64,000 nucleotides of DNA from Geobacillus subterraneus. GTDB lineage: Bacteria > Bacillota > Bacilli > Bacillales > Anoxybacillaceae. Numbering within the stretch: the first letter of the stretch is position 1; each line of letters opens with the position of its first letter. Of the stretch, positions 1-64,000 are shown piece by piece. The notes under the pieces were generated by a model. It had not been told where the DNA came from. It saw nothing but the letters and a program-made list of their open reading frames with translations, and did no database searches. Where the stretch lies: assembly GCF_001618685.1 (NCBI RefSeq), contig NZ_CP014342.1:1426001-1490000 (forward strand). Direction: 5' to 3'. A program made the translations under genes and the position numbers.

Positions 1-858
1 CTGTTCGAAAAAGCCGGTTTGCCGAAAGGGGCGCTCAACGTCGTCACGGGAAGCGGCCGCACGGTCGGCGACAAAATCGTCACCGACCCGCGCATCAGCA
101 TGATCACCTTCACCGGCAGCCCGGAAGTCGGCATCGCGATCCGCAATAAGGCGGGCTTAAAGCGGGTGACGCTCGAGCTCGGCTCGAACTCGGCCGTGAT
201 CGTCGATGAACAGGTCGATCTTGACCGCATCATCCCGCGCTGCGTGTTCGGTGCGTTCACGTTCCAAGGGCAGGTGTGCATTTCACTCCAGCGCATTTAC
301 GTGCATGAGAATTGTTATGACGAATTCGTTGAGAAATTTGTCACGGCGGCCAAACAATTGAAGACGGGTGACCCGCTCGATCCGAATACCGATGTGTCGG
401 CCTTAATTACGCCAAATGACGTCGATCGGGCGCTCTCTTGGATCGAAGAGGCGAAACAAGGCGGCGCCAACGTTGTTCTTGGCGGCGAACGCGACGGCAA
501 CATCCTGCTTCCGACCGTCATTGTCGACGCCGAACCGACGATGAAAGTGTCGTGCCAAGAAGTGTTCGCCCCGATTGTGTTGATCAACCGCGTCCGCTCA
601 ATCGACGAGGCGATCGAGCTCGTGAACGACTCGCGCTATGGCTTGCAGGCGGGCGTGTACACGGACAACGTCCATACGGCATGGAAAGCGGCGAAACAAT
701 TGCACGTCGGTGGCGTGCTCATTAACGACATCCCGACGTTCCGCGTCGACCATATGCCGTACGGCGGCGTGAAAGAAAGCGGGTTCGGCCGTGAAGGCAT
801 TCGTTATGCGATTGAAGAAATGACGGAGTTGAAGTTGATTATTTTTAACGAAAACTAA
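1..858 (+). CDS. Aldehyde dehydrogenase family protein (3' part)
   Basis: The reading frame is open from the first base, so the gene starts upstream; 285 codons of the C-terminal part are visible. The ALDH superfamily oxidises aldehydes to acids with NAD(P)+. Seen: the cofactor-domain stretch FTGSPEVG, the LELGSNSAV segment carrying the general-base glutamate, and the catalytic cysteine in GQVCISLQR. The end has the usual PYGGVKESGFGREG motif. The FQGQVCIS context resembles uncharacterised ALDHs acting on small aldehydes, but the substrate cannot be read from sequence. A terminator follows at 1100-1129, and the next gene has its own ribosome binding site, so this is probably the last gene of its unit. 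Confidence 0.92.
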   Translation: MFEKAGLPKGALNVVTGSGRTVGDKIVTDPRISMITFTGSPEVGIAIRNKAGLKRVTLELGSNSAVIVDEQVDLDRIIPRCVFGAFTFQGQVCISLQRIYVHENCYDEFVEKFVTAAKQLKTGDPLDPNTDVSALITPNDVDRALSWIEEAKQGGANVVLGGERDGNILLPTVIVDAEPTMKVSCQEVFAPIVLINRVRSIDEAIELVNDSRYGLQAGVYTDNVHTAWKAAKQLHVGGVLINDIPTFRVDHMPYGGVKESGFGREGIRYAIEEMTELKLIIFNEN

Positions 859-1099
859 AATTATAGATGGAAAAAGTTAGGGTAAATGAGGGGTCCGATT
901 GGAGATGGGTTGTTTCCTTTGTTTGCGTGGCTTCTGCCGTTTGTGCTGTTTGTGGCAGTTAATATGGATCGCCTTCTCCATCGGGAGTATGGGGTGCCGG
1001 CTCGAACGGATCGAGCGGCTGCTTGCTGCTTTAGGCGAGGAGAAAGGACGGCTGTAAAGAAAGCAGGCAAACATACACGGTAAAATGCAATGAAAGGGA

Positions 1100-1129
1100 G
1101 GGTGCCTTGACTGCGGGCACCCAGTTTTT
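1100..1129 (+). terminator. Rho-independent terminator after the aldehyde dehydrogenase gene
   Basis: A 7-bp GC-rich stem (GGGTGCC at 1100-1106 with GGCACCC at 1116-1122) is followed by TTTTT at 1125-1129. Confidence 0.8.
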
Positions 1130-1202
1130 CATGCACAAAAAAGGAATTTTGCCCTCCGATCGGGAAATGAATAAATGAATGATGATTCAGAGGGGGAGAA
1201 CG

Positions 1203-1967
1203 ATGGAAACAGTTGTTTTGACATTTGACCAAAACAAAGCAATACTGGAACTCAATCGCCCGCAGGCGCTCAATGCGATGGATGTACAAATGTTGCATGA
1301 GCTCGTCGACGCGCTGCGGAAAATCAAGGAAAGCGACGCTTCCGTTGTCGTCATTCGCGGCAAAGGAAGAGGATTTTCGGCTGGGGGCGACATTAAGACG
1401 ATGCTCGCTGTCGATGATCCAAACCAGTTTCAGACGGTGATGAATACGATTCGGGAGATGATCATACTCTTGTATACGATGCCGAAAATCACCGTTTCCC
1501 TCATCCATGGCCCTGCGGCAGGCCTTGGATTCAGCTTCGCCTTGGCAAGCGATTACCTGATCGCGACAAAAGAAGCGCGCCTGGCGATGAATTTCATCGG
1601 CATCGGCCTCATCCCTGATGGCGGCGGGCATTTCTTCCTGGCGCAGCGGGTCGGCAAGGCGAAAGCGAAACACATCATCTGGGAAGGAAAACCGATGAGC
1701 GCGGACGAAGCGCAGCAGCTTGGGCTCGTTGACTTCGTTGTCGAAAACGAGGAGCAGGCCGAACCATTCATCGCTTCCTTGCAGGAAAAACCGCTCCAAG
1801 CCATGATCGCCACGAAATTGCTGTATGTCGAACAAACAAAAGAGGAGTTGCTTCGCGTGCTCGAACTTGAAACCGACGCCCAACAGCGCATGCGGCAAAC
1901 CGAAGACCACCGCGAAGGCGTCCGCGCCTTTTTAGAAAAACGGAAGCCGGTGTTTCGGGGGAGGTAG
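1203..1967 (+). CDS. Enoyl-CoA hydratase/isomerase family protein (YhaR-like)
   Basis: A 254-residue crotonase-fold protein, the usual family length. Members hydrate or isomerise enoyl-CoA thioesters in fatty-acid and amino-acid breakdown. Seen: the N-terminal crotonase pattern, the oxyanion-hole segments GRGFSAGGDIK (about residues 58-68) and HGPAAGLGFSFALASDY (about 100-116), and GLIPDGGGHFFL, where catalytic carboxylates lie in active hydratases. An upstream in-frame ATG exists at 1179. I chose 1203 because AGGGGGAG at 1191-1198 is correctly spaced to it. The overall pattern recalls B. subtilis YhaR. The gene stands alone between two terminators. The true substrate is unknown. Confidence 0.88.
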   Translation: METVVLTFDQNKAILELNRPQALNAMDVQMLHELVDALRKIKESDASVVVIRGKGRGFSAGGDIKTMLAVDDPNQFQTVMNTIREMIILLYTMPKITVSLIHGPAAGLGFSFALASDYLIATKEARLAMNFIGIGLIPDGGGHFFLAQRVGKAKAKHIIWEGKPMSADEAQQLGLVDFVVENEEQAEPFIASLQEKPLQAMIATKLLYVEQTKEELLRVLELETDAQQRMRQTEDHREGVRAFLEKRKPVFRGR

Positions 1968-1981
1968 GAAAATGCAATGAT

Positions 1982-2030
1982 CAACTCCTGCCCAATTACG
2001 CTCAAGCGTACTTGGCAGGAGTTGCTTTTA
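1982..2030 (+). terminator. Terminator after the enoyl-CoA hydratase gene
   Basis: An 11-bp stem, CAACTCCTGCC (1982-1992) with GGCAGGAGTTG (2014-2024), is followed by a CTTTTAGTTTT tract. Confidence 0.8.
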
Positions 2031-2049
2031 GTTTTAAACGGAAAAAACT

Positions 2050-2193
2050 GGCTCTTCACCACAACATGTACTTGACAAGCAATACGGTTTCCTGCCCAAA
2101 GATGTGCAAAAATCACTGATTTGTTGATTTTCCCTCACAAGCGTAAATAGGGTATGTTCAGAAAAAATCAAGTACAACTTTTGGTGAAGAGCC
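2050..2193. mobile_element. Short non-coding ISL3-like element (MITE-like or decayed IS)
   Basis: The ends form a 26-bp imperfect inverted repeat. Both start GGCTCTTCACC when read inward (2050-2060, and the reverse complement of 2183-2193), and both carry GTACTTGA further in. GGCTCTT is the typical terminal motif of ISL3-family insertion sequences. The 144-bp interior has no transposase. The flanking 8-mers (2042-2049 and 2194-2201) do not match, so no target duplication is visible. The ISL3 assignment rests on the terminal motif only. Confidence 0.6.
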
Positions 2194-2509
2194 AACAAAG
2201 TGTATATAACAAGCGATTTGCCCATCTTCGCTTGGCAAGAGTGTGATCTTATGGAAAGGGAGGTAGGGGAAGGAACGATAAGTGAGAAATTGGAATTTGA
2301 TATACATCCATATGAAATCAAGACGTTTCTCATAGGTCTCAAATATATAAGTTGAAACTTTGTTTTACATCCAGTAGAGCGCCCGCTGCATTCTATCAAA
2401 ATGACTTGTTATGAAGGAAAACAGAATCGAACAATCGGAAAATCTTTATTGCAACTTATATAGTATAACCCGTGGTGCTAGATAAACTCAAACAAGCATA
2501 AAAATAGCC

Positions 2510-2590
2510 CTTGCATGAGGATCCCCTTAAAATGAAAGTGCAACCAACCATTAAAAAGGAGGATCCCTATGCAAGAGCACTTTCATTTTA
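2510..2590 (+). promoter_or_regulatory. Hairpin around the transposase start codon
   Basis: The segment 2528-2541 (TAAAATGAAAGTGC) pairs perfectly over 14 bp with 2577-2590. The loop holds the AAGGAGG ribosome binding site (2556-2562) and the ATG at 2569. A second upstream segment, 2510-2524, can pair over 13 of 15 bases with 2561-2575, which covers the start codon itself. Transcripts entering from outside the element could therefore mask the start, as known for IS10 and IS50. That function is inferred. Confidence 0.55.
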
Positions 2591-3447
2591 CTACAGATCG
2601 GGCCAAGATTCAAAAGCAATATGCCGCCATTTTCGTTTTTGTTTCTGCTCAACTTTCATGCATTCAGGTGCATCTTCATCGTCGAAATCGCCATTTGGTC
2701 AAGCAAGAGGACGCTGTCATCATCGCCATTCATCTTTTAGGAAAGCTGCTCGGTTTTACTTCTGAATGGGCGTGGCATCGTTTTGTCACGGGAAATTTGT
2801 TCACAAACGGCTCGTTTCTCGAACGTTCCCGGTATAACCGCCGCTGCCGGGCGCTTGGCTTCGCTATCAAATGGATCCGCCATGAGCTGGCAAAACGTGG
2901 CCAACATCATGCCTATGCCGTCGTGGACAGCTTGCCGCTCCCATTGTGCCATACGGCAAGAATGCATCGCGTCAAACGGTTTCAAGAGATCGCCGACATC
3001 GGGTATTGCGCTTCCAAAAAGCAATGGTACTACGGGTTGAAGCTGCACCTTCAAGTGACCGATCAAGGGCTGCCAATGGGGTATGTGGTGACGGAAGCAT
3101 CTTGCCACGATCGAATCGCAGCCGAAAGCGTGATGACCCAAATTCCCCACCCGTATAACTTTGGGGACAAAGGATTCATTAGCCGTGACTTGCAAAAAAG
3201 GCTGTACGAAGAATACCAAATGGCGCTTTGGACTCCGTCTCGAAAAAACCAGAAACATCGTGCGTCTGAGACATGGGAGCAGTGGATCCAACAAAAACGC
3301 AAAGTGATCGAGACGGTGTTCTCGGTTCTGGTTGACCACTATCGCATCACGGGGATCCGAGCCAATTCGATTATCGGATTTGAAGTGGCACTAGACGGTA
3401 TATTGTTAGCTTATTCCCTGGTTACACTTGGGCTAGTTGAGCGCTAA
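2569..3447 (+). CDS. IS982-family transposase
   Basis: A 292-residue DDE transposase, full length for the family (about 290-300). Seen: the first aspartate in VVDSLPLPLC (about residue 123), the tract GYCASKKQWYYGLKLHLQ typical of IS982/DDE_Tnp_1 proteins, the second aspartate in NFGDKGFIS (about 205), and the glutamate in KRKVIETVFSVL (about 247). The start is set by AAGGAGG six bases upstream. There is no frameshift or stop, so the enzyme should be active. It is the only gene of the element. Confidence 0.93.
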   Translation: MQEHFHFTTDRAKIQKQYAAIFVFVSAQLSCIQVHLHRRNRHLVKQEDAVIIAIHLLGKLLGFTSEWAWHRFVTGNLFTNGSFLERSRYNRRCRALGFAIKWIRHELAKRGQHHAYAVVDSLPLPLCHTARMHRVKRFQEIADIGYCASKKQWYYGLKLHLQVTDQGLPMGYVVTEASCHDRIAAESVMTQIPHPYNFGDKGFISRDLQKRLYEEYQMALWTPSRKNQKHRASETWEQWIQQKRKVIETVFSVLVDHYRITGIRANSIIGFEVALDGILLAYSLVTLGLVER

Positions 3448-3493
3448 AGCTCAACTAGCACCACGGGTATTTGTATATTGTTGTTTAAGAAAA

Positions 3494-3548
3494 ATCCCCT
3501 TGCTGGTTAGAAATCTTCCTTCTGGCCGGATATAAAGGGGATCTTTTT
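3494..3548 (+). terminator. Terminator-like hairpin between the IS and the LacI gene
   Basis: ATCCCCTT (3494-3501) pairs with AAGGGGAT (3535-3542) and is followed by CTTTTTCT. It lies 26 bp outside the IS982 right end and would insulate the regulator promoter from the element. Confidence 0.55.
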
Positions 3549-3558
3549 CTATATTGTA

Positions 3559-3612
3559 TTGAAAGAAAGTGGAAAAACCATTAAAATAACATTAAGAAGG
3601 GCAAGCGCTTTA
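3559..3612 (+). promoter_or_regulatory. Promoter and operator of the LacI-type regulator gene
   Basis: A near-consensus sigma-A promoter: TTGAAA (3559-3564), 17 bp, TAAAAT (3582-3587). Just downstream of the expected start lies GGCAAGCGCTTTAC (3599-3612), with the AAGCGCTT core found at the other iol promoters. This suggests autorepression. The outer bases fit the consensus less well than the operators at 4845, 4926 and 9971, so binding may be weaker. Confidence 0.7.
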
Positions 3613-3654
3613 CCTAACGAGCTTGACTACAACAGATGGAGAGAATGATGAGCG

Positions 3655-4671
3655 ATGAAAGTAACCATTTACGACGTTGCCAAAAAAGCTGGTGTATCCA
3701 TTTCAACGGTGTCAAGAGTACTCAACAATACCGGGCGCATTAGTGAAAGAACGAGAAAAAGAGTCCTTCGGGTAATGGAAGAGCTGCATTATCAACCGAG
3801 CATGGTCGCCTCGGCGTTGACTGGGAAGCGGACAAGAACGATTGGCCTTGTCATCCCTGACGTAGCAAACCCATTTTTTTCTGAAATCGCTAGGAAAGTG
3901 GAAGATCGGGGGAGAGAACAGGGATTTAACGTTCTGATGTGCAATACGGACAACAACCCGGAGACGGAAGAAATGTATCTTTCTTTATTGCGCCAAAAAA
4001 GCGTGGATGGCATCATTATCGGAACCACAACGAACAATTATACAATGATCAAAGAGCTGTTGGAAGAGAATTTCCCTTTGGTTTTTATTGCCCAAGACAT
4101 CCCGGAGCTGGCCATTAACGTGGTGAGAGTTGATGATTTTTTAGGGGGATATCAGGCTGTCTCGCATCTTGTTTCCCTAGGACATCAACAGATCGCGATC
4201 ATGCTTGGGAATTTAAGTCGCACAAGCGATAAATACAGGCTACAGGCCTATCAGCAGGTGCTTCAAGAGAACGGCTTGAAATGCGAAGAATCTTGGATTG
4301 TATATACGGACTATTCGATGGCTGATGGAAAAAGGGCGGCGATGGAGCTGTTGCAGCTGACCCCAAGGCCGACAGCGGTTTTCGCCTGTTTTGATTCTCT
4401 TGCCGTTGGCATTTATCAGGCGGCCAAAGAGTTGGGACTCCGCATTCCCGATGATCTGTCGGTGGTTGGATTTGATAATACGATTTTATCGGCCATTATC
4501 GACCCGCCGTTGACGACAGTCGCCCAACCTATTGAAGAAATGGGAAGGCAAGCGGTTGACCTGCTAATTGCCCAAATTGAAGAGACCAATCATACGAAAC
4601 AGCGGATCATTTTGCCGCCTCATCTAGTGGTAAGGAAATCGGCCTGTCATATCGCTAAAGTGAAATCGTAA
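3655..4671 (+). CDS. iolQ: LacI-family repressor of the inositol operons, probable IolQ
   Basis: A 338-residue LacI/GalR regulator. Residues 1-25 form the helix-turn-helix (YDVAKKAGVSISTVSRVLN), followed by the hinge helix around PSMVASALTG. A periplasmic-binding-like effector domain starts near TIGLVIPDVANPFF and includes FACFDSLAVG and VVGFDNT. It sits directly upstream of the dehydrogenase/transport operon, and the same palindrome occurs at all three promoters of the locus. I recall G. kaustophilus IolQ as a LacI-type repressor of two iol operons with site RGWAAGCGCTTSCY; three sites here match that exactly. The effector is presumably an inositol or inosose, which is inference. A strong terminator follows. 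Confidence 0.82.
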   Translation: MKVTIYDVAKKAGVSISTVSRVLNNTGRISERTRKRVLRVMEELHYQPSMVASALTGKRTRTIGLVIPDVANPFFSEIARKVEDRGREQGFNVLMCNTDNNPETEEMYLSLLRQKSVDGIIIGTTTNNYTMIKELLEENFPLVFIAQDIPELAINVVRVDDFLGGYQAVSHLVSLGHQQIAIMLGNLSRTSDKYRLQAYQQVLQENGLKCEESWIVYTDYSMADGKRAAMELLQLTPRPTAVFACFDSLAVGIYQAAKELGLRIPDDLSVVGFDNTILSAIIDPPLTTVAQPIEEMGRQAVDLLIAQIEETNHTKQRIILPPHLVVRKSACHIAKVKS

Positions 4672-4736
4672 GGATGTGAGCAGATTGTTTTTATGAAATA
4701 ATAGATGTTACCGGAGAGAACGTTGAATTTAAGGAG

Positions 4737-4772
4737 AAGAACAGCTGTAAATAGCTGTTCTTTTGTTTTTTT
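4737..4772 (+). terminator. Terminator of the regulator gene
   Basis: A perfect 10-bp stem, AAGAACAGCT (4737-4746) with AGCTGTTCTT (4753-4762), is followed by a long T tract. Confidence 0.9.
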
Positions 4773-4804
4773 AATAAAAATTCTATAAATTTAGAAAAAA
4801 ACAC

Positions 4805-4939
4805 TTGATAAAATGATAGGTTGAGGGTAAAATAAAAAACAAAAGGAAAGCGCTTGCTCAAAAAATGATGGGGATTAGATTGCACTATTTATTCACGGAC
4901 AGATAACCATTGTTTTCGATGCATTAGAAAGCGCTTCCT
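4805..4939 (+). promoter_or_regulatory. Promoter of iol operon 1 with two IolQ-type operators
   Basis: The promoter is TTGATA (4805-4810), 17 bp, TAAAAT (4828-4833). Two operators match RGWAAGCGCTTSCY at every position: GGAAAGCGCTTGCT (4845-4858), immediately after the expected start, and AGAAAGCGCTTCCT (4926-4939). Their centres are 81 bp apart, close to a whole number of helical turns, which would allow cooperative binding or a small loop. The consensus is recalled from work on G. kaustophilus IolQ. Confidence 0.8.
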
Positions 4940-4971
4940 TGTTCTACAACGGAAATGAGGAGGAGAAAATC

Positions 4972-5976
4972 ATGACTCGGGTGAAAGTAGGAATTTTGGG
5001 AGCCGGAGGGATTGCCAAGGTACATACGTCGATCCTAAAGAAAGATGAGCGGGTTCAAATTATTGGGGTAGCGGATATTGTGGAAGAAAGAGCCGACGCG
5101 TTAGCGAAGGAAGCCGGGGAAGCAAAAGCGGTCAAAAGCCTCGAGGAATTATTTGATCTTGGTGTAGATGCTGTTTACGTGACGACGCCAAACACGATGC
5201 ATGTTGAGCCGGTACTAAAATGTCTGGAAAACAATGTGCATGTGTTCTCAGAAAAACCGATGGCGACTTCTTTGGAGGGGGCAGAGCAGATCAGGCAAGC
5301 GGCTGAACGATCAAAGGCGATTTACAACTTGGGAATGAACCGTCGATATGCGTCAGTGTACAAAAGAGTCAAGGAATTGATTGATTCCGGAGAGGTAACC
5401 CCCTATTTGGCTCATGTAAAAATGAACCGCGGCGAACTGTTAAATCCTCCTTGGACGGCAAACCCGAAGGTGACGGGAGGCTTCTTGTATGAAACTCCTT
5501 TCCATTTGATGGATCTATGCCGTTATTTATTTGGTGAAGTACAAACGGTTTACTGCGAAGCAAAACAAAACATTTCGACAGAGGAATTAGATACATTCGC
5601 GATTATGATGACATTTGTCTCGGGGACGATCGTCAATTTTGTGACGTATGCCCATGCCGGATGGAGCTTTCCGTTTGAGAGTTTGGAAGTTTATGGGAAG
5701 TATAGCACGGTCGCAACCCAAGAACTCGAAAAAGTCATGTATGCCCCAGGGTTGCAGCAGGCGGCGCACATTCATGATTTCTATCAATTATCCATTGAAG
5801 AAAAATGGGGATATAAGGAAGAGGATCGTCTGTTTATTGATGCCATTATCCATGGAACAAAGCCTCCGGTGACAGCTGAAGATGGATTCCGCTCGATTCA
5901 ATTGCTAGAGGCGATTTATGAAAGCGCTAAAACGGGGAAAATGATCGACTTTCGCCACGCAGCGCCGTCAAAATAA
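4972..5976 (+). CDS. Gfo/Idh/MocA-family dehydrogenase, probably inositol-type (1 of 3)
   Basis: A 334-residue NAD(P)-dependent oxidoreductase. The N-terminal Rossmann fold shows VGILGAGGIAKVH (about residues 6-18), the second strand ends in D of VADIVEERAD, and the family EKP motif is VFSEKPMATS (about 92-101). The C-terminal alpha/beta domain has the GGFLYETPFHLMDLCRYLFG helix with the conserved histidine. The start is the ATG after GAGGAGGA (4958-4964); an upstream TTG in frame at 4939 falls inside the operator and was rejected. Lead gene of iol operon 1. Expected to oxidise or epimerise an inositol isomer to an inosose; which isomer is unknown. Confidence 0.85.
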   Translation: MTRVKVGILGAGGIAKVHTSILKKDERVQIIGVADIVEERADALAKEAGEAKAVKSLEELFDLGVDAVYVTTPNTMHVEPVLKCLENNVHVFSEKPMATSLEGAEQIRQAAERSKAIYNLGMNRRYASVYKRVKELIDSGEVTPYLAHVKMNRGELLNPPWTANPKVTGGFLYETPFHLMDLCRYLFGEVQTVYCEAKQNISTEELDTFAIMMTFVSGTIVNFVTYAHAGWSFPFESLEVYGKYSTVATQELEKVMYAPGLQQAAHIHDFYQLSIEEKWGYKEEDRLFIDAIIHGTKPPVTAEDGFRSIQLLEAIYESAKTGKMIDFRHAAPSK

Positions 5977-5993
5977 AAGAGGCGGGTGAGAGA

Positions 5994-7181
5994 ATGAAAG
6001 AGAAAAAACGAGTCCGGATTGGCATGGTTGGTTATAAATTTATGGGAAAAGCGCATAGCCATGCGTTTCGCGATCTTCCCTTCTACTTCGACACAGATGT
6101 TACCCCGGTTCTGCAAGCCATTGCGGGCCGGGACGAGCAAGGGGTCAAAGAAGCGGCGCAAAAAATGGGATGGGCATCGTACGAAACAGACTGGCGCCGC
6201 CTGATTGAACGGGATGATATCGATGTCATCGATATTGTTACTCCAAACAATACGCATGCGGAAATTGCAATCGCGGCAGCGAAAGCAGGAAAACATATCA
6301 TTTGTGAGAAACCGCTTGCTCTCACATTGGAACAATCGCTTGAAATGTTGGAAGCTGTCAAGCGAGCAGGTGTAGTTCATATGATTTGTCACAATTATCG
6401 TTTTGCTCCGGCGGTTCAGTTTGCCAAGCAGTTGATCGCACAAGGGCGACTGGGGAAAATTTACCACATTCGTGCTACGTTTTTGCAAGACTGGCTGATG
6501 GATCCGAACTTCCCATTAATATGGCGTCTGAAAAAAGAAGTGTCCGGATCAGGCACACACGGGGATCTTGGGGCGCATATCATCGATTTAGCCCGTTTCT
6601 TAGTCGGAGAATTCAGCGAAGTCGTCGGCATGATGGAGACGTTTATCAAAAAACGGCCGCTTGGGGATATGGATATCCATTTAAAAGGGCGCGTTGAAGG
6701 CACGGCATGGGGAGAAGTGGATGTTGATGATGCCTCCGCCTTCTTGGCGCGTTTTGAAAACGGGGCTTTAGGAGTGTTTGAAGTCAGCCGTTTTAGCAGA
6801 GGGAATCGGGCAGGCAACCGTTTTGAAATTAATGGGGAACGCGGCTCGATTCGTTGGGACATGGAAAATATGAATAACCTTCAAGTGTACCTCGAAGACG
6901 ATGAGCGCGGACTGCAAGGATTCCGGACGATCAACTGCACAGAGGTGGAGCATCCGTATGCCTCGGCTTATTGGCCGGCTGGGCACATTATTGGCTATGA
7001 ACATACATTTATTAACTTGTTGGTGGAAATGATGAATGGCATTGCCGGCGGGTACAACCCTTCGCCGAACTTCGAAGACGGTGTTCGCAATCAAGCTGTG
7101 CTTGAGGCGGTGGAACGGTCAGTGCAAACTGGGGGATGGGTAAGCATTTCTGAAGTGTTGCCGTCCGTGCAGATGCAATAG
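5994..7181 (+). CDS. Gfo/Idh/MocA-family dehydrogenase, probably inositol-type (2 of 3)
   Basis: A 395-residue protein, longer than the other two. Seen: the Rossmann segment RIGMVGYKFMGKAHSHA, the ITPNNTHAEIAI strand, and the EKP motif ICEKPLALT (about residues 103-111). The helix SGTHGDLGAHIIDLARFL carries the conserved catalytic-type histidine. A longer C-terminal domain includes an acidic insertion (DMDIHLKGRVEG and VDVDDASAF). This longer subtype is common in cyclitol and sugar clusters. It lies 17 bp after the first dehydrogenase in the same operon. It may act on another inositol stereoisomer or on a keto-inositol; the sequence does not decide. Confidence 0.85.
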   Translation: MKEKKRVRIGMVGYKFMGKAHSHAFRDLPFYFDTDVTPVLQAIAGRDEQGVKEAAQKMGWASYETDWRRLIERDDIDVIDIVTPNNTHAEIAIAAAKAGKHIICEKPLALTLEQSLEMLEAVKRAGVVHMICHNYRFAPAVQFAKQLIAQGRLGKIYHIRATFLQDWLMDPNFPLIWRLKKEVSGSGTHGDLGAHIIDLARFLVGEFSEVVGMMETFIKKRPLGDMDIHLKGRVEGTAWGEVDVDDASAFLARFENGALGVFEVSRFSRGNRAGNRFEINGERGSIRWDMENMNNLQVYLEDDERGLQGFRTINCTEVEHPYASAYWPAGHIIGYEHTFINLLVEMMNGIAGGYNPSPNFEDGVRNQAVLEAVERSVQTGGWVSISEVLPSVQMQ

Positions 7182-7243
7182 TGTTGATTAGAGTAGGATC
7201 AGCAGGAAAGCGATTACATTAAACAAAGAAAGGTGTGTGGACC

Positions 7244-8269
7244 ATGACCGTTCGTTGTGCAGTTCTCGGTTTAGGGCGCCTGGGACATCATCATGCGAAA
7301 AATTTGGCGACTCACCAAGTAAGCGGCGCGAAACTGGTAAGTGTGGTCGATCCTCTTGGAGAAAGAGCAGAGCAGTTTGCACGGGAATATGGGATTGAGC
7401 GGTGGACGAAAAACCCTGATGATGTATTCGAGGATCCGACAATCGATGCCGTCGTGATCGTGACTCCAACGAGTACGCATGCAGAGATGATTGCAAAAGC
7501 AGCTAGAAACGGCAAAGCGATCTTCGTGGAGAAACCGCTTACCCAAAGTTTAGAGGAAGCTGATGAAATTATTCAAACGATTCAGGAGACAGGCGTCATT
7601 TGCCAAGTCGGCTTTATGAGACGGTTCGATCCTGCTTATGCCGAGGCGAAGCGAAGAATCGAAGCGGGGGATATTGGCAAGCCGATCTACTTTAAAGGGA
7701 TTACAAGAGATGCAGGTTCTCCCCCGGCTGAGTTTATCCAACATAGCGGCCGCGTATTTTTGGATGTTTCGATTCATGACTATGATATTGCCCGTTACTT
7801 AATGGGGGCGGAAATTACATCTGTTTCTGCTCATGGAAGGGTGCTCTTGCATCCGTTTATGGAAGAGTTTAAAGACGTAGACCAGGCGATTACGTATGTC
7901 CACTTTGACTCTGGCGCAGCCGGGGATATCGAGGCAAGCCGGAACTCGCCATACGGGCACGATATTCGTACAGAAATCATCGGCACAGAAGGTTCGCTGT
8001 TTATTGGCACTTTGCGCAACCAAAATGTCACATTGCTGAATGCCAAAGGAAGCACGTACGAAATCATCCCTGATTTCCAAACGCGCTTCAATGATGCATA
8101 CCGTTTAGAGCTTGTCCACTTTATCGAATGCATTCAAAACCGGCAAACGCCAAAAGTAACCGAAATTGATGGAAAAGTGAACTTAAAAATCGCCATTGCG
8201 GCGACTGAATCGTTTGACACCGGAAAAACAGTATGGATCGAAGGGCATGTAGCTGAGCAAACACGTTAA
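7244..8269 (+). CDS. iolG: Inositol 2-dehydrogenase-like protein (IolG-type, 3 of 3)
   Basis: A 341-residue Gfo/Idh/MocA dehydrogenase, close to IolG length (about 344). Seen: CAVLGLGRLGHHHAKNLA at the N-terminus, SVVDPLGERAEQFA, the EKP motif VEKPLTQSLEEAD (about residues 96-108), VGFMRRFDPAYAEAKR, and the catalytic pattern DVSIHDYDIARYLMG with the D-x3-H pair of inositol dehydrogenases. The start is the ATG after an AGGTG box at 7231; an in-frame GTG lies 9 bases upstream. IolG converts myo-inositol to scyllo-inosose with NAD+, the first step upstream of IolE and IolD. Of the three paralogues this one looks most like IolG. Confidence 0.75.
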   Translation: MTVRCAVLGLGRLGHHHAKNLATHQVSGAKLVSVVDPLGERAEQFAREYGIERWTKNPDDVFEDPTIDAVVIVTPTSTHAEMIAKAARNGKAIFVEKPLTQSLEEADEIIQTIQETGVICQVGFMRRFDPAYAEAKRRIEAGDIGKPIYFKGITRDAGSPPAEFIQHSGRVFLDVSIHDYDIARYLMGAEITSVSAHGRVLLHPFMEEFKDVDQAITYVHFDSGAAGDIEASRNSPYGHDIRTEIIGTEGSLFIGTLRNQNVTLLNAKGSTYEIIPDFQTRFNDAYRLELVHFIECIQNRQTPKVTEIDGKVNLKIAIAATESFDTGKTVWIEGHVAEQTR

Positions 8270-8315
8270 TTGACGGCAGCGAGGCTATTCTAGGCTTCGT
8301 TTGTCATAAAAAACG

Positions 8316-8366
8316 TCCATAGGTCGGTTTCGCTCTCCATCGAGAGATGAACATGACAGCTATGGA
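8316..8366 (+). other. Nested stem-loop between iolG and the binding-protein gene
   Basis: The outer stem TCCATAG (8316-8322) pairs with CTATGGA (8360-8366). An inner hairpin, CTCTC (8333-8337) with GAGAG (8342-8346), sits inside it. There is no T tract. It may be an mRNA-stabilising or processing structure that raises binding-protein output relative to the enzymes. Confidence 0.35.
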
Positions 8367-8412
8367 TAAAGAAGTTTGAAAGAAACAAAGGGGACAAGGG
8401 GGCAAAAGGAAG

Positions 8413-9381
8413 ATGAAAGGTCGAATGAAGTGGGTGTCGTTAGTCGTATTGCTGTTTAGTTTTTCGTTGCTGTTTGGTTGTAACAAACAACAAGAAACAG
8501 CCCAATCGGGAGACAAATCGGGAAAAATCGTCATTGGCGCAGCCCTTCCGGATTTTGATGACAAATGGCTAAGTTACTTGCAAGACGGAATGAAAGAGTA
8601 TGCCAAAACGCAAAAAGATGTAGAAGTCATTTACGTCGATGCGATGAATGACGCAAACAAGCAATTGTCTCAAGTGGAAAACTTCATTCAGCAAAAAGTC
8701 GATGCGATTGTCATTATCCCTGTTGACACTGTTTCGGCTCCGCAGATGGTTGAGAAGGCTAATCAGGCTAACATTCCGATCGTTGTTGTCAACCGTATCT
8801 TTGATGGGGTAGACAAAGCGACCGCTTACGTCGGTTCAGAGTCAATCAAATCCGGCATTATGCAAATGGAAGAAGTAGCAAAAATGTTAGGCGGTAAAGG
8901 AAACATTGCCATTATGAACGGCCAAATGGGGCATGAAGCGCAGATCAAACGGACCGAAGGAAACAAGCAAGTGATCAAAAAATATCCGGGGATGAAAGTC
9001 GTCCTTGAAGGAACGGCCGAGTGGGATCGCGCCAAAGGAATGTCGTTGATGGAAAACTGGCTGCAATCTGGTAAGAAAATCGATGCCGTTGTAGCGAACA
9101 ACGATGAAATGGCGATTGGTGCAATTATGGCTCTTGAGGCTGCCGGAAAGTTAAACGACGTTATTGTAGCGGGAATTGACGCGACACCAGATGCCCTTGA
9201 ATACGTGAAGCAAGGGAAATTGAAAGTGACCGTCTTCCAAAATGCCAAAGGACAAGGGCAAGGCGGACTAGAAGTGGCCATTAAAGCCGCAAAAGGGGAA
9301 AAAGTTGAGAAGTTTAACTGGATTCCGTATGAACTCGTCACGAAAGATAATGTTGATGAGTATGTCAAAAAGTGGCAATGA
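8413..9381 (+). CDS. Sugar ABC transporter substrate-binding lipoprotein, probably for inositol
   Basis: A 322-residue periplasmic-binding protein of the ribose/inositol (Peripla_BP_4) type. The N-terminal signal peptide ends in lipobox LLFGC with the lipidated cysteine at residue 23, followed by a charged linker. The mature domain starts near IVIGAALPDFDDKW. It includes VDAIVIIPVDTVSAPQMV, IPIVVVNR, and the hinge region VVANNDEMAIGAIMAL and VAGIDATPD. It closes operon 1, while the matching ATPase and permease start operon 2. Both operons carry the same operators, so the three parts should be co-induced. Inositol specificity is inferred from context. The 3' UTR is interrupted by the element at 9395-9642. 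Confidence 0.88.
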   Translation: MKGRMKWVSLVVLLFSFSLLFGCNKQQETAQSGDKSGKIVIGAALPDFDDKWLSYLQDGMKEYAKTQKDVEVIYVDAMNDANKQLSQVENFIQQKVDAIVIIPVDTVSAPQMVEKANQANIPIVVVNRIFDGVDKATAYVGSESIKSGIMQMEEVAKMLGGKGNIAIMNGQMGHEAQIKRTEGNKQVIKKYPGMKVVLEGTAEWDRAKGMSLMENWLQSGKKIDAVVANNDEMAIGAIMALEAAGKLNDVIVAGIDATPDALEYVKQGKLKVTVFQNAKGQGQGGLEVAIKAAKGEKVEKFNWIPYELVTKDNVDEYVKKWQ

Positions 9382-9394
9382 TGTCCCGTTTTAA

Positions 9395-9642
9395 CGTAAT
9401 TTCCTAAAGAAGTCTCCCGCCTCAAGGAACGTGAAGGGCACAGACCAGTGAGTAGGCGGGAGATGAATTTCGGTTGGCAATCGCCAACGAAAACGAATAG
9501 GATCGTCTATGGTTAGAACAGACACCTTCAGAACGAAGGGGAGCGTAAAGGGTTCTTGTGTGTGGCTTACCGTTCGGCGAACACGCACAAGTCGCTTGAA
9601 GCCCCCCGCCTCTAAGCGAAGCGTAGGTGGTGGGGAGTTCAC
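9395..9642 (+). ncRNA. Orphan omega-RNA/right-end remnant of an IS605 (TnpB) element
   Basis: Five consecutive stems are visible: 9413-9422 with 9454-9463 (10 bp), 9473-9478 with 9483-9488, 9525-9529 with 9535-9539, 9555-9564 with 9582-9591 (10 bp with one G-U), and 9602-9611 with 9625-9634. The last is a C-run/G-run hairpin followed by GGAGTTCAC, the usual look of an IS605 right end, where the RNA scaffold of a TnpB nuclease ends and its guide begins. No tnpA or tnpB is present. TTTAA at 9390-9394, just upstream, could be the target motif; the guide would start near 9643. The identification is from recalled right-end patterns. Confidence 0.6.
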
Positions 9643-9697
9643 TGCTACTCGGCTGTAAAGGGTATTGTCCAAAAGGTGGCTTACGGCAATCTTGCAG

Positions 9698-9743
9698 ATG
9701 TCCCAAAAGTGTTTGTATAACGTTCACTTTTGGGACATTTTTT
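9698..9743 (+). terminator. Terminator of iol operon 1, displaced from its gene
   Basis: A perfect 14-bp stem, ATGTCCCAAAAGTG (9698-9711) with its complement (9725-9738), is followed by six T. It lies 316 bp after the binding-protein stop, with the IS605-like remnant in between. Confidence 0.92.
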
Positions 9744-9805
9744 AGCGGTGAAATGAATGGGAATAACAGTTTCCGTTTGTTATCCCTCTTTATGAGTGAA
9801 TTAGG

Positions 9806-9840
9806 ATGAAAGGACACTATATTAGCCAGTGTCCTTTCAT
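9806..9840. repeat. Perfect 13-bp hairpin, followed by a 12-bp palindrome
   Basis: ATGAAAGGACACT (9806-9818) pairs with AGTGTCCTTTCAT (9828-9840), loop of nine. No T tract follows, so it is not a classic terminator. The exact palindrome CGGCAGCTGCCG (9846-9857) lies a few bases on. Apart from these and the promoter region below, the stretch 9744-10364 shows no gene. Confidence 0.45.
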
Positions 9841-9970
9841 TCAAACGGCAGCTGCCGATAAGGCTTTTGCGGTTTGCGATCTCGTCAGACGATCAAAAAA
9901 CCGGTTGGCAGACGTTCATAAAATAGTTTGTAACTAAGGATATTTTTTAAGAGGGAAAAAGATAGGTTAG

Positions 9971-10170
9971 AGTAAGCGCTTGCCCAGCTTGCAATGAGAA
10001 GAGGGAAGGTAACGTCTTTCTTGGCTGCCGGTGTTGCACGGACAATTCCCTTAACAACAATGAATGATCAGTTATAAGGCAATCACAAGGGCAATTTTAC
10101 TGAAGATTTAAAAAAAGTGTTGTAAAAAATGCAGAAAAGCTATAGAATAAAAGTAGGGAAAGCGCTTTCC
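9971..10170 (+). promoter_or_regulatory. Promoter of iol operon 2 with two IolQ-type operators
   Basis: The promoter is TTGTAA (10120-10125), 17 bp, TAGAAT (10143-10148). Operator GGAAAGCGCTTTCC (10157-10170) follows directly and forms a 16-bp perfect palindrome from 10156 to 10171. An upstream operator, AGTAAGCGCTTGCC (9971-9984), matches RGWAAGCGCTTSCY at all positions. The centres are 186 bp apart. The layout copies the other two iol promoters. The 194-base leader between 10171 and 10364 has only a half-site-like GAAAGCGCTA near 10237. Confidence 0.8.
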
Positions 10171-10364
10171 CTAACAGACGGGTGCAGCAGTTGCGGAAAG
10201 AGCCCTACTGTTGCGCATAAAAGCGCATTCATGAACGAAAGCGCTAAATAAGGTAATTTTGTTAACTTTGTTCGGACGACGCCATTTCTTTCCGAACGCA
10301 TCGCAGCAACTGCTAGTGCCTTTCAGAAAAAACAGTGAACCTTGGTGGAGATGGGGGGAAGTGT

Positions 10365-11876
10365 ATGAGCGAAGACTATGTGCTGGAAATGATATACATA
10401 ACCAAAGAATTTCCAGGCGTCAAAGCGTTAGACGGTGTGCAGCTGAAGGTTAAAAGAGGCACGGTTCACGCGCTCATGGGAGAGAATGGGGCTGGGAAAT
10501 CGACATTGATGAAAATTTTAATTGGCATTTACACGCCGGACCGAGGCAAGATTATCCTTGACGGCGAAGAGTTGAAAGTCTCCACGATCAAACATGCGCT
10601 TGATAGAGGCATTTCAATGATTCACCAAGAGTTAAGCCCTGTTCCGAACATGACAGTAGCGGAAAACATTTTTCTTGGCAGGGAGCCGAGTTATCCGTTC
10701 GCCGGCTGGGTCAAAATGAAAGAGCTCGTCAAAAAGACGAGGCAACTATTCGAACGGCTTGAGATCGATATTGATCCCAATGCGAAGATGGCGGATTTGA
10801 GCATCGCCAATATGCAGATGGTGGAAATTGCAAAGGCGATTTCTTATCATTCGAAGCTCATTATTATGGACGAACCAACGTCTGCGATTACAGAGAAAGA
10901 GGTTCACCACCTTTTCCGGATTATCCGTTCGTTGAAAAAAGAGGGAGTTTCCATTATTTATATTACCCATAAGATGGATGAGCTCGAACAAATCACCGAT
11001 GAGGTGACCGTGCTGAGGGATGGCAAGTACATCGGGACGAAGCCGAGCCATCAAATGACAAGAGATGAACTCATTCAAATGATGGTTGGGCGGGAACTAA
11101 ATCAAATTTTCCATAAACCAAAAGTCCCGATTGGGGAAGTGGCGTTGTCGGTTCAAGGGTTGACGAAAAAAGGGAAATTTCATGATGTGAGCTTTGAAGT
11201 GCGAAAAGGGGAAATTGTCGGATTTGCCGGTTTGATGGGATCCGGAAGAACGGAAGTATTAGAAAGCGTTTTCGGTGTTGCTAAACCGGATGCGGGAGAC
11301 ATTTATGTCCACGGAAAAAAGGCGACGATCCGCTCGGCGCGGGATGCGATTCGGTATGGAATGGGATTGTTGACGGAAGACCGAAAACTGACAGGGCTGT
11401 TTTTACCGTTGTCTGTCGAGGACAACATGATCACGGTTACGGTCAACCAGTATACGAAGGCGGGTTTTTTGCAGCAACGAAAAATCCGCGAAGACTGCCA
11501 ACGGCTTGCTGAACAGCTTTCGATTAAAACACCGAGCTTGCAGCAGTTGATCAAATACTTAAGCGGAGGCAATCAGCAAAAGGCACTCATTGCCCGTTGG
11601 CTGCTTCATAACCCGGATATTTTGTTCCTCGATGAACCGACAAGGGGAATCGATGTAGGAGCGAAAGCGGAAATTTATAATCTGATTTTTGAGCTCGCCA
11701 AGAATGGCAAAGCGATCGTCGTGGTTTCGTCTGAGATGCCAGAAATATTAGGATTGAGCGACCGGGTTATTGTTATGCATGAAGGGAGAAAAATGGGAGA
11801 ACTAACGAGGGAAGAAGCGACCCAAGAGCGGATTATGCAGCTGGCAACGGGCCAGCTGATCGAGACGAAAAGATAA
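10365..11876 (+). CDS. Sugar ABC transporter ATP-binding protein, RbsA-type (two ATPase domains)
   Basis: 503 residues, the usual size for duplicated carbohydrate ATPases. The first domain has Walker [10 protein letters not shown] (about residue 40), Q-loop region [23 protein letters not shown] (in part), and Walker [12 protein letters not shown]. The second domain has a degenerate Walker A (GLMGSGRTE), as in RbsA/MglA, then signature LSGGNQQK (about 399) and Walker [12 protein letters not shown]. The start at 10365 follows GGGGGGAA (10353-10360); a GTG at 10335 in frame lacks spacing. First gene of iol operon 2. It should energise import of inositol with the permease downstream and the lipoprotein at 8413. 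Confidence 0.9.
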
Positions 11877-11893
11877 GGATAGGGGGAATGGAG

Positions 11894-12898
11894 ATGGAAA
11901 GCCAAGTTTCTGTTACGAACAAGCGGGAGAAGGCAGGGGTTTCTTCCACGGCCACGTCGAAGGACAAATTGTATCGATTTTTCGACCGCTATGGAATGTT
12001 GATGATTCTCATTGGGCTCGTCATTTTGATGTCCATTCTTTCGCCGACGTTTTTTACAACCGGCAACTTATTAAATATCGTTCGGCAAATGTCGGTCGTC
12101 GGCATTGTCGCGATTGGCGTCACGATTGTCATTATTACGACCGGCATTGATTTGTCATCGGGATCCGTCATTGCACTTGTGTCGGTTGTGGCCGCCAGTT
12201 TTGCCCACCCGGATACGTATCCCGTGATTGTTCCGATTTTGATTGGTCTTGGGTTAGGGCTTTTGACTGGGGTCATAAACGGAACGATTATTTCGAAGGC
12301 GAACATTGCCCCGTTTATCGTCACATTGGGCATGATGACGGCCGCGAGAGGGGCAGCGCTGTTATTCAGCGACGGGAGACCGATTGGGAATTTGTCGCCA
12401 TCGTTCTTATGGATTGGCCAAGGAGATGTTTTGGGGATTCCGGTTCCGATTCTCATCTTTGCGCTTGTAGGGGTCATTTCTTACATTCTCTTAAATAAAA
12501 CGAAGTTTGGCAAATATGTCTATGCAATCGGCGGAAATGAGCAGGCCGCCGTCATTGCCGGGGTCAATGTCGATAAATATAAGATTTTCGTTTACGGATA
12601 CGCTGGTCTGTTGTCCGGATTGGCGGGGGTCATCTTGACTTCGCGCATTTCCTCGGGGCAGCCGACGGCAGGGATGATGTATGAACTCGATGCCATCGCT
12701 GCGGCGGTCATTGGCGGTACAAGCCTTGCTGGCGGGATTGGGACGATCGGCGGCACGATTGTCGGTGCGCTCATTATCGGGGTGATGAACAACGGACTTG
12801 ACTTGTTAAACGTTTCGCCGTATTGGCAACAAATTCTGAAAGGCGTCATTATTACGGTGGCGGTGTTCATCGATTCCCGCAAAAACCGGAAATCATAA
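11894..12898 (+). CDS. Sugar ABC transporter permease, RbsC-type, probably for inositol
   Basis: About 334 residues with eight to ten hydrophobic segments; the first follows a charged cytoplasmic N-terminus. Family landmarks are [20 protein letters not shown] near the first third, GRPIGNL, and the [20 protein letters not shown] loop that contacts the ATPase. The C-terminal part ends in IDSRKNRKS. Two in-frame ATGs compete (11888 and 11894); the second has better spacing to AGGGGG. It follows the ATPase gene by 17 bp and forms the channel of the transporter as a probable homodimer. Specificity is inferred from the flanking iol genes. Confidence 0.9.
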
Positions 12899-12917
12899 TC
12901 AGGGGGAGCAAAGGCTC

Positions 12918-13760
12918 ATGAAGATTGTGTTTAATGAGGCGACAACACTACAAAACTCCACATTAAAGAACGACTTAGATCTATGCGAAAAGCACGGTTA
13001 TGACGGCATTGAAATTCGGCTTGATAAGTTGAAAGAATTTCTCGCTTCCTATACGGTTGACGACTTGAAACAATTCTTTGCTTCTCATCGTTTAAAACCG
13101 TATGCCTTCAATGCGCTGGAGTTTATCACGTTCCGTGATGAGGAAGGATTTGGCCAAATTCGCCGCGATCTGCAGTTTTTGTGCGAAATTGGCCAGCAAA
13201 TTGGCTGCAAAACGGTGATTGCAGTTCCGACGTTTGACGTAGGCGATTATACCAAGGCTGAAATTAAGGCGGAAACCGTTCGCGTACTGCGGGAGTTAGC
13301 AGAGTTAAGCGAACCATATGGCGTAAAAATCGCGCTTGAGTTTTGCGGATATCCCAATTGTTCCGTTAACACGTTCGCGCAGGCATATGAGATTGTCAAA
13401 GAGGTGGACAGCGGCCAAGTGGGCCTTGTTCTCGACTGCTTCCATTTTCACGCCATGAACTCCCGGCTTGAGGACTTGCAAGCGGCGGATCCGAAGGACA
13501 TTTTCGTATTCCATATGGATGATTGTGAAGATTTGCCGGTTGGCGCATTGCGCGATCACCATCGAGTGTGGCCGGGGGACGGGGCGATTGACTTGGATGG
13601 CATTTTACGTACGCTCCAAGCCATTGGCTACAATGAAATGGCTTCCATTGAGTTATTCCGCCCCGAGTATTGGCAATGGGAAGCAGAAGAAACGATTCAA
13701 ACCGGAAAGGCAAAGATGGAGAACGTTCTCCGTCGGTATTTTGAGATCGAACGAGTTTGA
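12918..13760 (+). CDS. iolI: Inosose isomerase IolI
   Basis: A 280-residue TIM-barrel sugar-phosphate isomerase/epimerase-like protein, nearly the length of B. subtilis IolI (278). It starts with the same NEATTL signature and CEKHGYDGIEIR. Metal-binding and active-site segments are VKIALEFCGYPNCSVNT, GLVLDCFHFHAMNS and IELFRPEYWQWEAEETIQT. IolI interconverts keto-inositols (scyllo-inosose and D-chiro-type inosose), letting other inositol isomers enter the myo-inositol route. It lies 19 bp after the permease and is the first enzyme of the operon. Confidence 0.88.
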   Translation: MKIVFNEATTLQNSTLKNDLDLCEKHGYDGIEIRLDKLKEFLASYTVDDLKQFFASHRLKPYAFNALEFITFRDEEGFGQIRRDLQFLCEIGQQIGCKTVIAVPTFDVGDYTKAEIKAETVRVLRELAELSEPYGVKIALEFCGYPNCSVNTFAQAYEIVKEVDSGQVGLVLDCFHFHAMNSRLEDLQAADPKDIFVFHMDDCEDLPVGALRDHHRVWPGDGAIDLDGILRTLQAIGYNEMASIELFRPEYWQWEAEETIQTGKAKMENVLRRYFEIERV

Positions 13761-13781
13761 ACATCTACGGGAGGGAAACCG

Positions 13782-15716
13782 GTGAAAACGATCCGCTTAA
13801 CAACCGCCCAAGCGTTAGTCAAGTTTTTAAATCAGCAGTATGTGGAGTTCGATGGCCACATCCAGAAGTTTGTCAAAGGCATTTTTACGATTTTCGGCCA
13901 TGGCAACGTACTCGGCCTTGGCCAAGCGCTTGAGGAAGATCCAGGAGAGCTCGAAGTGTACCAAGGGCGCAATGAGCAAGGCATGGCGCATGCGGCGATT
14001 GCCTTTGCAAAACAAAAACACCGGCGGCAAATTATGGCGTGCACATCGTCTGTCGGTCCTGGAGCAGCGAATATGGTGACAGCAGCGGCGACGGCTTCAG
14101 CGAACCATATTCCGGTTTTATTGCTTCCGGGGGATACGTTCGCGACTAGACAACCCGATCCGGTACTCCAACAAATTGAGCACTGGCATGATTTGACGGT
14201 TTCCACAAATGATGCATTTCGTGCCGTCAGCAAATATTGGGATCGCATCAGCCGCCCCGAGCAGCTGATGTCGGCGATGATTCAAGCGATGCGGGTACTG
14301 ACCGATCCCGCCAACACCGGAGCAGTCACCATTGCCTTGCCTCAAGATGTGCAAGGGGAAGCGTACGATTTTCCTGAATCCTTTTTTCAAAAACGGATTC
14401 ACCGCATTGAACGCCGTGTTCCGGCGAAAGCGGCGATTCATGAGGCGGTGGAGCTCATTCGCAGAAAGAAAAAACCGATCATCATTTGCGGCGGCGGTGT
14501 CCGTTATTCGGAGGCGGCGGAAGAACTGAAACAGTTTGCCGAGAAATTTCACATTCCTTATGGGGAAACGCAAGCCGGCAAAAGCGCGGTGGAAAGCGCC
14601 CACCCATACAATCTCGGGGGAATTGGCGTCACCGGCAACCTTGCCGCCAATATAATCGCGAAGGAAGCCGATTTGGTCATTGGGATTGGCACTCGTTACA
14701 CCGATTTTACGACAGGGTCGAAACAGCTTTTCCAACATCCTGAAGTAGAATTTTTGACGATCAATGTCTCGGTCTTTGATGCTTGCAAATTGGATGCCGT
14801 CCGCGTAGTGGCAGATGCGAAACTTGCTCTTCTCGCCTTAACCGAAGAGTTGGAGAAAATCGGGTATCGATCCGGCTATACGAATGAAATAGATATCGCG
14901 AAAAAGGCTTGGGAAGAAGAGCTTAACCGGCTGTATCACGTCCGCTACCGCCAGTCGGGCTTTAAGCCGGAGGTGGCCGGCCATCTCGATGAGGTGTTAA
15001 CTGAGTATTCGGAGTTTTTCGGTTCCTCGTTAACGCAAACGGAAGTCATTGGCGCGATTAACGAGTGGATCGATGACGACGCCATTATCATCGGAGCGGC
15101 AGGCAGCTTGCCGGGGGATTTGCAGCGCATGTGGGTGGCGCGCCGGCCCAATACGTATCATATGGAGTACGGCTATTCGTGCATGGGGTATGAGATTGCT
15201 GGTGCCCTTGGCGTGAAAATGGCGGAGCCGGATAAAGAAGTCTATGCGATGGTCGGCGATGGCAGCTACTTAATGCTTCACTCGGAGCTTGTAACGAGCA
15301 TTCAGGAAAAGAAAAAAATCAATGTTCTCCTATTTGATAATGGTGGATTCGGTTGCATTAACAACTTGCAAATGGGTCATGGAATGGGCAGTTTCGCCAC
15401 AGAATTCCGCTACCGCAACGGAGAAACCGGGCGCTTAGACGGGAGCTTGATTCCGATTGACTTCGCGCAAAGCGCGGCCGGTTACGGGGTAAAAACGTAC
15501 AAAGTGTGCACGCTTGAGCAATTAAAAGAAGCGCTCGAAGATGCCAAACAACAATCGGTGTCGACATTGATCGATATTAAGGTGCTTCCAAAAACGATGA
15601 CCCATGATTATGAGTCATGGTGGCATGTCGGGGTGGCGGAAGTGTCCCGGAACCCAAAAATTGCGGAGGCATACAAGCGGAAAGAACAACAATTGCAAAG
15701 GGCAAGAAAATATTGA
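13782..15716 (+). CDS. iolD: 3D-(3,5/4)-trihydroxycyclohexane-1,2-dione hydrolase IolD
   Basis: A 644-residue thiamine-diphosphate enzyme, close to IolD of B. subtilis (637). Domains in order: N-terminal pyrimidine-binding domain ([21 protein letters not shown] with the activating glutamate), central Rossmann-like domain ([18 protein letters not shown]), and C-terminal pyrophosphate domain with the GDG...N motif [13 protein letters not shown] (about residue 491) ending in FDNGGFGC. It cleaves the cyclic dione ring to 5-deoxy-D-glucuronate, the third step after IolG and IolE. It is preceded by GGGAGG and lies 21 bp after iolI. Confidence 0.95.
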
Positions 15717-15734
15717 ACAACTGGAGTGAGAGAG

Positions 15735-16661
15735 ATGGAAAAAACGGTTCATCCTTTTCGTATCGGTATTGCGCCGATCAGCTGGGTCAATGACGATATC
15801 CCGGGATTGGGCGACCATTACACACAAGATCAAGTGTTATCCGAAATGGCGGAGCTTGGATATGTTGCAACGGAAATGGGGCGCCTCTTTTCCCAAGATC
15901 CCCCATCATTGAGGGCAAAACTGAACCAATATGGCATCGAGCTCGCCAGCAAATTCATCGGCGTGCTCTTTTCAGACCGTTCTCGTCTTGAAGAGGAACT
16001 CAAGACGTTCCGGTCTTGGGCGGAATATTTGCACGATATGGGATGCAAGTATGCGATTGTCTGCGAGATGGGGGGATCGATGCACTGGGATCCGCGCCGG
16101 GCGCCAGAAGAAAAAACGATTCAACGGCTCACGGATTCCGAATGGGAGTCCCTTGTTGATGGATTGCATCGCGCCGCGCATATATGCCAAGAGCTAGGAA
16201 TGAAACTTGTTTACCACTTTCACGCGGGAACAGTCGTCGAAACGGCGGAAGAGATCGATCGCTTAATGGAGTTGACGGATCCGAATCTTGTCCATCTCTT
16301 GTATGACACAGGGCATGCGTTATATGGCGGATATGATCCAGTTGAACTGTTGCATCGGTATGCGGATCGCATTCAATACGTTCATTTAAAAGACATAAGA
16401 CACGATGTGCTCGAGCAGGTGAGACGGGAACAACTCGACTTTCGCACGGCGGTGCTGCGTGGCATGTTTACGGTTCCTGGAGATGGATGCATTGATTTTG
16501 TTCCGATTTTTTCAAAATTGATTGAGATGGGCTATAACGGCTGGATCATCGTCGAAGCAGAACAGGACCCGGCTGTGGCGCACCCGTACACGTACGCCAA
16601 AATGGCCAAAGAATATATTGACCGCCTTGTTCATCATCTCTTGGCGGCCCAAAAGCGGTAA
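15735..16661 (+). CDS. iolE: Inosose dehydratase IolE
   Basis: About 308 residues, TIM-barrel, sugar-phosphate-isomerase-like fold. It dehydrates scyllo-inosose to the dione substrate of IolD. Typical IolE features: the start FRIGIAPISWVNDDIPGLG, YVATEMGRLF, VYHFHAGTVVETAEEIDRL, the metal-site region LLYDTGHALYGG, YVHLKDIR, and IIVEAEQDP near the C-terminus. ATG at 15735 is chosen over a GTG at 15726 because GGAG at 15723-15726 fits the ATG. B. subtilis IolE is slightly shorter. It lies 18 bp after iolD. Confidence 0.93.
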   Translation: MEKTVHPFRIGIAPISWVNDDIPGLGDHYTQDQVLSEMAELGYVATEMGRLFSQDPPSLRAKLNQYGIELASKFIGVLFSDRSRLEEELKTFRSWAEYLHDMGCKYAIVCEMGGSMHWDPRRAPEEKTIQRLTDSEWESLVDGLHRAAHICQELGMKLVYHFHAGTVVETAEEIDRLMELTDPNLVHLLYDTGHALYGGYDPVELLHRYADRIQYVHLKDIRHDVLEQVRREQLDFRTAVLRGMFTVPGDGCIDFVPIFSKLIEMGYNGWIIVEAEQDPAVAHPYTYAKMAKEYIDRLVHHLLAAQKR

Positions 16662-16679
16662 GGGGGGGAGGATGAAACG

Positions 16680-17504
16680 ATGAGCCGACTGGTCATACCA
16701 AGCCATCCGCCGAACGAAGAAGGGAACGTCGTCCGTGTGACGCCGGAATCGGCGGGATGGGAATATGTCGGGTTTGAAGTGTATGTATTGGCAAAAGGGC
16801 AAACGTTGCGAAAAGAGACGCTTGCGCAAGAGGCTTGCCTTGTTCTTCTTAAAGGGAAAGCGAACATATCGACGAAGCAGGAGCGGTGGGAACAAATCGG
16901 GCTGAGAATGGATGTGTTTGAGAAAGTTCCGCCGTACTCGGTCTATGTTCCGGCCAACGATGTATATGAAATTGAAGCCGTAACGGACGTGGAAGTAGCG
17001 GTTTGCCTCGCGCCGGGCAAAGGGACATACCCGGCGCGGCTGATCCCGCCAAGCGAAGTAGGAGTCGAAATACGGGGAGCAGGAAATATTGAACGGCGGG
17101 TGCATAACATTCTTCCGGAATCCCAACCGGCCGACAGCTTGCTTGTCGTTGAAGTGTTTACGCCGGAAGGAAACTGGTCGAGCTACCCTCCGCATAAACA
17201 TGACCAAGACAACTTGCCCCATGAGTCGTATTTGGAAGAAACGTATTATCATAAAATCAATCCCGGTCACGGTTTTATGGTGCAGCGTGTGTACACCGAT
17301 GATCGTTCCATCGACGAAACGATGGTCGTGAAAAACGGGGATGTCGTCTTAGTCCCGAAAGGCTACCATCCGGTTTCCGCTCCTCCAGGGTATGAGGGGT
17401 ATTACTTGAACGTCATGGCTGGGCCTGTACGGACGTGGAAGTTCCATAATGACCCGGACCATGAGTGGGTGATGGAAAGCAAGCTCGCGGCCAAACAGAA
17501 GTAG
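16680..17504 (+). CDS. iolB: 5-deoxy-glucuronate isomerase IolB
   Basis: A 274-residue bicupin protein; the B. subtilis enzyme is 271. It isomerises 5-deoxy-glucuronic acid to 5-dehydro-2-deoxy-D-gluconate. The metal-binding cupin motif is clear: SSYPPHKHDQDNLPHESYLEETYYHK (read in parts), with the two histidines and glutamate, followed by the closing histidine in VPKGYHPVSAPPG. A strong GGGGGGAGG ribosome binding site precedes the ATG. It lies 18 bp after iolE. Confidence 0.95.
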   Translation: MSRLVIPSHPPNEEGNVVRVTPESAGWEYVGFEVYVLAKGQTLRKETLAQEACLVLLKGKANISTKQERWEQIGLRMDVFEKVPPYSVYVPANDVYEIEAVTDVEVAVCLAPGKGTYPARLIPPSEVGVEIRGAGNIERRVHNILPESQPADSLLVVEVFTPEGNWSSYPPHKHDQDNLPHESYLEETYYHKINPGHGFMVQRVYTDDRSIDETMVVKNGDVVLVPKGYHPVSAPPGYEGYYLNVMAGPVRTWKFHNDPDHEWVMESKLAAKQK

Positions 17505-17540
17505 AAACGATCCAAAAAGATGATAGAAAGAGGCGGTTCG

Positions 17541-18548
17541 ATGAGTTTCCTCCCATTTGACCAGCAAAAACCGTTCGATTTTATCGCCGTTGGCCGGCTA
17601 TGCATCGATTTGAACGCCAATGAAATCCATCGGCCGATGGAAGAAACGGTGACGTTTACGAAATATGTCGGTGGGTCTCCGGCGAACATCGCCATCGGCA
17701 TGGCGCGGCTCGGCATGAAAACGGGATTTATCGGCCGGGTTGCTGACGACCAAATGGGTCGATTTATTGTCCGATATTTAAAAAACAATGGAATTGATAC
17801 GTCCCATGTCATTACCGACAAGTCCGGCAGTGTGACGGGCTTGGCGTTTACCGAAATCAAGAGCCCGACCGACTGCAGCATCCTAATGTATCGCGATAAT
17901 GTCGCTGATTTGAAGCTGGAACCGAACGATATTGACGAAGACTATATTCGGCGCGCCAAATGCCTGTTGATTTCCGGGACAGCTTTAGCGAAAAGCCCGT
18001 CAAGAGAAGCGGTGTTTTTAGCGTTGGACTACGCAAGACGCCATGGAACCGTCGTTGTGTTCGATTTGGATTATCGCCCATATACGTGGCAATCCAAAGA
18101 GGAAACAGCGATCTATTACAACTTGGCAGCCGAAAAATGCGACGTGATCATCGGCACGAGAGAAGAATTTGACATGATGGAGCGGTTTGACGGCCAGCGG
18201 CGCGATGATGAACAAACAGCGCGAAAATGGTTTGATTACAACGCGAAAATCGTTGTCATTAAGCATGGCAAAGACGGGTCTATTGCTTATACGAAAACTG
18301 GAGAAACGTTTGTCGGCACGATTTTCCCAGCAAATATTGTCAAAACGTTTGGGGCCGGCGACTCGTATGCCGCAGGATTTATCTACGGGCTAATGAACGA
18401 TTGGCCGATTCCAAAGGCAATGGAATACGGGGCAGCTGCGGCGTCGATTGTCATCTCAAGCCATAGCTGCTCGGATGCGATGCCGACATTGGCGCAAATC
18501 GAACAGTTCATCGAACAACATCGCAACGGTTCAGCCGCTCGGAAATAA
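17541..18548 (+). CDS. iolC: 5-dehydro-2-deoxygluconokinase IolC
   Basis: A 335-residue PfkB/ribokinase-family kinase (B. subtilis 325). It phosphorylates 5-dehydro-2-deoxygluconate at C6. Seen: the N-terminal [17 protein letters not shown], signature 1 [15 protein letters not shown] (about residue 44), and the C-terminal anion-hole motif [15 protein letters not shown] with the catalytic aspartate (about 273). The start at 17541 follows AGAGGCGG; a farther ATG at 17520 lacks a ribosome binding site. Its product is cleaved by IolJ. Confidence 0.93.
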
Positions 18549-18568
18549 AAAGAAGGGGGAACATGGAC

Positions 18569-20029
18569 ATGACGATGACAACGGGAGTGCAAACCTTAAA
18601 AAACTATATTGGCGGGCAATGGGTCGAGTCACGTTCCGGGAAGACGGAAGCCGTTCCGAACCCGGCAACGGGCGAAGTGCTGGCCTACGTTCCGATTTCA
18701 AGCCGCGAGGAGTTGGACGAAGCGGTCCGAGCTGCCAAAGAGGCGTTCAAAACATGGCGCAAAACGCCGGTGCCGCGTCGGGCAAGAATCTTGTTTAAAT
18801 ATCAGCAGTTGCTTGTCGAGCATTGGGAAGAGCTGGCCCGATTGGTGACGTTAGAAAACGGCAAAAGCTACAACGAAGCATATGGGGAAGTGCAGCGCGG
18901 CATTGAATGCGTCGAATTTGCGGCCGGTGCGCCGACGCTCATGATGGGGCGGCAGCTTCCAGATATTGCGACCGGCATTGAATCGGGGATGTACCGGTAT
19001 CCGATCGGCGTCGTGGGGGGCATCACGCCGTTTAACTTCCCGATGATGGTCCCTTGCTGGATGTTCCCGCTGGCGATTGCGTGCGGAAACACGTTCGTCT
19101 TAAAACCGTCCGAGCGCACGCCGATGTTGGCGAATCGTTTGGCTGAACTGTTTAAAGAGGCTGGGCTTCCGGACGGGGTGCTTAACATCGTCCATGGGGC
19201 GCATGATGTCGTGAACGGGCTGTTGGAGCACCCGGATGTGAAAGCCATCTCGTTTGTCGGTTCCCAGCCTGTCGGCGAGTATGTGTACAAAACGGCAGCG
19301 GCTCACGGCAAACGGGTTCAAGCGTTGACGGGGGCGAAAAACCATTCCATTGTCATGCCGGATGCCGATTTGAATGTTGCGGTCCGTGAAATTATTAACG
19401 CGGCGTTCGGCTCGGCGGGAGAACGGTGCATGGCGGCGTCGGTCGTTGTCGCGGTTGGGGAGATTGCCGATGAACTTGTCGAGAAGCTGGTGGCGGCCGC
19501 GAATGAATTGAAAATCGGCAATGGGCTGGAGGAGAGCGTCTTTTTAGGCCCGGTCATTCGCGAAGCCCATAAGCAACGGACCGTGAAGTATATTGAACTT
19601 GGGGAAAAGGAAGGGGCCATTCTGGTGCGCGACGGACGAAAGGACACCGCGGTTCAGGACAATGGATACTTTATCGGTCCGACGATCTTTGACCGAGTCA
19701 CTACTGACATGACCATTTGGAAAGACGAAATTTTCGCCCCTGTGCTTTCGGTCGTACGGGTCGAGACATTAGATGAAGCCATTGAGGTGGCCAACAAGTC
19801 TCCGTTTGCCAATGGAGCGTGCATCTATACAAGAGACGGGGGGAATGTCCGCAAATTCCGCGAGGAAATCGACGCTGGCATGTTAGGCGTCAACTTAGGC
19901 GTTCCCGCGCCGATGGCGTTCTTCCCGTTCTCCGGGTGGAAAAACTCGTTTTATGGCGATCTTCATGCGAACGGCATGGATGGCGTCGAGTTTTATACGC
20001 GCAAAAAAATGGTGACCTCCCGCTGGTAA
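18569..20029 (+). CDS. iolA: Methylmalonate-semialdehyde dehydrogenase IolA (acylating)
   Basis: About 486 residues, CoA-acylating ALDH family. It turns malonate semialdehyde, released by IolJ, into acetyl-CoA and CO2. Seen: [11 protein letters not shown] at the start, the family hallmark [32 protein letters not shown], the MMSDH-type SLTGAKNH equivalent ([11 protein letters not shown], lacking the usual glutamate), and catalytic cysteine in GSAGERCMA (about residue 285). The close [16 protein letters not shown] is typical. Three in-frame ATGs (18563, 18569, 18575) are available; 18569 has the best spacing to AGGGGGA. A strong hairpin follows. Confidence 0.94.
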
Positions 20030-20036
20030 TGCGTTC

Positions 20037-20077
20037 GAAAACGTATCAAGCGCCACAAGAGTGCTTGATACGTTTTC
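20037..20077 (+). terminator. Perfect intercistronic hairpin between iolA and iolJ
   Basis: GAAAACGTATCAAGC (20037-20051) pairs perfectly over 15 bp with 20063-20077. The T run lies within the stem and only CCG follows. It may be a partial terminator or an mRNA 3'-end protector that lowers expression of iolJ and the MFS gene relative to upstream genes. Confidence 0.6.
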
Positions 20078-20108
20078 CGTATATTGAAACAGAAAAGGAG
20101 GGCGAACA

Positions 20109-20996
20109 ATGCCGCTTGTGTCGATGAAAAACATGCTGCAACGGGCATGGCAAGGAAGATATGCCGTCGGACATTTCAACATCAACAATTTGGAATTTGC
20201 TCAGGCCATTTTGCTGGGGGCTGAGGAAGAAGAAGCGCCGGTCATTTTGGCCGTGAGTCCGGGATATATTGACCATCTCGGTGGGTTGCGGACCGCAGCG
20301 GCCATGGTGAAAGAGCTCGTGAAGGAGTACCGCATCACGGTGCCAGTCGCGCTTCATTTGGATCACGGCTCTTCCTATGAACAATGCCTCGAAGCGATGG
20401 AAGCCGGGTTTACTTCGGTGATGATCGATGCATCCCATCATCCGTTAGAACAAAATATTTCCATCACGAAACAAGTCGTCAAAGCCGCACGGGAGTTTGG
20501 CGCCTCGGTCGAAGCGGAAGTGGGGAGGATCGGGGGGCAGGAGGACGACTTGGTGGTGGACGAAGCAGAAGCCTTGTATGCCATTCCTGAGGAATGCGAA
20601 CGCCTTGTGAAAGAAACAGGGGTCGACTGCCTCGCTCCGGCGTTAGGTTCGGTTCACGGCCCGTACAAAGGGAAGCCAAAGCTGGGATTTGCCCAGATGG
20701 AAGAGATCGGGCGCCGAACTGGGGTTCCTCTTGTCCTGCATGGCGGAACAGGAATTCCGCTGGCCGATATTCAAAAGGCGATTTCCTTTGGAACAGCGAA
20801 AATCAATGTCAACACCGAGAACCAATGGGCCTTTACCCGCGGCATTTGCCGCATGTTCCGCGAGAACGAGGGACTGTATGATCCGAGGAAATACCTTGGC
20901 GCCGGGAGAGAAGAAGTGAAACAGACGGTCAAACAAAAAATTCGCGAATTCGGTTCGGCAAAGAAGGCAACAGAGGCCTTGTTGCCTTCGGTGTAG
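20109..20996 (+). CDS. iolJ: 6-phospho-5-dehydro-2-deoxy-D-gluconate aldolase IolJ (class II aldolase)
   Basis: A 295-residue class II fructose-bisphosphate aldolase-type enzyme. It cleaves the IolC product into dihydroxyacetone phosphate and malonate semialdehyde. Seen: [17 protein letters not shown], the zinc site [14 protein letters not shown] (about residues 79-92), [26 protein letters not shown], and the late zinc/phosphate motif [11 protein letters not shown] (about 208-218) with KINVNTEN. FbaA is the sugar-phosphate relative; the iol context favours IolJ. The gene starts 79 bp after iolA, behind a hairpin, with GGAGGG before the ATG. Confidence 0.9.
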
Positions 20997-21027
20997 CCAT
21001 ACATGAACGCGCAAAGGGGGGAGTGGG

Positions 21028-22218
21028 GTGGCTCACAGCCCATGGCGCAAGGATGTGGCGATGTTCCTCATCGCCTCCTTTTTCTTTTGGTTGTCTCTTT
21101 TTATTTATATGCCGATCCTGTCTCCGTATGTGGAACAGCTGGGAGGGGCGTATTCGTTTGTCGGGCTTGTCTTGGGCAGTTACGGCCTCATGCAGTTTTT
21201 ATGCCGCATTCCGATCGGCCTTGTCTCAGATATGGTGCAACGGAGAAAACCGTTTGTCATGATCGGCATGGCGGCTGCGATGGGAAGCGGGTGGCTGTTT
21301 GCGCTCACGAACAGCTTAGGATGGGCGCTGGTGGCAAGAGCGCTCGCTGGCGTCGCCGCCGCGACGTGGGTCGTCTTTACGGTTCTGTATGCTAGTTACT
21401 TCCGTTCGGAAGACATCCACCGGGCGATGGGCCAAATTTCGCTTGTCGTGGTGTTGGCGCAGCTCGTGGGCATGACGGCAGGCGGTTCGATCGTGGACCG
21501 CTGGGGATGGCATGCCCCGTTTTGGGCCGGGGGATGGCTGGCCGCGGTGGGCGCCGTTCTCTCTGTATCGATCAAGGAGCAAAAACAACGAGGCGAATTA
21601 GTGCGGCCGCAAACCGTCCAGCTGAAAGACCTTTTTTCCGTTATGAAAGAACCGTTGTTGCTCAAAGTCTCCGTTTTATCCGTGTTGGCCCACGGGATCA
21701 TGTTTACGACCATCTTTGGCTTCACACCGGTGTATGTCCTAAAAGCCGGCCTTGACGAACGAGATTTGTGCTTTCTAATGATTTGTTTTATGATTCCTCA
21801 CGCCATCGCGACGGTGTTCATCGGAAAGACCGTAGTGCCTTTATTCGGGAAATGGCGATCCTTGGTCATTGCCTTTTTCGGCAGTGCCGTGTTTACGTTT
21901 TTGATTCCGGTTGCCGGCGGAAGCTGGTTGGTTTATCTCGTCCAAATCGGGAGCGGCTTTTTCCTCGGCCTCTTGTTCCCATTGTTGTTAGGAATGTCGA
22001 TTGAATCCGTCGATGAAAGCAAAAAAGCGACCGCGATGGGAACGTATCAGGCGATTTACGCAATCGGCATGTTTGGTGGCCCGTACCTCGCCGGCATCGT
22101 CAATGAGCTCATCGCCCTTCCCTTCGCCTTTTATTTTGCCGGCACCCTTGGGCTCGTCGCCATAGGGCTGATCGTCGTGTGGAAGAGAAAAGAGAGGGGG
22201 CTGGTGTTAAATGACTAA
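21028..22218 (+). CDS. MFS transporter at the end of the inositol operon
   Basis: 396 residues with about twelve hydrophobic segments; begins with GTG after AGGGGGGAG. Seen: the MFS loop 2-3 motif G-x3-D-x2-RR variant in IGLVSDMVQRRKPF, and VARALAGVAAATWVVF in TM4. The protein looks more like the drug:H+ antiporter-type MFS group than the inositol symporters IolT/IolF, which are larger. Position, 31 bp after iolJ, suggests a role in export or uptake of a pathway compound, but this is inference. Last gene of the operon; no clear terminator follows. Confidence 0.8.
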   Translation: MAHSPWRKDVAMFLIASFFFWLSLFIYMPILSPYVEQLGGAYSFVGLVLGSYGLMQFLCRIPIGLVSDMVQRRKPFVMIGMAAAMGSGWLFALTNSLGWALVARALAGVAAATWVVFTVLYASYFRSEDIHRAMGQISLVVVLAQLVGMTAGGSIVDRWGWHAPFWAGGWLAAVGAVLSVSIKEQKQRGELVRPQTVQLKDLFSVMKEPLLLKVSVLSVLAHGIMFTTIFGFTPVYVLKAGLDERDLCFLMICFMIPHAIATVFIGKTVVPLFGKWRSLVIAFFGSAVFTFLIPVAGGSWLVYLVQIGSGFFLGLLFPLLLGMSIESVDESKKATAMGTYQAIYAIGMFGGPYLAGIVNELIALPFAFYFAGTLGLVAIGLIVVWKRKERGLVLND

Positions 22219-22625
22219 CAATCTCGAAGTTTATCTACGATGAGGAATTGATCTTCTTTTCTTTTGCGAGCGTGTTTTAGGAGAGAAGAAGCCCTTTTTT
22301 GAATTGGTGTACATTTGAAATGTCGATTTAGGATGGACGAGCAATTATGATGGTATAATTGAATTGATTGAATAAGTTCTTTTAATTCTATACCTACTTA
22401 ATACTATGAGGTTTGGCCATTTTTTAGGTTCTTTTTAGCCAGTATAATTGATATGATTGATAGGAGTATTGAGGCAGCTACTTTTATCTAGAATTAACAT
22501 TACACATGTTGCATGGTATTCGCCGGCACTCGTGATTAGGATCAAACAATCGCGGGCGCTCGACGCTTGCCGCACATCGATGAAAACAGGAGCGATCGTG
22601 CGGTTATGAAGGAAGGGGAATCGGG
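22219..22625 (+). other. 407-bp spacer before galM
   Basis: AT-rich, without an ORF. A TATAAT occurs at 22354-22359 but has no convincing -35 partner. CTTCTT/AAGAAG pairing followed by a T run near 22275-22302 might weakly terminate the iol operon. Nothing else is recognised. Confidence 0.4.
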
Positions 22626-23672
22626 ATGAACATTACATACGAAAAGTGGTCCGAACTGAATGGAAACGATATTCTCTTGTTCACCTTGACAAACGATCGC
22701 GGCATACAATTGTCCGCGATGAACTTTGGGTGCATTGTGACCAAACTGCTGGTTCCTGACCGGATGGGCAACATTGAAAATGTGGTGCTTGGGTTTGACC
22801 GATTTGAGCCGTATGTCGAGAACGCCCCTTATTTCGGCGCCGTGATCGGCCGGGTGGCGGGGCGCATTCGTGGAGCGAGCTTCGAACTTGATGGAATCAC
22901 ATATCAACTGGCGAAAAACGAACACAACAACCACTTGCACGGCGGGCCGAACGGATTCCACCGCGTGCTTTGGCAGGCCGAGCCCGTCCAGCGCGACGAT
23001 GCGGTCGGCGTCGTCTTTTCGTACACAAGCCCAGACGGGGAAGAAGGGTATCCGGGGGCGGTTGATGTGCAAGTGGCGTATTGGCTTAACAATGACAACG
23101 AATGGACCGTCACCTACCGGGCTCGTTCGGACAAAACGACGCTTGTCAACTTGACGAACCATACGTATTTTAATTTGAGCGGCAACGGCAAGCGCGATAT
23201 TTTAGACCATACGCTGGCCATCCAAAGCGCTCGCGTACTCGAGTTGAATGAGGAGCTGATTCCGACGGGCCGCGTCTTGGATGTCGCTGGCACGCCGTTT
23301 GATTTGCGGCAAGGAAAGACGATCCGGGAGGCGGTCGAATCGGGGCATCCGCAAATTGCACTCGTCGGCGGGGGTTATGACCATCCGTTTTGGCTCGATC
23401 GGCATCATGACAAAGAGATTGTGCTTTCCGACCCGGAGAGCGGGCGGGTGCTGACGGTGGAGACGGATGAGGTCGGCGTGGTGGTGTATACATCGAACCA
23501 GCTGCCGGAAGGGTTGGATCTAGGCGGCGTGCCGTCGCGGAAATATTTAGGCATCTGCCTGGAAACGCAAGGGCTGCCGGATGCGATCCATCATCCGCAG
23601 TTTCCGTCGATCGTATTGCCGGCTGACAAGGAGCAGGTGTCGATGACAAGGTATCGATTTAGTGCTGACTAA
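22626..23672 (+). CDS. galM: Aldose 1-epimerase
   Basis: A 348-residue galactose-mutarotase-fold enzyme that interconverts alpha and beta anomers of aldoses such as xylose, glucose or galactose. Catalytic histidines are in KNEHNNHLHGGPNGFHRVLW (about residue 103, quoted as a 20-residue stretch) and NLTNHTYFNLSG; the C-terminal catalytic glutamate is in KYLGICLETQGLPDAIH. AAGGGGAATCGGG precedes the ATG. It lies just upstream of xylA and xylB, so it probably supplies the alpha-xylopyranose used by xylose isomerase. Confidence 0.93.
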   Translation: MNITYEKWSELNGNDILLFTLTNDRGIQLSAMNFGCIVTKLLVPDRMGNIENVVLGFDRFEPYVENAPYFGAVIGRVAGRIRGASFELDGITYQLAKNEHNNHLHGGPNGFHRVLWQAEPVQRDDAVGVVFSYTSPDGEEGYPGAVDVQVAYWLNNDNEWTVTYRARSDKTTLVNLTNHTYFNLSGNGKRDILDHTLAIQSARVLELNEELIPTGRVLDVAGTPFDLRQGKTIREAVESGHPQIALVGGGYDHPFWLDRHHDKEIVLSDPESGRVLTVETDEVGVVVYTSNQLPEGLDLGGVPSRKYLGICLETQGLPDAIHHPQFPSIVLPADKEQVSMTRYRFSAD

Positions 23673-23776
23673 GTTGAATTTTAAAATCTGAAAGTAGTTG
23701 TGGAAACAGAAAGTCATCATAACAAGCGTCGGAATGTAAAGCATTATGTAATAAAAAACGGTAATATCTAGAGTGT

Positions 23777-23837
23777 GGGGGATCGTATGCCCATCCCCCC
23801 TGTAAAACTTCAACTAACATAGTTGTGGTTTTACAGG
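23777..23837 (+). promoter_or_regulatory. Two adjacent hairpins upstream of the xylA promoter
   Basis: Hairpin 1: GGGGGAT (23777-23783) with ATCCCCC (23793-23799). Hairpin 2: CCTGTAAAAC (23799-23808) with GTTTTACAGG (23828-23837), with an inner CAACT/AGTTG pair. No T run follows. They may end galM transcription or be part of a regulatory site; function unknown. Confidence 0.4.
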
Positions 23838-23846
23838 TGAAAACAC

Positions 23847-23888
23847 TTTGTTTATACGATAGACAAACAAACATGAAAGCGTTATAAT
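23847..23888 (+). promoter_or_regulatory. xylA promoter with probable XylR operator and cre-like site
   Basis: The promoter is TAGACA (23860-23865), 17 bp, TATAAT (23883-23888). TTTGTTTA (23847-23854) and AGACAAAC (23861-23868) form an imperfect palindrome resembling XylR operators (TTTGTTTnnn...AACAAAC). TGAAAGCGTTATAA (23874-23887) matches the cre consensus TGWAANCGNTNWCA at 13 of 14 bases and overlaps the -10. Together these suggest xylose induction and glucose repression. No xylR gene is in this window. Confidence 0.6.
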
Positions 23889-23935
23889 GAAACTGAAACA
23901 AATCATTCTCGCTTATTTTTAAGGAGGACTTGGAT

Positions 23936-25273
23936 ATGGCATACTTCCCGAATGTCGGCACCATTCCATATGAAGGACCAGAGTCGCGCAATCCGTTGGC
24001 GTTTAAGTTTTATAATCCAGAAGAAAAAGTCGGCGACAAAACAATGGAGGAGCATTTGCGCTTTTCAGTGGCGTATTGGCATACGTTTACGGGGGATGGA
24101 TCGGATCCGTTTGGCGTCGGCAATATGATTCGTCCATGGAATACGTACGGCGGCATGGATCTGGCGAAGGCGCGCGTCGAGGCGGCGTTTGAGCTGTTTG
24201 AAAAGCTGAACGTTCCGTTTTTCTGCTTCCATGACGTCGACATTGCGCCAGAAGGGGAAACGCTCAGCGAGACGTATAAAAACTTAGATGAAATCGTCGA
24301 TATGATTGAAGAATACATGAAAACAAGCAAAACGAAGCTGCTTTGGAATACGGCGAACTTGTTCAGCCATCCGCGCTTCGTTCACGGGGCGGCGACGTCG
24401 TGTAACGCTGATGTATTCGCCTATGCGGCGGCAAAAGTGAAAAAAGGGTTGGAGATCGCGAAGCGGCTCGGGGCGGAAAACTACGTGTTCTGGGGCGGAC
24501 GGGAAGGTTATGAGACGCTGCTGAACACGGATATGAAACTGGAGCTTGACAATTTGGCCCGCTTCTTGCGTATGGCGGTCGACTATGCGAAAGAAATCGG
24601 TTTTGACGGTCAGTTTTTGATCGAGCCGAAGCCGAAAGAGCCGACGAAGCATCAATACGATTTTGACGTGGCCACGGCGCTGGCGTTCTTGCAAACGTAC
24701 GGGCTCAAGGATTACTTCAAATTCAACATCGAAGCGAACCATGCGACGTTGGCGGGCCATACGTTTGAACATGAGCTGCGCGTCGCCCGCATCCACGGCA
24801 TGCTCGGTTCGGTCGATGCGAACCAAGGTGATACGCTGCTTGGCTGGGATACGGACGAATTCCCGACCGATTTGTATACGACGACGTTGGCGATGTATGA
24901 AATTTTGCAAAACGGCGGCCTTGGGCGCGGCGGCTTGAACTTTGACGCGAAAGTGCGAAGAGGCTCGTTTGAACCGGAAGACTTGTTCTACGCTCATATT
25001 GCCGGGATGGACAGCTTTGCGATCGGGTTGAAAGTCGCTCATCGCTTGTTGGAAGACCGCGTATTTGAACAGTTCATCGAAGAGCGGTACAAAAGCTATA
25101 CGGAAGGCATCGGCCGCGAGATCGTCGAAGGGACGGCGGACTTCCACAAGCTGGAGCAGTACGCCTTGCAGCTTGGCGACATTCGCAATACGTCCGGCCG
25201 TCTTGAGCGCTTGAAAACGTTGCTGAATCAATATTTGCTCGAAGTCAGCGCGCCGAGTGGATCTCGTTCGTGA
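23936..25273 (+). CDS. xylA: Xylose isomerase
   Basis: A 445-residue class II xylose isomerase, the exact size known for Geobacillus enzymes. It converts D-xylose to D-xylulose. Seen: the catalytic histidine in [24 protein letters not shown] with metal-site residues, [17 protein letters not shown], and [19 protein letters not shown], where metal-binding glutamate and histidine lie. AAGGAGGA (23921-23928) sets the ATG at 23936, giving MAYFPN. Its 3' end abuts xylB. Confidence 0.97.
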
Positions 25274-25280
25274 AAGAGGG

Positions 25281-26786
25281 ATGAGCGTGGAATATGTCAT
25301 TGGCGTCGATTTAGGAACGAGTGCCGTCAAAGTGTTGCTTGTCGACCGACACGGCGTGGTGAAAGGGGAATGGACCGAGTCCTATCCCCTCTACCAGCCT
25401 CATTCCGGCTATAGTGAGCAGCGCCCGGACGATTGGGTGGAGAAGACGATTACGGCGTTGCGCCGCGTTTGGGAAACGGCGGGCATTTCTCCGGAGTCGG
25501 TCGTGGGCTTGAGTTTTTCTGGGCAAATGCACGGGCTTGTGCTGCTCGATGGCGACGGGAACGTCGTGCGCAACGCGATTTTATGGAACGACACGCGAAC
25601 GACAGCCGAGTGCCGGGAAATTGAAGCGAAAGTCGGTCGAGAGACGTTGCTTTCGATCGCAAAAAACGAGGCGCTTGAAGGGTTTACGCTGCCAAAACTG
25701 TTGTGGGTGAAAAACCATGAACCCGAGCTGTACGAGCGGGCGCGGGTGTTTTTGTTGCCGAAAGATTATGTCCGCTTCCGCTTGACCGGGCACATGGCGA
25801 TGGATGTATCGGATGCGGCGGGGACGCTGCTGTTGGATATCAAAACGAAAACGTGGAGCGAGGCGATCGCCCGGGCGGTCGGCGTCGATCTCACGCTTTG
25901 CCCGCCGCTTGTCGAGGCGACGGCGTTCGTCGGGACGCTGCGTCCGGAGGTGGCGGAACAGACCGGGCTGCCGGCATCGGTGAACGTGTTCGCCGGCGGG
26001 GCGGACAACGCTTGCGGCGCGGTGGGCGCCGGCATTTTGGCGGAAGGGAAGATGATGTCAAGCATCGGCACATCCGGCGTTGTGCTTGCCTATGAACAAA
26101 GCGGGGAAAAAGATTTCGCTGGACGAGTGCATTACTTCAACCATGCCGAGCCGAACGCCTACTATATTATGGGGGTGACGCTGGCGGCGGGCTACAGCTT
26201 TGACTGGTGGAAGCGGACGTTTGCCGAGGACGTGCCGTTTGCCGAGATCGTCCAGCGCGCTGCCGAGTCGCCGATTGGCGCCAACGGCTTGTTGTTTACG
26301 CCATATTTGGCCGGCGAGCGGACGCCTTATGCGGACGCCGATATTCGCGGGTCGTTTGTCGGCATTGATTCGGCGCAGACGAAATGGGATTTCGCCCGCG
26401 CGGTCATCGAAGGCATTACGTTCTCGCTCAACGAGTCGGTGGAGATCATCAAAGCGAGCGGCAAAACGATCGATTCGGTCGTCTCGATCGGCGGCGGGGC
26501 GAAAAGCGCTGAGTGGCTGCAAATCCAAGCCGATATTTTCGGCATCCCGGTGGAAAAACTGAAAAACGAACAAGGGCCGGGACTGGGCGCCGCGATGATC
26601 GCCGCCTGCGGCGTCGGCTGGTTTGATTCGCTCAAGGAATGCGCCGACGCGTTCAAACAAGTCGATTCCATCGTCGAACCGCGGCCGGATGCGGCGGCGA
26701 AATACAAAGAGCTGTTTGCGATTTATCGCGATGTATATCCGCGTACGAAAGAACTGGCGAAACGGTTAAAGGTGTTTCGGCCGTGA
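25281..26786 (+). CDS. xylB: Xylulokinase
   Basis: About 501 residues, FGGY-family carbohydrate kinase phosphorylating xylulose to xylulose 5-phosphate. Seen: YVIGVDLGTSAVKVLLVD at the N-terminus with the ATPase DLGTS loop, FSGQMHGLVLLD, ILWNDTRT, and MDVSDAAGTLLLD with the catalytic aspartate. The second nucleotide loop is VSIGGGAKSAEWLQ. AGAGGG at 25275-25280 abuts the ATG at 25281; the GTG at 25287, giving MEYVIG and 499 residues as in B. subtilis, is an equally good start. It follows xylA by seven bases. Confidence 0.95.
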   Translation: MSVEYVIGVDLGTSAVKVLLVDRHGVVKGEWTESYPLYQPHSGYSEQRPDDWVEKTITALRRVWETAGISPESVVGLSFSGQMHGLVLLDGDGNVVRNAILWNDTRTTAECREIEAKVGRETLLSIAKNEALEGFTLPKLLWVKNHEPELYERARVFLLPKDYVRFRLTGHMAMDVSDAAGTLLLDIKTKTWSEAIARAVGVDLTLCPPLVEATAFVGTLRPEVAEQTGLPASVNVFAGGADNACGAVGAGILAEGKMMSSIGTSGVVLAYEQSGEKDFAGRVHYFNHAEPNAYYIMGVTLAAGYSFDWWKRTFAEDVPFAEIVQRAAESPIGANGLLFTPYLAGERTPYADADIRGSFVGIDSAQTKWDFARAVIEGITFSLNESVEIIKASGKTIDSVVSIGGGAKSAEWLQIQADIFGIPVEKLKNEQGPGLGAAMIAACGVGWFDSLKECADAFKQVDSIVEPRPDAAAKYKELFAIYRDVYPRTKELAKRLKVFRP

Positions 26787-26790
26787 CGAT

Positions 26791-26828
26791 AAACTCCCTA
26801 AACCAGTGGATGGTTTGGGGAGTTTTTT
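26791..26828 (+). terminator. Terminator of the xylAB operon
   Basis: A 15-bp stem with one G-U pair, AAACTCCCTAAACCA (26791-26805) with 26811-26825, is followed by a T run. Confidence 0.93.
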
Positions 26829-26901
26829 GTTTGATCAAGCAATAAGGCAGGATGACCCGCCACGTTTGTCGAAAGGAGAACTTGAAAGGTGGAGATGAAA
26901 C

Positions 26902-27204
26902 ATGGACATTCGAAAAGAATTCGAACATCTTCAATATTTCTTTGACTCGTATTACAATCAGACGTTTTACAATGCTCAATTAGAAGAACAGTTTTTGCGA
27001 TTTCTAGCGGATGAACCGGAGTGGGTGGTTCGTGCCTTGAAGCTGGAAGTAGAGAAGCTCGAACGCATCCACCATCGCCGCGATACGGAGACATGGGCAA
27101 AAATCGAAGAACTTGTTCATGAAAACAGCATGCGCTATTTTTCGTTTGAGGATGGCAAAACGTTTATCAAAGTGGCCAGCCGTTTGTTAAAGGATATTGA
27201 GTAA
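26902..27204 (+). CDS. Small hypothetical protein, possibly CdiI-like
   Basis: A 100-residue acidic, probably all-helical protein without membrane segments. The start LQYFFDSYYNQTFYN and the helix EQFLRFLADEPEWVVRALKLEV recall immunity proteins of the CdiI_2 type, but the resemblance is weak and from memory. It has a usable GGTGGAGATG ribosome binding site and typical codon use, so it is probably real. It stands alone; no toxin gene is next to it. A mobile-element remnant, a domesticated immunity gene or an unrelated helical protein are all possible. Confidence 0.6.
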   Translation: MDIRKEFEHLQYFFDSYYNQTFYNAQLEEQFLRFLADEPEWVVRALKLEVEKLERIHHRRDTETWAKIEELVHENSMRYFSFEDGKTFIKVASRLLKDIE

Positions 27205-27509
27205 AGGGACAAATCATGAACAAACAGCCTGTTTATTGGACGTCAGGTGACAGCGATTAGGCATGGATCGTATTGTTCGCTTTATGTTTCGATCGATTGA
27301 TTGAACAACGGATAACACCTGTTCTTACCATATGTATGTGAGATGTTGAAAACGCGCCGCGTTGGCCGGACAGCTGTCGTTCATGGAGCGTGCAAAAGAC
27401 ATAGTCGGCGTAAAGATTGATTCGACAAAGGGGGGAGGAAATCCGAGCACGAAGCGCGAAAAAATAGGAGAGGGGCAAAACGGTTTTAGCCGAAAGAAGG
27501 GAGATACGT
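27205..27509 (+). other. 305-bp spacer before the nitronate monooxygenase gene
   Basis: No convincing gene, repeat or promoter was found here. Short ORFs in this stretch lack ribosome binding sites. Confidence 0.4.
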
Positions 27510-28553
27510 ATGTTCTCTACACTTCCCATCCCGATCATTCAAGCGCCGATGGCAGGCGGGGTGTCGACGCCTGAACTGGCCGCGGCGGTGTCGAACGCCG
27601 GAGGGCTTGGATTTTTGGCTGGCGGGTACAAGACAGCGGAAGCGATGAGGACAGAAATTCACAAGCTGCGAACATTCACCGACCGTCCGTTTGGGGTGAA
27701 TGTGTTTGTGCCGGGGGATAAAGTGGTCGATGGAGAGGCGCTTGGCCGCTATCGCGCCGTATTGGCGGCTGAGGCGGAACGGCTCGGCGCAACAGTCGGC
27801 GAGCCGAAATGGGAGGACGATGATTGGGAAGCGAAACTGGATGTGCTGCTTCAGGAGCAGGTGCCGGTCGCGAGCTTTACGTTTGGCTGCCCGGACAAAG
27901 CGGTGATCGCCGCCTTGCAAAAAGCTGGGTCGTTTGTGATCGTGACGGTGACATCGGTGGAAGAGGCCCACATTGCATCTGAAGCTGGCGCGGACGCCCT
28001 TTGTGTGCAAGGGGCGGAAGCGGGCGGGCATCGCGCGTCGTTTCGCAACGATCCAAAGCAGGATGAGGCAATCGCGTTGTTCCCGTTGTTGGCCGACGTG
28101 CGCGCTTCGGTTCGGCTCCCGCTTGTGGCGGCGGGCGGGATCATGGACGGGCGCGGCATCGCGGCGGCGCTCAAAGCGGGGGCGAGCGCGGTGCAGCTCG
28201 GGACGGCGTTTTTGCGCTGCCCGGAAAGCGGGGCGCATCCGCTCCATAAGCAAGCGCTTGCCGATCCGAGGTTTACCGAAACGGCTATGACACGGGCGTT
28301 TACCGGCCGGCCGGCGCGCGGGCTGGCGAACCGCTTTATGGCCGAATATCGCGACCTAGCACCGGCGGCGTATCCGCACGTGCACCATATGACGAAGCCG
28401 CTGCGCGCTGCCGCCGCTAAGGCGGGCGATCCGGAACGGATGTCGCTTTGGGCTGGAGAAGGATACCGGCTGGCGCGGGAACTTCCGGCGGTGGAGCTTG
28501 TCGAGGAACTGAAGCGGGAGCTGGAGGAGGCTTGGCAAGATCGTGCATTTTAG
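27510..28553 (+). CDS. Nitronate monooxygenase family flavoprotein
   Basis: A 347-residue FMN-dependent TIM-barrel protein that oxidises alkyl nitronates (formerly 2-nitropropane dioxygenase). Seen: PIIQAPMAGGVSTPELAAAVSNAGGLGFLAGGY at the start (in parts), the catalytic-histidine motif CVQGAEAGGHRASF (about residue 174), LVAAGGIMDGRGIAAALKAGASAVQLGTAF for phosphate binding (in parts), and TRAFTGRPARGLANRF. Typical length for the bacterial class I enzyme. It may detoxify nitro compounds such as propionate 3-nitronate. Monocistronic as far as can be seen. Confidence 0.92.
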   Translation: MFSTLPIPIIQAPMAGGVSTPELAAAVSNAGGLGFLAGGYKTAEAMRTEIHKLRTFTDRPFGVNVFVPGDKVVDGEALGRYRAVLAAEAERLGATVGEPKWEDDDWEAKLDVLLQEQVPVASFTFGCPDKAVIAALQKAGSFVIVTVTSVEEAHIASEAGADALCVQGAEAGGHRASFRNDPKQDEAIALFPLLADVRASVRLPLVAAGGIMDGRGIAAALKAGASAVQLGTAFLRCPESGAHPLHKQALADPRFTETAMTRAFTGRPARGLANRFMAEYRDLAPAAYPHVHHMTKPLRAAAAKAGDPERMSLWAGEGYRLARELPAVELVEELKRELEEAWQDRAF

Positions 28554-28660
28554 CTTGTGTTGCGTTGCCGCGAGCAGGTGAACCAGGAAGTCGTTTGTTC
28601 CAATACGGCACGGTGTCCATTATTCCTATAAAAAATGTTGAATAAGGGGGAGAGGAAACT

Positions 28661-29848
28661 ATGACCGTAGCCCGCATTGTGTTTCCGCCGCTCAGCCATG
28701 TCGGCTGGGGGGCGCTTAAGCATTTGGTTCCGGAAGTGAAGCGGTTGGGAGCGAAACATATTTTAGTCATCACGGATCCGGCATTGGCGAAAATCGGCCT
28801 GGTTGAGCAAGTGACGTCTCCGCTCCGGCAAGAAGGGTACAGTGTGCACGTATATACGGACGTTGTGCCCGAGCCGCCGCTTGCGACAGGGGAAAAGGCG
28901 GTGGCGTTTGCCCGCGATGGGGAGTTCGATCTTGTCATTGGCGTCGGCGGCGGCAGCGCGCTGGATTTGGCGAAATTGGCGGCCGTTTTGGCGGTGCATG
29001 ACGGTTCGGTCGCCGACTACCTAAACTTGACAGGAACGCGGGCGCTCGAGAAAAAAGGGCTGCCGAAAATTTTGATTCCGACGACATCAGGCACCGGATC
29101 GGAAGTGACGAACATCTCCGTCTTGTCCTTAGAAACGACAAAAGATGTCGTGACGCACGATTACTTGTTGGCCGATGTGGCCATCGTCGATCCGCAGCTG
29201 ACCGTTTCCGTTCCGCCGCGGGTGACGGCCGCAACCGGGATTGATGCGCTCACCCATGCGGTCGAAGCGTACGTGTCGGTCAACGCGAGCCCGACATCGG
29301 ATGGGTTGGCGATCGCGGCCATGCGCCTCATTTCCCGCTCATTGCGCAAAGCGGTGGAAAAGGGAATGGACAAACAGGCGCGCACGGATATGGCGAACGG
29401 CAGTTACCTGGCCGGTTTGGCGTTTTTCAACGCTGGGGTGGCCGGCGTGCATGCGCTCGCGTATCCGCTCGGCGGGCAGTTTCATATCGCCCATGGCGAA
29501 TCGAACGCCGTGCTTTTGCCGTATGTGATGGGTTACATCCGTCAAAGCTGCACGAAACGAATGGCTGATATCTTAAACGCACTCGGCGGCAACTCGAGCT
29601 TTTTGTCCGAAGTGGAAGCATCGTATCGGTGCGTTGAGGAACTGGAACGGCTTGTCGCCGATGTCGGCATTCCGAAGACATTAGGTGGATTTGGCATCCC
29701 GGAAAGCGCGCTAGAAAGCTTGACGAAAGATGCCGTCCAACAGAAACGGCTGCTCGCCCGCAGCCCGCTGCCGCTGTTGGAAGCCGACATCCGCGCGATT
29801 TACGAGGCTGCGTTTGCCGGGACGATCGTCGAGCCGGGCAAGGTGTAA
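28661..29848 (+). CDS. Iron-containing alcohol dehydrogenase
   Basis: A 395-residue group III ADH. Seen: GGGSALDLAKLAAV NAD-binding loop (about residue 95), IPTTSGTGSEVT, and the metal site with D in ATGIDALTHAVEAY. The histidines are in GVHALAYPLGGQFHIAHGESNA (in parts; about 262-275). NAD(P)-dependent oxidation or reduction of a short-chain alcohol/aldehyde is expected; the substrate is unknown. AGGGGGAGAGG precedes the ATG. The gene is followed by a terminator and seems monocistronic. Confidence 0.92.
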   Translation: MTVARIVFPPLSHVGWGALKHLVPEVKRLGAKHILVITDPALAKIGLVEQVTSPLRQEGYSVHVYTDVVPEPPLATGEKAVAFARDGEFDLVIGVGGGSALDLAKLAAVLAVHDGSVADYLNLTGTRALEKKGLPKILIPTTSGTGSEVTNISVLSLETTKDVVTHDYLLADVAIVDPQLTVSVPPRVTAATGIDALTHAVEAYVSVNASPTSDGLAIAAMRLISRSLRKAVEKGMDKQARTDMANGSYLAGLAFFNAGVAGVHALAYPLGGQFHIAHGESNAVLLPYVMGYIRQSCTKRMADILNALGGNSSFLSEVEASYRCVEELERLVADVGIPKTLGGFGIPESALESLTKDAVQQKRLLARSPLPLLEADIRAIYEAAFAGTIVEPGKV

Positions 29849-29857
29849 ACCGTTGGG

Positions 29858-29888
29858 AAACAGGCGCTGCAAACGGCGCCTGTTTGTT
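29858..29888 (+). terminator. Terminator after the alcohol dehydrogenase gene
   Basis: A 10-bp stem, AAACAGGCGC (29858-29867) with GCGCCTGTTT (29876-29885), has a short T-rich tail. Confidence 0.7.
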
Positions 29889-30019
29889 GGGATGATATAT
29901 GACTTCCACATGCCAGCCTTCGCGCTGCATGATCCGCCAAACCAACGTTCTCTCAGGCAGGAATCCACGCGGCGAAGCGCGAATCAATGGAAAGAAACGG
30001 TGAAGGGAGATGGCAGGCG

Positions 30020-30421
30020 ATGTTTACAACGGTGATTACGCCGCGCGTGTCGGAAACGGACGGCGTCGGCCATATTAATAACACCACCGTTCCAGTCTGG
30101 TTTGAAGCGGGACGGCATGAAATTTTCAAACTGTTTACGCCGGATTTGTCGTTTCGGCGCTGGCGGATGGTAATCATCCGCATGGAAGTCGACTATGTTA
30201 ACCAAATGTATTACGGACAGGATGTGACGGTGTACACCGGCATTGAACGCATCGGCAATACGAGCCTTACGATTTATGAAGAAATCCACCAAAATGGGGT
30301 GGTTTGCGCCAAAGGGCGGGCGGTGTATGTCAATTTCAATTTTGACACCGGGCGGCCTGAGCCGATTCCCGATGAGATTCGAGCGCAACTGCATGAACAT
30401 CTCTGGCAGCCGGGGGAATAG
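30020..30421 (+). CDS. Acyl-CoA thioesterase-like hotdog protein
   Basis: A 133-residue 4HBT/YbgC-type hotdog protein. The active-site helix is preceded by VSETDGVGHINNTTVPVWFEAGR (in parts), where the aspartate/asparagine of 4HBT thioesterases lie, and the central strand VDYVNQMYYGQDVTVYTGI is typical. The ATG at 30020 is preferred; 29987 would add a tail without homology. The acyl substrate is unknown. It lies between two terminators, so it is likely monocistronic. Confidence 0.85.
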   Translation: MFTTVITPRVSETDGVGHINNTTVPVWFEAGRHEIFKLFTPDLSFRRWRMVIIRMEVDYVNQMYYGQDVTVYTGIERIGNTSLTIYEEIHQNGVVCAKGRAVYVNFNFDTGRPEPIPDEIRAQLHEHLWQPGE

Positions 30422-30431
30422 CAACGATACG

Positions 30432-30548
30432 AAAGGAGGCAACTTGCAGGGGCAAGTTGATAGGTGGCTCACGATCCACCGGCGGTCTCCCTATGAGCCA
30501 TTTTCAGTGTGAAACGGTCTCCAGACGATGAGCTGGAGACTGTTTTTT
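30432..30548 (+). ncRNA. Candidate structured RNA with a short ORF, ending in a terminator
   Basis: Stems in order: CAACTTG (30440-30446) with CAAGTTG (30453-30459); GGTGG (30463-30467) with CCACC (30476-30480); then a terminator, CGGTCTCCAG (30515-30524) with CTGGAGACTG (30533-30542), and six T. AAAGGAGG (30432-30439) stands just before a TTG that opens a 22-codon frame (30444-30512) ending before the terminator. This could be a leader-type regulatory RNA, a small peptide gene, or merely the 3' UTR of the thioesterase gene. Confidence 0.4.
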
Positions 30549-30560
30549 GTGCAAATATCG

Positions 30561-30720
30561 TGTAATAAAAAGTGACATAAATTCACTTGAGCTATAGAAG
30601 GTAATCGCGTTACATCCGTATATTTCTCGGTTTTATCGCTCGATCATTCATTTTTAACGTTAAAAATATGTTATATTATTTGACAATCTAGGTGTATCTC
30701 TCGTTTTCATGTGATATCAT
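30561..30720 (+). promoter_or_regulatory. Nitrate/nitrite operon promoter with two TnrA boxes
   Basis: Two exact matches to TGTNA-N7-TNACA are seen: TGTAATAAAAAGTGACA (30561-30577) and TGTTATATTATTTGACA (30669-30685). A TATCAT -10 lies at 30715-30720 without a good -35. This puts the second box at about -50 from the start, the position at which TnrA activates in B. subtilis. The first box is partly inside the palindrome AAGTGA-N7-TCACTT (30570-30588). Induction under nitrogen limitation is inferred. Confidence 0.75.
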
Positions 30721-30754
30721 GGGCATAACAAATAAAGGCAAAGGGGGAGCGGCG

Positions 30755-30829
30755 ATGATTTCGCAAACGAGAGAAGTTGGAATATGGACGTTGCTGGTGA
30801 TGACGATTCGGTTATGGCTGCGCAGTTAG
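30755..30829 (+). CDS. 24-residue ORF in the leader of nirB
   Basis: AAGGGGGAG just upstream is a strong ribosome binding site, and the frame MISQTREVGIWTLLVMTIRL continues to residue 24 before TAG. The middle is hydrophobic enough for one short membrane helix with arginines near the end. It lies between the TnrA-type promoter and nirB, 45 bases before the nirB ATG, so it must be on the same transcript. It might be a leader peptide or a small membrane protein; no homologue is recalled. Confidence 0.4.
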   Translation: MISQTREVGIWTLLVMTIRLWLRS

Positions 30830-30874
30830 CAGCTGGTTAGCTTGACACATCAATGAAGACGGAGGGATGAGAAC

Positions 30875-33301
30875 ATGAAACGGAAATTAGTGATGGTCGG
30901 CAACGGCATGGCAGGGGTTCGCTGCATCGAGGAGATTTTAAAATTGGACCGCGAGGCGTTTGAAATGACCATCTTCGGCAGTGAGCCGCATCCGAACTAC
31001 AACCGGATTTTATTATCTACGGTGCTGCAAGGAAATACATCCATTGAGGAGATTACGCTCAACAGTTGGGAATGGTACGAGCAAAACGGCATTCGGCTGT
31101 TTGCCGGCGAAACGGTGACGGAAATTGACAGCGAGCAGCGGCTTGTCCATACCGACCGCGGGCGGACGGTCGAATATGATGAATTGATTTTGGCGACCGG
31201 CTCAAACCCGTTTATTTTGCCGATACCGGGGGCGGATTTGCCGGGGGTCACGGCGTTTCGCGATATTAAAGATTGCGAGCGGATGATCGAATATGCGAAA
31301 ACGTATAAAAAAGCGGCGGTCATCGGCGGCGGTTTGCTTGGGCTCGAAGCGGCGCGCGGGCTGCTCAACTTAGGGATGGAAGTCGATGTCATCCACATTT
31401 TCGATTATTTAATGGAGCGGCAGCTTGATCCGACCGCTTCGAAGCTGCTGCAACGGGAACTCGAGAAACAGGGAATGAACTTTTTGCTTTGCAAAGAGAC
31501 GGCTGAACTGTTCGGCAACGGCCGTGTCGAAGGGGTGCGGTTCAAAGACGGAACGGAAATCGCTGCTGACTTAGTCGTCATGGCGGTCGGCATCCGTCCA
31601 AACGTTGATTTAGCGCGGAAAAGCGGAATCGCGGTAAATCGGGGGATCGTCGTTAACGACTATTTAGAAACGAGCGTGCCGCACATTTACGCGGTTGGCG
31701 AGTGTGCCGAACATCGCGGCGTCGTCTATGGGTTGGTCGCTCCGCTTTATGAACAAGGGAAAGTGCTGGCGGAAGCGATTTGCGGCCGGAAAGGGCGGCC
31801 GTACGAAGGGTCTGTCGTCTCGACTCAGCTTAAAGTGTCGGGCGTCGACGTGTTCTCGGCCGGTGAGTTTATGGATGGCGAAGGAACGGAGTCGATCAAA
31901 CTGTACGATGAAGCGCGCGGCATTTATAAAAAAGTCGTCGTCCGCGAAGGGAACATCGTTGGTGCGGTGCTGTTTGGCGATACGAGCGAAGGAAGAAAAC
32001 TGTTCGATATGATTCACCGCGGCGATTCGCTCGAATCGCTCTCGCTTTCGTTATTTGCGCCGATTTCGACGGAAGGAAAAGGAAGCCTTGTGGCGGCGAT
32101 GGCCGACAATGATGTCGTTTGCGGCTGCAACGGGGTAACGAAAGGAGCGATTTGTCAGGCGATCGCCGAACACGGATTAAAAACGGTTGCTGAGGTGCGC
32201 GACTGCACGAACGCTTCCCGTTCGTGCGGAGGCTGCAAAGGGCTTGTCGCCGAGCTGCTCGAGTATATGCTTGGCGCAGAAGCAAGCCGGTATGCGACGA
32301 AAGAAACGGTATGCAGCTGCACGGACTTAAGCCGTGATGAAGTGATCAAAGCGATCAAAGAGAAACGGCTGACGACGGTGAAAGAAGTTATGTATGTGCT
32401 TGAATGGAAAAACGAGGAAGGTTGTTCGAAGTGCCGACCGGCGCTCAACTATTACTTGGGAATGCTCTATCCGGGCGAGTACAACGAAGAAGTGGAATCG
32501 CTGTTTGTCAACGAACGGTTGCACGCTAACATTCAAGCAGATGGCACGTACTCTGTCGTGCCGCGCATGTACGGCGGGGTCACGACCGTAGAGCAGCTGC
32601 GGAAAATCGCAGACGTCGCTGAAAAGTACAACGTGCCGATGATCAAGTTGACAGGCGGGCAGCGCATTGATTTGCTTGGGGTGAAAAAAGAAGATTTGCC
32701 GCGCGTTTGGGCCGAGCTCGGCATGCCGTCAGGCTATGCATACGCCAAGGCGCTGCGGACGGTGAAAACGTGCGTCGGTAAGCAGTTCTGTCGCTTCGGC
32801 ACACAAGACTCGACCGGGCTCGGCATTCGGATGGAGCAAACGTTTGAGCGGTTGAAAACGCCGCATAAAGTGAAAATGGCTGTTTCCGCCTGTCCGCGCA
32901 ACTGCGCAGAATCCGGCATTAAAGACGTCGGGATCGTCGGCGTTGAGGGCGGCTGGGAAATTTACGTCGGCGGCAACGGCGGCACCCATTTGCGCGCGGC
33001 GGATTTGCTTTGCACGGTCAAGACGGAAGAAGAAGTAATCGAGATGACCGGTGCTTTTTTGCAATATTACCGTGAGTCGGCGCACTATTTAGAGCGAACG
33101 TCAAAATGGGTTGAGCGTGTCGGGCTTGAGCATATCCGCGAGGTGCTGTTTGATGTTGAAATGCGCCGCGGGCTGCTCGAGCGGCTCCATCAGGCTCTGG
33201 CAGCGACGAAAGATCCGTGGCGGGAAATCGCCGAAAGCGAGGAGCTTCGACAAACGTTGTTCCGTGACATGGCGGAGAAAGAACCGGTTCCGGCGGAATA
33301 A
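30875..33301 (+). CDS. nirB: Nitrite reductase [NAD(P)H] large subunit
   Basis: 808 residues (NasD/NirB). It reduces nitrite to ammonium in the cytoplasm with FAD, iron-sulfur and siroheme cofactors. Domains in order: FAD/NAD(P) pyridine-nucleotide oxidoreductase (VMVGNGMAGVRC at 5-16; NAD loop AAVIGGGLLGLEAARG), two BFD-like [2Fe-2S] segments (VVCGCNGVTKG with SCGGCKG, then VCSCTDLSRDEV), and the sulfite/nitrite reductase domain. The siroheme-4Fe4S cysteines are in TCVGKQFCRFG (about 633 and 639) and SACPRNCAESG (about 673 and 677). Complete. It is the first large gene of the TnrA-controlled operon; NirD follows. Confidence 0.96.
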   Translation: MKRKLVMVGNGMAGVRCIEEILKLDREAFEMTIFGSEPHPNYNRILLSTVLQGNTSIEEITLNSWEWYEQNGIRLFAGETVTEIDSEQRLVHTDRGRTVEYDELILATGSNPFILPIPGADLPGVTAFRDIKDCERMIEYAKTYKKAAVIGGGLLGLEAARGLLNLGMEVDVIHIFDYLMERQLDPTASKLLQRELEKQGMNFLLCKETAELFGNGRVEGVRFKDGTEIAADLVVMAVGIRPNVDLARKSGIAVNRGIVVNDYLETSVPHIYAVGECAEHRGVVYGLVAPLYEQGKVLAEAICGRKGRPYEGSVVSTQLKVSGVDVFSAGEFMDGEGTESIKLYDEARGIYKKVVVREGNIVGAVLFGDTSEGRKLFDMIHRGDSLESLSLSLFAPISTEGKGSLVAAMADNDVVCGCNGVTKGAICQAIAEHGLKTVAEVRDCTNASRSCGGCKGLVAELLEYMLGAEASRYATKETVCSCTDLSRDEVIKAIKEKRLTTVKEVMYVLEWKNEEGCSKCRPALNYYLGMLYPGEYNEEVESLFVNERLHANIQADGTYSVVPRMYGGVTTVEQLRKIADVAEKYNVPMIKLTGGQRIDLLGVKKEDLPRVWAELGMPSGYAYAKALRTVKTCVGKQFCRFGTQDSTGLGIRMEQTFERLKTPHKVKMAVSACPRNCAESGIKDVGIVGVEGGWEIYVGGNGGTHLRAADLLCTVKTEEEVIEMTGAFLQYYRESAHYLERTSKWVERVGLEHIREVLFDVEMRRGLLERLHQALAATKDPWREIAESEELRQTLFRDMAEKEPVPAE

Positions 33302-33496
33302 AGAGGTCGGTTGATGGTTGTGGTTTGGTTGGATGTTAAACGGTAGGAAAAGGCGGGGCTAGACGGGAAAGTTTCGCCGCCAATATGTAAGCCGTGTGAG
33401 ATCATAAAGCCGACGCGGCGGTCGGCGGCGAAAAACGGTTGTCGGCCCTGTCCATTTTTGGTGGTGCATCAACGTTATTTTGGGGAGGAAGAAACG

Positions 33497-33802
33497 ATGG
33501 CAAAAGTAGAAATTGGACGGATCGATCAGCTGCCAAAACGGCTTGGAAAATGTGTGCGCATCGGAGCGCTTGAACTTGCTTTATTTCGTACGGGTGAAGA
33601 CCGGGTATATGCCGTTGAAAACCGCTGTCCGCATAAAGGGGGCGACTTGTCACAAGGCATCGTCAGCGGAGAGTTCGTGTTTTGTCCGCTTCACGATTGG
33701 AAAGTTTGCTTAAAAGACGGCCAAGTGCAGGCGCCGGATGAAGGATGTGTCAAAACGTACCGCGTCACCGTCGAGGATGGCCACTTGTATGTCGAGTTAT
33801 AG
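33497..33802 (+). CDS. nirD: Nitrite reductase small subunit, Rieske type
   Basis: A 101-residue Rieske-fold protein. Both ligand motifs of a [2Fe-2S] Rieske cluster are intact (CPHKGGDL and CPLHDWKV), unlike many NirD proteins that lost them. It is expected to pair with NirB. The ATG follows GGGGAGGAAG; upstream ORF extension to 33458 has no support. The gap of 195 bp after nirB is GC-rich and holds no gene. Confidence 0.93.
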   Translation: MAKVEIGRIDQLPKRLGKCVRIGALELALFRTGEDRVYAVENRCPHKGGDLSQGIVSGEFVFCPLHDWKVCLKDGQVQAPDEGCVKTYRVTVEDGHLYVEL

Positions 33803-33819
33803 GAAATGGGTGAGTGTTG

Positions 33820-35961
33820 ATGACGAATGAGTTGTTGCGCTATTTTCGGGCGAAGGAAAAAGAGCGAGCATCGGAAACGGCCGCGGCTACGCAGTGCCCG
33901 TTTTGCAGCGTCCAATGCACGCTTCAGCTTGTCGAAGAGCGGATTGTGGAACGGCGCCGCTACAAGGCGATTCCGACCGATAACCCAACATCGCACGGCC
34001 GTCTTTGCGTAAAAGGGATGCACGCCCATCAGCATGCTCTCCACCCGGAGCGGCTTCTGTTTCCACTTGCCAAGGTGAACGGCCGGTTTGTGCGGGTGAG
34101 CTGGGACGAGGCGCTTGCTATGATCGCAGAACGGATTGATTCCATTCAAAACGAAGACGGGGCGGATGCGTTTGCCGTCTACGGCGGCGGTTCGCTGACG
34201 AATGAAGAGGCATATTTGCTTGGGAAATTCGCCCGCGTGGCGCTCGGGACGCGGCATATTGACTACAACGGCCGCTTTTGTATGTCGGCGGCTGCCGCGG
34301 CGATGAACGATGCGTTTGGGCTTGATCGGGGCTTGACGAACCCGCTGTCCGACATCCCGCTTGCTGGTACGATCATTTTAGCGGGCACTAATGTCGCGGA
34401 ATGCCAGCCGACATTGATGCCATATTTTTACGAGGCGAAGAAAAACGGCGCCTTTATGATTGTCGTGGATCCGCGGCAAACGAGGACAGCGGAGATGGCG
34501 GATTTGCATTTGCGGCTGAAACCAGGAACCGATGCAGCGTTGGCCGACGGATTAGCAAAAGTGCTGCTTGAGGAAGGATATGTCGATGAAACGTTCGTGC
34601 GCGAACGGACAGCCGGGTTTGCCGAATGGAAACAGCATATCGCGGCAGTAGATATTGACGAGGTCGTCCGCGTGACCGATGTACCGGCCGAGAAAATTCG
34701 CCTAGCGGCAAGGAAGTACGGGGAGGCGGCCGAAGCGATCGTGCTCACCGCCCGTGGCCTTGAACAGCAAGCCGACGGGTATGTGGCTGTAAGAAGCTGG
34801 ATTAATGTCGTATTGGCCACAGGGAAAATCGGCCGCCCCGGTTCAGGATTTGGTTCCATCACCGGGCAAGGGAATGGGCAAGGTGGACGCGAGCATGGGC
34901 AAAAAGCCGACCAACTGCCCGGCTACCGGAGCATTGAACATCCAGAACATCGCCAACATATCGCGAGCGTATGGGGCGTTTCGCCGGATGAGCTGCCGCG
35001 AAAAGGGGTGTCGGCGTATGAAATGATAAAAAAAATCGCCACCGGAGAGATTACCGGGTTGTTTGTCATGGGGTCGAACCCGGTTGTCTCGAGTCCGAAC
35101 GCCGCATTTGTCGCCAAGGCGCTGCAAAAACTGAAGTTTCTTGTGGTCGCTGACTTGTTTTTGTCAGAAACGGCCGAGCTGGCCGATCTCGTTTTGCCTG
35201 TCTCGTCGTATTTGGAAGATGAAGGGACAGTGACGAACGTCGAAGGGCGAGTATGCTGGCGGCCGGCAGCGCGGAAACGGCCAGGGGAAGTAAAACACGA
35301 TTGGGAAATTTTATGCGCGATCGCTCACAAGCTTGGCAAAGGCCAGTACTTCTCCTTCGCCTCGGCTGAAGACATTTTTAACGAACTTCGGCTCGCCAGT
35401 CGCGGCGGCAAGGCGGATTATTACGGGGTGACGTATGAGCGGCTGCGTCGCGAACGTGTGTATTGGCCTTGCCCGGATCCTAGCCATCCCGGGACAGCGC
35501 GGCTGTTTGCCGAACGGTTTGCCCATCCGGACGGCAGGGCACGGTTTGCTGTTCTCCCGTCTGGAGCGGAAAAAGAGGAGACGGATGAATTATATCCGCT
35601 TTATTTAACGACCGGGCGAGTGCTCGCTCATTACTTGAGCGGAACGCAGACGCGGCGCAGCCCGGCGCTGGCGGCCCGGCAGCTGGAGGCAATCATGGAC
35701 ATCCATCCGAAGACGGCCAAACAATACCGGATCGGCCCGGGCATGCTTGTGCGCATTGAAACACGGCGCGGCACGGCGGTCGTCCGCAGCCGTTACAACG
35801 ACCAAATTCGCGAGGATACGATTTTTGTTCCGTTCCATTGGAGCGGTTTGCAGCAAATTAACAACGTAACGGCCGATGAACTTGACCCTTATTGCCGGAT
35901 GCCGGCGTTTAAGCGCTGTGCGGCCCGGGTGCGGCCGGTTGTTGATTTAGGGAGAAACTAG
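33820..35961 (+). CDS. nasC: Assimilatory nitrate reductase catalytic subunit
   Basis: 713 residues, molybdopterin oxidoreductase family, near the B. subtilis NasC length (710). N-terminal [4Fe-4S] cysteines: CPFCSVQC (about 26-33) and CVKGM (about 60). Then domains with RFVRVSWDEALAMIAERI, YNGRFCMSAAAAAMNDAFG and, in the region binding the molybdopterin guanine dinucleotide, GTNVAECQPTLMPYF. RPGSGFGSITGQGNGQGGRE is typical of NasA/NapA-type enzymes. The C-terminal dinucleotide-binding domain starts near LTTGRVLAHYLSGTQTRR. It reduces nitrate to nitrite. No separate NasB electron-transfer subunit is adjacent. GTG 33814 and TTG 33817 are alternative starts. Confidence 0.95.
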   Translation: MTNELLRYFRAKEKERASETAAATQCPFCSVQCTLQLVEERIVERRRYKAIPTDNPTSHGRLCVKGMHAHQHALHPERLLFPLAKVNGRFVRVSWDEALAMIAERIDSIQNEDGADAFAVYGGGSLTNEEAYLLGKFARVALGTRHIDYNGRFCMSAAAAAMNDAFGLDRGLTNPLSDIPLAGTIILAGTNVAECQPTLMPYFYEAKKNGAFMIVVDPRQTRTAEMADLHLRLKPGTDAALADGLAKVLLEEGYVDETFVRERTAGFAEWKQHIAAVDIDEVVRVTDVPAEKIRLAARKYGEAAEAIVLTARGLEQQADGYVAVRSWINVVLATGKIGRPGSGFGSITGQGNGQGGREHGQKADQLPGYRSIEHPEHRQHIASVWGVSPDELPRKGVSAYEMIKKIATGEITGLFVMGSNPVVSSPNAAFVAKALQKLKFLVVADLFLSETAELADLVLPVSSYLEDEGTVTNVEGRVCWRPAARKRPGEVKHDWEILCAIAHKLGKGQYFSFASAEDIFNELRLASRGGKADYYGVTYERLRRERVYWPCPDPSHPGTARLFAERFAHPDGRARFAVLPSGAEKEETDELYPLYLTTGRVLAHYLSGTQTRRSPALAARQLEAIMDIHPKTAKQYRIGPGMLVRIETRRGTAVVRSRYNDQIREDTIFVPFHWSGLQQINNVTADELDPYCRMPAFKRCAARVRPVVDLGRN

Positions 35962-36050
35962 ACAAATAACAGCAAGAAAGGAAGTGAGCAGCCATTTTGG
36001 GTTGGCGGGCAGAACAAAAGACAGAAGAACGTTGCGTAGGCGTTTGTCGC

Positions 36051-36081
36051 AAAAAAACTCTCCGACGCATACGGCGGAGAG
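36051..36081 (-). terminator. Terminator-like hairpin oriented to the minus strand
   Basis: CTCTCCG (36058-36064) pairs with CGGAGAG (36075-36081), and seven A lie at 36051-36057. Read on the minus strand this is a stem followed by a T run. No minus-strand gene is visible downstream in 36082-37500, so it might stop antisense transcription of nasA or nothing at all. Confidence 0.45.
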
Positions 36082-36153
36082 CAGGTGGAGAAATCGCTTT
36101 CAATACGAATTTTACCATAGTGGAACTCCTATGACAAGGAGGAACAAAAAAAG

Positions 36154-37365
36154 ATGAAGATGAAGTCGTTTTGGCGGGCAGGACATGCTCCGACGCTGTT
36201 GTCGTCGTTTCTTTATTTCGATATCAGCTTTATGATCTGGAATTTGCTTGGCGCGCTTGGCGCGTTCGCCGCTGAACAATTTGCGCTCACGCCTGTAGAA
36301 AAAGGGTTGATGGTCGCCATTCCCGTGTTGGGCGGGGCGCTGCTGCGCATTCCGATGGGAATGCTCGCTGACCGTTGGGGGGGAAAGCGGGCTGGTCTGC
36401 TCGGCATGGTAATAACAGCTGTTCCACTTGTATGGGGGTGGCAGTTTGCGGATCGGATGACCGATGTGTATGCGCTCGGTTTTTTATTGGGGGTAGGTGG
36501 CGCCAGTTTTGCTGTCGCCTTGCCGCTGGCGAGCCGTTGGTACCCGAAAGAATATCAAGGATTGGTCATGGGGATCGCTGGGGCGGGCAACAGCGGGACG
36601 GTGCTGGCGACGTTGTTTGGCCCGCGGCTCGCCGAAGTGTACGGCTGGAATGCGGTGTTTGGCTGGGCGCTCGTGCCGCTTGCAACCGTCTTCTTCCTGT
36701 TCGCTTGGCTGGCGCGCGACTGCCCGACGGCAGTCAAACCGGTTGCTATAAGGGAGTATAAAGCGGTGCTTCGTAGGAAAGAATCATGGACGTTTTGCTT
36801 TTTTTACAGTTTGTCGTTTGGAGGATTTGTCGGGTTAACGAGCTATCTCGGCATGTTCTTCTTTGATGAATACGGCGTCAGCAAAGTCAGAGCCGGCGAC
36901 TTTGTCACGGCGGTCGTCTTCGCCGGCAGTTTCGTCCGCCCGTTTGGCGGCTACTTGGCCGACCGAATCGGCGGGATGAAGCTCCTCGTCTTTTTGTTTG
37001 CCGCTAGTGCGGCTTTGCTTGTTGCTATCGGCACGCTCCCGCCGCTTGCTGCGATGTTCGGGCTGATGATTGCTCTGTTTCTTTGCTTTGGGGCTGCAAA
37101 CGGCGCTTTGTTTCAAGTGATTCCGACCGTATTTCCGAAAGAGATCGGACTGTTGACCGGCATCGTTGGCGCGGCCGGCGGGCTGGGCGGGTTTTTGCTG
37201 CCGAACGCGCTCGGAATAATGAAACAGTGGACGAATTCGTATGCTTACGGGTTTTGGATGCTTGCCCTGGTGCTTGGTGCGGCGGTCGTGTTGGCCCGTC
37301 GTCTGCACATGCGGGCCACGGCAGCTGTCTGTCTCCCGCAAGAAGCGACCGAACAATCCGGATAA
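36154..37365 (+). CDS. nasA: Nitrate/nitrite MFS transporter
   Basis: 403 residues, about twelve transmembrane segments, NNP (NarK/NasA) subfamily. Seen: SFLYFDISFMIWNLLGALG in TM1 with the subfamily arginine/phenylalanine surroundings, MGMLADRWGGKRAGLLGM loop 2-3 motif, the nitrate signature GIAGAGNSGTVLATLFGPRL in TM5, and a second signature GIVGAAGGLGGFLLPNALG in TM11. Substrate is nitrate, by context and signature. AAGGAGG precedes the ATG. Last gene of the nitrate operon, closed by a terminator. Confidence 0.93.
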   Translation: MKMKSFWRAGHAPTLLSSFLYFDISFMIWNLLGALGAFAAEQFALTPVEKGLMVAIPVLGGALLRIPMGMLADRWGGKRAGLLGMVITAVPLVWGWQFADRMTDVYALGFLLGVGGASFAVALPLASRWYPKEYQGLVMGIAGAGNSGTVLATLFGPRLAEVYGWNAVFGWALVPLATVFFLFAWLARDCPTAVKPVAIREYKAVLRRKESWTFCFFYSLSFGGFVGLTSYLGMFFFDEYGVSKVRAGDFVTAVVFAGSFVRPFGGYLADRIGGMKLLVFLFAASAALLVAIGTLPPLAAMFGLMIALFLCFGAANGALFQVIPTVFPKEIGLLTGIVGAAGGLGGFLLPNALGIMKQWTNSYAYGFWMLALVLGAAVVLARRLHMRATAAVCLPQEATEQSG

Positions 37366-37375
37366 GAAGAAAGAA

Positions 37376-37406
37376 GGTGTCCCAAAAGGATCGGGACACC
37401 ATTTTT
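37376..37406 (+). terminator. Terminator of the nitrate assimilation operon
   Basis: An 8-bp stem, GGTGTCCC (37376-37383) with GGGACACC (37393-37400), is followed by ATTTTT. Confidence 0.85.
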
Positions 37407-37502
37407 ATCCATGCGCGATGAACGATTGTGCCATTTCATAGATTGTATTTCTGTTGAACAGATCGATTCCTTGTTGCGGGCGGCTGGCCGGTGAATGTGC
37501 CG

Positions 37503-37637
37503 CTAGCGGTTTTGCAAAAAGCGAAGCAGCTCATCAGCCTGGCTGCCGACAAGTGTGATCAGCTGTTCAAACATGGCGTCGCGCTGTAAGTCCAATTCAA
37601 TGATGCGCTTTGCCAGCTCGAGCGCTTGTTTGTCCAT
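37503..37637 (-). CDS. Small helical protein, second gene of a ykzB-ykoL-like pair
   Basis: A 44-residue protein read on the minus strand, from MDKQALELAKRIIELDLQRD to LLRFLQNR. Predicted helical, no membrane segment. GGAGGAG precedes its ATG by a good distance. It overlaps the end of the upstream 71-residue gene by 41 bp, so translation is probably coupled. In B. subtilis a pair of small genes, ykzB-ykoL, lies beside tnrA and is activated by TnrA; position, strand and size here suit that pair. Its function is unknown. Confidence 0.7.
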   Translation of the reverse strand: MDKQALELAKRIIELDLQRDAMFEQLITLVGSQADELLRFLQNR

Positions 37638-37812
37638 ACCGGTCTCCTCCTTCCATGCTGTAGGCGGGATTGAATCGTTCGTATTCGCGGCGCAGTTCAG
37701 CCATCGTCCATTGTTCGAGTCGCTCGCGGCCGTCCGTCAAGCCGGCTTGCATGAGCTGTTGAATGTAAAATTGTTTTTGCCGCCATACTGCGCTTCGCAT
37801 CCATTTTCCCAT
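37597..37812 (-). CDS. Small basic protein of FbpA/YkoL type, divergent from tnrA
   Basis: 71 residues. MGKWMRSAVWRQKQFYIQQL is followed by a LERLEQWTMAEL-like segment and REYERF, a pattern seen in Fur-regulated basic protein A-like small proteins. I start at 37812 because AGGGGGGAAG on the minus strand is well spaced; the frame extends to 37887 without other signals. It is divergent from tnrA with TnrA boxes in between, matching the arrangement of ykzB-ykoL in B. subtilis. Nitrogen- rather than iron-control is therefore more likely. Function unknown. Confidence 0.7.
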   Translation of the reverse strand: MGKWMRSAVWRQKQFYIQQLMQAGLTDGRERLEQWTMAELRREYERFNPAYSMEGGDRYGQTSARAGKAHH

Positions 37813-37840
37813 CCGCTTCCCCCCTGTGTTTTTTGTCTTT

Positions 37841-37978
37841 ACGATACCATCGTTTTCTTCAGTATACAGCGAGTGTGTTAAGCTCATTTACAGGAAATTT
37901 AAAAAATATGTTAATTTTATTTACAAAAGTTAACGGACCATATTCATTTTTTGTATAATCGTGTTATAAAAAGTAACA
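37841..37978. promoter_or_regulatory. Divergent promoters with three TnrA boxes
   Basis: Three exact TGTNA-N7-TNACA matches are seen: TGTTAAGCTCATTTACA (37876-37892), TGTTAATTTTATTTACA (37909-37925) and TGTTATAAAAAGTAACA (37962-37978). For tnrA, TATAAT at 37954-37959 places the second box at about -49 (activation) and the third over the start (repression by TnrA or GlnR). For the minus-strand small genes, TATCGT (complement of 37841-37846) would put the first box at about -50. Neither promoter has a good -35. Confidence 0.8.
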
Positions 37979-37994
37979 TAAAGAGGTGAGGGAA

Positions 37995-38300
37995 ATGACG
38001 GTGAATCCGCATGAAGAGAACTATAAACAGAAAAAAGTCATTTCGATCGGCATTGTCAGTGAACTGACCGGATTGTCGCCACGTCAAATCCGCTATTATG
38101 AGGAACGGAAACTCGTGTTTCCTGACCGCTCGAAAGGGATTCGCAAATATTCGTTTGCGGATGTGGAGCAGCTGATGAGAATCGCCGACCAGCGCGAGGA
38201 AGGGGTATCCACGTATGAAATTCGTCAAGAGATGACAAAAGAGTTGCGTGAGCGGATGCTGAAGGGGCAAATGAATGCCCATTTTCGGCTGCGTTCGTAA
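37995..38300 (+). CDS. tnrA: Nitrogen regulator TnrA
   Basis: A 101-residue MerR/GlnR-family regulator (B. subtilis TnrA 110). The winged helix-turn-helix spans [27 protein letters not shown] (about residues 12-38, in parts) and [18 protein letters not shown]. The C-terminal tail [13 protein letters not shown] is the part by which TnrA binds feedback-inhibited glutamine synthetase; this tail separates it from GlnR. GAGGTGAGG precedes the ATG at 37995. TnrA activates nitrogen-scavenging genes; the nas operon directly upstream carries its boxes. Confidence 0.93.
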
Positions 38301-38404
38301 GGAAAGATTCAACTGACTGCTCCTTCGCCTAGCATAGCACATAGGGGATCATTTAGTCATATACGAGCAAACCATAAGTCCGGTAATAAAAACATTTGGT
38401 GTTT

Positions 38405-38441
38405 AGCGCGTACAGAAGGATCAGTGCGCGCTGTTTTTTTT
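38405..38441 (+). terminator. Terminator after tnrA
   Basis: AGCGCG (38405-38410) with CGCGCT (38427-38432), then eight T at 38434-38441. It lies about 105 bp after the stop codon. Confidence 0.75.
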
Positions 38442-38493
38442 GCGGGTACAAAGGGGAATTGATTAAAAATATTAATCTTTTTTATTAAATGAC

Positions 38494-38541
38494 TAGACAA
38501 ATAAATTAAAATGTATATAATTAATATTGAAAACGATATCA
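38494..38541 (+). promoter_or_regulatory. Promoter and cre box of the beta-glucoside PTS operon
   Basis: TAGACA (38494-38499), 16 bp, TATAAT (38516-38521). TGAAAACGATATCA (38528-38541) matches the CcpA site TGWAANCGNTNWCA at all positions and covers the transcription start, so strong glucose repression is expected. Confidence 0.8.
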
Positions 38542-38574
38542 TTTTTTCATTCAATACAAAGGGAGGAATGAACT

Positions 38575-38886
38575 GTGAAACGAATTTTATTAGCGTGCAG
38601 CGCTGGAATGTCAACGAGCTTATTGGTGACGAAAATGCAGGAATACGTCAAATCGATTGGTGAAGAAGCGGAGATTTGGGCGGTCGGTCAAGACCAGGCA
38701 AAGAAGGAAATGGAAAAAGCTGATGTTGTGTTGATTGGCCCGCAGATGAGCTTTTTAAAAGGAGAGTTGCAAAAAGAGGCGCAAAAATACGGGATTCAAG
38801 TGGACGTCATTGATATGGTTGCCTATGGGATGGCGGATGGAAAAAAAGTGTACGAACAAGCACTGAAATTAATGGGGGAAAAATAA
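38575..38886 (+). CDS. PTS lactose/cellobiose-family EIIB
   Basis: A 103-residue cytoplasmic phosphocarrier. The phosphocysteine is C8 in LLACSAGMSTS, and QMSFLKGEL and YGMADGKKV are typical of CelA/LicB proteins. It receives phosphate from EIIA and passes it to the incoming sugar. GTG start after GGGAGGAATG. First gene of a five-gene operon with EIIA, EIIC, 6-phospho-beta-glucosidase and a GntR regulator; cellobiose or another beta-glucoside is the likely substrate. Confidence 0.93.
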   Translation: MKRILLACSAGMSTSLLVTKMQEYVKSIGEEAEIWAVGQDQAKKEMEKADVVLIGPQMSFLKGELQKEAQKYGIQVDVIDMVAYGMADGKKVYEQALKLMGEK

Positions 38887-38887
38887 G

Positions 38888-39220
38888 ATGGAAAAAGTGG
38901 ACATACACCAACTTACGAATGAACAAATTGCTTTTCACATTATTTTGCATAGCGGCAATGCTCGTAGCAAAATTGTCCAAGCCATTCGTGAATATCGCTC
39001 CGGTCAAATTGAGGAAGCGGAACGATTGATCGAAGAAGCGGAACAAGAGTTAGGTATCGCACATGATGTCCATTTTCAACTTATCCAAAAAGAAGCGGGC
39101 GGAAAGCCAACGGAGATCACCTTGCTTCTTATGCACGCAGAGGACCATGTCATGTCAACGCTGGCGATGAAAGAGGTTGTGAAAGAGATGCTTGCTTTGT
39201 TAAAGGAACGGAATATATAA
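38888..39220 (+). CDS. PTS lactose/cellobiose-family EIIA
   Basis: A 110-residue, all-helical trimeric EIIA. The phosphorylated histidine lies in LLMHAEDHVMST near the C-terminus; IILHSGNARSKIVQAI is the conserved first helix. It takes phosphate from HPr. One base separates it from the EIIB stop, so translation is coupled. Confidence 0.93.
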   Translation: MEKVDIHQLTNEQIAFHIILHSGNARSKIVQAIREYRSGQIEEAERLIEEAEQELGIAHDVHFQLIQKEAGGKPTEITLLLMHAEDHVMSTLAMKEVVKEMLALLKERNI

Positions 39221-39236
39221 AAAGGAGGGCTGTCAA

Positions 39237-40556
39237 ATGAACGGAGCTTTATTTGAGAAATTGAGCAAAGTGCTCGTTCCGATCGCCGGAAAATTGAATA
39301 ACAGTCGTTATTTGCAAGTGTTGCGTGATGCGTTTATGTTGGCGTTCCCGCTAACAATTTTCGGTTCCATCGCAGTTGTCATCGCCAACTTGCCATTTTT
39401 AGATAAGATCATGAGTGAAAGCAGCCTGAATATGTTAAAAGATATGCTCGGTGTTGCCCCGAATGCCACGATGGGTGTGATGACGATTTTCGTTGTGTTT
39501 GGCATTGGCTATTATTTATCGAAAAGTTATGAAGTTGAAGGAATTTTTGGCGGCGCGATTGCCTTGGCTTCATTTCTTTTGCTGACGCCGTTTGTGGTCC
39601 AAATAGAAGGAAAGGAAGCGGTGCAAGGTGTCATTCCGCTTGATCGTCTTGGTGCGAAAGGAATGTTCCTTGGCATGATGACCGCATTTATCGCTGGGGA
39701 AATTTACCGGAAAGTGGTACAGAAAAACATTACGATTAAAATGCCGGCCGGGGTTCCACCGGCGGTTGCGAAGTCATTTGCGGCATTAATTCCGGCGGTG
39801 GTCACCCTGACCTTTTTCCTTGTCGTCAACATTATTGTAACACAAATATTTAAAACAAACATGCACGATGTGATTTACAATGCTGTACAAGCCCCGCTTG
39901 TCGGATTAGGAAGCGGCATCATTCCAACATTGATCGCCATTTTTGTCGCCCAAATTTTATGGTTTTTTGGGCTGCATGGGCAAATCATCATTAACTCGGT
40001 GATGGATCCAATTTGGAACACACTGTCGCTTGAAAACTTAAATGCGTACACACAAACAGGAGAGGTTCCGCATATCGTCAGCAAACAGTTTATTGAAATT
40101 TATACGGTCGGGATGGGCGGAACGGGAATGACGCTTGCAGTCATTTTTGCGATATTGCTCTTTATGAAGAGCAAGCAAATGAAGCAGGTAGCTAAGCTTG
40201 GGCTCGGACCCGGAATTTTCAATGTCAATGAACCGATCATTTTCGGTCTGCCAGTAGTGATGAATCCACTCGTCATTGTCCCGTGGATTTTGGCGCCCAT
40301 GATCGTTACGCTGGTCACTTATTTGGCGATGTCTTCCGGGCTTGTGCCGCCTCCAAATGGTGTAGCGGTGCCATGGACCGTACCGATTTTTATTAACGGT
40401 ATTATGGCGACAAACTCGTTAGCTGGCGGGCTGTTGCAATTGGTCAATTTCTTGATTGTGCTTGTTATTTGGTTCCCGTTCTTAAAATTCATTGACCGGA
40501 TGAACTTGCAAAAGGAGAAAGAAGAGGAGCAAGACTCTACAAAAAATGTATCATAA
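39237..40556 (+). CDS. PTS lactose/cellobiose-family EIIC permease
   Basis: 439 residues, about ten hydrophobic segments. Seen: RDAFMLAFPLTIFGSIAVV in the first helix, GLHGQIIINSVMDPIW with the family histidine, the substrate-loop glutamate in IFNVNEPIIFGLPVVMNP, and PNGVAVPWTVP. It carries the beta-glucoside through the membrane while EIIB phosphorylates it. AAAGGAGGG precedes the ATG, 16 bp after EIIA. Confidence 0.94.
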   Translation: MNGALFEKLSKVLVPIAGKLNNSRYLQVLRDAFMLAFPLTIFGSIAVVIANLPFLDKIMSESSLNMLKDMLGVAPNATMGVMTIFVVFGIGYYLSKSYEVEGIFGGAIALASFLLLTPFVVQIEGKEAVQGVIPLDRLGAKGMFLGMMTAFIAGEIYRKVVQKNITIKMPAGVPPAVAKSFAALIPAVVTLTFFLVVNIIVTQIFKTNMHDVIYNAVQAPLVGLGSGIIPTLIAIFVAQILWFFGLHGQIIINSVMDPIWNTLSLENLNAYTQTGEVPHIVSKQFIEIYTVGMGGTGMTLAVIFAILLFMKSKQMKQVAKLGLGPGIFNVNEPIIFGLPVVMNPLVIVPWILAPMIVTLVTYLAMSSGLVPPPNGVAVPWTVPIFINGIMATNSLAGGLLQLVNFLIVLVIWFPFLKFIDRMNLQKEKEEEQDSTKNVS

Positions 40557-40581
40557 CTACGCAGCAAATGAGGTGAATTAG

Positions 40582-41994
40582 ATGGAGCAGCAATTGAAGC
40601 AGCCAATCACATACCGCTTCCCTGCCGGTTTTTGGTGGGGAAGTGCGACGTCTGCAACACAAATTGAAGGGGCAGCCAACGAGGGGGGGAAAGGGAAAAA
40701 TATTTGGGACCATTGGTATGAGAAGGAGCCACATCGCTTTTTTAACGGTGTCGGTCCGTCAACCACATCAGATTTTTATCACCGCTACAAAGAGGATATT
40801 GCTTTGATGAAGGAGATCGGGCATAATTCATTCCGGTTTTCGATTTCGTGGTCACGCTTGATTCCGGATGGAGTTGGTGAAGTCAATCCAGAAGCTGTTC
40901 GGTTTTACAATACGGTTATTGATGAACTGTTGACGAGTGGTATCGAGCCGTTTGTGAATTTGTACCATTTTGATATGCCGTTAGCAATGCAAAATATCGG
41001 AGGCTGGGAAAGCCGCGAAGTCGTGGATGCATACGCCCGCTATGCAAGCATTTGCTTTGAATTGTTCGGGGATCGGGTAAAAAAGTGGTTTACCCACAAT
41101 GAGCCGATCGTTCCGGTGGAAGGCGGGTATTTATATGATTTTCATTACCCGAACATCGTAGACTTTCGTCGCGCTGTACAAGTGGCTTACCATACGGTGA
41201 TTGCTCATGCCAAAGCCGTTGCCGCCTTCCGCAAGGCGGCTATCCCCGGGGGACAGATTGGCATCATTTTGAATTTGACGCCGTCTTACCCGCGCAGCCA
41301 GCACCCCGCTGATGTGAAAGCGGCGCATATTGCCGATTTGTTGTTTAACCGGAGCTTCCTAGATCCTGCGGTGAAAGGAGAATACCCGCAAGATTTGATT
41401 GAACTGTTGGATGAACACGACTTTTTGCCTGTAACGGAAGCCGGTGATCGTGAGTTGATCAAAGAAAACACGATTGATTTGCTCGGCATCAACTACTATC
41501 AACCGCGCCGTGTCAAGGCAAAAGAGCATCTCCCCAATCCGGATGCCCCGTTTTTGCCGGAGCGATTTTTCGATTATTATGCTATGCCTGGACGGAAAAT
41601 GAATCCGTATCGCGGTTGGGAAATTTACGAAAAAGGCATTTATGATATTTTAATCAATATCAAAGAAAACTATGGAAACATTGAGTGCTTTATTTCTGAA
41701 AACGGGATGGGCGTCGAAGGGGAAGATCGGTTTCGTAATGAAAACGGCATGATTCATGATGATTACCGAATTGCTTTCATCCGCGAACATTTAAAATGGG
41801 TGCATCGCGCGATGGAAGAAGGGGTCAATGTGAAAGGCTATCACCTTTGGACGTTTATGGACAACTGGTCGTGGACCAACGCTTATAAAAACCGGTACGG
41901 GCTCGTTGCGGTTGATTTGGACAACGGCTTGAAGCGGACGATCAAAAAAAGCGGCTATTGGTTTAAAACAGTTGCAGAAAATAACGGATTTTGA
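40582..41994 (+). CDS. 6-phospho-beta-glucosidase, GH1
   Basis: 470 residues, full length for glycoside hydrolase family 1. Hydrolyses the phosphorylated disaccharide delivered by the PTS. Seen: FPAGFWWGSATSATQIEGA at the start, acid/base glutamate in WFTHNEPIVPVEG (about 173), nucleophile in CFISENGMGVEG (about 372), and the C-terminal WTFMDNWSWTNAYKNRYG. The last motif, with K and Y near the end, is where phospho-glucosidases bind the phosphate. Some GH1 of this type act on aryl-phospho-beta-glucosides. Lies 25 bp after EIIC. Confidence 0.94.
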   Translation: MEQQLKQPITYRFPAGFWWGSATSATQIEGAANEGGKGKNIWDHWYEKEPHRFFNGVGPSTTSDFYHRYKEDIALMKEIGHNSFRFSISWSRLIPDGVGEVNPEAVRFYNTVIDELLTSGIEPFVNLYHFDMPLAMQNIGGWESREVVDAYARYASICFELFGDRVKKWFTHNEPIVPVEGGYLYDFHYPNIVDFRRAVQVAYHTVIAHAKAVAAFRKAAIPGGQIGIILNLTPSYPRSQHPADVKAAHIADLLFNRSFLDPAVKGEYPQDLIELLDEHDFLPVTEAGDRELIKENTIDLLGINYYQPRRVKAKEHLPNPDAPFLPERFFDYYAMPGRKMNPYRGWEIYEKGIYDILINIKENYGNIECFISENGMGVEGEDRFRNENGMIHDDYRIAFIREHLKWVHRAMEEGVNVKGYHLWTFMDNWSWTNAYKNRYGLVAVDLDNGLKRTIKKSGYWFKTVAENNGF

Positions 41995-42006
41995 ATGAAG
42001 GAAAGG

Positions 42007-42035
42007 GCGTCCCGGGCAACAGTGGGGCGCTTTTT
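42007..42035 (+). terminator. Terminator between the glucosidase and the GntR gene
   Basis: A 7-bp stem (GCGTCCC at 42007-42013 with GGGGCGC at 42024-42030, one G-U) is followed by five T. It may allow partial read-through into the regulator. Confidence 0.7.
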
Positions 42036-42145
42036 CTGACTGAGAGGATGAACGAAGAAGCAGGAAGAGGAGAGCACATTAGCTATTGTGCAGGCAGCCG
42101 ATTGTTCGTACAATGGAAACAGAATCATAGCGAGGGATGAAAACA

Positions 42146-42859
42146 ATGCCAAAGTATGAGAAAATTTCAAACGAAATACGTAGACGAATTAAAGAGGGGC
42201 TCTATTCCCCAGATGAGCCGATCCCTGATGAAATCTCGCTCGCTGAGGAGTTTGGCTGCAGCCGGATGACGGTAAAACGGGCGCTTGATGTGCTCGTGTC
42301 CGAGGGGCTGTTGTATCGAAAGCGCGGCCATGGCACATTTATTGTGAAATCCGCGATGCTTAACGGATTAGTGAACGTTGTCAGCAACGAAACGCTCGGC
42401 TTGACAAATTTATTGGAAGGACGAAAGGTGACAAGCCGTGTGATCACCTTTGAAGTGCTGTTTCCATCTGATGAGGTGGCTTCTCATTTATGCGTCCATG
42501 CGAACACACCGGTGTATCACTTAATCCGGTTACGGAATGTGGATGGAGAGCCGTACGTCATTGAGCGGACATATATGCCTGTTCATTTAATTCCAGGGCT
42601 GAATGAAACGGTGCTCCACGGTTCCATTTATCATTATATTACCCATGAGCTCGGGTTAACCATTGCCGGATCGCACCGAAAGATTCGCGCCGATAAACCG
42701 AACGAGTTTGATCGGCAATACTTGCAATGTGCGCCCGATGATCCTGTGTTGGAGTTGGAACAGATTGGCTTTTTAAACAATGGGGAGCCGTTTGAGTATT
42801 CATTTTCCCGCCATCGGTATGATAAATTCGTATTTGTCACCGTCAGCACCCGTCGCTAA
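42146..42859 (+). CDS. GntR-family (HutC subfamily) regulator of the PTS operon
   Basis: 237 residues. N-terminal winged helix with LAEEFGCSRMTVKRALDVLVSEGLLYRKRGHGTFIV (about residues 32-67, in parts) and a C-terminal UTRA effector domain (residues about 90-235), including VYHLIRLRNVDGEPYVIERTY (in parts) and EYSFSRHRYDKFVF. UTRA proteins of this kind often sense phosphorylated sugars. It probably represses the operon at 38575; the effector may be a 6-phospho-beta-glucoside. The ATG at 42146 fits GAGGG better than the ATG at 42137. Confidence 0.9.
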   Translation: MPKYEKISNEIRRRIKEGLYSPDEPIPDEISLAEEFGCSRMTVKRALDVLVSEGLLYRKRGHGTFIVKSAMLNGLVNVVSNETLGLTNLLEGRKVTSRVITFEVLFPSDEVASHLCVHANTPVYHLIRLRNVDGEPYVIERTYMPVHLIPGLNETVLHGSIYHYITHELGLTIAGSHRKIRADKPNEFDRQYLQCAPDDPVLELEQIGFLNNGEPFEYSFSRHRYDKFVFVTVSTRR

Positions 42860-42898
42860 AAGGCGTCTGCCCAGCTGTTTTGAGGCAGGCGCCTTTTT
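42859..42898 (+). terminator. Terminator of the GntR gene
   Basis: A 13-bp stem with one G-U, AAAGGCGTCTGCC (42859-42871) with 42884-42896, is followed by T. The stem begins at the last base of the stop codon. Confidence 0.88.
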
Positions 42899-42931
42899 CT
42901 ATATATGGAGGAGGTGATCAAGTCAGAGCGG

Positions 42932-44065
42932 TTACAACTTTTGCCGAGACGGCACGGCCGCTAAAAATCGCTCGTAAATAACAAGCGCCGGGTCGGCTGG
43001 GGAGAGGGTGCGGTGATAGTCGTCGATCTTGGCGAGGCAGCGGGCCAGTGCCGGCGAGTTTAAGGTCGAGACGATCGCCTCTGACAGTGACGGAAGCCGG
43101 CGCCAATGGCGGAAATCAAAAACGAGCCCGTCATCGCACAAGAGACGGAAGTTGATTTCCTCTTGCCCCGGCAACATGGCATAAATGAACGCCGGTTTTC
43201 GCTTGCGGAGACATTCGCTTAGAGTGACGCCGCCCGGCTTCGTAAGCACAAAATCAACTTCATCATACAGGGCGCTCATGGCTGCAGGCGACGAAATATA
43301 ACGGAGCGGGAGAAGACGCGGATGGTTGTTCTTTCTCAACCGTTCGTACAGCTGTTCGTTTGTGCCGCATAACACATAATAGTCAACCGGGTCATTCGGT
43401 GCGATTTTACGGAAGAGCTGCTCCCAATCGCCAAGGCCTAGGCTGCCGCCGCTAATGAGCCCGATGTAGCGGCTGCGCACAGCCCGCGGCGCCGGCGGCC
43501 GGGCGGTAAACGCCGGGTGAACGGGAATGCCGGTGACGGCGATCTTCTCGGTGGCGACTCCTTTTCCGGCTAATGCTTCCTTCATGGCCGGATGGCCGAC
43601 AAAATGGCCATCAATGGCTGTTTTTCCCCATAAGTTATGGACAAAATAATCGGTATACACGTTGACGACAGGAATGTCGATTTCCCCACGCTGTTTAAGA
43701 AGATCGAGCAAATGCGATGGAAACGCATGCGTACAGATAATAAGCGCCGGCTTTAGGCGACGGATCAGCTGTTTCAGATGGCCGCCAAACAGCCACTCAT
43801 AAGGCGGGAATGACGGCGGTTTGGAGACAGGGCGCAAAACAGAGCGGCGGTAGGCGGCGCTGTATGCCTTCGGCGCATGGTGGATGCAGCGCAAATAAAA
43901 GCGCGAAATCCACTGCTCTTTGGCGCCGAGCCGCGAGGAAAGCAGTTCGATTTTTTCACACTTCACAGCGCGGTCAATCGACCGCAACCCTTCGGCCAGC
44001 GCCTCAGCAGCCCGATGGTGGCCGGACGGAAGCTGAAGGAGCGGAAGAAAAAGCACCGTTGTCAT
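42932..44065 (-). CDS. UgtP/MGDG synthase-like glycosyltransferase (YkoN-like)
   Basis: 377 residues, GT28-type fold, on the minus strand. N-terminal part: VLFLPLLQLPSGHHRAAEAL, with the SGHHRAA loop of diacylglycerol glycosyltransferases. Middle: PALIICTHAFPSHLLDLL and VNVYTDYFVHNLW. C-terminal donor site: LISGGSLGLGDWEQLF and VLTKPGGVTLSECLRKRKP. It should transfer a sugar from a nucleotide donor to a lipid acceptor. I use ATG 44065; a GTG at 44074 is also possible. In B. subtilis the ykoN-ykoP-ykoQ genes occur together near tnrA; the same order of gene types occurs here. Confidence 0.82.
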   Translation of the reverse strand: MTTVLFLPLLQLPSGHHRAAEALAEGLRSIDRAVKCEKIELLSSRLGAKEQWISRFYLRCIHHAPKAYSAAYRRSVLRPVSKPPSFPPYEWLFGGHLKQLIRRLKPALIICTHAFPSHLLDLLKQRGEIDIPVVNVYTDYFVHNLWGKTAIDGHFVGHPAMKEALAGKGVATEKIAVTGIPVHPAFTARPPAPRAVRSRYIGLISGGSLGLGDWEQLFRKIAPNDPVDYYVLCGTNEQLYERLRKNNHPRLLPLRYISSPAAMSALYDEVDFVLTKPGGVTLSECLRKRKPAFIYAMLPGQEEINFRLLCDDGLVFDFRHWRRLPSLSEAIVSTLNSPALARCLAKIDDYHRTLSPADPALVIYERFLAAVPSRQKL

Positions 44066-44227
44066 AATGATCACAACCTAGCATAAATTTGGGGTTTGAT
44101 TTCAGTATGCACGGCCTGCGATCGGTTATGCGATGGGGCTATGCTCCTTTTTTCCCCATTTATAATGCGCCGGCAAATGTTCCACAATGTTAATGCATAA
44201 GATCCAAGGCAAAGGAAGGATGCGTGC

Positions 44228-44803
44228 ATGAAGGAAAAAGCGGTCCAATGTTTGTTGGCGATGTGGGGAGCCATCGATCCGATTTATTACGCCTGTTCCC
44301 GGCTCGAATACGCCGGCGAGGAGCGGGATGGGCGCCGCTCCATTTTTCGCGTCCGCCCGCTCCAGTACAAAGGGGAGACGATCCGCCTGTCGGACGGAAC
44401 GACGATTGCGGCGAACGATTGGCTGTTGAAAATCCATCTTCACAACGTCCGGCTCGTGCGCGACCTGTTTCGTTATGACAGCGACATTAAAAAAGGGCGC
44501 TATCTTCTCGAGCAAGTCAAAGCCGGCTTGCCGTATGTCGCCTACCATCTTTATCACCATCAACATTCTGAACGGATGAAAGGGATTATCGGCATTACGA
44601 TGTTAAACAAAGGATGCGAACGGCTTGGATTTGAAACGGTAGATATTTCTAATCCGTTGTACCGTTGGTTCAAAACAGCGGCGCTTGTGCCGATGATGGC
44701 GGTGGCCCGGCCAGGCCTGTCGCCGTTTAGCCGGCCGCCGAAGTATTTGTTGATGTCGAAAGAAAAGCTGTTTTCCTTATACGGTTACCATCTCATCCAC
44801 TAA
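44228..44803 (+). CDS. YkoP-like conserved protein of unknown function
   Basis: 191 residues, no signal peptide, no clear membrane segment. It starts MKEKAVQCLLAMWGAIDPIY and ends in a tract KYLLMSKEKLFSLYG. Its neighbours (a UgtP-like glycosyltransferase on one side, a membrane-anchored phosphoesterase on the other) match the B. subtilis ykoN-ykoP-ykoQ group, and I call it YkoP-like on that ground. A function in membrane lipid or envelope metabolism is possible but not shown by the sequence. Confidence 0.75.
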   Translation: MKEKAVQCLLAMWGAIDPIYYACSRLEYAGEERDGRRSIFRVRPLQYKGETIRLSDGTTIAANDWLLKIHLHNVRLVRDLFRYDSDIKKGRYLLEQVKAGLPYVAYHLYHHQHSERMKGIIGITMLNKGCERLGFETVDISNPLYRWFKTAALVPMMAVARPGLSPFSRPPKYLLMSKEKLFSLYGYHLIH

Positions 44804-44863
44804 CTCCCTCTTTCTTCTCTCCTCCTTTTCACTATAATGGTTATCGAGGGAGGAGAGAAGACA

Positions 44864-45718
44864 ATGACGTTCTTTTTCATCATTCTATCATTCTTTTTGT
44901 TGTTCGCTTTTGGTCTTCGAAAAGCACACCGCAACACGTATGAAGCGGTTTTGCATAAAGTTCAGGTCGGCAGCCCGAAGGACGGAAACAACGCTATTCG
45001 CATTTTACAGCTGTCTGACCTTCATTTAGAAAAGCTGTCTATTTCCCCGGATGATTTATACGAAAAGCTGAAAGGGGAACCGGTTGACTTGATTGCTTTG
45101 ACCGGTGATTTCCTAGACCGCGAAGCGAGCATCGCCAAACTCGGGCCGTATTTGACGGCGTTGAAGAAGTTGCAGCCAGTTTATGGCATGTATGCGGTGT
45201 TCGGCAACCATGACTACGTGCTTCAAGGCGAGCCGCTTGAACGCTTGAAGGCGACGCTTGAGGAGCACGGCTGCATCGTGCTGCAAAACGAAACGAAGAC
45301 GATTACGGTTCACGGCCAAACGGTCAATATTATCGGCATTGACGATTTTTACACGGGGCGCAGCGACATCAAAAAGGCGTACGCCGGCGTGAAGAACGGC
45401 ATCAACTTAGTGTTGACGCATGACCCGGACATCGTGCCGCATATGAGAGACTATCATTTTGATTATTTGTTGTCCGGCCACTTTCATGGCGGGCAAATTC
45501 ACTGGCCAAAGCCGTATCATTTGGCGAAAATGAGCAAAACGCTCACTGAGCGGAACATGATTAAAGGCTATCATGAATGGGACGGCAAGCCGTTTTATAT
45601 TAACGAAGGGCTCGGGCAAACTGGAGTGAACATCCGGATCGGCTCGAAGCCGGAAGTGACGCTCCACTTGTTGTCGTTGCCGTCCGTTTCACAAAGCGAA
45701 ACGGTCAAAGCTGTCTAA
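44864..45718 (+). CDS. Membrane-anchored metallophosphoesterase (YkoQ-like)
   Basis: 284 residues. An N-terminal hydrophobic helix (FFFIILSFFLLFAFGL) anchors a calcineurin-like domain. All metal motifs are present: LQLSDLHLEK, ALTGDFLDRE, VFGNHDYV, LVLTHDPDI and LSGHFHGGQIHWP. This group includes UDP-2,3-diacylglucosamine hydrolase-like and YkuE-like enzymes; the substrate is unknown. The start follows GGGAGGAGAG; the earlier ATG at 44837 precedes that site. It is 60 bp after the ykoP-like gene and closed by a terminator. Confidence 0.88.
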   Translation: MTFFFIILSFFLLFAFGLRKAHRNTYEAVLHKVQVGSPKDGNNAIRILQLSDLHLEKLSISPDDLYEKLKGEPVDLIALTGDFLDREASIAKLGPYLTALKKLQPVYGMYAVFGNHDYVLQGEPLERLKATLEEHGCIVLQNETKTITVHGQTVNIIGIDDFYTGRSDIKKAYAGVKNGINLVLTHDPDIVPHMRDYHFDYLLSGHFHGGQIHWPKPYHLAKMSKTLTERNMIKGYHEWDGKPFYINEGLGQTGVNIRIGSKPEVTLHLLSLPSVSQSETVKAV

Positions 45719-45733
45719 AAGGCAGCTTTTTAT
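45707..45733 (+). terminator. Terminator overlapping the end of the phosphoesterase gene
   Basis: AAAGCTGTC (45707-45715) pairs with GGCAGCTTT (45721-45729), one G-U, followed by T. The left arm lies in the last codons. Confidence 0.8.
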
Positions 45734-45887
45734 TTATTTCTCCTTTTGAAAACGCTTTCTGACCTGCTCAGCATGGCGGATCGCTTCGTCCTCGTCTGCC
45801 TTATGCCACGAACGGGGAAAAGGGATAACGAACTGCATAGAAAAAGGAAACAACCGCCATACTTTTAAGGAAAGGAACGAATTGTCA

Positions 45888-46160
45888 ATGGAGCCGTCGT
45901 GGAAGGCGCTGTTGCCATTTTTAGTGGTCATCCCGATTTCGATTTGGACGAAGCAAGTAATCACTGGGCTGTTTGTCGGACTTTTCGTCGGCAGCTATTT
46001 GATGCCGCCATCGCTGCTTGGCGGTCTGCGGACGGTGCTTCATTATGTTGTTGACAACTTGATGCAGACAAACAACATTCGCATTATTATTTTTCTATAC
46101 CGCATTTTTCTATACCGCGCTCCTGTTCGGTGCTACGTCGTTTCTTTTTCGCTAGCCATG
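45888..46160 (+). pseudogene. Truncated NhaC-type Na+/H+ antiporter gene
   Basis: MEPSWKALLPFLVVIPISIW and TKQVITGLFVGLFVGSYLM look like the first membrane segments of an NhaC-superfamily antiporter, and VVDNLMQTNNIRIIIF continues as expected. Then a short tandem duplication (TTTTTCTATACCGC twice, about 46088-46116) shifts the frame and the rest of a roughly 450-residue protein is missing. In another frame FFYTALLFGATS still looks membrane-like. I infer a decayed gene left by a deletion. Confidence 0.6.
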
Positions 46161-46219
46161 TTGCCGTCTTCCCCCCTTTCCATGGTAAACTAAAGGAAAA
46201 GAAAGAGAGGGGAACGGCG

Positions 46220-47146
46220 ATGGAGGAGGCGGCACGGCAGCTTGAGGAGCTTGGCCAATGGCGAACAGACGATGCCGCCGCGCAGCTTGAACAGCTGAGC
46301 GAGCGGCTTGCTGAAGAGGACGCGTATTACCGTGCTGGAGAAGACCGGCAGGCGCGCGAACGGTATTACCGTTATGTGCCGTTTGACGGAGACGGATTGA
46401 TGCTGTTTGTCCGCTATCATGAGTTAGTGGCGCACACCCATAAACGGCGTCTGCCGTATTTTTTCAGCAAAGACGAGTATTTGTACACATGGGTTGACTT
46501 ACAGCCGGACGGGACGGTGCGCAGTTTGTATTCCGGCGAGCGAAAAGATCCGAAAACGTTGATCGTCCAAGATGTTGAAACGATGAAGCGGCGCTATGAC
46601 GAGTTTCGCCAACTGTTAAAAAAAGCGAAACAGGGGCCGGGCGATGTGCGCGAGCGGATGAAAACGATCGAGAAGCAATGGAAATTCAATGCTGAACATG
46701 TCGTGCCGCAGTCATGGTTCGGTGCCCGTGAACCGATGAAAGGCGATTTGCACCATTTGTTCGTCTGCCAGCCGGAGTGCAACACGCTTCGGTCGAACTT
46801 CCCGTACGCTGACTTTCCATTTTACAATCCGGAAGATCCGAGCGAACAGATCCAGAACCGATGCGGCGTCGCCCATAACGGCTATTTCGAGCCGGAGTAC
46901 GGCAAAGGGACGGCCGCACGGGCGATGTTGTATTTTTTGCTTCGCTACCCGAAGGCAATTGCAAAATCGTTCCGGCGCAAAATCGATATTCCGCTTCTTG
47001 TCCGCTGGCATGAGCAATTCCCGCCGACGGTGTACGAATACCATCGCAACAGCGCTATTTTTTTTATTCAAGGCAACCGCAATCCGTTCATCGATCTTCC
47101 CGAGTTGGCTAGGCGGATGGTGTTTCCGTTTGAAGGGGCGCTGTGA
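46220..47146 (+). CDS. Endonuclease I family nuclease without signal peptide
   Basis: 308 residues. The His-Me finger motif of the family is clear: FNAEHVVPQSWFG (catalytic histidine about residue 159), GDLHHLFVCQPECNTLRSNFPY (in parts; metal-binding asparagine in CNTLRSN). Relatives such as B. subtilis YurI and E. coli EndA are secreted, but here residues 1-60 are charged and helical with no hydrophobic segment, so the protein should be cytoplasmic or released otherwise. The start at 46220 follows GAGAGGGGAACG. A longer frame to 46130 has a hydrophobic stretch but no ribosome binding site and overlaps the antiporter remnant. Confidence 0.85.
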   Translation: MEEAARQLEELGQWRTDDAAAQLEQLSERLAEEDAYYRAGEDRQARERYYRYVPFDGDGLMLFVRYHELVAHTHKRRLPYFFSKDEYLYTWVDLQPDGTVRSLYSGERKDPKTLIVQDVETMKRRYDEFRQLLKKAKQGPGDVRERMKTIEKQWKFNAEHVVPQSWFGAREPMKGDLHHLFVCQPECNTLRSNFPYADFPFYNPEDPSEQIQNRCGVAHNGYFEPEYGKGTAARAMLYFLLRYPKAIAKSFRRKIDIPLLVRWHEQFPPTVYEYHRNSAIFFIQGNRNPFIDLPELARRMVFPFEGAL

Positions 47147-47210
47147 AATGAGGTGAAAGGCGGATGCCTGCCTGTTGTCCCGGGTGTCAAGGAATAAGGA
47201 AGATGAGCAG

Positions 47211-47257
47211 AAAAGCTGTCTCCGAAAAACGATCGTTCGTTTCGGAAGACAGCTTTT
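47211..47257. terminator. Bidirectional terminator between convergent genes
   Basis: AAAAGCTGTCT (47211-47221) with AGACAGCTTTT, plus an inner CCGAAA/TTTCGG pair, and T runs on both strands. It serves the nuclease gene and the minus-strand symporter gene. Confidence 0.85.
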
Positions 47258-47284
47258 TTGCTGCTAGATAAAGCGTGAGAGAGG

Positions 47285-48244
47285 TTAAGCGGAAATCGTC
47301 TTGTCATTCGCTGTTTGGCGGTCTGCTTGTTTGCGGAAGTATGTGGCGACAATCGGACCGGAAATATTGTGCCAGACGCTGAAAATGGCGCTCGGAACGG
47401 CGGCGAGCGGCGAAAAATGGGCGGTCGCTAAGGCCGCACCAAGCCCCGAGTTTTGCATGCCAACTTCGATGGAAATCGCCTTTTGTTTTGGCGGCGACAG
47501 GCGAAACAGTTTGGCAAACCAATACCCAAGCAGCAAGCCCAGCCCGTTATGAACAACGACAATAAGAAAAATAAGAAATCCGCTTTTGGCAATGGCCGCC
47601 TGGTTTTGTCCGACGACGGCGGCGACGATGGCCACGATGGCGATGACAGAAACGAGCGGCAGCGCCGGGATGCACGCTTTGACTTGCTTTTGGAACAGGG
47701 CCTGGGCGATGAGTCCTAAAAGGATCGGAATCAGGACGACTTTGACGATCGACCAAAACAAAGCCGCGGCCGATACGGACAGCCATTTTCCGGCTAAAAG
47801 CAAAATGAGCGAAGGCGTCAAAATCGGCGCTAAAATCGTCGAAACAGAAGTGACAGCGACTGACAGCGCCGTATCTCCTTTCGCCAAGTACGTCATGACG
47901 TTGGACGCCGTGCCGCCCGGACAGCAGCCGACTAAAATAATGCCGAGCGCCACTTCACGCGAAACCGGCAGAAAGTAAGCGAGCAAAAACGCGATAAGCG
48001 GCATGATCAGAAACTGGGCAACGACGCCGATCAACACCTCAAGCGGACGCTTGAATACTTCTTTGAAATCATCCGCTGAAAGCGTCAATCCCATGCCAAA
48101 CATAACGATCCCTAAAAGCGGCACAATATACGGAGCGATCCACGTAAACGCGCCGGGAGCGAAAAAAGCAAGCGCACCAAATAGAAGCACCCAAATCGCA
48201 AACGTATTGCCGCCAAAGTTGCTGATTCTTCCTAGTGTATTCAC
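47285..48244 (-). CDS. Bile acid:sodium symporter (BASS) family transporter, YocS-like
   Basis: 319 residues, nine or ten hydrophobic segments. Seen: GIVMFGMGLTLSADDFKEV at the end of TM2, LVGCCPGGTASNVMTYLAKGD, the family sodium-site motif, and ISIEVGMQNSGLGAALATAHF, the second inverted-repeat copy. Substrates in bacteria include pantoate, organic anions and sulfonates; none can be assigned. GTG start at 48244 follows AAGGAGTGAG on the minus strand; the frame extends to 48283 without signals. B. subtilis YocS has similar size. Confidence 0.9.
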   Translation of the reverse strand: MNTLGRISNFGGNTFAIWVLLFGALAFFAPGAFTWIAPYIVPLLGIVMFGMGLTLSADDFKEVFKRPLEVLIGVVAQFLIMPLIAFLLAYFLPVSREVALGIILVGCCPGGTASNVMTYLAKGDTALSVAVTSVSTILAPILTPSLILLLAGKWLSVSAAALFWSIVKVVLIPILLGLIAQALFQKQVKACIPALPLVSVIAIVAIVAAVVGQNQAAIAKSGFLIFLIVVVHNGLGLLLGYWFAKLFRLSPPKQKAISIEVGMQNSGLGAALATAHFSPLAAVPSAIFSVWHNISGPIVATYFRKQADRQTANDKTISA

Positions 48245-48396
48245 TGTACTCACTCCTTGAACAAAGATGGGAAAGATATACAAGAAATTATATACATTTT
48301 TTTGAAAAGTTCAACTAACGAATCGCCAAATTTTGAAGAAACGTTGACAATATGGAGTCGCTGTGAAAAAATTCACTCCCTTTTTCTCTCATCATC

Positions 48397-48522
48397 GCTT
48401 TAAACATGGTCGATGTCGCTGAAAAACGCGGCGTCAAAATCGATGCCGCCAAGCTGTCGCGCCATCTCGGCGTCCCGGTTGTTCCGGTCATCGCCCGGAC
48501 GGGAAAGGGGACAAAGGAGTTG
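48397..48522 (+). pseudogene. FeoB fragment (ferrous iron transporter G domain)
   Basis: Forty-two codons read [20 protein letters not shown], then [20 protein letters not shown] and EL. This is the NMxD guanine-specificity motif and following segment of FeoB (family form ALNMxDEAEKRG). Nothing of the membrane part or of the G1-G3 motifs remains. The rest of 48245-48813 is AT-rich and holds no gene. Confidence 0.75.
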
Positions 48523-48813
48523 TCGTGCACCATGCAGATAGGAATCCGTTTTCTTTATGTGCTGTATAAGCGGGAGAACGTTTCATAAAGCGTAGGCTCT
48601 TTTTCACCGTTCGCTAGATATACGGCGCGCTGTTTTTGTCGTTTCTTGTTCCGAAAAACAATGAAACCAAGAGAAATAAGACGATATTTATTGAAATTTG
48701 TTCGCAGTTAGGACGAATAGCCTATTTACATGAGATGAAAAAAACGGTAAAAATAGAAATGAGGACAGCAGTTTAGAAAAGAGAGAAAATTCCGTTTTTG
48801 AGGGGACAGCATC

Positions 48814-49410
48814 ATGGTTTACGATGGGATCATTTTGTCGTTGTTAATCGGCTGGTTTCGCGGCGGAAGCCTGAAAGGGTTGGCCAACATGAAATTGCGC
48901 GGCGGTTGGTTGTTTCCGCTCTTGTTGGCGGTGCAGGTTGTCATCTTTTTCCTTCAGGAAAAAGTGGCATGGATCGCGAAAATGAGCAATGTGATTTTCC
49001 TTCTCGTCTACATCACCGGGCTTGTGTTTTTATGGCTCAACCGCCATCAGCCAGGATTTTCGGTTATTTTCGCCGGCGTCTTGCTCAACTTTATTGTGAT
49101 GGCGGTCAATGGCGGGCGGATGCCAGTATCGGTCGAAGCTGCGCAATTTCTCGGCCGCGAATATATTGAAGCGTTAAAAGCCGGTCTGTACGGCAAACAC
49201 CAGGCGATCACATCGGATACACTTCTGCCGTTTCTCGGCGACATTATTCCGCTGTCTCCGCCGTATCCGCGCCAACAAGTCATCAGCATCGGCGACGTTG
49301 TGATGAACGTAGGGGCGTTCTTGTTCATCCAGCATCTGATGCTCAGTGCACCGCGCCATGGGGCAGACGATGCTGAAGAAACAGCGGGCGCTCCTGCGAT
49401 CAATAAATAA
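48814..49410 (+). CDS. DUF5317 membrane protein
   Basis: 198 residues with about five hydrophobic segments. VNGGRMPVSVEAA, a long loop with YGKHQAITSDTLLPFLGDII, and QQVISIGDVVMNVGAFLF fit the pattern of DUF5317 proteins as I recall it. Function unknown. GAGGGGACAG is the ribosome binding site. It is followed 27 bp later by a 30-codon membrane peptide gene and then by a GGDEF/HD-GYP gene, so it may belong to a signalling module. Confidence 0.8.
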   Translation: MVYDGIILSLLIGWFRGGSLKGLANMKLRGGWLFPLLLAVQVVIFFLQEKVAWIAKMSNVIFLLVYITGLVFLWLNRHQPGFSVIFAGVLLNFIVMAVNGGRMPVSVEAAQFLGREYIEALKAGLYGKHQAITSDTLLPFLGDIIPLSPPYPRQQVISIGDVVMNVGAFLFIQHLMLSAPRHGADDAEETAGAPAINK

Positions 49411-49437
49411 AATTACAATTTTGAGGAGGAGAAGAAA

Positions 49438-49530
49438 ATGAAAGTCAAAGTGAAACAAGTGTTGATCAACCTGTTTATCCTTGGTTCGGTGATTGTGGCG
49501 TTGACGTCGGGGTTTAGAATTGGAAGCTAA
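49438..49530 (+). CDS. 30-residue membrane peptide
   Basis: A very strong GAGGAGGAGAAG ribosome binding site precedes the ATG. The peptide begins MKVKVKQVLINLFILGSVIV: a basic N-terminus (three lysines) and one hydrophobic helix, ending TSGFRIGS. That is the layout of either a small membrane protein or a secreted-signal precursor. It follows the DUF5317 gene by 27 bp, so both are probably co-transcribed. No homologue recalled. Confidence 0.6.
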   Translation: MKVKVKQVLINLFILGSVIVALTSGFRIGS

Positions 49531-49753
49531 AGTTTAAGAAAGGCAGAATTGTAGACAAAATAGAAGAGAATGGGTATTTTTCTAAAGTTGGAATTGACTT
49601 TTAAAGACAAATATGGTAAAAACGTTGTTTAAAGGGATACATTGTGTAAAAAGAAAAAATGCTGTTTTGGTTTTCTTTATCACCCTTCTTAGTACATTTT
49701 GTGGTAAAGAGCCAACAGAATTTTTTTTTGATAAAAATGAGAGTGATTATAGG

Positions 49754-51580
49754 ATGACTCCGACATTAAAATGGCAAGGGAAAATATATTTATTTTTCAT
49801 TTCTTCCATTAGTTTAATTGTTTTTATTACAGGAGATGGATTTTCTACTCCATCTCTTAAAGATTGGGTTTTTGTTTATTTTTTAGTGTCCGCTGTCCTT
49901 TTATTAAGCTATTTTTCTGTTCATCTCCCGCCTAAGGATAATTCTTTTTCGATGGATTCGGCCATTTACTTAGCTGTTATGTTTTTGTATGGTATTTCCC
50001 TTGCATTGAAGGTTCTATTGATTAGTATTTTAGTAGAATTTTTATATAAGCGAAAAATGGCATGGTGGAAACATCTATTTAACTTTTCTATGTATTCTTT
50101 GATGATTGCGGGAGCTTTCTACTCCTTTTTGTTGTTTGGTGGACAGATTGGAGAAATTAAAACTGATCATTTGTTTCCGTATATGATTAGTTTGTTAGTA
50201 TATTTTTGTGTGAATATTAGTTTAATATTTATGTTCTTTGTTTTCTTAGAGCGTGTATATAAAGGTGCTTTTAACTTTGGTGTCTTGCTTGAGGCCATGG
50301 TTAGTTACTGTGTTACTTTAATATTATCGCTTGTTCTAGCTATTTTATTAGATAAAGAACAATATTTTGGTTTGTTTTTGTTTATTGTTTTAGTCATTAT
50401 TCTATCAGTAGTATTTAAGAAATTTATAAATCTATATGAGTTAGTATCTAACCGCGCCAACAAAGACCATCTCACCGGCCTATACAACCACGGCTTTTTC
50501 AAAGAAACGCTCAAGGAGCAGTTTTCCGACTGCAAGATGCTCAAGCAGCCGCTGACGCTGGCGTTTCTTGACTTGGACGATTTTAAAAAATATAACGACC
50601 GAAACGGCCATTTGCAAGGGGATCGGTTGTTGACGTTTTTTGGGAAGCTGCTGCAACAAGCAGTTGAAGGGACGAACTTTACTGCCGCCCGCTATGGCGG
50701 TGAAGAGTTTGCCATTTTAATGCCCAACACGACGAAAGAAGACGCGCATGCATTTTTAAACCGGTTGCGCAAAGAAGTGAACGATACATATTTTGACGGC
50801 GTCGAGCATATTCCGTATCGTTGCCTGTCGTTTTCGTGCGGCATTGCCGAGATGGAAAAAGATATGTATGAAAGCAATGAGCTCATCCATCGGGCTGATC
50901 AGGCGCTCTATTATGCGAAGGCGCAAGGGAAAAATAACGTGCAATTGTATGATAAGCATAATATGTGCCTGGATGAAATTAAGTTTAAACAAGACTTGGA
51001 AGCGCTCGAGCAGCAAGTGAAGTTTTTTCTTTCAAAAGACGTCTATACATACCGCCATAGCAAACGAGTGTTTAAATATGCGGTCGAGTTTGGCAGCTGC
51101 CTCGATGAGTTGACTGATCACGAGCGGCAGACGCTCATTTTGGGAGCACTCATTCACGATATCGGCAAAATCGAAGTGCCGCGCGATATTTTAAATAAGC
51201 AAGGGAAGTTGGAAAAACACGAGTGGGAGATTGTCAAGAAACATGTCACATGGGGGCGGGAAATCATTGCGGCGGAGAAGCGGTTTGATGATTTGCTTCC
51301 GCTCATCGAACTGCATCACGAACGGTATGATGGAAAAGGGTATCCGTACGGGCTGAAAGGGGAAGAAATCCCGAAACTGGCCCGCATTTTGTGTATTATC
51401 GACTCGTTTGATGCCATGACGACGGAACGGCCGTACCAGCGGACGAAAACGTTCGAAGAGGCGGTCGAGGAAATTGACCGTTGTGCAGGGACGCAGTTTG
51501 ACCCGGCCTATGCGGCGAAGTTTATCGCGTTTGTGCGCGAGCGTTATTTGCCGCTAGCTGAGATGCAACAACTGAATTGA
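49754..51580 (+). CDS. Membrane GGDEF/HD-GYP cyclic-di-GMP protein
   Basis: About 608 residues. The N-terminal half (residues 1-225) has about seven or eight membrane helices. It is followed by a diguanylate cyclase domain (DHLTGLYNHGFF; active-site motif GGEEF near 315) and an HD-GYP phosphodiesterase domain (RHSKRV, HDIGK near 468, HHERYDGKGYP near 521). With an intact GGEEF and HD-GYP it may both make and break c-di-GMP. The start is uncertain: the frame is open from 49613, but 49754 fits the first membrane helix. Codon use changes abruptly near 50445, from AT-rich to the genome norm. Confidence 0.88.
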   Translation: MTPTLKWQGKIYLFFISSISLIVFITGDGFSTPSLKDWVFVYFLVSAVLLLSYFSVHLPPKDNSFSMDSAIYLAVMFLYGISLALKVLLISILVEFLYKRKMAWWKHLFNFSMYSLMIAGAFYSFLLFGGQIGEIKTDHLFPYMISLLVYFCVNISLIFMFFVFLERVYKGAFNFGVLLEAMVSYCVTLILSLVLAILLDKEQYFGLFLFIVLVIILSVVFKKFINLYELVSNRANKDHLTGLYNHGFFKETLKEQFSDCKMLKQPLTLAFLDLDDFKKYNDRNGHLQGDRLLTFFGKLLQQAVEGTNFTAARYGGEEFAILMPNTTKEDAHAFLNRLRKEVNDTYFDGVEHIPYRCLSFSCGIAEMEKDMYESNELIHRADQALYYAKAQGKNNVQLYDKHNMCLDEIKFKQDLEALEQQVKFFLSKDVYTYRHSKRVFKYAVEFGSCLDELTDHERQTLILGALIHDIGKIEVPRDILNKQGKLEKHEWEIVKKHVTWGREIIAAEKRFDDLLPLIELHHERYDGKGYPYGLKGEEIPKLARILCIIDSFDAMTTERPYQRTKTFEEAVEEIDRCAGTQFDPAYAAKFIAFVRERYLPLAEMQQLN

Positions 51581-51592
51581 ACAAGGGAAAGG

Positions 51593-51618
51593 ACACTTGC
51601 CGGTGGCAAGTGTTTTTT
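51593..51618 (+). terminator. Terminator after the GGDEF/HD-GYP gene
   Basis: ACACTTGCC (51593-51601) pairs with GGCAAGTGT (51605-51613), triloop, then T run. Confidence 0.92.
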
Positions 51619-51675
51619 GTTTTTCACCGTTTTGCCACGCTTTTGCCAAATAATGTTCACTGATCTTGGAAATGA

Positions 51676-51719
51676 AGTGACTTTTTGCACAGTGGAGGTC
51701 AAGGGCGGGTGGCTATAAT
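51676..51719 (+). promoter_or_regulatory. nos operon promoter with FNR/CRP-like site
   Basis: AGTGA-CTTTTT-GCACA (51676-51691) resembles the FNR/CRP consensus TGTGA-N6-TCACA at 8 of 10 positions. TATAAT lies at 51714-51719, so the site is centred at about -41.5, the class II activation position. There is no good -35. Anaerobic induction is inferred. Confidence 0.55.
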
Positions 51720-51755
51720 GGTAAACGAATTTCTCACTGTAGAAGGAGGAGGGGC

Positions 51756-52211
51756 ATGAAACAAACGGTCGTCATTTTTCTCATTAGCGCTTTGATCGGT
51801 TTGGCTGGCGGTTATTCGTATTTTCAGTTGGGAGGAACGAAAGGAGAGACGAATGCGACGCAGGCAGGAAAACAAGAGACGGCTCAATCGTCCCAACCAT
51901 CAGCTTCGACAGAGGATGGGAAGGGGGCGGGCAAGACAACAAACGCTAGTACGCAGGACGGGACTATCCTGCAACAAAAAGGTTGTCTCTCTTGCCACTC
52001 TGTTTCCAAGCTTAACTTGCAAGGAGGGACGACCGGTCCGGATTTATCGAACGCTTATCGAGAAGTCGAGGGCAAACACGGCAAGCCGATTGAAGAGTTT
52101 TTAAAAGCGCCGACGTCTGCGGTGATGTCTGGGGTGATCAAATCGAATCCGCTGACAGATGAGGAGCGGGCCGAAATTATTGCTCTCTTAAAAGAAGCAT
52201 CCGAAAAGTAA
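51756..52211 (+). CDS. nosC: Membrane-anchored cytochrome c of the nos cluster
   Basis: 151 residues. One N-terminal membrane helix (VVIFLISALIGLAGGYSYF), a low-complexity Q/S/T linker, then a monohaem cytochrome c domain with CLSCH (about residues 78-82) and a candidate methionine ligand in SAVMSGVIKSNPL. It probably donates electrons to NosZ. Clade II nos clusters often carry such a cytochrome before nosZ. GAAGGAGGAGG ribosome binding site; nosZ follows 21 bp later. Confidence 0.88.
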   Translation: MKQTVVIFLISALIGLAGGYSYFQLGGTKGETNATQAGKQETAQSSQPSASTEDGKGAGKTTNASTQDGTILQQKGCLSCHSVSKLNLQGGTTGPDLSNAYREVEGKHGKPIEEFLKAPTSAVMSGVIKSNPLTDEERAEIIALLKEASEK

Positions 52212-52232
52212 GAAACGATGGGAGGAACGAGA

Positions 52233-54101
52233 GTGAAGAAAAAAGTGATTTCCGCGTTGTCAGGGTTGGCAGCTGGAGTGTTGGCGTCAACTGTCTTTTT
52301 CGGCAATTTTTCCACTCCTGATACCGTTTCGACTGCATCGGCCAAAACCGATGCGGAAAAAGTGTACGTTCCGTTTGGTGAAAAAGATGAATATTACTTG
52401 TTCGCCTCTGGTGGCCACTCGGGGCAAATGTTTATTTACGGGGTGCCGTCGATGCGGCGCATTCGCACGGTTCCTGTCTTTTCGCCCGATCCGGCGACCG
52501 GCTACGGCTGGGATACCCATTCGAAAAAAATGCTTGGCGGCTATACGTGGGGCGATTTGCATCATCCGGCTTTCTCGGAAACGAATGGAGAATATGACGG
52601 CAAGTATATGTTTGCGACCGATGTGGCGAACAGCCGGGCGGCAGTGATGGATTTGAAAACGTTTACGGTCAAAGACATGATCGAAGTCCCCAATACGAGC
52701 GGTCCGCACTGTGCCGCGTTTGTGACGGAGAATACCGAATACTTATTTTTGCCGACCCGATTTTCCGTTCCGATCGGCCATCAGTACGCCTCGCTTGATG
52801 AGTATAGCGAAAAATACCGTGGCGTCATGAGTGCGGTCACGTTCAATGAAAAAGCGCAAAAGCTGCACATTGCCTATCAAGTTGCGCTGCCCCCGTGGTC
52901 GTACGATTTGTCCGATGCCGGGAAAAAAATATCAAAAGATTGGGCCGTGCTGACAACGTACAATACGGAAGAAGCGACAACAAACTTGGAAATCAACGCG
53001 TCTCAAGAAGACCGCGATTTTATCGTGTTGTTCAACTGGAAAGAGCTTGAGAACATGGTGAAAGCGGGGAAATATGACAATGTCGGCGGCCAAAAAATGA
53101 TCTTTCCGGAAAAGCATAAAGGGGGCATTTATTTGGTACCGGTCGCCAAATCGCCGCATGGCGTCGACGTTACCCCAGACGGGAAATATTTCATCGCCTC
53201 CGGGAAGCTCGCCCCGTTGTTGACGGTATTTTCGTTTGAAAAGGCGTTTCAGGCGATTGAAAAGAAAGAGTTTGCCGGCGAGCGGAACGGCATCCCGATT
53301 TTGAAATACGAATCGGTGATGGAGCGGGAAGTCAATCCGGAAAACGCGCTTGGGCCGCTGCATACGCAGTTTGATGACAAAGGCATGGCGTATACGACGA
53401 TGTTTATTTCGTCTGAAATTGTGAAATGGAATCCGGAAACCGGCGAAGTGCTTGACCGCGTTCCGGTTCAATATTCGCCAGGGCATGCCGTCGCGGCGGA
53501 AGGGGATACCGTATCTCCGGACGGCAAATATTTAGTGTCGCTCAACAAGTTGGCGAAAGACAGCTATTTATCGGTCGGGCCGTCCCACCCGGAATCGATG
53601 CAGCTCATTGACATTAGCGGTGACAAAATGAAAGTGATCCAATCGTCGCCGGTCGATCCGGAACCGCACTATGGGCAAATGATCAAGGCCGATAAAATTA
53701 AAACGGTTGAAGTGTACCCGAAAGAGAACAACAATCCAGACGCTGTGTACAACCAAAAAGACGCCCGCATCGTCCGGAAAGGAAATGAGGTGCACGTCTA
53801 CGGCATCGCAATGCGTTCGAAGTTTATTTTTGATGCCAATGCGAAGCGGCCGGACGTCATTGAAGTGAATGAAGGAGATAAAGTTGTCATCCACCTGACG
53901 AACCTTGACTTTGATGAGGACATTACCCATGGTTTTGCCATCAACCAGTATAACTTGAATATGGAAATTCAGCCGGGACAAACGAACACGATCGAGTTTA
54001 CCGCCAATAAGCCGGGAACGTACCCGTTGTATTGCACGAACTTCTGTTCAGCGCTGCACCAAGAAATGACCGGGTATTTGTTGGTAAAGCCGAAACAATA
54101 A
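52233..54101 (+). CDS. nosZ: Nitrous oxide reductase, Sec-type (clade II)
   Basis: 622 residues. It reduces N2O to N2 outside the membrane. The signal peptide (KKKVISALSGLAAGVLAST) lacks a twin-arginine motif, as in clade II enzymes. CuZ propeller histidines are seen in GDLHHPAFSETNGEYDG (about 106) and in GPHCAAF. The C-terminal CuA cupredoxin domain has HGFAINQYNLNMEIQPG and YCTNFCSALHQEMTGY with both cysteines, histidine and methionine (about 600-612). GTG at 52233 follows GGGAGGAACG; a farther ATG at 52218 contains that site. Genes for maturation (nosD, nosY, nosF) follow. Confidence 0.96.
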   Translation: MKKKVISALSGLAAGVLASTVFFGNFSTPDTVSTASAKTDAEKVYVPFGEKDEYYLFASGGHSGQMFIYGVPSMRRIRTVPVFSPDPATGYGWDTHSKKMLGGYTWGDLHHPAFSETNGEYDGKYMFATDVANSRAAVMDLKTFTVKDMIEVPNTSGPHCAAFVTENTEYLFLPTRFSVPIGHQYASLDEYSEKYRGVMSAVTFNEKAQKLHIAYQVALPPWSYDLSDAGKKISKDWAVLTTYNTEEATTNLEINASQEDRDFIVLFNWKELENMVKAGKYDNVGGQKMIFPEKHKGGIYLVPVAKSPHGVDVTPDGKYFIASGKLAPLLTVFSFEKAFQAIEKKEFAGERNGIPILKYESVMEREVNPENALGPLHTQFDDKGMAYTTMFISSEIVKWNPETGEVLDRVPVQYSPGHAVAAEGDTVSPDGKYLVSLNKLAKDSYLSVGPSHPESMQLIDISGDKMKVIQSSPVDPEPHYGQMIKADKIKTVEVYPKENNNPDAVYNQKDARIVRKGNEVHVYGIAMRSKFIFDANAKRPDVIEVNEGDKVVIHLTNLDFDEDITHGFAINQYNLNMEIQPGQTNTIEFTANKPGTYPLYCTNFCSALHQEMTGYLLVKPKQ

Positions 54102-54106
54102 ACCGA

Positions 54107-54124
54107 GGGGGCGGACGCGCCCCC
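54107..54124 (+). other. GC hairpin between nosZ and the next gene
   Basis: GGGGGCG (54107-54113) pairs with CGCCCCC (54118-54124), loop of four, no T run. It may protect the nosZ 3' end so that nosZ is made in excess of the maturation factors. Confidence 0.5.
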
Positions 54125-54152
54125 CCTGACTAACAAAAGAGGTGTGAAGAAA

Positions 54153-54719
54153 ATGGCTGCAGCGAAACTGTCTCCGTTGTCTGCCGTCTTTGTCGGCGCG
54201 GCCGGAGGATTGCTGCTTTTGTCTTTAGCGTTTCCTTGGTGGGGGATGGATTTCATCGCTCCGCAATATCCGGAAGGATTAGAGATTATCGTTTATCCGA
54301 ATCGGCTTGAAGGGGATATCGACATTATTAACGGACTCAATCACTATATCGGCATGAAGCCGTTTAGTGAAGAGAGCTTTCCGGAACTTGGCTATTTGTC
54401 CTACATCGTGATCGCTATGGCCATAGCGGCATTCATCATCGCGTTCACGAGAAGCAAAAGAGGGCTGTACGTGTTCATCGCCGCCTTTCTCATTGGCGGG
54501 GCGCTCGGTCTTTACGATATTCATCGCTGGCTCGCTGACTTTGGAACGAATTTAAACGATAACGCCCCGATCGATATCGATCCGTTTGTGCCGCCGATTT
54601 TCGGAGAAAACCGGATCGCCAACTTTACGACGTTCAGCTATTTTGCGACCGGTGCGTATCTCGTCGGTGCCGCGTTCGTTTGCCTGCTCGTTCCGCTATG
54701 GAAGGAGAGAAAAACATGA
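54153..54719 (+). CDS. Membrane protein of the nos cluster (NosB-like position)
   Basis: 188 residues with four hydrophobic segments. Between segments one and two lies an outside loop (residues about 33-70) containing YPNRLEGDIDIINGLNHYIG. This loop pattern and the place between nosZ and nosD are typical of the uncharacterised integral membrane protein of clade II nos operons. It may take part in electron transfer to NosZ or in assembly. Its stop codon overlaps the nosD start (ATGA). Confidence 0.8.
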   Translation: MAAAKLSPLSAVFVGAAGGLLLLSLAFPWWGMDFIAPQYPEGLEIIVYPNRLEGDIDIINGLNHYIGMKPFSEESFPELGYLSYIVIAMAIAAFIIAFTRSKRGLYVFIAAFLIGGALGLYDIHRWLADFGTNLNDNAPIDIDPFVPPIFGENRIANFTTFSYFATGAYLVGAAFVCLLVPLWKERKT

Positions 54720-56017
54720 AGCGATGGCTGCTCATTTCCTTGTTCATTTTTTTCTTTTTCGATGTTCCGAAAGAAGCGGCTGCCGGCCAGACGCTGCAGC
54801 AACTGATTGACGCTGCTCCGGCTCACGGCACGATTCGCCTAACAGGCCAAACGTACATTGGCGATATTGTCATCGACAAACCGCTGACCATCATCGGCAC
54901 AAAAGGCACGGTCATTCAAGGAAGCGGGCGCGGCAATGTGATTTCGATCAAAGCGCCGCATGTCACCATTACGCATGTGACCGTCACGAACAGCGGAAAA
55001 AGCCGGAGCACGCAAGAGGAATACGTCGGCATCAAAGTTTATTCCGATTATAATACGCTAGAACACATAACGGTAAAACAATCGTTTCATGGCATTTACT
55101 TGAGTCAGGCGCATCACAACCGGATTGCCAACGTACGGGTGATCGGCGAACAAAACGGAGAAATCGCCGGACAAGGAAATGGGCTGCACATTTATTATTC
55201 TAATTTTAATGAGCTTGAACATAACACCATTATCGGAACGAGAGATGGCATCTTTTTTGACTACGCCAATCATAACGTCGCCAAAGGAAATGAAGTGTCT
55301 CACACCCGTTACGGGCTTCACTACATGTATTCGGATGATAACGCGTTTGATGACAATACGTTTATGCTTAATAACGGCGGGGCGGCGATCATGAACTCGA
55401 ACCGGATTGTCCTGAAAAACAACCGCTTTTTCTTCAACAAAGGAATGCGCTCGTTTGGGTTGTTGCTGCAGATGGCAAATGACAACCGGATCATTGGCAA
55501 TACGTTTTATCAAAACGAGCGGGGATTGTATATTGATCAGTCGAACGATAATTTTTTGCAGCGAAATGTCTTTTTGCAAAATGAGATCGGCATTGAGCTT
55601 TGGTCGAGTTCACAGCGGCAAACGTTTACGGAAAACCGGATTTGGAAAAATACGATTGCTGTCGCGCGCCTTGGCGGCGGGGACAGGAATAGGTGGGATT
55701 TTCGCGGGGTTGGCAACGACTGGGGCGGCGAAGCGGCGTTGCTTGATTTGAACCAAGATGGGAAAGGGGATTCCCCGTTTCGCTATGCGTCTTCCTTTCA
55801 TAAGTTAGCGGAAGAAAATGAACTGGCGTATTTGTTTTTGTCGTCGCCGAGCTTAGGTGTCTATGAGGCGATCAACGAATGGCGGCAGACAGACGAAGTG
55901 ATGGCGGTCGATCATGCGCCGCTTGTGAAAAAGACCATATCAGCCGGCTGGTGGTGGGGACTGCTCGGCTTTGGAGCCATCGCGGTGATCGTGCCGAAAA
56001 GGAGGATTCGGAGATGA
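54716..56017 (+). CDS. nosD: Copper-site maturation protein NosD
   Basis: 433 residues. Signal peptide, then a right-handed beta-helix with CASH-type repeats: many NRI-, NEL- and NDN- turns (HHNRIANVRV, NFNELEHNTI, NANH-like turns, NDNRIIGNTF). A C-terminal membrane helix (AGWWWGLLGFGAIAVIV) ends in a basic tail. NosD works with NosY and NosF to deliver copper or sulfur for the CuZ site. Overlaps its neighbours on both sides by four bases. Confidence 0.94.
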   Translation: MKRWLLISLFIFFFFDVPKEAAAGQTLQQLIDAAPAHGTIRLTGQTYIGDIVIDKPLTIIGTKGTVIQGSGRGNVISIKAPHVTITHVTVTNSGKSRSTQEEYVGIKVYSDYNTLEHITVKQSFHGIYLSQAHHNRIANVRVIGEQNGEIAGQGNGLHIYYSNFNELEHNTIIGTRDGIFFDYANHNVAKGNEVSHTRYGLHYMYSDDNAFDDNTFMLNNGGAAIMNSNRIVLKNNRFFFNKGMRSFGLLLQMANDNRIIGNTFYQNERGLYIDQSNDNFLQRNVFLQNEIGIELWSSSQRQTFTENRIWKNTIAVARLGGGDRNRWDFRGVGNDWGGEAALLDLNQDGKGDSPFRYASSFHKLAEENELAYLFLSSPSLGVYEAINEWRQTDEVMAVDHAPLVKKTISAGWWWGLLGFGAIAVIVPKRRIRR

Positions 56018-56811
56018 GCTACATTTGGAAAGAATGGCTTGAGCTTTCGCGGGGGAAGGCGTTTTGGCTGTTTTTTCTGCTCGTTGTTGCCGCATCGCTT
56101 TCCGTATTGATGAGCGCAAAATCGTTGCCGGCTGAGCATGGACTGACTATTTTTTTGCAGATGCTGTTTGACATGAATGCGTACATCGTTCCGCTTCTTT
56201 GTTTATTTTTTGCTTCTTTTTCCGTCATGCAGGAGAAAGAGCAGCGGACGATGGTCATGATTGTCGTCAAAAGCGGGCCGCCTTGGATGTTTTTATGGAA
56301 AAAAAGCGCGGCGATCCAGCTCATTACAATGACGGTGTTTGTCATTTGGTACTTCGTTTTGATCATTCCGGCCAAGTTTTTGTTTGTCTTTCATTTATCG
56401 TATTTTCTTTCTTTTTTGCTCGCCACGATGGTGCTTGTGTTTATTTTTAATCAAATTGGAATTTGGCTCGGTTTCGCGTGCAAGACGAAAATTCAGTTGA
56501 TTGGCGCCAACTTGTTTGCCGCGTTCTTTTTCATTTATTTGTATGACTTTGCGCTGCTTTCTGTTTTGCCGTCGGTGACGTATGACAATGTGCATGTGTT
56601 CTCCTTCGTGTATTTTCTGCAGCCGCTTCATGCGCTCCGTTTTTACTTAGAGACGTCGCTCGGGATGTTCTCGCTCGATTATTTGTCGCGGACGATGAAA
56701 AAATTTTTCTCCTTCTCTCCCGGCGTCCTTGTTGCGCTCAATATCGCGGTCTGGGGGATGGGGGCGCTAGCGGCATCGATGCTGTGGAGCCGAAAGGGGG
56801 AAGAACGATGA
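56014..56811 (+). CDS. nosY: ABC permease NosY
   Basis: 265 residues, six hydrophobic segments, ABC-2 type permease. Seen: the amphipathic start SYIWKEWLELSRGKAFW, EKEQRTMVMIVVKSGPPWMF after the second helix, and NQIGIWLGFACKTKIQLIGA. It forms the exporter with NosF. The start overlaps the nosD stop (ATGA), and its stop overlaps nosF in the same way. Confidence 0.9.
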   Translation: MSYIWKEWLELSRGKAFWLFFLLVVAASLSVLMSAKSLPAEHGLTIFLQMLFDMNAYIVPLLCLFFASFSVMQEKEQRTMVMIVVKSGPPWMFLWKKSAAIQLITMTVFVIWYFVLIIPAKFLFVFHLSYFLSFLLATMVLVFIFNQIGIWLGFACKTKIQLIGANLFAAFFFIYLYDFALLSVLPSVTYDNVHVFSFVYFLQPLHALRFYLETSLGMFSLDYLSRTMKKFFSFSPGVLVALNIAVWGMGALAASMLWSRKGEER

Positions 56812-57470
56812 TTGAAGTGGCGGGATTGACAGTTTCGTACCGAAACAACAAAGTGCTTGATGATGTCCATCTTGTCATTCAGAAAGGGGAGCGGTGTGCT
56901 TTAGTCGGGCGAAACGGCGCCGGCAAGTCGACATTGATTCATAGCTTGCTGAACTTGCTTCCGGCAGCAAGCGGAACGGTGTATATTGACGGCATTGATC
57001 ATCGGCGGCACGAGTGGAAAAAGAAAGTCGCCTATTTGCCGGAAAAGTTTCAGCTGTATCCTCAGTTAACGGGGGAGGAAAATGTCCGCTTTTTTGCCTC
57101 GTTGCACGGCGCGGTCGATGAAGAGCGGATCGAAGACGTTTTGCACACCGTCCGGTTATGGGAAGCGCGCCATATGAAAAGCAAGCAGTATTCGAAAGGG
57201 ATGCTGCAGCGGCTCGGGCTTGCTATTATGCTGTACTACGATGCTGACTTGCTGATTTTAGACGAGCCGACAAGCGGGCTTGATCCGTTAGGAAGGGCGG
57301 ACGTGCTGGCGATTTTACGCTCTTTGCCGAACAAAACGGTGTTGCTGTCGTCGCACCATATTGACGAAGTCAGGCAGCTCTGCACCCATGTCGCCTATTT
57401 GGAAAACGGGAAGATCACGAAATACCGAGTCGAAGATTTTGAGCTTAGCACACTGATGGAGGGAGAATAA
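56808..57470 (+). CDS. nosF: ABC ATPase NosF
   Basis: 220 residues. Walker A GRNGAGKST (about 34-42), Q-loop LPEKFQLYPQLTGEEN, signature variant YSKGMLQRLGLA, Walker B LLILDEPTSGLDPLG (about 149), and switch histidine in LLSSHHIDE. NosF is somewhat shorter than the usual 300 because the C-terminal extension is lacking, as in other Gram-positive copies. AAGGGGGAAG ribosome binding site lies inside nosY. Confidence 0.94.
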   Translation: MIEVAGLTVSYRNNKVLDDVHLVIQKGERCALVGRNGAGKSTLIHSLLNLLPAASGTVYIDGIDHRRHEWKKKVAYLPEKFQLYPQLTGEENVRFFASLHGAVDEERIEDVLHTVRLWEARHMKSKQYSKGMLQRLGLAIMLYYDADLLILDEPTSGLDPLGRADVLAILRSLPNKTVLLSSHHIDEVRQLCTHVAYLENGKITKYRVEDFELSTLMEGE

Positions 57471-57471
57471 A

Positions 57472-58383
57472 GTGAGGCAACAATGGATGATCGTGATGGC
57501 AGCGCTTCTCTTCTTGCTTGCCGGGTGTCAAGGAAACGATTGGACGGTGTCGGTGAAAACGACCCCTTTTTATAAGGAAGGGACGGCTTCTTCGTTTGCG
57601 GTCGCCATCCAAAAGGACGGGAAGCCGGCGGGTGGGCTTGAAGTGACGGCGGTCTTTGAGATGGCGAATATGGATCACGGGCAAACAGTCGTCCAATTGG
57701 CGGAGAAGGAACCCGGCCTTTATGAAGGGAACGTGCAGCTGCCGATGGACGGAGAATGGGACGCTTTGTTGCAAATCAAAGACGGCGATGAGACGGTCGA
57801 AAAGCTCGTTACCCTCAAGGTGAAGAAGCAAGACGTGGCAGCGATGATCAATGGCACCGCGATTACAGCGGCAGAAGTCAAGTTCTACCAAACACGCTGG
57901 CAAATTGAGATCTCTTCGGCCATGGAAGCGGTCAAAAAGCAGTATCGCGGCGAAGAGCTCAACGAGCGGCTCAGTTATTGGAAACGGCAGTTGAATGAGA
58001 CGACTGAGCCCCGCTCCGCTGTTACCCGTCTCATTGAACTGCACTCGATGGCGCTGCTTGCCGAAGAAAAAGGCTATTCAGTAGATGAACCGGCCGTTGA
58101 TCGTGAAGTGGAAAACAGAAAGCGGCAATACGAAGGGAGCGAAACCGCTCAAACACTCATCCGCCAATACGGTGAGGCGGCATTTTGGAAGCAAGAACGG
58201 CGGTATGTCCAGCTCGTTTTGTTGGCGCAAAACGTGTGGAACGACATGGTAGAACAAGTGAAAAATGAGCATCCGAATGTAACGGAGGCGGAGATGCGTT
58301 TTTTGGCGCAAAAGAAGTATGACGAGTTGCTCGTTTCCCAAATCGACTCTTTGTCCATTCAACTGTATCTTTCCGGACGATAG
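57472..58383 (+). CDS. Lipoprotein fusing a YtkA-like and a SurA-like domain
   Basis: 303 residues. Signal peptide with lipobox LLAGC (cysteine about residue 19). Residues 25-115 form a YtkA/FixH-like beta domain (FEMANMDHGQTVVQLAEKEPGLYEG), with the MxxMDH segment that may bind copper. Residues 120-300 are helical, with INGTAITAAEVKFYQTRW and EKGYSVDEPAVDREVENRKRQY, as in SurA/PrsA N-terminal chaperone domains; no peptidyl-prolyl isomerase domain is present. It follows nosF by one base, with GTG start. It may chaperone NosZ or hand over copper; both are inference. Confidence 0.75.
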   Translation: MRQQWMIVMAALLFLLAGCQGNDWTVSVKTTPFYKEGTASSFAVAIQKDGKPAGGLEVTAVFEMANMDHGQTVVQLAEKEPGLYEGNVQLPMDGEWDALLQIKDGDETVEKLVTLKVKKQDVAAMINGTAITAAEVKFYQTRWQIEISSAMEAVKKQYRGEELNERLSYWKRQLNETTEPRSAVTRLIELHSMALLAEEKGYSVDEPAVDREVENRKRQYEGSETAQTLIRQYGEAAFWKQERRYVQLVLLAQNVWNDMVEQVKNEHPNVTEAEMRFLAQKKYDELLVSQIDSLSIQLYLSGR

Positions 58384-58389
58384 TTTAGA

Positions 58390-58426
58390 AACATTGCCTG
58401 ATCGGAATGAAAGGCAATGTTTTTTT
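58390..58426 (+). terminator. Terminator of the nos operon
   Basis: AACATTGCCT (58390-58399) pairs with AGGCAATGTT (58412-58421), followed by a T run. Confidence 0.92.
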
Positions 58427-58435
58427 GTTGTTGAT

Positions 58436-58549
58436 GAATGATTATGATCGTTTTAAATACTATTTTTGATTAATATTGAGTGATAATGAATGATTTTGAT
58501 TGATTTTTTCTTTGCTTTCGCTTATGATAAGGGTACAAGCGATATCGCT
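58436..58549 (+). promoter_or_regulatory. fru operon promoter, direct-repeat operator and palindrome
   Basis: TTGATT (58500-58505), 17 bp, TATGAT (58523-58528). Two 15-bp direct repeats, GAATGATTATGATCG (58436-58450) and GAATGATTTTGATTG (58488-58502), agree at 13 of 15 bases and start 52 bp apart, about five helical turns. The second overlaps the -35. The perfect palindrome AGCGATATCGCT lies at 58538-58549 just after the start. DeoR-type regulators often use direct repeats, so FruR is the likely ligand. Confidence 0.65.
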
Positions 58550-58568
58550 CATCATGGGAGGTGGGAAC

Positions 58569-59321
58569 GTGTTGACCGAAGAGCGCCACCGCCTCATTTT
58601 GGAACTTTTGGCGCAAAAAGGAGTTGTCAAGCTGCAAGAGCTCGTAGAGGCGACCGGTTCGTCCGAGTCGACGATTCGCCGCGATTTGACGCAGCTTGAA
58701 AAAGAAAAACAGCTGCGCCGCGTGCACGGCGGAGCGGCGTTGTTGCAGCAAAAACGCGAAGAGTTAAGCGTGTCGGAAAAGTCGCTGAAATATATAGAGG
58801 AAAAGCGGCGGATCGCCGCCTATGCGGCCAGCTTGGTGCAAAAAGGAAACTGCATCTATTTGGACGCGGGAACGACAACGTGGGAAATGATTCCGCACTT
58901 GGCTGACAAAGAAGTCACCGTGGTCACGAACGGCGTGATGCATGTGGAGCGGCTGCTTGAGCATAACGTCACGACGTACTTAGTCGGCGGCATGATTAAG
59001 CCGAAGACGAAAGCGTTAATCGGCCGCGGAGCCATTGAGTCGCTGCGGCAGTACCGCTTTGATCAATGTTTCATCGGCGCCAACGGCGTGCACGACGAAT
59101 ATGGCTATACAACGCCGGATCCGGAAGAGGCGCTCGTCAAATATACGGCCATGCAACTGGCGCAACGTGCGTATGTGCTTGCGGATCATTCGAAGTTGAA
59201 TGAAAGCGCGTTCGCCAAAATCGCCGATTTGCATGAGGCTGTATTAATTACGGATGAGTTGGATGAAGAGTGGCAAGAACGATACAAAGCAAAAACAACA
59301 GTAGAGGTTGTCGCCCTATGA
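58569..59321 (+). CDS. fruR: DeoR-family regulator FruR
   Basis: 250 residues, one fewer than B. subtilis FruR. Winged helix: LQELVEATGSSESTIRRDLTQLEKE (about residues 21-45, in parts), then RVHGGAAL. The sugar-phosphate domain has LDAGTTTWEMI, VVTNGVMHVERL, VGGMIKPKTKALIG and ADHSKLNESAFAKI. It probably represses fruKA and responds to fructose 1-phosphate. The GTG at 58569 fits GGAGG (58558-58562). Its stop overlaps the fruK start. Confidence 0.9.
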   Translation: MLTEERHRLILELLAQKGVVKLQELVEATGSSESTIRRDLTQLEKEKQLRRVHGGAALLQQKREELSVSEKSLKYIEEKRRIAAYAASLVQKGNCIYLDAGTTTWEMIPHLADKEVTVVTNGVMHVERLLEHNVTTYLVGGMIKPKTKALIGRGAIESLRQYRFDQCFIGANGVHDEYGYTTPDPEEALVKYTAMQLAQRAYVLADHSKLNESAFAKIADLHEAVLITDELDEEWQERYKAKTTVEVVAL

Positions 59322-60229
59322 TTTATACATGTACGTTAAATCCATCGGTTGACTATGTGGTTCATGTTGATGAATTGCGTGTCGGGGAATTGAACCGTGC
59401 GATGAAAACGTTGACATTCCCGGGCGGGAAAGGGATTAACGTGTCGCGCGTGCTCAAGCGTCTTGGCGTCGACAGCACGGCGCTCGGGTTTGCGGGCGGA
59501 TTTACCGGTGCGTTTATCGAAAACGAACTCCGAAAAGAAGAAATCGCCTGCGACTTCGTTCATGTTCCCGGCCAGACGCGCATTAATGTAAAGCTGAAAG
59601 CCGGGCTTGAGACGGAAATTAACGGTCAAGGCCCGGCCATCGCCAGCGAGGATGCTGCGCAGCTGACAGCGAAAATCGAGGCGCTTTCCGCTGATGACGT
59701 CCTTGTGTTGGCGGGAAGTGTGCCGCCATCGCTGCCGGCGGATGTATACGAGCAGCTGGCAGCGGAGACAGTGAAGCGGCAAGCCCGCCTTGTCATCGAT
59801 ACAAGCGGTCCGGCGCTCCGATCGTTGCTTGCCTGCCGGCCGTTTCTTGTCAAGCCGAACCATCATGAGCTTGCTGAGCTGTTTGGCGTCTCTGCGCTGA
59901 CGAAAGAAGAAGTCGTCATCTATGGCCGCCGTCTGACCGAGATGGGCATTTGCCATGTCATCGTATCGATGGGCGGTGACGGAGCATTTTATTTCGGCAA
60001 GGAAGCTGCGCTGTTTGCTGAGGCGCCTAAAGGAACGGTGAAAAATTCAGTTGGGGCGGGCGATTCGATGGTTGCGGGCTTTTTAGCCGCCTATGCGGGC
60101 GGAAAACCGATCGCGGAAGCGTTCGCCTACAGCGTAGCGGCCGGAAGCGCAACGGCGTTTTCCGAAGACTTGTGCACGAAAGAGGAAGTGGAAACACTCG
60201 TCGGCCGCGTTCGCGTCGTGCGTTTATAA
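59318..60229 (+). CDS. fruK: 1-phosphofructokinase
   Basis: 303 residues, identical in length to B. subtilis FruK. PfkB family: TLNPSVDYVVHVDEL, GGKGINVSRVLKRLG (about 40-54), and NSVGAGDSMVAGF with the catalytic aspartate (about 248). It phosphorylates fructose 1-phosphate to fructose 1,6-bisphosphate. ATGA overlap with fruR. Confidence 0.95.
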   Translation: MIYTCTLNPSVDYVVHVDELRVGELNRAMKTLTFPGGKGINVSRVLKRLGVDSTALGFAGGFTGAFIENELRKEEIACDFVHVPGQTRINVKLKAGLETEINGQGPAIASEDAAQLTAKIEALSADDVLVLAGSVPPSLPADVYEQLAAETVKRQARLVIDTSGPALRSLLACRPFLVKPNHHELAELFGVSALTKEEVVIYGRRLTEMGICHVIVSMGGDGAFYFGKEAALFAEAPKGTVKNSVGAGDSMVAGFLAAYAGGKPIAEAFAYSVAAGSATAFSEDLCTKEEVETLVGRVRVVRL

Positions 60230-60254
60230 GCGGAAATAAAGGGGGATCACACAA

Positions 60255-62126
60255 ATGAAAATCACCGATTTGTTGACAAAAGAAACGGTCATTCTTGAGC
60301 TTCAGGCGAAGACAAAGAGCGAAGTGATTGATGAGCTGGCGGCGAAGCTCGCTGAGGCGGGAGCGATCGGCGATGTCGAGACGTTCAAACAAGCCATATG
60401 GGCGCGCGAAAAGCAAAGCACGACCGGCGTCGGGGATGGCATCGCCATTCCGCACGCCAAAACGGCGGCGGTCAAGCGCCCGGCCGTGGCGTTCGGCCGT
60501 TCCGTGGAAGGCATTGATTATGAGTCGCTCGATGGCAAGCCAAGCCATTTGTTTTTCATGATCGCCGCGCCAGAAGGAGGGGAGCAGACGCATTTGCAAG
60601 CGTTGGCCCGATTGTCTTCGATGCTGATGGATGCATCGTTCCGCGCCGAGCTTGAAAACGCTTCAAGCGAAGAGGAAGTCGTTCGTTTGCTGGCGGCAAA
60701 AGAAAGCGAAGAGGAAGCGCCGTCGTCGCAGGCCGCACCGACTGGCGGTGGGCGGAAAGTGCTCGCCGTTACCGCTTGCCCGACCGGGATTGCCCATACG
60801 TATATGGCTGCCGATGCGCTGAAGGCGAAAGCGGCGGAAATGGGCGTGACGATCAAAGTGGAGACAAACGGCTCTGACGGGGTGAAAAATGCCCTCACCG
60901 CACAAGAGATTGAAGAAGCTGCGGCGATCATTGTCGCGGCCGATAAACAAGTCGAAATGGACCGCTTTGACGGCAAACACGTGATCCAAGTGCCGGTTGC
61001 ACAGGCGATCCGCCAGCCGGAAACGCTCATTGAGCAGGCGCTGCGCCAAGATGCGCCGATTTACCGGGCGAGCGGCGCTTCGCGGGGCGGTGCGGGAGCG
61101 GTGAAGCCGCGCACCGGTTTTTACAAACATTTGATGAACGGTGTTTCGAATATGCTTCCGTTCGTTGTCGGCGGCGGGATTTTGATCGCGCTTTCCTTCA
61201 CTTTCGGCATTAAAGCGTTCGACCCCAACGACCCGTCGTACCATCCGTTTGCCAAAGCGTTGATGGATATCGGCGGCGGCAATGCGTTCGCCTTAATGAT
61301 TCCCGTGCTTGCCGCGTTTATCGCGATGAGCATCGCTGACCGGCCGGGATTTGCGCCGGGGATGGTCGGCGGCTTTATGGCGGCCAACGGCGGCGCTGGT
61401 TTCCTCGGCGGATTGATTGCTGGTTTCCTAGCCGGGTATTTGGTCGTCGGATTACGGAAACTGTTCAGCCGCCTGCCGCAGTCGTTAGAAGGCATTAAAC
61501 CGGTGCTGTTGTATCCGCTGTTCGGCATTTTCCTGACTGGCATGATTATGATGTATATTGTCATCGATCCGGTGAAAGCGCTGAATGAAGGGTTGAAACA
61601 TTGGCTCGAAGGTATGGGAACGGCGAACTTAGTGCTGCTTGGCGTGGTGTTAGGCGGCATGATGGCAGTCGATATGGGCGGTCCGATTAACAAAGCAGCG
61701 TTTACGTTCGGAATCGCCATGATCGACGCCGGCAACTATGCGCCGCATGCGGCCATTATGGCCGGCGGGATGGTGCCGCCGCTCGGATTGGCACTGGCGA
61801 CGACATTCTTCAAGAAGAAGTTTACGAAAGCCGAGCGCGAGGCCGGCAAAACGTGCTATATTATGGGGGCTTCGTTCATCACGGAAGGGGCGATTCCGTT
61901 TGCGGCGGCCGATCCGGTGCGGGTCATTCCGTCGATTATCGTCGGCTCAGCTGTAGCCGGGGCGCTGACGATGCTGTTTGGCATCGGACTTCCGGCGCCG
62001 CACGGCGGCATTTTCGTCATCCCGATCGTCAAAGGAAGCGCATGGCTTTACATCCTTGCCATTTTGATCGGCTCCATCGTCACGGCACTGATGATCGGGC
62101 TGTGGAAAAAAGAAGTGAAAGAATAA
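60255..62126 (+). CDS. fruA: Fructose-specific PTS enzyme IIABC
   Basis: 623 residues. EIIA at the N-terminus, with the phosphohistidine in AIPHAKT (about residue 66); EIIB with the cysteine in VTACPTGIAHTYMAAD (about 174); EIIC from about residue 290 with eight to nine membrane helices, including FVVGGGILIALSF and GGPINKAAFTFG. It imports fructose as fructose 1-phosphate. AGGGGGATC precedes the ATG. Last gene of the fruRKA operon. Confidence 0.96.
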   Translation: MKITDLLTKETVILELQAKTKSEVIDELAAKLAEAGAIGDVETFKQAIWAREKQSTTGVGDGIAIPHAKTAAVKRPAVAFGRSVEGIDYESLDGKPSHLFFMIAAPEGGEQTHLQALARLSSMLMDASFRAELENASSEEEVVRLLAAKESEEEAPSSQAAPTGGGRKVLAVTACPTGIAHTYMAADALKAKAAEMGVTIKVETNGSDGVKNALTAQEIEEAAAIIVAADKQVEMDRFDGKHVIQVPVAQAIRQPETLIEQALRQDAPIYRASGASRGGAGAVKPRTGFYKHLMNGVSNMLPFVVGGGILIALSFTFGIKAFDPNDPSYHPFAKALMDIGGGNAFALMIPVLAAFIAMSIADRPGFAPGMVGGFMAANGGAGFLGGLIAGFLAGYLVVGLRKLFSRLPQSLEGIKPVLLYPLFGIFLTGMIMMYIVIDPVKALNEGLKHWLEGMGTANLVLLGVVLGGMMAVDMGGPINKAAFTFGIAMIDAGNYAPHAAIMAGGMVPPLGLALATTFFKKKFTKAEREAGKTCYIMGASFITEGAIPFAAADPVRVIPSIIVGSAVAGALTMLFGIGLPAPHGGIFVIPIVKGSAWLYILAILIGSIVTALMIGLWKKEVKE

Positions 62127-62129
62127 GAG

Positions 62130-62164
62130 AAAAAGCGTTCCGCGGGCAGCGGAGCGCTTTTTGC
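62130..62164. terminator. Terminator after fruA, usable from both sides
   Basis: A 14-bp stem with one G-U, AAAAAGCGTTCCGC (62130-62143) with 62149-62162, has A and T runs on the two sides; the next gene is convergent. Confidence 0.92.
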
Positions 62165-62182
62165 CTGTCGGAGCGGCGGGTT

Positions 62183-63160
62183 TTATGGCTTGTTTCCGCC
62201 CGATTCAGCACGTCTGCATCCCCCGCTTGCGGCTAGTTGGGCGGAGATGTCCGTCACCTCGCCAAGCTTCAGGCAAAGCAGGCGGGCATCGTCCAACCCG
62301 CGCCGCCGCCACTCGGCCCGTAGGCGGTCGAGTGCTTCTTTCGGCGTATCGTCGGCGAGGCGGAACGCCCCGTAATGCATCGGGACAAACAGACGGGCGC
62401 GGCAGTCAAGGAATGCCTGCACCGCCTCTTCCGGCGTCGTGTGCTGCGGTCCCATAAACCATTCCGGCTCATACGCGCCGATCGGCAGGAGGGCATAGTC
62501 GACCGAAAACCGCTCGCCGATGTCGCGAAAGCCGCGGAAATAGCCGCTGTCGCCAGCAAAATAAACCGTCGGTGCGCCGTCTGCTTCAATGACCCACCCG
62601 CCCCAGTGCGACGTATTCGTATCCCAAAGCGTTCGCCGCGTCCAATGTTGGGCGGGAACAAACGTGAGCGATACGCCGTGAAAGGAGGCCGTCTCCCACC
62701 ATGACAATTCGGTGACATGACGGCAGCCGCGGCGGCGGAGCAGGCGGCCGAGGCCGACCGGAACGAATACATGCGGATCACCGGGCAAGCGGCGGAGGCT
62801 GCCGAAATGCAAATGGTCATAATGGCCGTGGGAGATCAAAACGGCGTCAACCGATGGCATCTCCTCAAGCGGTACGCCTGGGGCTGACAGGCGTTTGGCC
62901 GTTCCCATCCGCTTCGCCCAGACGGGATCGGTGACGATCGTGATGCCGTTCATTTGCACGACGAACGTCGAATGGCCGATCCAACAAAGCTGCGGCCGTC
63001 CGTTCGGGTGATGAAGCCGGTTCCATTGCGGCGGCACGGCGTGCGGTACGACGTACGACAAGTCTTTTTGCTTTTGTTTCCGTTCCTGCTGCCAGCGGCG
63101 AAAATCGGCCCACGTTTTTTGCGTCGATACGTTATCTAAATTTTCGTACCGTTTCGGCAT
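62183..63160 (-). CDS. Metallo-beta-lactamase-fold hydrolase, NAPE-PLD-like
   Basis: 325 residues on the minus strand. Metal motif [15 protein letters not shown] (HxHxDH), upstream [14 protein letters not shown] and VTDPVWAKR, and later [10 protein letters not shown] and PMHYGAFRL supply the other metal histidines and aspartate. The pattern fits the N-acyl-phosphatidylethanolamine phospholipase D-like (UlaG/RomA-like) branch. The substrate is unknown. Start at 63160 follows AGGGGAG on the minus strand; the frame runs to 63223 without support. Confidence 0.88.
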
Positions 63161-63248
63161 CGTTTTTCTCCCCTTGTTTGTTTGCGCTATAATTAGAGTA
63201 GCAAACATTGCTTTCCGGTACAAAATCTTTGTTCAGGTGGTGGAATCG

Positions 63249-63650
63249 ATGCTTCGTTCCTTTACGATCCGCACGGCGAAGCGGGATGAAATGATTGAGA
63301 TTACTTCATTTGTCGAGGAAACAGTGCGCCAGTCTAACGTAGAAGAGGGAGTGGCGATCGTCTATTGTCCGCACACGACGGCAGGAATCACGATTAACGA
63401 AAACGCTGACCCTGATGTCAAGCGCGACATGATGCGCCGTTTTGATGAAACGTATCCGTGGGAGCATCCGCTTGATCGCCATATGGAAGGAAACACGGCC
63501 GCTCATATGAAAGCGAGCACGGTTGGCGCGTCGCAGCACGTCATTATTCACGAAGGCCGACTGCTGCTTGGGCGCTGGCAAGGTGTGTATTTTTGTGAAT
63601 ACGATGGGCCGCGCCAGCGGACGTTGTATGTGAAAGTGATCGCAGGCTAG
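63249..63650 (+). CDS. YjbQ/UPF0047 family protein
   Basis: 133 residues, complete. Signature residues: [20 protein letters not shown], then [18 protein letters not shown], and [16 protein letters not shown]. Members form trimers with a conserved metal-type histidine site and have been linked to thiamine-phosphate synthase activity, though their main role is unclear. ATG at 63249 follows AGGTGGTGG. Convergent with the downstream gene. Confidence 0.93.
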
Positions 63651-63734
63651 CAACCATAATTGTATTATGTAAACAAAAAGGATAAGGCGGAGAGACGATA
63701 GGTAGGTTAGCAAGAAGTTTGGGACCATTATAGA

Positions 63735-63768
63735 TAACCCCCGGACAAAGTGTTTTGTCCGGGGGTTA
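63735..63768. terminator. Perfect 15-bp hairpin between convergent genes
   Basis: TAACCCCCGGACAAA (63735-63749) pairs perfectly with 63754-63768, loop GTGT. No T run on either strand, but its place between two converging stop codons suggests a bidirectional terminator. Confidence 0.65.
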
Positions 63769-63771
63769 CCG

Positions 63772-64000
63772 TTACGCCGGTGTCGTTAAAATGAGCGGTC
63801 CGTTTTTTGTAATGGCAATCGTATGTTCATATTGCGCTGAGTACGAGCCGTCGATGGTTCGCGCCGTCCAGCCGTTTGCGTCCATTTTGCTTTGCCAAGC
63901 TCCCATGTTCACCATCGGTTCGATCGTAATGACCATCCCTTCTTTTAGGCGCATTCCTTTTCCTTTTTCACCAAAATGGGGGATGTACGGTTCTTCGTGA
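63772..64000 (-). CDS. map: Type I methionine aminopeptidase (3' part)
   Basis: The C-terminal 76 or so residues of a protein whose start lies beyond the window. Seen: HEEPYIPHFGEKGKGM, GMVITIEPMVNMGAW with the metal-binding glutamate, and SAQYEHTIAIT with the last metal glutamate. It removes the initiator methionine from new proteins. The PHFGE tract and length recall the second Bacillus copy (YflG/MapB) rather than the ribosomal-operon copy. Confidence 0.9.
   Translation of the reverse strand, partial: HEEPYIPHFGEKGKGMRLKEGMVITIEPMVNMGAWQSKMDANGWTARTIDGSYSAQYEHTIAITKNGPLILTTPA

Follow-up and report, generated by a model that had tools for sequence, protein, structure and literature searches.

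The stretch from position 9395 to 9642 on the plus strand of the window (64,000 nucleotides of Geobacillus subterraneus DNA, positions 1426001-1490000 of a complete 3.47-Mb genome) is very probably a complete nonautonomous mini-element of the IS200/IS605 family, of the type known as palindrome-associated transposable elements (PATEs), that was moved in trans, carries an orphan omega-RNA-like scaffold, and is now most likely inert or nearly so. Its identification as a whole mini-element of 248 bp is based on a repeat family, on a boundary rule taken from other copies, and on ends that are common to elements encoding TnpA and TnpB. The first-pass annotation had called this copy, named here the iol copy after the iol genes nearby, an orphan right end. 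The descent from IS605 that it implied is retained, and since a left end is present too, "right end" is too narrow a description.

Boundaries, ends, and mobility of the mini-element

The joined flanks of ten copies of the element were searched for empty sites across the genus, for which 14 genomes were compared, and candidates were found for five copies. Among the 17 candidate alignments, 9 have an intact TTTAA with the right flank immediately after it, 3 (L198, L202, and L207) have a changed target base and an identical junction, 1 (L196) is ambiguous, and 4 (L201, L206, L215, and L216) are too diverged. In these empty sites TTTAA stays to the left, and the element begins with C and ends with TTCAC. 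This boundary rule places the insertion target of the iol copy, which is also the TAM position, at 9390-9394 (plus strand) and the element at 9395-9642, the extent first annotated, exact to the base. TTTAA lies to the left of 63 of the 70 delimited copies and is missing in 7. The alignments indicate that insertion in this family takes place 3' of TTTAA and leaves no target duplication, and from the five other copies we infer the same for the iol copy, for which no empty counterpart site was found among the genus genomes; in G005 and G009 the intergenic regions could not be aligned.

The stacked hairpins, the hairpin formed by a C run and a G run, and the terminal GTTCAC are present where they had been reported. 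By folding of the window, a left-end hairpin spans 9412-9464 and a second hairpin 9468-9492, and the C-run/G-run hairpin at 9602-9636 is the terminal (right-end) hairpin, all on the plus strand. Positions 9395-9660 fold better than dinucleotide shuffles (z of -2.51), with 3 of 200 shuffles as good. Over 100 bp, the left end has 86% identity to the corresponding end of an element in G008 that bears TnpA; the Y1 (TnpA) frame of that element carries a stop. Both L088 (1,776 bp) and L097 are complete IS605 elements that encode a Y1 TnpA and a TnpB, and Pfam confirmed Y1_Tnp and OrfB_IS605. Gaps apart, the window copy agrees with L088 at 58 of 70 left-end and 42 of 43 right-end positions, so that the comparison with IS605 ends suggested earlier came out in favor of kinship; another mini-element, L036, agrees with L088 at 67 of 69 and 43 of 43 positions, respectively. 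Folds and end comparisons show that the subterminal palindromes of the mini-element are common to TnpA-encoding elements. On plasmid pBM19, the right end adjoins an annotated IS200/IS605 tnpA gene, whose product is 93% identical to the TnpA of L088, and a left end and tnpB remnants are also present.

As the first reading had stated, there is no tnpA or tnpB gene inside or adjoining 9395-9642, and the element, at just 248 bp, has no transposase gene of its own. The near-identical ends of L036 and L088 suggest that the mini-element was mobilized in trans by the Y1 TnpA of an element sharing its ends. A Y1 transposase was not detected in the same genome by the Pfam model, which has matches in 11 of the 14 genus genomes, nor by a protein search with the TnpA of L088, for which there was no separate positive control. 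The iol copy is probably immobile now. G003 is the only one of the 14 genomes with the element at the identical site, and it differs from the window at 3 of 321 bases, all within the element (3/248). The gene stretch before the element is 100% identical after rounding, yet holds at least two differences, and the element copy is at least as divergent as its neighbor gene. The iol copy is old in this genome, and it would have inserted 3' of TTTAA in an ancestor shared with G003.

PATEs were described in Haloquadratum walsbyi (PMC3119063), and a PATE-like element of about 271 nt in Halanaerobium hydrogeniformans combines sequence from the left end, the final 58 nt of tnpB, and the right end (PMC7290912). 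As far as these descriptions were compared, PATEs and the mini-element are alike in being too short for a transposase, in lacking terminal inverted repeats and target duplication, and in having near-terminal palindromes related to IS605, with mobilization in trans known or suspected. Unlike PATEs as described there, the mini-element has an interior that is a conserved, covarying RNA over several genera and a core that differs from that of TnpB elements with the same ends. Guide RNAs are not discussed in the parts of these two PATE descriptions that were compared.

Repeat family and genomic placement

Positions 9380-9700 have 15 matches in the same genome, 9 of full length (the window copy included) and 6 partial, and the other 8 full-length copies are 76 to 88% identical to the window copy over 236 to 259 bp. 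All 14 genus genomes contain matches, from 2 to 33 per genome. The 72 matches collected gave 70 delimited elements of 220 to 248 bp, the secondary partial matches L138b and L035b being left out, and 61 of the 70 have GTTCAC as the right end. Beyond the genus, a longer RNA model (R1) matched 30 of 41 genomes of the family in all 9 genera; in two of these genera the matches are or resemble TnpB elements with the common terminal hairpin (L184, L188, and L190), and alignments place the RNA core itself in seven genera. A model of the RNA core (R2) matched at least 12 of 397 genomes of the order, including 3 outside the family (E values of 2e-11, 5e-5, and 0.003), in a search that scored the best 11 candidates per genome and may miss weak ones. 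A scan of a species collection with a 19-base pattern yielded 14 stretches, 4 of them strong by the model and with Parageobacillus among the matches, and a scan of viral contigs yielded 4 stretches.

Several relatives are worth recording in their own right. The Geobacillus phage phiOH2 carries a full, unannotated copy of the mini-element (L273:4001-4233). The 2.8-Mb genome G006 holds 26 mini-element matches, many of them near-identical (e.g., L127 to L130, L134, and L136 to L138), and a Y1 transposase was not detected in it; the element may have spread there recently and its mobilizer been lost later. In the genome of the window, L012, L014, and L015 (near position 1500) are elements of about 55 to 60 bp that consist of TTTTAAC, one hairpin, and GTTCAC. 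L010 and L028 (near position 1500) are gene-less elements of about 350 to 380 bp with the common left end and a different RNA-like interior.

The iol copy begins 13 bases behind the stop codon (9379-9381) of a gene at 8413-9381 (plus strand) that encodes a sugar-binding lipoprotein (Peripla_BP_4 by Pfam). Nearby iolD and iolE genes score above the NCBIfam cutoffs, which makes inositol a likely substrate of the binding protein. Downstream, an inverted repeat at 9698-9745 (plus strand) forms a terminator-like hairpin followed by a T run, which the scan missed because its loop is longer than the scan allows. The element thus separates the gene from its terminator-like hairpin, as had been claimed, and this position, together with the strong folding of the element, would be in keeping with hairpins that stabilize or tune the 3' end of the binding-protein mRNA without any guide function. 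Such a purely cis-acting role appears improbable, since the position recurs throughout the family. Among 64 site entries, which are not fully independent (orthologous pairs such as L019/L031 and L009/L162 are included) and in which genes are simple open reading frames, 59 are intergenic; 40 of the 59 lie behind a same-strand gene, unlike the remaining 19. The TAA of TTTAA itself serves as the stop codon in 11 entries, or in 10 when the ortholog pair L019/L031 is allowed for. Frequent placement behind same-strand genes is expected if insertion there is simply tolerated, and neither the iol copy nor its place appears unusual for the family. The presence of the element at this site in G003 alone among the 14 genomes and the conservation of the core far beyond this gene also argue against the cis-acting role.

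Structure and conservation of the RNA scaffold

The right-hand part of the mini-element, 118 nt at 9525-9642 (plus strand), is a conserved RNA with structure and is proposed to be an omega-RNA-like scaffold with the guide position starting at 9643, as first suggested, on the basis of covariation in 26 sequences and of an order of parts like that of the ISDra2 omega RNA. Stem 1 (9525-9539) pairs 9525-9529 with 9535-9539 and is supported by covariation and sequence. Stem 2 (9541-9545 with 9593-9597) encloses stem 3 (9555-9564 with 9582-9591), so that the two occupy 9541-9597, and both are supported by covariation. In a candidate pseudoknot, GAAC at 9531-9534 in the loop region of stem 1 can pair with GTTC at 9637-9640; all of these parts are on the plus strand.

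The model of four stems and three further crossing helices was tested on the 26 sequences. It pairs in 90.2% of cells, versus 35 to 46% when slid, and has 29 double-change cells versus 13.4 ± 3.1 in shuffles, with 0 of 500 shuffles as high. The covariation score is 0.179 versus 0.149 ± 0.006 (0 of 500 shuffles). The number of pairs with double changes (13 versus 10.2 ± 2.3; 77 of 500) and the number of pair types (50 versus 47.8; 126 of 500) are not above shuffles. An 87-nt core has 16 double-change cells versus 6.5 ± 2.2 (0 of 500) in 7 pairs versus 4.7 (59 of 500), and the whole element has 30 double-change cells versus 15.9 ± 3.2 in 13 pairs versus 11.0. The candidate pseudoknot pairs in 95.1% of cells, versus at most 51.9% when slid, but is not beyond shuffles on its own, and the conservation of GTTC may serve transposition. 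The stems are well supported by this modeling and the crossing helices are likely at best, because the structure was drawn from one sequence and relatedness inflates some of the measures. The structure alignments A1 and A2 comprised 28 rows less than 95% identical, from 70; alignment A3 comprised 27 of 29 cores (L009 and L160 dropped) and alignment A4 comprised 26 of 29 (L033, L160, and L187 dropped), with L162 left out of both. A wobble-pair strand test gave 221 G-U versus 80 A-C pairs, and 95 versus 77 over 64 mostly Watson-Crick pairs; because it is biased by pairs fixed as G-U, it was not used as evidence.

At gathering scores, Rfam gave no match in the whole window and, in 13 relatives, just an FMN riboswitch beside L236. 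Positions 9300-9800 searched to an E value of 10 gave six chance-level matches, with no omega RNA among them. An RNA of the IscB type (HEARO) was rejected because it had no Rfam match. The 116-nt scaffold of ISDra2 is described as having stems 1, 2, 3, and 4 and a pseudoknot between UUC before the guide and GAA of the stem-1 region (PMC10097598). By that description, the mini-element is alike in length (118 nt), in the order of stems, in stem 4, and in a potential UUC-GAA pairing that is followed by the guide; it differs in that no tnpB gene overlaps the scaffold, the loop of stem 1 has 5 nt, and the pseudoknot is putative.

It is also conceivable, and in our estimate rather unlikely, that the core is a small RNA in its own right rather than an omega RNA, and was taken up between IS605 ends. 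Such an origin would account for a core that is not common to TnpB elements with the same ends, and some far loci have, by eye, no recognizable ends. At five other loci (L232, L236, L243, L244, and L250), inspection by eye, without statistics, finds TATAAT a few bases upstream of the core (immediately ahead of position 1501, read in RNA orientation), a position that would suit a promoter of the core itself. The order of stems, the terminal hairpin, and the GTTC before a variable flank, all of which follow the ISDra2 plan, speak for the omega-RNA-like reading instead, and no known Rfam family matches. In the iol copy, a weak promoter-like site (9474-9503; TTGGCA-18-TAGGAT, a 9/12 match) overlaps the second hairpin, and sites of this 9/12 class number 3 in 1,051 bp versus 1.4 expected. 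Transcription of the RNA would either continue into it from the upstream gene or start at a weak promoter within the element.

TnpB partners, guide target, and a possible role in trans

Stand-alone omega RNAs, which are gene-less guide-RNA loci, exist in IscB systems and embody the same idea as the mini-element. A protein partner encoded elsewhere is conceivable here, since the search for TnpB copies that had been proposed found 32 matches to PF07282 (TnpB-like genes) in the same genome. No TnpB gene is joined to any of the 70 delimited copies, so in none of them does the RNA lie at a tnpB 3' end together with the right end, the arrangement taken to define an omega RNA. When eight TnpB queries were compared with 82 matching loci with 1.5- to 2-kb flanks, they matched just L029 and L034, where the TnpB gene is apart from the element and on the opposite strand. 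The core model R2 gave chance-level scores at eight TnpB loci of the same genome (best E values of 1.3 and 1.9) and nothing convincing at L088, L097, L184, and L188. The longer model R1 matches the 3' RNA of L088, L095, L097, L184, and L188 through the common terminal hairpin, and the L088-type omega RNA is without the RNA core of the mini-elements and has the terminal hairpin alone in common with them. No TnpB joined to the core was found among the loci examined with TnpB proteins.

Two TnpB-like groups were noted in the course of these searches. A 420-amino-acid TnpB-like family in the genome of the window (L051 to L072, e.g., L054:553-1812) has 22 near-identical members among 30 loci, with 16 of full length, in a genome without a detectable Y1 transposase. 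In an alignment of five proteins, this family and L047 have glycine where the others have the RuvC-II glutamate, so the family may lack nuclease activity or carry a rearranged site. In Bacillus phage phiNIT1, orf374 (L274:3320-4444), annotated as hypothetical, is 80% identical over 387 amino acids to the TnpB of L044; it lies behind pghP, and an IS605-type left end stands just before it.

IS605-family elements of Geobacillus use a TTTAA TAM, which is the same motif as the insertion target of the mini-element. From the boundary, the 16-nt guide position, which is flanking host sequence, is 9643-9658 (plus strand), and the canonical target form is TTTAA-TGCTACTCGGCTGTAA; there is no TTTAA-adjacent copy elsewhere in the genome. 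TTTAA followed by 6 guide bases (TTTAA+TGCTAC) has no site in the 3.47-Mb genome (control, 2), and an 18-mer of TTTAA and 13 guide bases, allowed up to three mismatches, matches in this genome the locus itself only (control, 2), with TTCAC in place of TTTAA in that lone match. With a TTTAA TAM, the RNA would have no canonical target other than the empty donor site, in keeping with retention of the element and not with regulation. The regulatory role that the first-pass annotation had considered conceivable finds no support: the search for the guide beside TTTAA returned the locus alone, the place of the element is usual for the family, and the core is not convincing at the eight TnpB loci.

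The closest regulatory precedent is TldR, for which guides of 6 nt can act and a locus with a broken tldR gene has been suggested as a possible supplier of guide RNA in trans (PMC13418256). In the part of that work compared here, guide RNAs of the TnpB family are in regulatory use, and the possible trans supply from a broken-protein locus resembles the situation of the mini-element; unlike the TldR guide RNAs, which come with a protein gene linked to them and with a target, the mini-element is without a linked protein and without a TTTAA-adjacent target. With TTTAA as the TAM, no host target lies beside the TAM as in TldR systems. That a TnpB or a nuclease-dead relative from elsewhere uses the guide at 9643 to cut or repress a target seems very improbable, even with the 32 PF07282 matches, the omega-RNA-like plan and its conservation, and the TldR example in its favor; the absence of any TTTAA-plus-6-nt seed site, the 18-mer search that returned the locus alone at up to three mismatches, and the lack of a convincing core beside the eight TnpB loci weigh against it. 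Also conceivable are a partner with a different TAM and an RNA that acts without a guide target.

With no Y1 transposase detected and no other TTTAA target, the iol copy is most probably a relic, inert or nearly so, of a PATE-type mini-element. Its RNA would be a guide-RNA scaffold of the TnpB type and, given a TnpB that accepts it, would have the empty donor site as its one canonical target, an arrangement that would favor retention of the element. For the family as a whole, we put forward, as a tentative and on balance doubtful proposal, that it is a gene-less IS605 family whose scaffold is under selection across about nine genera and which draws in trans on TnpA as well as TnpB. In this proposal it would be a parasite of a parasite, and its RNA would direct an unlinked TnpB to the empty donor site of the element itself and thereby secure retention. 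Every insertion supplies a guide of natural origin, and the target of that guide, the empty site, is known, which makes the question directly testable. Should the RNA prove to act in trans, retention guided by TnpB would also apply to elements that have no gene for a transposase or a nuclease, and many of the small repeats left unannotated in Geobacillus and in phage phiOH2 would turn out to be guide-RNA loci.
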